From a virus: a stretch of 23,637 nt of DNA. Below the pieces are notes generated by a model. It was not told the DNA's origin, searched no databases, and saw only the letters and a list, made by a program, of their open reading frames with translations. The translations under genes were made by a program, and so were the position numbers. Positions within the stretch are counted from its first letter, which is position 1; each line of letters begins with the position of its first letter. Location of the stretch: IMG/VR virus record IMGVR_UViG_3300017756_000111, positions 1-23,637 of that record, one strand, 5' to 3'. Positions 1-23,637 of the stretch are shown piece by piece.

Positions 1-1
1 A

Positions 2-139
2 GGGTCTGTACTTCCTGATGCAGTATCTACAAAACCAGATGGAACTAAAGGCGTTCACTACAACAAATTAATTCCTCTACTCATTGAAGCAGTCAAGGAT
101 CTCTCCAAACAGGTAGATGATCTGAGCTCAGATAAATAA
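2..139 (+). CDS. C-terminal end of a fibre-type structural protein (partial)
   Basis: An open frame enters from the left edge and ends at TAA 137-139, giving the last 45 residues of a protein. The stretch VHYNKLIPLLIEAVKDL followed by SKQVDDL looks like the terminal helix of an S74 (endosialidase-type) intramolecular chaperone, a domain that commonly ends phage fibre proteins and is cut off after the trimer has folded. The two fibre-like genes that follow agree with this. The catalytic Ser/Lys region would lie outside the window, so the domain call rests on the tail helix alone. Confidence 0.65.
   Translation, partial: GSVLPDAVSTKPDGTKGVHYNKLIPLLIEAVKDLSKQVDDLSSDK
131..138 (+). promoter_or_regulatory. 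possible late promoter (GATAAATA)
   Basis: GATAAATA differs in one base from the T4-type late box TATAAATA seen intact at 21649. It overlaps the stop codon of the preceding gene and lies 28 bases before the next start codon, a suitable place for a late promoter of the fibre gene. One mismatch in an AT-rich genome is weak evidence. Confidence 0.25.
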
Positions 140-165
140 TAAAAAGGTCTCCTTAGCATAAGATA

Positions 166-2973
166 ATGCCTACCAATTATAAGACTATCATTAATTTTAG
201 AGATGGTATTCAGGTTGATGCCAATGATCTAGTCTCTAACAATGGACTGGTAGGTATCGGAACTACCATTCCAAGAGAGGAACTCGATGTTCGAGGATCG
301 ATCATTGTCGAGAATCAGGCGAATTTAAGAGATATAAATGTTGTTGGACAATCTACATTTTACGGTAATATTAATGTTGCTGTTGGAAATTCGGTAGGTA
401 TAGGAACTACAATTCCTGAAGCAACATTCCAAGTTGGCGTAGGGACTACAGGAGTTACTGTTGATGCTAATACTGGTAAGGTAACTGCGGTATTATTCAG
501 TGGTTCAGGTGCTGATCTAACAGATCTTCCTACTGCAGTATGGACTAATCCTTATCCTGGTGCTGGTAGTACTATCAATGCTTTTAGACCTGTTGGTATA
601 TCTGTAACACTACCTCAGGCAGATTTTGCTGTTGGTGATATTATAAAACTTGATGCTATTAGTGGTATAGGTACATTTGAAGAGGTATCTCTTAAAAAGT
701 TAAATCTAATAGGTAACGCCCAACAGGGTAATATTGAAATGGTTGGATCCATTAGTGGTATTCAATCAATCACAGGTGGTACAGGTAATTTTGAGACTGC
801 TGGTGTCGGTTCATTTGGAGCATTGGATATTGCTTCTGGTGTTGTAACTGGAACATCTGGTGGTTTAACATTTAAAGGAGATAGTAAGACTATTGACTTT
901 AATCAAGATTTTGTAAATGCAGATAAGAGAGTTGGTGTAAGATTTATTGAGACTTCTACAGGTTCATCTATTGATGACACTGCAGTTGCTCAGATATTAT
1001 ATAACGGTGGTGTTACTGGAACTGGTGGTACTGAGAGTGGACAGGTAGAATTTTGGGGAGACAATGGAACTGATAATGTTCCTAGAGTAATAATAACAAG
1101 AGAGGCAAATGTTGGTATAGGTACATCAAGATCAAGAGGATTCAATCTTGATGTAGTTGGAACTGGTACAGTCACAGGTTCAATGGGTGCTGCTGGTGGA
1201 TTCTATGGTAACTTAGTTGGTGACATTGATGGAGTTGCTACAGTAGCAGCAGGATTAACCAACAGTCCAGACATTACAGTAGATGATATAGATTCTTTAG
1301 GTATTAATAGTATATTCATTAGAAATACTGGTGTATCTACATTTGGTGGAGAGGTCTCGGTAGGTAACTTCTTAGGTGTAGGTGCCACATCTTCTGCTCT
1401 AGGCAGGGGTATGGGTGTTATTGGTGGTGCTGATTTCTCAGGTGGTGGTTCATTTGGTGGTGACTTATCAGTTGAAGGTAACTTATCAATTGGTGGTACA
1501 TTTGGCGGATCTGTAAATATTACAGATGTGACTGCTGCAGAAATTATTGCGACTGGTATTATTTCAGGAACTACATCATCTAGTGCCACATTACATGATA
1601 CAACTATAACAGGAAATCTAGTACAGTCGGCAGGTAAAAATCTATCAGTTGGACAAAATCTTTCTATTGGTGGAACAACTACATTTGGATCACAAATAAA
1701 CTTTGGTGACGCAACAACACAAGTATCTGCTGCAGGTACACTCTTTGCTAACTTGAGTGGTATTATTACAACTGGTGCAATTACTGTTGGGGATCTTGAT
1801 GTTGGTGGTAATTTCAATTACACTGGTGGAAGCATAGCAACATTTGGTTCGATATTATTAAATGGTGTTAGTGGATTTGTATCATGTAAATCTCTGGATG
1901 CAGGTACAGGTATTATAAGTTGCACAGGATTAAATGCTAGAACTGGAGAAATTACTGGTGGTGGATTAAATCTTACAGGTCCTACTACATCAAATAACTA
2001 CTTCCAATCAACTGCTGGTGTATCTACATTCTTTGATATTGATATAACTGGTGGTAATAATAGTAATCTTAAATTAACTAGACTAGGATTTAATACTTCT
2101 CTATCTACTTTAGGTATTACTGAGGGTATAGCGTTATGGGATAATGCTGAAATCTTTGTTGATGACTCACCTGGTGGTGGTATTGGTATTGGTACTACTG
2201 CAGGTAAGAGAGATAGTAGTGTTGCTCTATATGTTGGATATGGAAGAGATGCTTCAGGTAACTTTATCAATGGTGAGACAGTATTTGAAGGTGGTGTCGG
2301 TATCGGTACAATGGTGGGAAATAATGATGGTAATATGTTGGAAGTATATAAAGAAACCGTATTCCATTCATATCATACAGGTATAGGTGGTACTGATGCT
2401 GGTCCTGCTCGTGTTGGATTTGAAACTAATAAACCACGCACAACTCTTGACTTAGGATTTGTTACTAGTGGATTCTTAAGAATACCAAGTTACTTTAATG
2501 ATGATCCTAACAATACAGTTCCAAATGGATCAGTTCAGGGTACTGGTTGTTTATTCTTTGATACTGCAAGTAATACAGTTGCTGTTAAAAATAGTAATGA
2601 TAATTGGGTTGGTCTTTCAACTGTATTAAATACAGGTGACGATCCTGCTCAATATGTGCAGGAACTTGGTTTCATAGGTGGTGTTACTACTCAGGCAGAG
2701 AGATTAACTGCTGAACAAGGAGTTGCAAACATCATTCAACCTTATGATGAGGTAGGAGCTCAAGGAATTGGATGGGGTACTGCACATATGTGGTACAATA
2801 AGACTTTCAATAAACATCAGTACAAAACCAATCAAGGTATTGGAGTTGCTACTCACTATAGATCATATGTTTCTACAGGAACATCCGCTATAGATATCGA
2901 ACTAGATAGTAGTGGTACTAAAGTTTATATCACATTACCTGGTATAGGATCTGCTACATTGAACTTAGTTTGA
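166..2973 (+). CDS. fibre-like structural protein, 935 aa, beta-rich repeats
   Basis: A long protein rich in Gly, Thr, Ser, Val and Ile with a recurring pattern of short beta-type repeats. IGTTIP occurs at about residues 31-36 and 79-84, each followed some residues later by a hydrophobic L-D-V or F-Q-V strand. Similar GIGT and STFGG units recur through the protein. The GIGT..P...L.V pattern is common in trimeric phage and bacterial fibre proteins. The N-terminus (NFRDGIQVDANDLVSNNG) resembles a cyanophage structural-protein start. No S74 chaperone is evident at the C-terminus, which ends in a beta-rich segment. It lies between two other fibre-type genes, with 9 bases to the next one, so it is probably a virion fibre or adhesin acting at the host surface. 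Which fibre it is cannot be told from sequence alone. Confidence 0.75.
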   Translation: MPTNYKTIINFRDGIQVDANDLVSNNGLVGIGTTIPREELDVRGSIIVENQANLRDINVVGQSTFYGNINVAVGNSVGIGTTIPEATFQVGVGTTGVTVDANTGKVTAVLFSGSGADLTDLPTAVWTNPYPGAGSTINAFRPVGISVTLPQADFAVGDIIKLDAISGIGTFEEVSLKKLNLIGNAQQGNIEMVGSISGIQSITGGTGNFETAGVGSFGALDIASGVVTGTSGGLTFKGDSKTIDFNQDFVNADKRVGVRFIETSTGSSIDDTAVAQILYNGGVTGTGGTESGQVEFWGDNGTDNVPRVIITREANVGIGTSRSRGFNLDVVGTGTVTGSMGAAGGFYGNLVGDIDGVATVAAGLTNSPDITVDDIDSLGINSIFIRNTGVSTFGGEVSVGNFLGVGATSSALGRGMGVIGGADFSGGGSFGGDLSVEGNLSIGGTFGGSVNITDVTAAEIIATGIISGTTSSSATLHDTTITGNLVQSAGKNLSVGQNLSIGGTTTFGSQINFGDATTQVSAAGTLFANLSGIITTGAITVGDLDVGGNFNYTGGSIATFGSILLNGVSGFVSCKSLDAGTGIISCTGLNARTGEITGGGLNLTGPTTSNNYFQSTAGVSTFFDIDITGGNNSNLKLTRLGFNTSLSTLGITEGIALWDNAEIFVDDSPGGGIGIGTTAGKRDSSVALYVGYGRDASGNFINGETVFEGGVGIGTMVGNNDGNMLEVYKETVFHSYHTGIGGTDAGPARVGFETNKPRTTLDLGFVTSGFLRIPSYFNDDPNNTVPNGSVQGTGCLFFDTASNTVAVKNSNDNWVGLSTVLNTGDDPAQYVQELGFIGGVTTQAERLTAEQGVANIIQPYDEVGAQGIGWGTAHMWYNKTFNKHQYKTNQGIGVATHYRSYVSTGTSAIDIELDSSGTKVYITLPGIGSATLNLV

Positions 2974-2982
2974 GGAAATTAA

Positions 2983-4686
2983 ATGGCAGCAAATAATTGG
3001 AGTAAAACAACTCAACAACTACTTACTGGTACACCTGGCACACAAATTTCATTTGGTGAGATTCGTGCTGCTATAGGTGATACTAGCAAATCTATTTCTG
3101 CCTCAGAATTACACAGACAAACAGACCTTGATGCACCATATGATTTTAGTCAAGGTAAATATCCATCATCAAGCAATTCGCATCTACCATATGTTTTAGA
3201 TTCTACTGAGAATGTTGGTGTACCTACCAGTGGTGCAATTACACCGCAGGATGTTAGAGGAGTCATTAAAGAATATGTAATTGAACAAGATGCACTGACA
3301 GAGGAATATAATTTTAATGCTACTACTTTGAGTAGTCCTACAACCCCCAGTGTAAATGCTGATTGGAACTCAAACTTAAATAAAAATATAACAAAGTATC
3401 TTAAGATTAAGGGTAGACTTGTAAGCAATAGTGTATCATCCCCTGCTGCTGTTGCAGATCAACCATCATCTAATTTAACATTATTTGTTAACAATGCACC
3501 TGCATCTTATGGTGTATATGGTGCTGGTGGTGCTATCAATCAACCTGGTGGACATGCTTTTAATATTAATCAACCAGCAGGTCCAGCAATAAGAAAAGTA
3601 TTTGTAGAGTGTGAAGGATCAGACGCTAGAATATATGGTGGTGGTGGAGGTGGAAAAGACGGTGTTGATGGTCAAGATGGTTCAGATGGTAGTGGAGCGA
3701 CTTCTGGTTCACCTGGTTCACCTGGTAGTAGCGGTTCTAGTGGTAGTAGTGGTGGCGATGGTAGTTCAGGAGGTGATGGTGGTTCAGGATCTGATGGTTC
3801 ATCAGGTTCATCAGGTTCACCTGGTATGCAAAGAACCACATTCCAACAGAGAGCTACAGTACAAAATAGAACAACTAATCAAAATAGGAGTTCTCGTCGT
3901 AGGAGATTTGGTGGGTGGCCTCGTAGTCGTCGTGGACAAATTCAAGGTAGGACATCATCTCAAGCAACAAGTAGTGGACAAGCAAGGACAACATCACAGT
4001 ATAAAGTAGCATGTTTCGGAGGATCTGGAGGATCTGCAGGATCTGGCGGTTCAGGAGGATCTGGCGGTGGTGGTGGACAAGGTGGTTCAGGAGGATCTGG
4101 TGGTGGAGGAGGTTCAGGAGGATCTGGTGGACCTGGCGGTTATTCGGGGCAAGGTGGTGTTCATGGTATAGGTGGTATTGCTGCACCTGGTCGTGGTTGG
4201 AATTATAAAACTGGAAATATTGCAGGAAGTGCTGGAACACCTGGTACACCTGGAACACCTGGTGGAGGTGGAGGTGCTGGAACACCTGGTACACCTGGTG
4301 GAAGTGGACAACCTGGTTCATCTGGTACACCTGGCGGTGGCGGTGGTTCGGGAGGTAGTGGAACACCTGGTACACCTGGCGGTTCAGCAAGTTGTAGTGC
4401 AGCATCACCTGGCACACCTGGCACACCTGGCACACCTGGTAGTGGTGGATCAAGTGGCACACCAGGCGGTGATGGTCAACCTGGAGGTAGTGGAACACCT
4501 GGCACACCTGGCACACCAGGAAATGCTGGAACACCTGGTCAACCTGGTGGTCCTGGTCAACCTGGTGGTCCTGGTGGTGACTGGGGTGAAGCAGGTGGGT
4601 CACAGGGTGGTAACGCAGGTCGTGCAGTCAATGGTAGTAAGTATGAAGTTAAACCGAATAATGGAGATATCAAGATCATCTACTAA
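2983..4686 (+). CDS. glycine-rich, collagen-like fibre/adhesin protein, 567 aa
   Basis: The start has a GAGGAAATT Shine-Dalgarno-like sequence just upstream. Residues 1-210 are ordinary sequence. About 215-280 are Gly/Ser/Asp-rich triplets (GSDG, SPGSPG). About 281-345 form a basic Arg/Gln/Thr linker with an RRRR run. About 346-400 are GGSGG/GGGGG low complexity. About 415-545 hold some 23 X-Pro-Gly triplets, mostly Gly-Thr-Pro, and the C-terminus is a short non-repetitive tail. Gly-X-Y triplets can form a collagen-type triple helix, and Gly-rich stretches in phage tip adhesins such as S16 gp38 form polyglycine-II bundles. Position after the fibre gene supports a virion surface or host-recognition role. 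The next gene is a prolyl-hydroxylase-like enzyme, which may act on these prolines (inference). Tracts this repetitive can also be assembly- or slippage-prone. Confidence 0.75.
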   Translation: MAANNWSKTTQQLLTGTPGTQISFGEIRAAIGDTSKSISASELHRQTDLDAPYDFSQGKYPSSSNSHLPYVLDSTENVGVPTSGAITPQDVRGVIKEYVIEQDALTEEYNFNATTLSSPTTPSVNADWNSNLNKNITKYLKIKGRLVSNSVSSPAAVADQPSSNLTLFVNNAPASYGVYGAGGAINQPGGHAFNINQPAGPAIRKVFVECEGSDARIYGGGGGGKDGVDGQDGSDGSGATSGSPGSPGSSGSSGSSGGDGSSGGDGGSGSDGSSGSSGSPGMQRTTFQQRATVQNRTTNQNRSSRRRRFGGWPRSRRGQIQGRTSSQATSSGQARTTSQYKVACFGGSGGSAGSGGSGGSGGGGGQGGSGGSGGGGGSGGSGGPGGYSGQGGVHGIGGIAAPGRGWNYKTGNIAGSAGTPGTPGTPGGGGGAGTPGTPGGSGQPGSSGTPGGGGGSGGSGTPGTPGGSASCSAASPGTPGTPGTPGSGGSSGTPGGDGQPGGSGTPGTPGTPGNAGTPGQPGGPGQPGGPGGDWGEAGGSQGGNAGRAVNGSKYEVKPNNGDIKIIY

Positions 4687-4694
4687 TTTTTATT

Positions 4695-5294
4695 ATGTCA
4701 ATTTATCCTTTGAGTCCTTGCCCTAATTTTCAGGGTGAGACATCATATCAAACATGGGAAGATGGATTCACCTTAAATGAGTGTCATCGCATTATTAATC
4801 ATGGTGAGTCCCTTAATCCAAGACCTGCTACAGTTGGTAATGATAGTGATACCAGTGTAGTTGATAGTATTCGTACATCTAAGACTGCATGGATAGAATG
4901 CAATAAAGATACAAAATGGTTATATGAGCGTTTAGGTAATATATTAAGAGTAACTAATGGTATGTTCTGGAAGTTTGATATCCGTGGATTTCATGAACAT
5001 ATACAATACACAGTATATGAAGGAGACGATAAAGGATTTTATAGATGGCATGTAGATAATAATATGCAGTCAGATGTACCACCAAGAAAATTGAGCATGA
5101 CAGTTCAGTTGAGTGACCCTAGTGAGTATACTGGTGGTGAATTGCAGTTACATGATGGTGAAGTACAGACAGCAGTAAATAGTAGAGGGCATGTTATAAT
5201 ATTTCCCAGTTATGTATTACATAGGGTTCAACCTGTTACTTCTGGTATTCGTAGAAGTTTGGTAGTCTGGGCAAATGGTCCTGGATTCAAGTGA
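4695..5294 (+). CDS. 2-oxoglutarate/Fe(II)-dependent dioxygenase, prolyl-hydroxylase type, 199 aa
   Basis: The iron-binding facial triad is readable: H119 and D121 in YRWHVDN, and H176 in VLHRVQPV. It is followed by R187 in the GIRRSLVVW strand, the usual position for the residue that binds the 2-oxoglutarate carboxylate. LSMTVQLSDPSEYTGGEL is the double-stranded beta-helix strand typical of PKHD/P4H-type enzymes. The length of about 200 residues fits a minimal single-domain enzyme. Known members couple 2-oxoglutarate decarboxylation to hydroxylation, often of proline, and such genes are frequent in cyanophages. The gene follows the Pro-Gly-rich fibre gene by 8 bases and has a poor ribosome site, so translation may be coupled. 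Substrate is not known; the neighbouring collagen-like protein is a candidate. The stop codon is followed by a dyad-type promoter. Confidence 0.88.
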   Translation: MSIYPLSPCPNFQGETSYQTWEDGFTLNECHRIINHGESLNPRPATVGNDSDTSVVDSIRTSKTAWIECNKDTKWLYERLGNILRVTNGMFWKFDIRGFHEHIQYTVYEGDDKGFYRWHVDNNMQSDVPPRKLSMTVQLSDPSEYTGGELQLHDGEVQTAVNSRGHVIIFPSYVLHRVQPVTSGIRRSLVVWANGPGFK

Positions 5295-5295
5295 T

Positions 5296-5351
5296 AGTCA
5301 GTCATTTAAGTGTCCACTCAACCCCCATTATGAGGTAAAATCGTGTATAAT
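5296..5351 (+). promoter_or_regulatory. dyad-type promoter A
   Basis: AGTCAGTCATTTAAGTGTCC at 5296-5315 is a copy of the repeated dyad; its right half is perfect and its left half degenerate. The -10 box TATAAT lies at 5346-5351, starting 50 bases after the first base of the dyad. There is no -35 hexamer at the usual distance (CCCATT is there instead). The predicted transcription start falls at or very near the ATG at 5358, so the message would be almost leaderless. The promoter opens the ligase-like/halogenase operon. Confidence 0.6.
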
Positions 5352-5357
5352 ATAGGT

Positions 5358-6521
5358 ATGAAGAATACCCATCTTGAACACCTAGAAGACGAAATCCTCA
5401 ATGCTGGCACTGCTGGTGGATTTAGTGTCGTTTCTGTACTCAGATCATTTGGTAATATGCTTACAGGCAGTAAGTCTGATTTAAGTGTTAGTACCAAGTG
5501 GGATGGTGCTCCTGCAATTATTTGTGGCACAGATCCTGTTACTGGCAAATTCTTTGTTGGTACTAAATCAGTATTCAATAAGGTTACACCTAAAATATGT
5601 TATGACGATGTAGATATTGATCGTTTCTATCAAGCAGAGATACTTCGTAATAAGTTAAAGGATTGTCTTAAGTATCTTTCTCAATTAAATATCAAAGGTA
5701 TTATTCAAGGAGACTTACTATTCTCATCAGGAGATAAGAGATATGCTAATATTGGTGGACATAGAGTTATTACATTTAATCCTAATGCTATTACCTATGC
5801 AGTATCATGCAAATCAAGTCAAGGTATGGCAGTAGAGAAAGCAAAGATTGGTATTGTATTCCATACAGTATATCAGGGTAGCACAATACAGGACTGTAAG
5901 GCAGTATATAAAGCACCATTATTTGTAGGAACTGAAGATATATTCATCCCCAATGCTAACTTTAAGGATGCTCAAGGTATTAGTCGTTTTGATAATACTC
6001 AGAAGATCAAGTATATTGCTACTATCAATCGTGCAGAAGGTTCACTCAAGAGAGCATCAAGGTTTCTTGATATCATGCAGAGTCATGGACAGTCAAGGTT
6101 CTTAATGCCAATACTATTCAAGCAGTTCTTTAATCAACAGATTCGTAGTGGCAAAAGTATTCTAAACACTAGAAGGACAGTTGCACAGTTTGCTAAGTTT
6201 TATTCTGACAGATTAGATGCAGAAATGAATGCTAAAACAAGTGTTAAAGGTAAAGAGAGATATAAACAGATGAAGTTAGAGGGTCTCAACTTTATTGCTA
6301 GGTATCAGAATGAGATATATTTTACATTTGCATCATACATTTCTATTCGTGATGCCAAGAGAATGGTCATAGCACAGTTAAATAAGGTTGGTCAGATAAG
6401 AACATATATAGGAAGCACACCAACAACTCCAGAAGGATATGTTGTTTCTACTAACAACTATGCTATCAAGTTTGTTGATGATGACTTTAGGAAAGCAAAC
6501 ATTCTCTTTGGAATACAATGA
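5358..6521 (+). CDS. ligase/nucleotidyltransferase-like KxDG protein, 387 aa
   Basis: MKNTHLEHLED is taken as the start because an upstream GTG at 5343 overlaps the -10 box, and the start resembles a cyanophage hypothetical family I recall (possibly DUF6267; not checked). Residues 46-52 read TKWDGAP, matching motif I (KxDG) of DNA/RNA ligases and capping enzymes, where K47 would carry the AMP. IIQGDLLF at 115-122 resembles motif III. EGYVV at 359-363 and the K371 strand (AIKFVDDD) resemble motifs IV and V. The gap of more than 230 residues between motifs III and IV is much longer than in T4 RNA ligases, so either a large insertion is present or only the fold is shared. It heads an operon and overlaps the halogenase gene by ATGA. 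Activity and substrate are unproven. Confidence 0.55.
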   Translation: MKNTHLEHLEDEILNAGTAGGFSVVSVLRSFGNMLTGSKSDLSVSTKWDGAPAIICGTDPVTGKFFVGTKSVFNKVTPKICYDDVDIDRFYQAEILRNKLKDCLKYLSQLNIKGIIQGDLLFSSGDKRYANIGGHRVITFNPNAITYAVSCKSSQGMAVEKAKIGIVFHTVYQGSTIQDCKAVYKAPLFVGTEDIFIPNANFKDAQGISRFDNTQKIKYIATINRAEGSLKRASRFLDIMQSHGQSRFLMPILFKQFFNQQIRSGKSILNTRRTVAQFAKFYSDRLDAEMNAKTSVKGKERYKQMKLEGLNFIARYQNEIYFTFASYISIRDAKRMVIAQLNKVGQIRTYIGSTPTTPEGYVVSTNNYAIKFVDDDFRKANILFGIQ

Positions 6522-7825
6522 AAAAGATTGCTGTAATTGGTGCAGGTGTTATTGGTATTAATTCTATTCTACAATTGATAGAAGAACGAACCAAGGCAGA
6601 TACAGAGAATGATTATAAAATCGTGTGGATATATGATACATCAGTGGACATATTTGGTATTGGAGAGTCAACAACACCATCTTTATCAGGACAAATTGCT
6701 AGTCCACCATCATATTTGAGATATGATTCTAAAGATTATTTTGATGCCACTATCAAGTTTGGTAATAGATTTGTAGGATGGGGTAAAAATGGTGGAGACT
6801 TCACCAGATATTTTCCTATGAGTACTGCTGCTATTCATTTTGATACCAGATTATTCAGTAGTTTCTTTATTGAGCATTTAACTAATGAGAGTTGCTATAA
6901 CTTTGAAGCAAGAGATACTAAGATAAAGTCAATATCTTTCGATCAAGATCCTATAGGTGGGCATTGCTTTGGTGTTGTTGTTGATGGTGAGGTATTTGAT
7001 TTTGTATTAGATTGTAGTGGTGGCAGATCACTGGTAAATGATGATTATTATTTTGATTCACCTTTTGAAACATGTAATACAGTTCTTGCTACTAGATTAC
7101 CAGAACCTGCAGACTGGGGTTATACATTAACACAAACTACTAGAAATGGTTGGATGTTTGGAATTCCATTGCAGAGTAGGAGAACTTATGGTTATGCATA
7201 TAATTCAAATCTAACTTCAGAAGAGGAAGCACAACAAGAGTTTAGAAGTTTAGTACCTCAGGATGGATATCAATATAATAAGTTTACTTGGAAATCTAGA
7301 TTCTCTAACTATCTAATGCATCATAGTGGTAGATATGCTCGTAATGGTAATGCGTTGGGATTTCTTGACCCACTTGAAGCGTTGGCAGGTATGTATTATG
7401 ATAATGTGACAGATAAGATGGCAAGTTATGCTCTTGGCGATACATATAATAATATAGACCTTGTTAATAATATCAACAGTTGGTATTATGAGGAGGTTGT
7501 TGGGGATTGGTTATTAAATTCTGCATGGATGTATCATTTTGGTTCAGAACATGACACCCCATTCTGGCAACAAATCCAGAAAAATGCTAGAGACATATTA
7601 AATAATAAGGAGATAAATCCTTGTCGTTTAATAAGTGATGAACAAACATTTACAGATGATTTGTTTAATATTATAGGTGATGACCCAGAAATGAAAAAGT
7701 TATTTGTTAACGATCTTCTTGATGTTGAGTTTACTTTCGATTTCTGTCGTGACTACTATAATTTCAGTTCATTTACTAGAGGAATGAGTGCAGATTATGC
7801 TAACAAGTTTCCTACATTTACATAA
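6518..7825 (+). CDS. flavin-dependent tryptophan-halogenase-family protein, 435 aa
   Basis: The N-terminal Rossmann motif GAGVIG (residues 8-13) binds FAD. GESTTP at 49-54 is the family's signature GE(S/A)T.P loop. K80, in ATIKFGNRFVGWG, matches the catalytic lysine of PrnA (K79), which relays hypochlorous acid to the substrate. DCSGG at 165-169 is the second dinucleotide-contact segment. The WxWxIP signature appears as WMFGIP (212-217), so the second Trp is Phe. The length is somewhat below the usual 500-540 residues. Family members chlorinate or brominate indoles and other aromatics using FADH2 supplied by a reductase; no reductase gene is seen here. Halogenase-like genes are known in marine T4-like cyanophages, with unknown substrate. 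It overlaps the preceding gene by four bases and sits three bases before a diverged copy. Confidence 0.85.
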   Translation: MKKIAVIGAGVIGINSILQLIEERTKADTENDYKIVWIYDTSVDIFGIGESTTPSLSGQIASPPSYLRYDSKDYFDATIKFGNRFVGWGKNGGDFTRYFPMSTAAIHFDTRLFSSFFIEHLTNESCYNFEARDTKIKSISFDQDPIGGHCFGVVVDGEVFDFVLDCSGGRSLVNDDYYFDSPFETCNTVLATRLPEPADWGYTLTQTTRNGWMFGIPLQSRRTYGYAYNSNLTSEEEAQQEFRSLVPQDGYQYNKFTWKSRFSNYLMHHSGRYARNGNALGFLDPLEALAGMYYDNVTDKMASYALGDTYNNIDLVNNINSWYYEEVVGDWLLNSAWMYHFGSEHDTPFWQQIQKNARDILNNKEINPCRLISDEQTFTDDLFNIIGDDPEMKKLFVNDLLDVEFTFDFCRDYYNFSSFTRGMSADYANKFPTFT

Positions 7826-7828
7826 CTT

Positions 7829-9214
7829 ATGACTAGAAAAATTGCTATTATTGGTGGTACTGATGCAGTACAAGTATTATTGAATTGCGTGTCACATAGA
7901 GATACTCTTGAAGGAGTATATCAGGACGATGAAATAGTTTGGATTCGTGATTGTTCTCATATTATTGATGACTATGGGATACAAACTGAATCCGAGTGGG
8001 GAGAAATACTTGGAGAGAATACTACATTAAGTACAGTACATCTATCAAGATTGTTAGATGGTAAACAGAAGTGGGGTAAAAAGTTTATTGGGTTTGGTAA
8101 TATAACACCTCATAATTTCTATGTAATGTATGAACCAACTCATGTAGGTTGGCACTTAAATGGTAGAAAACTTGTAGATTTATTTTGGAATAGTTATACC
8201 AATACTGCAAAAAATGTAAGAATGATTGATAGTCATGTAGAATATATTGATGTACAACAAGATCATGTTAAAATACTTGGAGAACAGTATGATTTTGTAA
8301 TTGATTGTACTAGAGGTGCAATATGGGATCATAATTCTTATAGTGAAGCATTATATAAACCAACAAATGCAACTCTAACTGTTAATAAAAAGGTAGAGGG
8401 TAAATGGAATTACACTGCACATATTGCAGGTAAACATGGATATTTAACAGGCATCCCCATTAAAGATGCTCAAACATGGATATATTCATATGATAAGAAT
8501 TTAACAACACTTGATGATGCTATTAAAGATTTCAATGAGCATTGTGAAATAAGTGTAGGTGAGTTGCCAAAAGCAATAGAATATGATAATATGTTATCAG
8601 ATTATTGTATTCATTCTAATAACAGATATGCAAGATGTGGTCGTGCGTTGGGGTTTAATGATGAGTTAAACAACTTTAAAAACTATCTTGAAGGAGACAT
8701 AGCAGAAGCAATATCAGAGTATTTGTTTCAAGATCCTGAGAGACAACAGACAGAATATCAAAGATTAGATGTGGAAGATAGATATGAAGATGGCAAAATT
8801 GATTGTGCTGCATCTTTAGGTTTCTATCTACAGGAAGGTTCTCAATATAAAACTAAGTTCTGGGAACAAACTAGAACTAATGCATGTTTATGTTTAGAGA
8901 ACAGAGAATATTTTGATATATCCACAAATCTCATACAACATGAGTATCTTAAAATGAATGAACTTATACCTATACATGAGAACATTCGTTTAGATTATTT
9001 TAGGAGACTATCCGAAGATGAGCAGCGTTTAAGACAAAAACAAACTGCTGTATCTGATGAACCTTACAGATTGTTAGGAAATTATCAGATATTTACTGAA
9101 ACTATTAATGGTCTCGGTTCACCTTATGCTCACCTATTCCCACTAATGACTGAATTATTACCACCAACATCCGAACCGTTCGGAGAAATCAACCTCGACC
9201 CAATAACATGGTAG
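7829..9214 (+). CDS. diverged halogenase-like paralogue, probably altered cofactor binding, 461 aa
   Basis: The protein aligns with its upstream neighbour along its length. KIAIIGG matches the first strand, QKWGKKFIGFG (80-90) matches IKFGNRFVGWG with the lysine kept (K81), DFVIDCTRG matches DFVLDCSGG, and YLTGIP (205-210) matches WMFGIP. Later, NRYARCGRALGF matches GRYARNGNALGF. The GxGxxG FAD motif is broken (GGTDAV), the GE(S/A)T.P loop is not recognisable, and both Trp of WxWxIP are gone. The gene is full length and in frame, so it is kept for some purpose: a partner subunit of the intact copy, a binding protein, or an enzyme with changed chemistry. Only 3 bases separate the two genes, which must be co-translated. 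Confidence 0.7.
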   Translation: MTRKIAIIGGTDAVQVLLNCVSHRDTLEGVYQDDEIVWIRDCSHIIDDYGIQTESEWGEILGENTTLSTVHLSRLLDGKQKWGKKFIGFGNITPHNFYVMYEPTHVGWHLNGRKLVDLFWNSYTNTAKNVRMIDSHVEYIDVQQDHVKILGEQYDFVIDCTRGAIWDHNSYSEALYKPTNATLTVNKKVEGKWNYTAHIAGKHGYLTGIPIKDAQTWIYSYDKNLTTLDDAIKDFNEHCEISVGELPKAIEYDNMLSDYCIHSNNRYARCGRALGFNDELNNFKNYLEGDIAEAISEYLFQDPERQQTEYQRLDVEDRYEDGKIDCAASLGFYLQEGSQYKTKFWEQTRTNACLCLENREYFDISTNLIQHEYLKMNELIPIHENIRLDYFRRLSEDEQRLRQKQTAVSDEPYRLLGNYQIFTETINGLGSPYAHLFPLMTELLPPTSEPFGEINLDPITW

Positions 9215-9248
9215 AAACTCTAATTAAGGAATTCCCCCTTACAGACAT

Positions 9249-9255
9249 AGGAGGT
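9249..9255 (+). promoter_or_regulatory. strong Shine-Dalgarno site deciding the start at 9259
   Basis: AGGAGGT is an unusually perfect ribosome site for this window and lies three bases before ATG 9259. It indicates that the gene starts there and not at the in-frame ATG at 9208, which overlaps the end of the previous gene. Confidence 0.7.
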
Positions 9256-9258
9256 CAA

Positions 9259-9588
9259 ATGACAGAAGAAAGAATAAAAAAGTATACCTACACTAAGGAA
9301 GAGGTGGATAGGATGATTGCTCATGCAGTCGAGGTTGCGGTAGCAGAAGCACAACGGATTGATGAAGAGTCAATGCGTAAACATAATCGTGATGCTACTG
9401 TTATTAGTATGATATTAGGGTTTACCGCACTCGCACTATTCGTTGATGGTTTGCTAAGATTGTTAGGTATCATTCCACCATTCATGCACATTGACATCGA
9501 TGTACTTGATAAAATTGTAGAGAGAGTTGAAGTGGATGTGATAGATAAAATAAAACAAGTACCCATACAAAAACTTTTACATCGTTAA
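9259..9588 (+). CDS. small single-pass membrane protein, 109 aa
   Basis: Start chosen by the AGGAGGT site. The N-terminal 47 residues are charged and predicted helical (MTEERIKKYTYTKEEVDRMI). A hydrophobic segment runs from about 48 to 71 (VISMILGFTALALFVDGLL), followed by a PP turn and an amphipathic, alternating acidic/hydrophobic tail (HIDIDVLDKIVERVEVDVID). One membrane span with a soluble coiled or amphipathic domain on each side is likely. It is in the halogenase operon and precedes three more membrane-type genes. Function not recognised. Confidence 0.75.
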   Translation: MTEERIKKYTYTKEEVDRMIAHAVEVAVAEAQRIDEESMRKHNRDATVISMILGFTALALFVDGLLRLLGIIPPFMHIDIDVLDKIVERVEVDVIDKIKQVPIQKLLHR

Positions 9589-9590
9589 TT

Positions 9591-9878
9591 ATGATCTCAT
9601 TTTTATTCTCAATGGCAAGTCTATTGAATCTGTTATTTTACATTTATGCTATTGGTTTTCTAATCTCACTAGGATTAGAACAGTTGATCAAGGTTAGACC
9701 TCTATCCGTTGATGAATCAATGAATGAGAGAAACAACTACATAGTCCAGAACAACAGAAAATACTGTTGGAGACAGGCATGGGTTGTAAACATCAACTGG
9801 TTTGCATGTAATGTAGGTTTATATTTTATTTCAAGGAACATGGCATCCCCAGTAGATACATTCTGGAATGGTATGTAA
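9591..9878 (+). CDS. small membrane protein, 95 aa
   Basis: It begins two bases after the preceding stop. Residues about 3-31 are strongly hydrophobic (a clear membrane helix). A second, weaker hydrophobic segment covers about 65-83 (VVNINWFACNVGLYFIS). The loop between is polar (DESMNERNNYIVQNN). Function not recognised; its place in an unbroken run of membrane genes suggests a shared envelope or thylakoid location. Confidence 0.65.
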   Translation: MISFLFSMASLLNLLFYIYAIGFLISLGLEQLIKVRPLSVDESMNERNNYIVQNNRKYCWRQAWVVNINWFACNVGLYFISRNMASPVDTFWNGM

Positions 9879-9881
9879 TAT

Positions 9882-9953
9882 ATGTGGTATATTATATTTT
9901 GGACACTATTAACAATTTACATTTTAAAACAAGTAGGAGTATTTAAAAAATGA
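9882..9953 (+). CDS. 23-residue membrane microprotein
   Basis: MWYIIFWTLLTIYILKQVGV then FKK: one hydrophobic helix with a basic C-terminus. The stop overlaps the next start (ATGA at 9950-9953) and the start lies three bases after the previous stop, the same junction style as the flanking genes. The sequence also contains the ribosome site (GTAGGAGT) of the next gene, so it could simply be a coupling leader. Coding status rests on architecture only. Confidence 0.4.
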   Translation: MWYIIFWTLLTIYILKQVGVFKK

Positions 9954-10213
9954 TCTTTCTATCATGCCCACCTGTATATCATTTACCAGGAACATGGACT
10001 AAGTGCAAAACACCTCTAATCAATCATCTTAATCTTACACCCGATCAAGGATTTATATTATTCTTTGGTTTACTTGTCTTCTCGTTAATTGTTTATGGAC
10101 TTTACAATACATTTGGTGCAGGGAAGAAAAATTTGAAAGATCAGATAGATGAACACGCTAAAATGCATGAACTAGGAATTGCACATGGACATTCACCTAA
10201 AAAGAATCGATGA
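9950..10213 (+). CDS. small single-pass membrane protein, 87 aa
   Basis: A GTAGGAGT ribosome site precedes the ATG. The polar N-terminus holds two Cys and several Pro. A membrane helix at about 34-52 (GFILFFGLLVFSLIVYGLY) is followed by a basic, His-containing soluble tail (HAKMHELGIAHGHSPKKNR). It overlaps the next gene by ATGA. No family recognised. Confidence 0.65.
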   Translation: MIFLSCPPVYHLPGTWTKCKTPLINHLNLTPDQGFILFFGLLVFSLIVYGLYNTFGAGKKNLKDQIDEHAKMHELGIAHGHSPKKNR

Positions 10214-10431
10214 AATTCGACCCTAACAGTATCCCATTAAGGAATACCGCACAAGAATTTGAATATGAGAAAATATCAAGAGAGATTGATAGGTGTGATG
10301 ATGTAGAGGAATTGCAGAATATGTGTAAGTTTCTACTCAAGTTAGAAATGAAAACTAGGGAGACATATAGTATTATGATTGCTGATACTATTGAAGCAAT
10401 GAATTCGGACATACCACAGGACAATTTGTAA
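10210..10431 (+). CDS. small acidic helical protein, 73 aa; faint NblA-like pattern
   Basis: The protein is predicted as two helices: QEFEYEKISREIDRC, a short turn with DDVEELQ, then NMCKFLLKLEMKTRETYS. The EFEYEK start, the spacing to a helix with LL.L, and a Tyr near its end recall NblA, the roughly 60-residue adaptor that directs phycobilisomes to Clp protease and is carried by some cyanophages. The resemblance is a pattern, not a clear match, and other cyanobacterial two-helix proteins look alike. It is the last gene of the operon; its stop lies within the dyad of promoter B. Confidence 0.6.
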   Translation: MKFDPNSIPLRNTAQEFEYEKISREIDRCDDVEELQNMCKFLLKLEMKTRETYSIMIADTIEAMNSDIPQDNL

Positions 10432-10475
10432 AGTGTACACTAGGTGGTTGTCAGACCTATTGAATCGTGTATAAT
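10419..10475 (+). promoter_or_regulatory. dyad-type promoter B
   Basis: GGACAATTTGTAAAGTGTAC at 10419-10438 is the dyad, overlapping the end of the preceding gene. The -10 box TATAAT is at 10470-10475, 51 bases after the dyad start. The spacer carries AGGT/ACCT arms that could form a weak hairpin. No -35 box is visible. It drives the structured-RNA region and the 44-residue microprotein. Confidence 0.7.
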
Positions 10476-10481
10476 AGAAGA

Positions 10482-10752
10482 GCGAAACAGTTAAGGGTTC
10501 ATCTACTCTAACAGTTTTGAGAATGGGCAAACGCAAGGCAAGGGTAGGGAATCAATTCAGAAGCGTCTTTGATCGCACACTGTGGAAAACCTTTTAAGAC
10601 GAACCTCTTGTACTCACAGTTTGAAACTGTCAACTTAGTTGCATGAGTTTTGAAGTTGTAAGTCCCACTCTCAAACAAGAAGTAGAGACATGACGATGAA
10701 TTAAAATTACATTCCCCTTAATGTTTCGCCCACTCTTTATATACAACATTAC
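10482..10752 (+). ncRNA. possible structured RNA / long leader, about 270 nt
   Basis: Between promoter B and the 10753 start there is no convincing long gene. A long-range pairing closes the region: TTTGAGAATGGG (10516-10527) against CCCACTCTCAAA (10664-10675), 11 of 12 pairs. Inside it are CGTCTT/AAGACG (10564-10569 with 10596-10601), the near-perfect palindrome ACAGTTTGAAACTGT (10616-10630), and CAACTT/AAGTTG (10631-10636 with 10653-10658). These nest without conflict, as in a multibranched RNA. It could be a small RNA, a riboswitch-like leader of the 44-residue gene, or chance pairings. It matches no RNA family I recognise. Confidence 0.4.
10523..10597 (+). CDS. possible 24-residue basic peptide inside the RNA region
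   Basis: An ATG frame encodes MGKRKARVGNQFRSVFDRTL plus WKTF. It is basic with aromatic residues and has only a weak ribosome site (GAG). Its start falls in the closing stem of the proposed RNA, so translation and folding would compete. Kept as a possibility only. Confidence 0.18.
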   Translation: MGKRKARVGNQFRSVFDRTLWKTF

Positions 10753-10887
10753 ATGAACAAGTTCAGCATGAAAAACACTAAGACTGAATTGCTTAGTGCT
10801 ATCAAGCAAGACTCAAATGTATTAGAAGAGAGAAACTTTCTAGCATGGGCATTTTTCATAGTTCTAGCATGGGGTTTACTCTTCTAA
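10753..10887 (+). CDS. 44-residue membrane microprotein
   Basis: The polar N-terminal half (MNKFSMKNTKTELLSAIKQD) is followed by a C-terminal hydrophobic helix rich in aromatic residues (FLAWAFFIVLAWGLLF) that runs to the stop. The shape is that of a tail-anchored membrane peptide. It lacks the chlorophyll-binding E..NGR motif of high-light-inducible proteins. It is followed by a terminator and shares promoter B with the RNA region. Confidence 0.55.
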   Translation: MNKFSMKNTKTELLSAIKQDSNVLEERNFLAWAFFIVLAWGLLF

Positions 10888-10944
10888 GGACAATTAAATA
10901 ACTGTAACAAGAGACATGCACATGTCTCTTTTTTATTGTAGAAT
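10888..10944 (+). promoter_or_regulatory. dyad-type promoter H
   Basis: GGACAATTAAATAACTGTAA at 10888-10907 is a degenerate dyad copy starting directly after a stop codon. The -10 box TAGAAT is at 10939-10944, again 51 bases after the dyad start. The intrinsic terminator at 10909-10934 fills the space between. The bases after the -10 box (TAGTATATACGAAAC) match the other copies closely. Confidence 0.6.
10909..10934 (+). terminator. intrinsic terminator
   Basis: GAGACATG and CATGTCTC form a perfect eight-pair inverted repeat around a CA centre, followed by a run of six or more T. It ends the promoter B unit and lies inside promoter H. Confidence 0.9.
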
Positions 10945-10965
10945 TAGTATATACGAAACAAATCT

Positions 10966-11142
10966 ATGACCATAACCAGATCAGACTGTCGCTATTACAT
11001 CCAAGAAATCAAAGGTCTTGCTAAGAATTTTGATGATAAGACAGAAGAAAAGATTAATGACAAAGCAAAAAGCATTCCAGCATCTAAACTAAAGATAATG
11101 TATTATGAGTTGATGTCAGAAATTTATGGAGAAGGATACTAA
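10966..11142 (+). CDS. small hypothetical protein, 58 aa
   Basis: First gene after promoter H; the leader is short and has no clear ribosome site. The product is charged and helical (YYIQEIKGLAKNFDDKTEEK) with a C-terminal KIMYYELMSEIYGEGY. Function not recognised. It is followed by one base and the next gene. Confidence 0.6.
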   Translation: MTITRSDCRYYIQEIKGLAKNFDDKTEEKINDKAKSIPASKLKIMYYELMSEIYGEGY

Positions 11143-11143
11143 A

Positions 11144-11293
11144 ATGAATTCAGTAACAGCAGATCGCATCGCTGATGCACTTGAGAGAATTGCTAATGCA
11201 CTAGAGCATTTCAACATAGAGCATGCTCATATAGATGAGATAGACCATAATCATGTTGAAGGTGATGTAAACACACATAACAAAACATGGTAA
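11144..11293 (+). CDS. small His-rich hypothetical protein, 49 aa
   Basis: The N-terminal amphipathic helix (ADRIADALERIANALEHF) has a heptad-like Leu/Ile/Ala pattern, so it may form a coiled coil. The C-terminal half is rich in His and Asp (IEHAHIDEIDHNH), which could bind a metal. The stop overlaps the next ATG (TAATG). Function not recognised. Confidence 0.55.
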   Translation: MNSVTADRIADALERIANALEHFNIEHAHIDEIDHNHVEGDVNTHNKTW

Positions 11294-11997
11294 TGAACTC
11301 AATACTAGCAGGGAAAAAAGCAAAAAGTGATGGACACAAATATGAAGAGATTTGTGTTGATCTTTTAAATGAACGATATGGTGGAGATCATCAAACTGAT
11401 GGTCGTCCACAAACTAAGGTAGATGTATATGACAATGAAGGAACTAACAAATATTCAGTAAAGAATGTATCTAAGAACCATACTCAAGTAGCATTATTAT
11501 CAAGTAAGAAGTTTATAGATCATTTTGATCTTAGAGATAGTAATTGCGAATCTTTTATCAATATGTTCTTTGGATATCCTAATAAGGAATTAATATCTAT
11601 TGTTGAGAGTATCCATCAAAACTTATCACTTAGTGATGCTGAGATACGACAGAATAGAGTTTATAGAGATAATATATCCAATGATATTATTGATAGTTTC
11701 TTATTATTCATGAACTCTTACAAACTAGAGATATTTGATATTATTGTAAGACGAGGATTTAATGGTGATAGTGTTAATCGTATAGTATGGAGAAATAAGA
11801 TAACAAATAATGTTGATATCATAAATGTTGATTCTCTAGTATCACTAATAGAAAATGGTTCATGGAAAATAAATAATACTACACTAGAGTTTAGAACTAG
11901 TGACAATTTCAAACTATTCCATTTACAAATGAAAGGAAGCGGTAAAAAATATAATAGTGGTTATCATGGTATGATGTTTCATATGTATTGGAGGTAA
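11293..11997 (+). CDS. PD-(D/E)XK nuclease-like protein, 234 aa
   Basis: The start at 11293 is chosen because it overlaps the previous stop (TAATG); an in-frame ATG lies six bases upstream. The N-terminal helix GHKYEEICVDLLNERYG offers the conserved Glu (E18/E19). TKVDVYD supplies D44, and KYSVKNV supplies K57 on the next strand, the core layout of restriction-endonuclease-like folds, with Ser in place of the usual Asp/Glu before the Lys. THTQVAL-type polar residues follow (NHTQVALLS). Possible roles are host-DNA degradation or attack on competing DNA. No methyltransferase partner is seen nearby. The C-terminal half is unrecognised. Confidence 0.5.
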   Translation: MNSILAGKKAKSDGHKYEEICVDLLNERYGGDHQTDGRPQTKVDVYDNEGTNKYSVKNVSKNHTQVALLSSKKFIDHFDLRDSNCESFINMFFGYPNKELISIVESIHQNLSLSDAEIRQNRVYRDNISNDIIDSFLLFMNSYKLEIFDIIVRRGFNGDSVNRIVWRNKITNNVDIINVDSLVSLIENGSWKINNTTLEFRTSDNFKLFHLQMKGSGKKYNSGYHGMMFHMYWR

Positions 11998-11998
11998 T

Positions 11999-12127
11999 AT
12001 GAGAACAGATACCACACTTGAAGAGAAGGATGAAATATGGTATAATAATCAACATATACATCCAATAGCGAGAGAAGATGTAGTGGACAGTCAGGAAAGT
12101 GACTACAGACCTGCATATTGGCAATAA
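11999..12127 (+). CDS. small hypothetical protein, 42 aa
   Basis: The GGAGG before the ATG is a good ribosome site, and the start is one base after the preceding stop. The product is acidic and Trp/Tyr-containing (KDEIWYNNQHIHPIARED). Its last third is encoded by the dyad of promoter I, so the C-terminal sequence is constrained by DNA that has a second function. Confidence 0.55.
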   Translation: MRTDTTLEEKDEIWYNNQHIHPIAREDVVDSQESDYRPAYWQ

Positions 12128-12141
12128 TTATACACTATAAT
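12085..12141 (+). promoter_or_regulatory. dyad-type promoter I (dyad inside a coding sequence)
   Basis: GGACAGTCAGGAAAGTGACT at 12085-12104 is the dyad copy, lying within the 42-residue gene. The -10 box TATAAT is at 12136-12141, 51 bases after the dyad start. The sequence after it (TAGAATATACGAAAC) matches the other copies. It drives the helicase gene. Confidence 0.65.
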
Positions 12142-12168
12142 TAGAATATACGAAACATCATTAAATCA

Positions 12169-13443
12169 TTGATTACACTAAGACCTCATCAAGAACGAAC
12201 ACTTGACAAACTAAAACAGTTCGATAAGGGTTGTGTGTATGTTCCTACTGGTGGTGGTAAGACTATCATCATGTTGGAAGATCTAGTGCAAAGATTAGAA
12301 ACTGCTGCTGCTCCATTAACTGTTGTTATTGTTGCACCTCGTTTACTACTAGCAAATCAATTATGTTCTGAGTTTCTAGAGTATACTCAAGACAATGATA
12401 ACATAGTTCTCAACGACAACTTAAACATATTGCATGTACATAGTGGAGAGACATCTTTCGATTCATCTACTAAACCTCGTTACATTCATGAGTGGATAGT
12501 TGATAGACAATTTCAATTACAACATCAAATCATATTTTCTACATATCACTCACTAGGCAGACTAGATGATGCTATGATAGATGTTGATATCATGTATTGT
12601 GATGAAGCACATAACGCAACTCAAAAAAATCATTTTGTTGGAGTTGCTGCTACTGCTACCAATGCAACTAACAGTTATTTCTTTACTGCTACACCAAAAT
12701 ATACTAGAGAAGTTAATGGTCGTGGTATGAATAACACTGATGTATTTGGTAATACCTTAATTAGTGTACCAGCACCAGAATTAATTGAGAATGGTAGTAT
12801 TATACCACCAAAACTAGTAGTTCATGAAACAGATCATGTAAGAACTAAGAGAAATGCACATGATGTTGATCGTGAAATGGTATTAGAAATACTTGACGAT
12901 TTAACAGAAGAGCAAAGTGCTAAAGTTTTAGTTGCTGCTCCTAATACTAGAATATTATGGAGAATGCTATCACAAACTAATCTTTTAGATGTCCTAAAAC
13001 AATTAGGTTATGATGTATTACATATTACATCAAAGCATGGTGCATATGTCAATGACAAAAAAGTTGGTCGTGATGTATTCTTTAATACTCTAACAGAGTG
13101 GGGTCGTGATGACAACAAAAAGTTTGTTGTATTTCATTACTCTATATTATCTGAAGGCATCAATGTTCCAGGATTAACTCATACAATACTATTGAGAAAT
13201 CTACCTGTTATCGAAATGGCACAAACGATAGGAAGAGTCATAAGACTACATAAAGATGATGCAGAAAATATTGCTAATGGCAATATTCCAGTTGGTAATT
13301 ATCAATTATATCGTAAATCTCATGGAGTGGTTACAGTTCCGTTATGTGGTAAAGCATCACTCTCAACTAGGAATAGACTTCAGAAGATTATTGAATTAAT
13401 CTTTGAAGATGGACTTCCTGCTCACTCTTTCGCTAACTCTTAA
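12169..13443 (+). CDS. SF2 DNA/RNA helicase (DEAH type), 424 aa, TTG start
   Basis: TTG is the only usable start in frame; a stop lies three codons upstream and the conserved Q-motif-like LRPHQ follows at once. Walker A GGGKT is at 28-32, motif Ia VAPRLLLANQ at 55-64, the DEAH box at 145-148, motif III TATP at 173-176, and motif VI QTIGRVIR at 352-359. This is a complete two-domain helicase core without extra domains, resembling UvsW/type III restriction-type helicases. Likely roles are branch migration, recombination or replication restart on phage DNA. It is first in the unit driven by promoter I and has no clear Shine-Dalgarno site. The exact subfamily cannot be fixed by eye. Confidence 0.85.
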   Translation: MITLRPHQERTLDKLKQFDKGCVYVPTGGGKTIIMLEDLVQRLETAAAPLTVVIVAPRLLLANQLCSEFLEYTQDNDNIVLNDNLNILHVHSGETSFDSSTKPRYIHEWIVDRQFQLQHQIIFSTYHSLGRLDDAMIDVDIMYCDEAHNATQKNHFVGVAATATNATNSYFFTATPKYTREVNGRGMNNTDVFGNTLISVPAPELIENGSIIPPKLVVHETDHVRTKRNAHDVDREMVLEILDDLTEEQSAKVLVAAPNTRILWRMLSQTNLLDVLKQLGYDVLHITSKHGAYVNDKKVGRDVFFNTLTEWGRDDNKKFVVFHYSILSEGINVPGLTHTILLRNLPVIEMAQTIGRVIRLHKDDAENIANGNIPVGNYQLYRKSHGVVTVPLCGKASLSTRNRLQKIIELIFEDGLPAHSFANS

Positions 13444-13445
13444 CA

Positions 13446-13607
13446 ATGGCATTCCTACACACTATTTTTTATAAAGAAAACAATAGTGGTTCTATGTTAG
13501 AATCAACTATTATAGCAGCATCACCTGATGACGCTAAAACTACATTCTTATCAACAAATCCTGATGCATATATTGATAAGATATTAACAACCGTACCTGC
13601 TAAGTAA
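13446..13607 (+). CDS. small protein, 53 aa, related to the next gene
   Basis: MAFLHTIFYKENNSGSMLES starts with a beta strand, then STIIAASPDDAKTTFL and a helix, ending with YIDKILTTVPAK. The order beta, beta, PD.A helix, I/V-D strand is shared with the downstream 51-residue protein. It starts two bases after the helicase stop. Function not recognised. Confidence 0.6.
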   Translation: MAFLHTIFYKENNSGSMLESTIIAASPDDAKTTFLSTNPDAYIDKILTTVPAK

Positions 13608-13612
13608 ACATC

Positions 13613-13768
13613 ATGTTTTTTGAAATTCGCAAACAAGAAGTCGTCTTCTATAGTCCAAACTTAGGACTTCAGAGTGTTATTGTAAATAGCAATAATCCTG
13701 ATGGTGCTAGACAATTAATACTAGAACAATATGGTAATGTGGATATTAAGAGAGTTAACTCTCTATAG
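13613..13768 (+). CDS. small protein, 51 aa, related to the previous gene
   Basis: The layout follows that of its neighbour: an FFEIRKQEVVFYS strand, SVIVNSNNPDGARQLIL aligning with STIIAASPDDAKTTFL, and a closing VDIKRV segment. It looks like a tandem duplication with strong divergence. The dyad of promoter C begins at its stop codon. Confidence 0.6.
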   Translation: MFFEIRKQEVVFYSPNLGLQSVIVNSNNPDGARQLILEQYGNVDIKRVNSL

Positions 13769-13826
13769 TGACAGTTCACAAAGAGGCACAAGCACCTGTC
13801 AAAAGGTGCTTTTTTATTGCTATACT
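13769..13826 (+). promoter_or_regulatory. dyad-type promoter C
   Basis: TGACAGTTCACAAAGAGGCA at 13769-13788 has a near-perfect left half and a weaker right half. The -10 box TATACT is at 13821-13826, 52 bases after the dyad start. A terminator hairpin sits between. The downstream bases ATTAGTATAAACAAAG match the family. Confidence 0.65.
13790..13816 (+). terminator. intrinsic terminator
   Basis: AGCACCT and AGGTGCT pair around a GTCAAA loop, followed by a T run. It ends the helicase unit and lies inside promoter C. Confidence 0.9.
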
Positions 13827-13852
13827 ATTAGTATAAACAAAGCAAATGAATT

Positions 13853-14347
13853 ATGCCAAACACACCACCAATGCAAATTGATGAACGAAATGTGAAATCA
13901 GCACCAACTGATGCTCAGGCAATACAGGCAGATGTTCTCAACTATACAGAATTTCTAACTCAAATACTAGAGCAACATTATAGACAGTACCATAAAAACA
14001 TGCTTACAGGCAATTCTTTAAGATACGAGGGAGAACTATCTCAGTATGCTAAAGATCAGTTGGCATCAATGGAAGATGGGACTGCAAATCTAATGAAGTT
14101 CAGAATACAAAAAGGTAAGAAATTCCTTAAAGTCATTCAACAAGAATTCGATACATTCCAAGATAGAAATGAGTATCGTGATGGAAGTGTTCATGCATTC
14201 ATCGATAAAAACACTGGTGATGTATACAAACCAGCAGGATGGAATGGTCGTGCAAAGCATGTAAGATACAACTTACTTGACCCTAAATCTCGTGAGTTAT
14301 GTTACATCAATGCTGATTGGGTCGGTTCATATCTCTATCTAAGGTAA
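13853..14347 (+). CDS. conserved cyanophage-type hypothetical protein, 164 aa
   Basis: First gene of the promoter C unit. Residues 25-60 are helical. The C-terminal part HAFIDKNTGDVYKPAGWNG then AKHVRYNLLD is a compact beta-type motif that I recall as recurring in cyanophage hypothetical proteins (memory, not checked). There are no catalytic signatures. The function is unknown; the operon of small early-type genes suggests an infection-phase role, not a structural one. Confidence 0.65.
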   Translation: MPNTPPMQIDERNVKSAPTDAQAIQADVLNYTEFLTQILEQHYRQYHKNMLTGNSLRYEGELSQYAKDQLASMEDGTANLMKFRIQKGKKFLKVIQQEFDTFQDRNEYRDGSVHAFIDKNTGDVYKPAGWNGRAKHVRYNLLDPKSRELCYINADWVGSYLYLR

Positions 14348-14353
14348 TACAAA

Positions 14354-14605
14354 ATGATATCAATGTCAACCATAACTAAACAACAATTCATTCAAGGTGA
14401 TTACACTATGAACAATCTCGATCTTTTAAGTGATGTATTAGAGGACTTTTGTACTAAACATAATTTACCATTTATGAGTGCTGATGATCTATTATATGGT
14501 CATGTATATGCTGAAATCAATGGACTAACCGAGTATCAACAAAACTGGTTAAACAATTACATCCAAGTGTGGGATTTAACTCAAGATCAGGGGATTACAT
14601 CATGA
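14354..14605 (+). CDS. small hypothetical protein, up to 83 aa
   Basis: Two starts are possible: 14354 (AAGGTAAT upstream) and 14408 (AAGGTGAT upstream, giving MNNLDLLSDVLEDFC). The conserved-looking part begins at the second, so the 65-residue form may be the main one. The product is acidic and helical with a C-terminal LTEYQQNWLNNYIQVWDL. The stop overlaps the next start by ATGA. Function not recognised. Confidence 0.6.
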   Translation: MISMSTITKQQFIQGDYTMNNLDLLSDVLEDFCTKHNLPFMSADDLLYGHVYAEINGLTEYQQNWLNNYIQVWDLTQDQGITS

Positions 14606-14817
14606 GACAAGTTATTAATTATTCTTTTAGAATAGAAGTTGTAGGTGATACAGATGCACCAAATCCGTTGCATTTATGTGAAGAAATACAGGCATATCTC
14701 AATGCTCATGTATGCTTGGATGATGGAGGAAGTGGTGAGTTCGCAGATGCTCAAGTAGTAGGATATCATGTTAAAAGAGATAATTTTACCCCATTTATTG
14801 CACAAGAGGAGTATTAA
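14602..14817 (+). CDS. small hypothetical protein, 71 aa
   Basis: The start at ATG 14602 is fixed by the four-base overlap with the preceding gene; a GTG further up in the same frame is less likely. An alternating strand pattern (INYSFRIEVVGD) is followed by a short helix (LHLCEEIQAYLNAHV) and another strand, a small alpha/beta fold. It abuts the HicA-like gene with no spacing. Function not recognised. Confidence 0.6.
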   Translation: MRQVINYSFRIEVVGDTDAPNPLHLCEEIQAYLNAHVCLDDGGSGEFADAQVVGYHVKRDNFTPFIAQEEY

Positions 14818-15006
14818 ATGGCATTAAAGATATGCAAAGACCTTAGAAAGTTGATGAAAAAGTATGACTTTAAACTTGAAAAGGTCGGCAAACATTATAC
14901 ATGGCATGGTGCAAATGGTGCTATAATAGTAACATCTAAAACACCAGGAAAAGCACGATATTTAAAAGAAATAGAGTGCAACATCCGAAAATCCCTTAAC
15001 AACTAA
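14818..15006 (+). CDS. HicA/YcfA-like small basic protein, 62 aa
   Basis: LRKLMKKYDFKLEKVGKHYT followed by WHGANGAIIV follows the HicA pattern: helix, strand, a G-x-H in place of the usual G-S-H with an aromatic two residues on, then a strand and helix. HicA toxins are small double-stranded-RNA-binding-fold ribonucleases acting on mRNA, with the His as catalytic residue. No HicB antitoxin is recognisable beside it. It could be a stand-alone RNA-binding or host-takeover protein. The resemblance is modest. Confidence 0.5.
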   Translation: MALKICKDLRKLMKKYDFKLEKVGKHYTWHGANGAIIVTSKTPGKARYLKEIECNIRKSLNN

Positions 15007-15019
15007 TCACCTTAATTAC

Positions 15020-15229
15020 ATGACTAAAAAGTTATTTAAACCTGCAAATCCTGCTTCTATTGATGATAACGAAGTAGGATATATGACCTACCTTGATTTA
15101 CTAACAGAGTTGCAATCTATGGATGAAGATAAACTTTTAGAGACAGTAACAGTTTATGATACATTGGATGATGTATTTTTACCAGTCGGTAGAATCATAT
15201 CAAGATTTACAACTTGTTTAGAGGTGTAG
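15020..15229 (+). CDS. small conserved-type hypothetical protein, 69 aa
   Basis: An acidic protein with the pattern MTYLDLLTELQSMDEDKLLE, then TVTVYDTLDDVFLPVGRI. The helix followed by a TVTVYD strand and F.PV is a motif I recall from small phage proteins of unknown role (memory, not checked). Last gene of the promoter C unit; the next dyad begins three bases after its stop. Confidence 0.6.
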   Translation: MTKKLFKPANPASIDDNEVGYMTYLDLLTELQSMDEDKLLETVTVYDTLDDVFLPVGRIISRFTTCLEV

Positions 15230-15231
15230 TG

Positions 15232-15288
15232 TGCCAGTTGACAAAGTTGCACACTAGGACTAGAAAATGATCTTGTATGGACTATAAT
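15232..15288 (+). promoter_or_regulatory. dyad-type promoter D
   Basis: The dyad copy starts at about 15232 (TGCCAGTTGACAAAGTTGCA). The -10 box TATAAT is at 15283-15288, 51 bases downstream. The TTGACA inside the dyad is 39 bases from the -10 box, too far to act as its -35 hexamer. The transcribed leader is almost identical to that of promoter F. Confidence 0.65.
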
Positions 15289-15316
15289 AGTAGTATACAA
15301 ACAAAGTTCAGAAATT

Positions 15317-15502
15317 ATGCGAAAAGGATTAAACATCGAAGTCACATCTTCACAGTACGATTATCTTTATGAAGTGCTAATGGAAGCATACTCAAACGAT
15401 GTAGCAGAGCAAAAAGATTGGGATGTCCAAACATTTGACAATCTAATAGACAATCTATGTCAAGCAAAAGAGACTAACCTCTCAAATTCAGTTAAAGGTT
15501 AA
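15317..15502 (+). CDS. small hypothetical protein, 61 aa
   Basis: First gene of the promoter D unit, with no ribosome site in its short leader (TTCAGAAATTATG). Helical and acidic: VTSSQYDYLYEVLMEAYSND. Function not recognised. Confidence 0.6.
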   Translation: MRKGLNIEVTSSQYDYLYEVLMEAYSNDVAEQKDWDVQTFDNLIDNLCQAKETNLSNSVKG

Positions 15503-15506
15503 ACTA

Positions 15507-15794
15507 ATGAAATACTACTCACATAACCGAATGAAGGAAGTAAACAAAGAGTTTACACCCGAATTAATCAAAGAATTAAAATCTTTCTTTGTTGAGAGAC
15601 TTGTTGATAATATGTCAACAGAAGATTTAGTTGAATATGTAACAACTGATATGGATAAGTATGTTGATACTCAATTTGATGAAGATTTCCTCAATGATGC
15701 TATGGATTACTGGGGAGATCATTTTGATGATGTAGTAGAAGAAATAGAAGAGTATGCAAATTGCGATTTCAAAAAAGACAGGAGAGCAAACTAA
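15507..15794 (+). CDS. small acidic hypothetical protein, 95 aa
   Basis: Very acidic, predicted all-helical (FVERLVDNMSTEDLVEYVTT; FDDVVEEIEEYANCDF), with a basic tail. Acidity and size would suit a DNA mimic or a protein-binding inhibitor, but no family is recognised. The stop overlaps the next start (TAATG). Confidence 0.6.
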   Translation: MKYYSHNRMKEVNKEFTPELIKELKSFFVERLVDNMSTEDLVEYVTTDMDKYVDTQFDEDFLNDAMDYWGDHFDDVVEEIEEYANCDFKKDRRAN

Positions 15795-16024
15795 TGAAAC
15801 CTAATCTATTCGAGCAAATGTTTCAAACAGTCATTTCAGAACATTTTGGTAGAACATTTTGGTTAGATAAAGAAATGGAGTTATGTTCAGCACCAACTTA
15901 TACAGATGGTTCAACTGACTGGGATACATGGGATTATGTATCAGAGTGGACTGAATTAGATGGTTTAAATCTAGATAGATTATTATCTATTCATAGAGAT
16001 CTAATTAAGAATTACAATGTGTAA
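15794..16024 (+). CDS. small hypothetical protein, 76 aa
   Basis: ATG 15794 overlaps the preceding stop, and GGAGAGC upstream (15781-15787) is an acceptable ribosome site. A Trp/Asp-rich central part (STDWDTWDYVSEWTELDG) is followed by a helix (LNLDRLLSIHRDLIKNY). Function not recognised. Confidence 0.6.
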   Translation: MKPNLFEQMFQTVISEHFGRTFWLDKEMELCSAPTYTDGSTDWDTWDYVSEWTELDGLNLDRLLSIHRDLIKNYNV

Positions 16025-16202
16025 ACAATTTACAAATCACAAAATGATGAAACTAAGACAAAAAACAATCACAGTAGAATTGACATTTGATGAATTATAT
16101 CAAATGAACAAATTACATGAGACAATGTTAGATATGGATATGTTGGATGACCTACCCAATGAAATTGAAGCAGTTTTTGACAAAATTCGTGATGCAAAGT
16201 AG
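16017..16202 (+). CDS. small hypothetical protein, 61 aa
   Basis: It overlaps the preceding gene by eight bases; in-frame ATGs at 16044 and 16047 are alternative starts that would give a 51- or 52-residue protein. The core TITVELTFDELYQMNKLHET is a strand followed by a helix with several Met and Leu. The stop falls at the start of the dyad of promoter E. Confidence 0.55.
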   Translation: MCKQFTNHKMMKLRQKTITVELTFDELYQMNKLHETMLDMDMLDDLPNEIEAVFDKIRDAK

Positions 16203-16257
16203 ACAGTTTGCAAAGTGTCCACTAATACCACTAAATGCATCTGGTATGGACTACAAT
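16201..16257 (+). promoter_or_regulatory. dyad-type promoter E
   Basis: AGACAGTTTGCAAAGTGTCC at 16201-16220 is a near-perfect dyad copy. The -10 box TACAAT is at 16252-16257, 51 bases downstream. ATACCA and TGGTAT in the spacer form an inverted repeat without a T run. No -35 box. Confidence 0.7.
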
Positions 16258-16282
16258 TAGTATATACAAACGAAATTCTAAA

Positions 16283-16477
16283 ATGAACTACCGAATGACT
16301 AAATCTCAAGCAGTTGCATCTTTCAGAGAAATGTGGGCAGATGTAGTAAAATCTGACCCTATGTGGAGAGGAGACAAAATTGCGAAGAGAACAGCATTCA
16401 ATGATTTTGTTGATGGTCTTAACAAAGATGGTATGGTAACAGATTATCAGGCATATAACTGGAGCAACCCATTTTAA
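16283..16477 (+). CDS. small hypothetical protein, 64 aa
   Basis: The start at 16283 is preferred to in-frame ATG 16235, which lies inside the promoter. MNYRMTKSQAVASFREMWAD is helical, followed by DPMWRGDKIAKRTAFNDFVD; basic and Trp-containing. It is alone in its transcription unit. Function not recognised. Confidence 0.65.
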   Translation: MNYRMTKSQAVASFREMWADVVKSDPMWRGDKIAKRTAFNDFVDGLNKDGMVTDYQAYNWSNPF

Positions 16478-16534
16478 GGACAGTTCACAAAGTGTCCACT
16501 AACACCTGATAAACACCTCATCATCCTTTATAAT
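16478..16534 (+). promoter_or_regulatory. dyad-type promoter F (best dyad copy)
   Basis: GGACAGTTCACAAAGTGTCC at 16478-16497 is the copy closest to full symmetry: arms GGACA/TGTCC with TT/AA inside. The -10 box TATAAT is at 16529-16534, 51 bases after the dyad start. The spacer holds no hairpin and no -35 box. Confidence 0.75.
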
Positions 16535-16562
16535 AGTAGTATACAAACGAAATTCAGAAATT

Positions 16563-16805
16563 ATGAACTCAAAAGCAACTTACATCGAACCAGTAAACCG
16601 AATCAAGCAGAGAATTCTGTTTGATGACAATCTTTCAAATGTTGCATGCTTATGTGCCAATTGGGAAGAGTATGTCATCGAGATCTCAGAGTGGGGCATC
16701 TACAAGTTAGGAGGAGTTGATTTTGATACTCTAACTCAAGATGATATTTCAAAACTTGATGCTTTCATGGTTTCAGAAAATGGTTACATCAGAGAGGAAG
16801 TTTAA
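16563..16805 (+). CDS. small hypothetical protein, 80 aa
   Basis: First gene of the promoter F unit, with a leader matching that of promoter D. The middle is strand-rich with Trp/Cys (NVACLCANWEEYVIEISEWG) and ends in a helical, acidic part (LTQDDISKLDAFM). Function not recognised. Confidence 0.6.
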   Translation: MNSKATYIEPVNRIKQRILFDDNLSNVACLCANWEEYVIEISEWGIYKLGGVDFDTLTQDDISKLDAFMVSENGYIREEV

Positions 16806-17000
16806 ATGAAAACATTTACTAGAAAAGAATACAACTTAGTTGCAAATGCTCTTCAAAACTATAATCTGTATATGTCAGATAGTGAGAAGAAGATCGCTGA
16901 AATAATACAAGATAAATTATATTATTTCAATGTAGATAAGGAAGTTGATGCTTTATCATCATCAATTGATAATGAAATCAAATCACTTAATTTTAGATAA
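16806..17000 (+). CDS. small helical hypothetical protein, 64 aa
   Basis: It directly abuts the previous stop (TAAATG). Predicted all-helical: TRKEYNLVANALQNYNLYMS then SEKKIAEIIQDKLYYF. The stop overlaps the next start (TAATG). Function not recognised. Confidence 0.6.
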   Translation: MKTFTRKEYNLVANALQNYNLYMSDSEKKIAEIIQDKLYYFNVDKEVDALSSSIDNEIKSLNFR

Positions 17001-17182
17001 TGAGCAACATACATAACGAGACAATCCTAGAAAACCTATATGATGAAGTATGGGAAGAATATAGGATTAAAAATAATCTAACTAATGATCAACTTTATAC
17101 ATTAGAACAAAATACAGATACAGGAACTATTGTTGAAATAGTAATAGAAACTACTAGAAGATTCGATGCTATGTGTCAATAA
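17000..17182 (+). CDS. small acidic hypothetical protein, 60 aa
   Basis: The TAATG overlap fixes the start. Acidic and helical (NETILENLYDEVWEEYRIKN) with a C-terminal IVEIVIETTRRFDAM. Last tightly linked gene of the promoter F unit. Confidence 0.6.
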   Translation: MSNIHNETILENLYDEVWEEYRIKNNLTNDQLYTLEQNTDTGTIVEIVIETTRRFDAMCQ

Positions 17183-17192
17183 CTGTTCTCTC

Positions 17193-17286
17193 ACTAATTA
17201 ACAATGTGGCATTCTAATTAGACACACAATGTGTTAGGATGATGTAAGACCACTAATTAACACTAACTGTTTTTTACTAATTAACA
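17193..17286 (+). repeat. three direct copies of ACTAATTAACA
   Basis: Identical 11-base copies lie at 17193-17203, 17252-17262 and 17276-17286, all between two genes and ahead of the 36-residue gene. A GACACACAATGTGT partial dyad lies between the first two. They may be regulator sites or duplicated leader sequence. Confidence 0.6.
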
Positions 17287-17289
17287 ACA

Positions 17290-17400
17290 ATGACTCTACA
17301 ATCTGTACCATTTGTTAACATTGACCTTGACGCAGTTTTCGAGGATGCAAAAACTGGAAATGACATTCTAGCGGTATTATCTGAATTAGTGGGCGAATAA
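17290..17400 (+). CDS. small acidic hypothetical protein, 36 aa
   Basis: MTLQSVPFVNIDLDAVFEDA then KTGNDILAVLSELVGE: a short strand followed by an acidic helix. It starts three bases after a triple repeat and its stop abuts the dyad of promoter G. No clear ribosome site. Confidence 0.5.
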   Translation: MTLQSVPFVNIDLDAVFEDAKTGNDILAVLSELVGE

Positions 17401-17458
17401 AACCACTTCACAAACTGGCACACTAACCCCCCTTTGGGGGTTTTTTATTGGTTATAAT
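17401..17458 (+). promoter_or_regulatory. dyad-type promoter G
   Basis: AACCACTTCACAAACTGGCA at 17401-17420 is a diverged dyad copy. The -10 box TATAAT is at 17453-17458, 52 bases after the dyad start. A C5/G5 terminator hairpin fills the space between. Downstream, AGATGTATACCAAACAAAG matches the shared initial transcribed sequence. Confidence 0.65.
17425..17447 (+). terminator. intrinsic terminator
   Basis: AACCCCC and GGGGGTT pair around a short loop, followed by a T run. It ends the promoter F unit and is embedded in promoter G. Confidence 0.9.
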
Positions 17459-17484
17459 AGATGTATACCAAACAAAGAGACCTT

Positions 17485-17802
17485 ATGCGAATCATCGAAA
17501 AGAACATGAATCAGGCAATCAGAAACAACTCTGACTTCAGATCTTCAAATACCGAGGTAGTGAACATCAGGGGCAACTCATTTGTTTATTTACATGGCAA
17601 TCACATTGCAACCGTATCAAACAATTCAATTCAAATCTTCGATGGCGGTTGGCAGTCAAACACCACTAAATCTAGACTCAATGCACTATTAGATGAATTT
17701 TCATATGGCATGAGAGTTTTTCAAAAGCAATTTGAGTGGTTCGTATCTTACAAAAATGTCAGCGAAGATTTCGTATCTGGCATGGAACTAGCAATAGATT
17801 AA
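17485..17802 (+). CDS. conserved cyanophage-type hypothetical protein, 105 aa
   Basis: The in-frame ATG 17461 lies two bases after the -10 box and so would be upstream of the transcript; ATG 17485, with AAAGAGA ahead of it, is the likely start. MRIIEKNMNQAIRNN begins a helix. SFVYLHGNHIATVSNNSIQI then FDGGWQSNTTKSRLNALLDE gives a small beta meander plus helix that I recall from cyanophage hypothetical proteins (memory, not checked). Role unknown. Confidence 0.7.
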   Translation: MRIIEKNMNQAIRNNSDFRSSNTEVVNIRGNSFVYLHGNHIATVSNNSIQIFDGGWQSNTTKSRLNALLDEFSYGMRVFQKQFEWFVSYKNVSEDFVSGMELAID

Positions 17803-17882
17803 TGAAAACATCCGCTTATTTCTTTCTTTCAATCGTCCTTTATCATTCTTTAAATTATGTCAGCATACAACAGTTTATTTAA
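17802..17882 (+). CDS. possible 26-residue hydrophobic microprotein
   Basis: The ATG overlaps the preceding stop (TAATG) and the frame reads MKTSAYFFLSIVLYHSLNYV then SIQQFI, signal-peptide-like. It overlaps the next gene by 26 bases. It may serve only to couple translation across the 54-base gap. Confidence 0.3.
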   Translation: MKTSAYFFLSIVLYHSLNYVSIQQFI

Positions 17883-18114
17883 TTTCGTAGATTATGTGTG
17901 GTCATTCTATGGCAATGAAGATCCACTTTACCCAATCGAGGGGTTAACTAAGAAGCACATTTTTGATGCTATCTTTATATACAGAGACAAATTAGTCAAA
18001 GCAGAGACCGAGGGCAATGACAGATATACATGGGGTGATGGTGATTCACTAGACAGAGAGAGAGTAAGAGATATTATACTGGATGAGTTTAACTTAACTA
18101 GTGGGTGGGTGTAA
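17857..18114 (+). CDS. small hypothetical protein, 85 aa
   Basis: Helical with aromatic residues: MSAYNSLFNFVDYVWSFYGN, then LTKKHIFDAIFIYRDKL, a Gly/Asp turn (YTWGDGDSLDRERVRD) and a final helix. No family recognised. It is three bases from the next gene. Confidence 0.6.
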   Translation: MSAYNSLFNFVDYVWSFYGNEDPLYPIEGLTKKHIFDAIFIYRDKLVKAETEGNDRYTWGDGDSLDRERVRDIILDEFNLTSGWV

Positions 18115-18117
18115 CAA

Positions 18118-18288
18118 ATGCCACTAAATCGTAAAATCTTTGATAGAATAGCAACAGAGCGAGGACTACCAAAGATGAGATCAGAGAGTGTAAATCCATC
18201 CCTTACACTTTATAAGGACAAAATGTTATCTTACGATAACGATTTCTATTCACAAATTATTACTTATCAGGAGAACTTCTACCTATGA
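18118..18288 (+). CDS. small hypothetical protein, 56 aa
   Basis: Basic N-terminus MPLNRKIFDRIATERGLPKM, polar C-terminus with several Tyr. The stop overlaps the following start by ATGA, which supports real coding. Function not recognised. Confidence 0.6.
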   Translation: MPLNRKIFDRIATERGLPKMRSESVNPSLTLYKDKMLSYDNDFYSQIITYQENFYL

Positions 18289-18545
18289 AAAACAAAAAAG
18301 AACCACAATTACCTGACTTCGTTAACAAGAAACACACATCACAATTAGAAAAAGATATTGCTTACTGCATAGACTTTCTCGAACTAAGTAACAATCAGAT
18401 AGGTGAAATGCTTAGAGCATGTGAAGATTTAGGTATGATATCTGTTCAATACTTTTGTGAAGAATTCATATTTATGAGTGAACCAGATGAGTTAGAAAGG
18501 TATCATGATAGTAACTATCTACAAATAAGATGGGGGTTAAAGTAA
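18285..18545 (+). CDS. small hypothetical protein, 86 aa
   Basis: Starts by ATGA overlap with a good AGGAG upstream (18270-18274). Acidic and helical: LEKDIAYCIDFLELSNNQIG then EMLRACEDLGMISVQYFCEE. The arrangement could be a small helical-bundle domain, but no DNA-binding signature is clear. The stop overlaps the next ATG (TAATG). Confidence 0.6.
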   Translation: MKNKKEPQLPDFVNKKHTSQLEKDIAYCIDFLELSNNQIGEMLRACEDLGMISVQYFCEEFIFMSEPDELERYHDSNYLQIRWGLK

Positions 18546-18856
18546 TGCCGAGGAAGACTAAATTGTCTATGGATAAGTTATCATCAGGGATAGCATATTT
18601 CACAGGGGTTAGTGCTACTTTAGTGGTCGTATTTGCTGACAGTTATAATAACTATTCAGTTGTTAATTTTCTCACTAAATATCAAGATGAGTTGGGAATC
18701 GCCCTAAAAAATGATACATATCAAGAAGACTTGGATGGTTGGTTGTTATCAGTAGAAGCAAGTTCATCAAAGGATATTGATAGAATATGTGCTATAATAG
18801 AGGAGGATATAGACATTGACGAGTGCTATGTTCAATCACTAACTAACAACAATTAA
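18545..18856 (+). CDS. small hypothetical protein, 103 aa
   Basis: The TAATG overlap sets the start; an ATG 15 bases upstream in frame is possible. Basic start MPRKTKLSMDKLSSGIAYFT, a hydrophobic strand (SATLVVVFADS), then helices and an acidic end (CAIIEEDIDIDECYV). Function not recognised. Confidence 0.6.
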   Translation: MPRKTKLSMDKLSSGIAYFTGVSATLVVVFADSYNNYSVVNFLTKYQDELGIALKNDTYQEDLDGWLLSVEASSSKDIDRICAIIEEDIDIDECYVQSLTNNN

Positions 18857-18864
18857 ATATTAAT

Positions 18865-19068
18865 ATGATACACAATGTACAACTTAGTCATGAACAGTTA
18901 AGTTTACTTAGGGTGTTTATTATGAACTATCGAGTAAAGTGGGCAAAAAATAATACATCCCTTCCTTTACATATAGTAGACTTATTAGACAGTACTGATT
19001 ATCAATTAAGATGCACAAATTCACCAAAGGAAACTATGTACAATTCCCCGACAATATGCGAGGAATAG
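18865..19068 (+). CDS. small hypothetical protein, 67 aa
   Basis: VQLSHEQLSLLRVFIMNYRV is a strand followed by an amphipathic helix, and SLPLHIVDLLDSTDYQL a second helix. The last 19 codons overlap the next gene in another frame, and this C-terminus looks low in conserved character. Function not recognised. Confidence 0.6.
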   Translation: MIHNVQLSHEQLSLLRVFIMNYRVKWAKNNTSLPLHIVDLLDSTDYQLRCTNSPKETMYNSPTICEE

Positions 19069-19250
19069 TAGATTTTGTTGATGATACTTACATAACAGTT
19101 TGTGTTAGTGTAAAGAAAAATGTGTGTGGTCATTCTTTACAACCAATGAGTAAATGTTGCCTGTTAGTGTATCCCAGAGAACAAGAACAGTTAGTGTTAA
19201 TTAGAGAGACAAGTACCCTCGCAGACATATACAAACCTAATACAGATTAA
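19011..19250 (+). CDS. small beta-rich hypothetical protein, 79 aa
   Basis: MHKFTKGNYVQFPDNMRGIV then DFVDDTYITVCVSV has the alternating strand pattern of a small SH3/KOW-like barrel, a type common among phage small proteins; the fold is inference. Three Cys follow (CGH, KCC). It overlaps the previous gene by 58 bases, an unusually long overlap here. Confidence 0.65.
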   Translation: MHKFTKGNYVQFPDNMRGIVDFVDDTYITVCVSVKKNVCGHSLQPMSKCCLLVYPREQEQLVLIRETSTLADIYKPNTD

Positions 19251-19513
19251 CACCTCTCTGAGTGTCATTTAGAGGGGTTACATAGGGGTTAGTAAGTATA
19301 CACGGAAAGTTATTAAATACCTTTTTAAATATACCTGTGTGTTTTATCTTTCTCTCAATATATGTTAATAACTGTGTGTTCACTAAGTGTTATTTAAGAC
19401 CTATTAATAGTGCGGAGTTGTTGTTAGGTAAGCGAGTGTACTATGGATGGAACAAAATGTCAACTATCAGGTCACAATATGCTCACAGTTCTTATTAATT
19501 AACAGAGGAACAT
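19251..19513 (+). other. gene-free AT-rich stretch
   Basis: No frame of convincing length or with a ribosome site was found. It holds CCTCT/AGAGG arms near 19253-19276 without a T run, two CTGTGTGTT copies (near 19338 and 19371), and TATCAGG/CCTGATA arms (near 19465 and 19525) that flank the -35 region of the next promoter. It may be a leader or regulatory region. Confidence 0.5.
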
Positions 19514-19542
19514 TTGACAACTGCCTGATACTTTGCTATAAT
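19514..19542 (+). promoter_or_regulatory. consensus sigma70-type promoter
   Basis: TTGACA (19514-19519), a 17-base spacer, and TATAAT (19537-19542): a perfect match to the bacterial housekeeping consensus. No GGACA dyad lies at the position used by the nine other promoters. It drives the 45-residue Tyr-rich gene and is probably strong and immediate-early. Confidence 0.9.
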
Positions 19543-19573
19543 ACAGTTATTAACACTGAAGGACTGCAATCAC

Positions 19574-19711
19574 ATGGCAGGTTATTACTTTGAGCATGAA
19601 GATTACCAGGCAGAAACTAACAACAACTCAGAGTATAATGATGACCTTGATTATTACCCACGGACAGGCTATTATGAGACACTAAGTAATAACTACTATT
19701 GTAATTACTGA
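19574..19711 (+). CDS. small Tyr-rich acidic protein, 45 aa
   Basis: MAGYYFEHEDYQAETNNNSE continues with several YY pairs (DYYPRTGYYETL, NNYYCNY); about a quarter of residues are Tyr. AAGGA lies ten bases ahead of the ATG. It sits behind the strongest-looking promoter in the window, which suggests high early expression. The composition is that of a disordered, sticky or protein-binding peptide. No family recognised. Confidence 0.55.
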   Translation: MAGYYFEHEDYQAETNNNSEYNDDLDYYPRTGYYETLSNNYYCNY

Positions 19712-19721
19712 CACTAAGTAA
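19678..19721 (+). repeat. 12-base direct repeat GACACTAAGTAA
   Basis: Copies at 19678-19689 (inside the Tyr-rich gene) and 19710-19721 (across its stop) are identical, 32 bases apart. They may reflect a small duplication around the end of the gene. Confidence 0.6.
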
Positions 19722-19885
19722 CATCGAAAATCACAGTTGTTTCGTTGTTATATGTTATCGTGCCCCCTTGTGATGCGTTTAAATCGAAGGAACCTTTGTA
19801 AGCTATAAACGACCCAGATCGACCTTGCTATATCTCTCTATAAAAAAATAATCCAATATATAAAAGCGAACCACAGGATTCGTTA
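19722..19885 (+). other. short gene-free stretch with TATAAA-like sequences
   Basis: No coding frame is supported. CTATAAAC at 19803-19810 and CTATAAAA at 19838-19845 resemble, but do not match, the late box TATAAATA. Confidence 0.3.
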
Positions 19886-20047
19886 GTGAAAAAAAATATT
19901 GAAAAAATAAAAATCGCCATAAGGTACGACCATGCAGAGGATAAGTTGGTATTAGATCTGCCTGAGAGCGTATGCAACCAGTTTGATTGGTATGAGGATG
20001 GGGAAATAACTATGACTGTAGAAAGTGACGGAGTGTTTCTAGATTAA
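19886..20047 (+). CDS. small acidic hypothetical protein, 53 aa, GTG start
   Basis: The frame opens at GTG with CAGGA nine bases upstream. The basic N-terminal stretch (KKNIEKIKIAIRYDHAEDKL) is followed by VLDLPESVCNQFDWYEDGEI and an acidic strand TMTVESDGVFLD. Codon pattern and stop just ahead of a clear promoter support a real gene. Function not recognised. Confidence 0.5.
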   Translation: MKKNIEKIKIAIRYDHAEDKLVLDLPESVCNQFDWYEDGEITMTVESDGVFLD

Positions 20048-20058
20048 AACAAGAGTCG

Positions 20059-20087
20059 TTGACTGTGACTATATAATCTGTTATAAT
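20059..20087 (+). promoter_or_regulatory. sigma70-type promoter
   Basis: TTGACT (20059-20064), a 17-base spacer, and TATAAT (20082-20087). It lies 21 bases ahead of the glycosyltransferase start and lacks the dyad. Confidence 0.85.
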
Positions 20088-20108
20088 ATATGAAGTACAT
20101 TATTCATT

Positions 20109-20864
20109 ATGGCTAAAGGATTTACTGTAAAGGCGAAAACTCCAAAGAAAACTGCCGAACCCGAATGGGACTACGACAAGGCATGGGAGATGTTAAAAGG
20201 AAAGGCAATAGTATTCTGTATGCCTGGTAGAGGATGTTCATTCCAGTTCTTGAAGAGTTTCGTTCAACTCTGCTTTGACTTAGTACAGCATGGGGCGAGT
20301 ATTCAAATATCTCAAGACTATTCTAGTATGGTTAACTTTGCTAGATGTAAGTGTCTTGGGGCAAATGTCTTAAGAGGACCAGACCAGATTCCTTGGGATG
20401 GTAAGTTAAACTACGACTACCAACTATGGATTGATAGTGATATCGTCTACGGAACTGAGAAGTTCTTACAACTTGTTCTTATGGACAAAGATATTGCTGC
20501 TGGTTGGTATATGACTGAAGATGGTCGTACTACTAGTGTTGCTCATTGGTTAGATGAGGGCGACTTCCGTAACAATGGTGGAGTCATGAATCACGAAACA
20601 GGTGAGACAATGACTAAGAGAAAGAAACCATTCACTGTAGACTATACAGGTTTCGGATGGACACTGATTAAGAAAGGAGTATTTGAGAACGAAGGCATTA
20701 AGTATCCTTGGTTTGCTCCTAAGATGCAAGTCTTTGAATCAGGCGATGTTCAAGATATGTGTGGAGAAGATGTGAGTTTCTGTCTCGATGCTATAGAAGC
20801 AGGGTTCGAGATATGGTGCGATCCTCGTGTGAGAGTAGGTCACGAGAAGATGAGAGTTATCTAA
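20109..20864 (+). CDS. glycosyltransferase-like protein, GT-A fold, 251 aa
   Basis: After a basic N-terminus comes a beta strand (KAIVFCMPGRGCS), then a helix and FARCKCLGANVLRGPD. YQLWIDSDIVY carries the DSD motif (109-111) that coordinates Mn/Mg and the nucleotide sugar in GT-A enzymes. Later, GEDVSFCLDA is the acidic catalytic-base segment, and VGHEK near the C-terminus is a typical final His. The domain is complete at about 250 residues. In phages such enzymes may glycosylate host surface polymers, virion proteins or modified DNA bases; the target cannot be told. Four small genes follow with overlapping junctions. Confidence 0.75.
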   Translation: MAKGFTVKAKTPKKTAEPEWDYDKAWEMLKGKAIVFCMPGRGCSFQFLKSFVQLCFDLVQHGASIQISQDYSSMVNFARCKCLGANVLRGPDQIPWDGKLNYDYQLWIDSDIVYGTEKFLQLVLMDKDIAAGWYMTEDGRTTSVAHWLDEGDFRNNGGVMNHETGETMTKRKKPFTVDYTGFGWTLIKKGVFENEGIKYPWFAPKMQVFESGDVQDMCGEDVSFCLDAIEAGFEIWCDPRVRVGHEKMRVI

Positions 20865-21031
20865 TGCCAAAGACAGTTTACACAATCTATATCGGTGGAG
20901 TTGAGAAGCACACCGATATAAGTGAGACTGACTTTCTGGATCTGATGAGCGACTATGCTCAATCTTTCTATGAGATTTCCTACCCAGATCCATCAACAAT
21001 ATCACATACTATGAAAGAAATTAATGGCTAA
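20864..21031 (+). CDS. small hypothetical protein, 55 aa
   Basis: ATG 20864 overlaps the previous stop (TAATG). A strand pair (TVYTIYIGGVEKHTDIS) is followed by a helix (TDFLDLMSDYAQSFYEI). It overlaps the next gene by eight bases. Function not recognised. Confidence 0.6.
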   Translation: MPKTVYTIYIGGVEKHTDISETDFLDLMSDYAQSFYEISYPDPSTISHTMKEING

Positions 21032-21170
21032 AGTATTCACAAACTTATCAGGTGGCAGTTGGATTGAAAAGACACCCAAAAAGACTCGACAAGGACAAGG
21101 TAAGCACTCTAAATTTTCTAGCACCGCCCGAAACGCTGCTCGTAAGGCATACAGGGGGCAAGGCAAATGA
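21024..21170 (+). CDS. small basic Gly/Lys-rich protein, 48 aa
   Basis: MAKVFTNLSGGSWIEKTPKK continues with TRQGQGKHSKFSSTARNAAR and KAYRGQGK. It is strongly basic with a disordered look, ending in the YRGQGK pattern that I recall from cyanophage small proteins (memory, not checked). Binding to nucleic acid or rRNA is plausible from charge alone. It overlaps the next gene by ATGA. Confidence 0.65.
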   Translation: MAKVFTNLSGGSWIEKTPKKTRQGQGKHSKFSSTARNAARKAYRGQGK

Positions 21171-21349
21171 ATGTAGTCGAAGCATGGAACAACATCTCTT
21201 GGGCAGAAGCAGTTCCTTTCCTGTTAGTATTAGCAGGAGTATACTGGGTAAAGGTAAAGATCGATACTAGAGCAGGTCTTGGTAAAAAGAAACTAAGGCA
21301 ACTTAAGAGTGTCATTAAAGAAGCAATCATTGAGGCAAACAATGACTGA
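21167..21349 (+). CDS. small single-pass membrane protein, 60 aa
   Basis: Residues about 13-28 are hydrophobic (AEAVPFLLVLAGVYWV), flanked by a basic tail (KKKLRQLKSVIKEAIIEAN) that is probably cytoplasmic. It overlaps the next gene by eight bases. Function not recognised; a holin-type role cannot be excluded but is not shown. Confidence 0.6.
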   Translation: MNVVEAWNNISWAEAVPFLLVLAGVYWVKVKIDTRAGLGKKKLRQLKSVIKEAIIEANND

Positions 21350-21626
21350 GAAAAGAAATCATCTACACCTAGTGAGTGATGATACTGAATATAAGGACTA
21401 TGCGTTATCTGTATTGGATGACGCAATTTATGATGCTATCATTTCAGACGCAGATGAGTATGACATATACAACTGTATAATGAATGCTATTAGAAGTAGA
21501 GGTTCACATCACCAATTAGCAGCAGATAGATGTAAGAAGTTGTCAGATTTATTAGAAGGAGAGATAACAAAAGATAATAATTTTAACGAACCTGACCCTG
21601 CTTATAATCCTAAGGAGTGGGATTAA
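21342..21626 (+). CDS. small acidic hypothetical protein, 94 aa
   Basis: ATG 21342 lies in the end of the preceding gene. The central part is acidic and helical (YKDYALSVLDDAIYDAIISD; EYDIYNCIMNAIRSRG), followed by HHQLAADRCKKLSDLLEGE and a Pro/Asp/Glu tail. Function not recognised. Last gene before the late promoter. Confidence 0.6.
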   Translation: MTEKRNHLHLVSDDTEYKDYALSVLDDAIYDAIISDADEYDIYNCIMNAIRSRGSHHQLAADRCKKLSDLLEGEITKDNNFNEPDPAYNPKEWD

Positions 21627-21648
21627 ATCTATATCTTACGGAAACTGG

Positions 21649-21656
21649 TATAAATA
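21649..21656 (+). promoter_or_regulatory. T4-type late promoter (TATAAATA)
   Basis: An exact TATAAATA box lies 24 bases ahead of gene 25. In T4 this box is read by the phage late sigma factor gp55 with the gp33/gp45 sliding-clamp system. It marks the change from the small-gene region to structural genes. Confidence 0.8.
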
Positions 21657-21679
21657 ATCGAGATACCTAGAGCCGCTGT

Positions 21680-22078
21680 ATGGCTGAATCTAATTCCAAG
21701 GCATTTAAAGATATAGATCTTTCTTTTTCGCCCCACCCTGTTTCTGGAGATGTACGAGTCCTTAAAAATGAGGATGCGATCAAGAGAGCTGTAAGGAATT
21801 TAATCCAGACTATAGGTGGCGAAAGACCTTTTCAGTCTAATCTTGGTACAGATGTGACTAGATCTTTATTTGATTTTGTTGATTATGGTACAGCAAGTGT
21901 CATAACTCAGCAAATTTTTGATGTTTTAAAGGGGTTCGAGGGTCGTATTGCAAATACTGCAGTGAGAGTGGAACCCAAACCCAACGATAATACATTTGAA
22001 GTATTTGTTGCTTATGATATTGTAGGACAGGACTTCCCAAGTCAAGAATTTGACTTCATGTTGGAATCATCTAGGTAA
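21680..22078 (+). CDS. 25: baseplate wedge subunit gp25
   Basis: This 132-residue protein belongs to the gp25-like baseplate family (T4 gp25 is 132 residues). The conserved core is visible: DIDLSFSPHPVSGDV, then NEDAIKRAVRNLIQTIGGER and PFQSNLGTDVTRSLFDF. Family members are part of the baseplate wedge in contact with gp6 and gp53 and initiate sheath assembly together with gp48/gp54. The following gene is gp6, the usual partner. A late promoter precedes it and the Shine-Dalgarno site is weak. Confidence 0.93.
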   Translation: MAESNSKAFKDIDLSFSPHPVSGDVRVLKNEDAIKRAVRNLIQTIGGERPFQSNLGTDVTRSLFDFVDYGTASVITQQIFDVLKGFEGRIANTAVRVEPKPNDNTFEVFVAYDIVGQDFPSQEFDFMLESSR

Positions 22079-22083
22079 TAGGA

Positions 22084-23637
22084 ATGCCATTTACTAAATT
22101 TACTAACTTAAATTTTGCTGAAATCAAGGAATCTGTAAAGGATTACCTGAGAGCTAACTCTGATTTTAAGGATTTTGACTTTGAAGGGTCAAATATGTCG
22201 ATCATTGTCGATATATTAGCGTATAATTCATATATAACTGCCTTTAATAGTAATATGGTTGCTAATGAGTCCTTCTTGGATTCAGCAACACTACGAGAAA
22301 ATGTTGTTTCTTTAGCTAGAAACATAGGATATGTACCAAGATCACGAAGATCTGCTGAAGCAGTGGTTGATTTTGAGTTTAAATTTGCAGGAAATAGTAA
22401 TACTGTCACTTTAAAGAAAGGTTTGGCACTAGTTGGTGCTGTAAGCAACACAAGTTATACTTTTTCAGTCCCAGAAGATGTAACTGTAACCAGTCCTTTG
22501 GACTCTGGAGGGATAGGTGGTAATAATTCTCCTAGAACTGGTAAATTTTCTGGATTAACTGTCTATCAAGGTACACTTTTAACTAAAAAATTTACTGTAA
22601 ATGGTAGTTCTGATCAAAGATTCATTCTCGACAACTCATTTATTGATTTAAACTCACTTAAAGTAACTGTTAAGAAGTCTGGATCGTCTGCAGGACTATC
22701 ATTTTCACGAATTGACAATATTATTGAGGTTACTCCAGTCTCAAATGTATATCTAATACAAGAAATTAAGAATGAGACCTATGAATTACTATTTGGAGAT
22801 GGTCTGTTTGGTAAAAAACTAGAAATTGGTGATGAAATTGATATTTCTTACATTATAACTGATGGTAAGGATGGGAATGAAGGTAAATTCTTTACTTTCT
22901 CAGGAAATATAGTAGATGATGCAGGAAATTCACTCTCATCTACAAACAATGTAACAGTAATTGCTAGTCAGACCGCTAGAAACGGTACTGATATCGAAGC
23001 AATTGACTCTATACGATATTTTGCACCTAGAATGTACTCCGCACAGAACAGGGCGGTTACACCTAGGGATTATGAAGCAATAGTTCAGTCTGTTTATCCA
23101 AATACAGAGTCTGTTTCTGTTGTTGGTGGTGAGGAATTGGATCCTCCTGAGTTTGGAACTGTAGTTTTAAGTATAAAACCTAAAAATGGTACATTCTTAT
23201 CTGACTTTACTAAGCAGAACATACTGAATGACTTAAAACAGTATGCAATTGCAGGAATTAACCAACGAATTGAAGATTTAAAGATTTTGTATGTAGAGTT
23301 GGACTCTTTCGTCTATTATAACAACAGTATTATGGATGATAAAGACCAACTTAAGGCAGAAGTCAGTACATCTCTTACTGAGTACGGAAGATCTGCTAAT
23401 TTGAACGCATTTGGTGGTAGATTTAAGTATTCTGAGTCTCAACGAATCATTGATCAGACAGATTCAGCAATTACTTCCAATATTACGAAGGTTACTATTC
23501 GTAGAGACCTAAAAGCACTCATAAATCAGTCTGCTCAATATGAATTATGCTTTGGTAATCAATTTAATGTAAAAACAGGTGGTGGAACTATCAAATCTAC
23601 TGGATTTGGTATTAGTGGTGTTGAAGGTGAAGTGTAT
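22084..23637 (+). CDS. 6: baseplate wedge subunit gp6 (partial, 3' end outside window)
   Basis: An open frame runs from ATG 22084 to the right edge, 518 codons without a stop. T4 gp6 is 660 residues; the full length here cannot be seen. The N-terminal half has the baseplate J-like layout: NFAEIKESVKDYLRANSDF, then MSIIVDILAYNSYITAFNSN and an ESFLDSATLRENVVSLARNI segment, with YVPRSRRSA next. ETYELLFGDGLFGKKLEIGD and a PRDYEAIVQSVYP stretch are typical of gp6-type wedge proteins. gp6 dimers form the ring of the baseplate around the hub and bind gp7 and gp25. TAGGA directly before the ATG is the ribosome site, and gp25 ends five bases upstream. Confidence 0.93.
   Translation, partial: MPFTKFTNLNFAEIKESVKDYLRANSDFKDFDFEGSNMSIIVDILAYNSYITAFNSNMVANESFLDSATLRENVVSLARNIGYVPRSRRSAEAVVDFEFKFAGNSNTVTLKKGLALVGAVSNTSYTFSVPEDVTVTSPLDSGGIGGNNSPRTGKFSGLTVYQGTLLTKKFTVNGSSDQRFILDNSFIDLNSLKVTVKKSGSSAGLSFSRIDNIIEVTPVSNVYLIQEIKNETYELLFGDGLFGKKLEIGDEIDISYIITDGKDGNEGKFFTFSGNIVDDAGNSLSSTNNVTVIASQTARNGTDIEAIDSIRYFAPRMYSAQNRAVTPRDYEAIVQSVYPNTESVSVVGGEELDPPEFGTVVLSIKPKNGTFLSDFTKQNILNDLKQYAIAGINQRIEDLKILYVELDSFVYYNNSIMDDKDQLKAEVSTSLTEYGRSANLNAFGGRFKYSESQRIIDQTDSAITSNITKVTIRRDLKALINQSAQYELCFGNQFNVKTGGGTIKSTGFGISGVEGEVY

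Follow-up and report, generated by a model that had tools for sequence, protein, structure and literature searches.

Putative intrinsic terminators nested in fixed-length early promoters of T4-like cyanophages

Genome annotation usually treats terminators and promoters as distinct features that exclude each other. A novel element for early genes was reportedly described in Syn9 and P-TIM40 by Doron et al. in 2016, and we know of no report of terminators nested in it. In the passages that we located in Sullivan et al. (2010), promoters and terminators are predicted by separate programs and nesting of one in the other is not described. T4-like middle promoters and motA/asiA are reported to be absent from T4-like cyanophages (PMC5780444), and short repeated intergenic cassettes act as promoters across the genome of halovirus HF2 (PMC8707807).

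The window analyzed here, that is, the whole stretch of DNA studied, comprises 23,637 bases and is an entire IMG/VR record. Its nucleotide matches to named phages are short only. Its genes include those for tryptophan halogenases, a DEAD/ResIII helicase, Kyano_Gp96, and gp25, and their order is that of the early-gene cluster which P-TIM40 and Syn9 carry between the halogenases and gp25/gp6. On these grounds we assign the window to the early-gene cluster of a T4-like cyanophage (Kyanoviridae). On its + strand we found nine cassettes in which a dyad operator is followed, after a gap of 26–28 bp, by a TATAAT-like -10 box, with a conserved AGTATATACAAAC-like start region 3′ of the latter. The operator block common to all nine spans 23 bp (GMCAGTTnACAAAGTGTCCACTA and variants) and has the dyad consensus GNCAnTT-N4-AAnTGNCcActa. 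The dyad axis runs through GNCAnTT-N4-AAnTGNC, farther upstream than the AGTGTNCACT motif alone implies; here the pairs C8:G21, A9:T20, and T11:A18 are kept in 97%, 90%, and 85%, respectively, and paired identity over the best eight positions is 0.67 vs 0.44 for the next axis. We presume that this operator is likely the early-gene element of Doron et al. Six of the cassettes carry no nested terminator:

5297..5351, + strand: cassette without a hairpin, operator to -10 box (TATAAT at 5346)
10420..10475, + strand: cassette without a terminator, with a five-of-six -35 match (TTGTCA at 10448) 16 bp from TATAAT at 10470; 5′ of a non-coding stretch
12086..12141, + strand: cassette without a terminator, 5′ of the helicase gene at 12169
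15233..15288, + strand: cassette without a terminator; long operator palindrome TAGTGTGC-N16-GCACACTA
16202..16257, + strand: cassette without a terminator, -10 box TACAAT
16479..16534, + strand: cassette without a terminator, best operator match of the window

Searches of the cassettes against Rfam and for tRNA and tmRNA gave no significant match. Directly 3′ of the operator-type promoter at 10420, about 270 nt are non-coding (10476-10745). The two ends of this stretch pair, GCGAAACAGTTAAGGG with CCCTTAATGTTTCGC, and its folding energy is -65.4 kcal/mol (z -1.9). Blastn relatives occur in three other loci (L036, L028, and L062), Rfam gives no match, and the stretch is a candidate conserved phage RNA. 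Separately, the P-TIM40 spacers at L091:2463-5050 include CACTAC(C), which resembles a third half-site, about 14 nt 3′ of the operator; this suggests that the regulator of those cassettes may bind more than two half-sites.

In the remaining three cassettes (A, B, and C), the preliminary description had placed a terminator hairpin with its T run between the dyad and the -10 box, and both the sequence and the scan confirm it there:

10889..10911, + strand: operator of cassette A, GACAATTAAATAACTGTAACAAG, with a weak CACTA end; starts 2 nt 3′ of the stop of ORF 10753-10887
10909..10934, + strand: terminator of cassette A, 9-bp stem and TGCA loop (10909-10930), T run to 10934
10939..10944, + strand: -10 box of cassette A, TAGAAT; inferred start ~10951; predicted to drive ORF 10966-11142
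13770..13792, + strand: operator of cassette B, GACAGTTCACAAAGAGGCACAAG; starts 2 nt 3′ of the stop of ORF 13613-13768
13790..13815, + strand: terminator of cassette B, 8-bp stem and 6-nt loop (13790-13811), T run to 13815
13821..13826, + strand: -10 box of cassette B, TATACT; predicted to drive ORF 13853-14347 (Pfam DUF7717)
17402..17424, + strand: operator of cassette C, ACCACTTCACAAACTGGCACACT; starts 2 nt 3′ of the TAA stop at 17398-17400
17425..17446, + strand: terminator of cassette C, AACCCCCCTTTGGGGGTT (17425-17442), T run to 17446
17453..17458, + strand: -10 box of cassette C, TATAAT; predicted to drive the Kyano_Gp96 gene 17485-17802

Each + strand hairpin (10909-10930, 13790-13811, and 17425-17442) has the anatomy of an intrinsic terminator, namely a GC-rich stem of 5 bp or more, a short loop, and a run of about six T directly after the stem; the T runs stop 4–6 bp 5′ of the -10 box, and in cassette A the terminator shares 3 nt with the end of the operator block. 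Folding energies are -10.1 kcal/mol for A and -12.3 and -11.5 kcal/mol (centroid) for B and C. When whole segments were subjected to dinucleotide shuffling, hairpin A was more stable than the shuffles and B and C were not, because their C/G- and T-rich composition already folds; these z-scores, weak for B and C, were not counted as proof. The -10 hexamers of the cassettes are close to TATAAT, as expected of sigma70-type promoters, and the distance from the dyad operator is constant, as in activator-dependent promoters: from operator start to -10 box it measures 50, 51, and 51 bp in the hairpin cassettes (10889, 13770, and 17402) and 49, 50, 50, 50, 50, and 50 bp in those at 5297, 10420, 12086, 15233, 16202, and 16479. 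The earlier statement that the hairpin leaves this distance unchanged thus holds to within 1 bp in the window.

The same geometry recurs across viruses. A pattern scan of 2.9 million IMG/VR viral contigs, with the gap left free between 12 and 42 bp, recovered 65 distinct sites, of which 31 had 26 bp and 24 had 27 bp between the operator core and TATAAT, the other ten being scattered. With a matrix seeded by the exact 26/27-bp sites, the gap again being free in the later scans, about 170 of 176 sites had a gap of 25–28 bp, as did 44 of 46 in cultured phages plus the window (shuffled sequence gave one match); the cassette is present in Syn9, P-TIM40, P-SSM7, S-SSM5, S-RIM4, S-CAM22, and metaG-MbCM1. 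Redundancy was removed by clustering on operator plus downstream sequence, since single-linkage of the gaps lumped T-run spacers and undercounted terminators. Among the resulting 115 cassettes, 40 have a terminator in the gap, 17 another hairpin, and 58 none, and gap length is the same in all three classes. The figure of 40 is slightly low, because the strict rule missed the cassette at 10889 of the window, where the stem begins inside the operator block; shuffled gaps yield a terminator at a rate of 0.3 per 79 (~0.4%). Conversely, 28 of the 89 strict terminators found across all loci sit between an operator and a -10 box, vs one (operator) and none (-10) when positions were shifted by 100 bp.

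The 40 nested terminators have 31 different left arms and stem-loops of 13–21 nt, and the gap is always 25–28 bp. In 37 of them an upstream co-directional ORF ends at the operator (median offset 0); stop codon, operator, terminator, and -10 box lie end to end within about 55 bases. Anatomy and comparison thereby bear out the proposal of a complete terminator lying inside the next promoter, and of a compact cassette that ends one unit and starts the next. At the level of sequence, the comparison confirms that the nested arrangement is general, occurring often in cyanobacterial viruses and leaving promoter geometry unaltered.

These hairpins might instead be elements acting at the DNA level, such as a second regulator dyad or a cruciform, with the terminator look a by-product. 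Some gaps do have long inverted repeats that adjoin the -10 box and lack a T run; however, in 40 of 115 cassettes a T-rich tail comes after the hairpin, as the layout of an intrinsic terminator requires, and the 31 kinds of left arm argue against one recognized site, so we regard this reading as very unlikely. The strong inverted repeats without a T run (e.g., L053:4620, L072:11258, L072:12212, and L017:4190) cannot be ordinary terminators; at or below -10 kcal/mol they occur in 4 of 74 gaps vs 0.4 expected. Since such repeats occur, hairpins in the gaps may have a second role.

Orthologous promoters differ in whether they carry the hairpin. A comparison of spacing in related phages with and without it, as the preliminary description had suggested, gave a gap of 25–29 bp either way. 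Upstream of Kyano_Gp96, for instance, the gap among 17 relatives is 26 bp in nine, 27 bp in seven, and 29 bp in one weak case; a terminator occurs in only one of these relatives (L062), and also in the window, where the gap is 28 bp. The helicase promoter has a terminator in seven of eight nearby relatives (P-TIM40, P-SSM7, S-SSM5, metaG-MbCM1, L050, L105, and L060), with gaps of 25–27 bp, and none in the window. The promoters of the DUF7717, DUF6267, and 16563 genes are likewise mixed. Judged from this comparison, the hairpin is an optional insert-by-substitution within a promoter of fixed length.

The hairpin occupies the region where -35 contacts would lie, and it had been argued that a -35 box cannot exist there, such that fitting in a terminator forces dependence on an activator. 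The three hairpin cassettes of the window do lack a canonical sigma70 -35 box (near TTGACA, at 16–18 bp), matching it at no more than four of six positions, the nearest approach being TGCACA at 10917, 16 bp from TAGAAT. However, the terminator-free cassettes mostly lack a -35 box as well (a five-of-six match at 16–18 bp occurs in 5 of 75, and in 9 of all 115 cassettes), so the hairpin is not the cause of its absence; moreover, orthologous promoters occur with and without the hairpin. A weak -35 signal exceeds that of shuffles in all classes (at least four of six positions in 37 of 115 cassettes vs ~14 expected), and the operator may therefore not wholly replace the -35 contact.

TTGACA also fits into hairpin loops. 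In several cultured phages, e.g., S-RIM4 (L109:10562), S-SSM5 (L110:9703 and 12157), and P-TIM40 (L093:19037), a -35 hexamer makes up the loop, and a -10 box lies about 17 bp from it. The arrangements GGGG-TTGACA-CCCC-TTTT and CCCC-TTGACA-GGGG-TTTT each occur in at least 120 IMG/VR contigs, vs 14 and 9 contigs for a control with the permuted loop TTAGCA. Among the matches listed, a -10-like box lies at 16–18 bp, with a sharp peak at 17, in 64 of 79 non-redundant G-arm and 40 of 53 non-redundant C-arm cases, and the cyanophage operator stands just upstream in 12 of the 53 C-arm cases. In this class the right arm plus the T run is exactly the promoter spacer. Hairpin and -35 box are hence compatible; as a general rule, exclusion of the -35 box by the hairpin is ruled out by the loop -35 cases, and we give that explanation almost no credence. 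Loop -35 terminators are widespread in viral contigs (e.g., L086, L117, L126, and L213), in both cyanophages and Enterococcus phages, and related elements are probably present in Staphylococcus phages too.

We consider it probable that the operator cassettes of this T4-like cyanophage are fusions of a terminator with a promoter, in which a factor bound at the operator aids transcription start and only the length of the spacer is constrained. The early promoter would consist of the dyad operator, a fixed 26–28-bp spacer, and the TATAAT-like -10 box; the operator-bound protein, centered about 53 bp 5′ of the inferred start, would help the host sigma70-type polymerase to start. As this protein probably helps the polymerase, a strong -35 box would be dispensable, and, as only spacer length is constrained, the spacer could house a whole terminator, with the upstream transcript predicted to end in the T run just 5′ of the next -10 box. 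In vivo termination, the position of the start, and an activating role of the operator-bound protein are what we infer from sequence; recruitment of the polymerase by such a factor, which the preliminary description also favored, is plausible because the spacing is strict, and activation is likely.

Alternatively, the operator may serve in repression, shutting off early genes, with the promoter being of the plain or extended -10 type and independent of any activator. A TG precedes the -10 box in 21 of the 40 cassettes with a terminator, which, like the weak -35 signal, would suit this; yet few of the terminator-free cassettes have it (8 of 58), and an operator at a fixed distance 5′ of the -35 region is more usual for activation than for repression, which makes repression unlikely.

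The activating factor is likely phage-encoded or virion-carried, because the cassette was not found in the cyanobacterial genomes scanned; a host factor that uses other site layouts may also serve. In the scan, 84,980 species were each represented by one genome; of the 13 hits none came from cyanobacteria, and we rejected a host-derived regulon. All but two of the hits look like chance. The two hit contigs, from a Rhodobiaceae MAG (L097) and a Euryarchaeota MAG (L105), encode cyanophage helicase or DUF6267 homologs beside the cassette, and on that account are probably mis-binned phage. To our knowledge, cyanobacteria lack Rho; our Rho search of control genomes gave a loose match in most, a count that does not distinguish those passing the cut-off.

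Most simply, the nesting of terminator and promoter would serve compaction and insulation, leaving almost no spare base and keeping read-through from the next unit. It might, however, couple the two events, the polymerase that ends at the T run staying on the DNA and being recaptured at the next -10 box. In vitro, E. coli polymerase usually stays on DNA after intrinsic termination and can restart at nearby promoters (PMC6978380, PMC6978322), and the T runs of the window stop within 4–6 bp of the -10 box. Restart nevertheless requires sigma to be kept or rebound, it often proceeds in the reverse direction (PMC6978322), and compaction alone explains the layout; recapture thus appears quite unlikely to be what the nesting serves. 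Somewhat more room, though still as an unlikely proposal, may be given to a hand-off in which polymerase retained at the nested T run would restart so that upstream transcription feeds the next gene; a very common form of it in phages would have the -35 box in the loop and the 3′ half of the terminator as the 17-bp spacer.

A terminator and a promoter here use the same bases, and their geometry stays constant throughout an abundant family of marine viruses; a second and broader class has the -35 hexamer as its terminator loop, with stem and T run forming the 17-bp spacer. If confirmed, this would change the prediction of phage transcription units, supply a compact natural insulator-promoter part, and offer a clean natural setting for polymerase restart at a promoter overlapping a terminator.

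A literature search on terminator/promoter overlap in phages returned nothing pertinent. The promoter class itself has probably been reported already: the element of Doron et al. comes from the same virus family and the same early-gene cluster, and Syn9 and P-TIM40 both carry the present cassette at the same spacing. We found no earlier description of terminators nested in this way or of the class with a -35 hexamer in the loop. The repeats of HF2 are archaeal promoters, and a nested terminator is not described in the abstract of that work (PMC8707807). Like T4 middle promoters, the cassettes join a sigma70-type -10 box to an upstream factor site in place of the -35 box; however, the T4 MotA box lies near -30, whereas the cyanophage operator is a long dyad centered at about -53, and the spacer profiles contain no conserved TGCTT-like MotA box. 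A T4 MotA-type promoter was accordingly rejected on position and motif, motA/asiA also being reported absent (PMC5780444). The hairpins resemble intrinsic (rho-independent) terminators in their GC-rich stem, short loop, and T run; unlike the usual ones, they lie inside a promoter, at fixed distances to operator and -10 box, and in the second class the -35 hexamer itself forms the loop.
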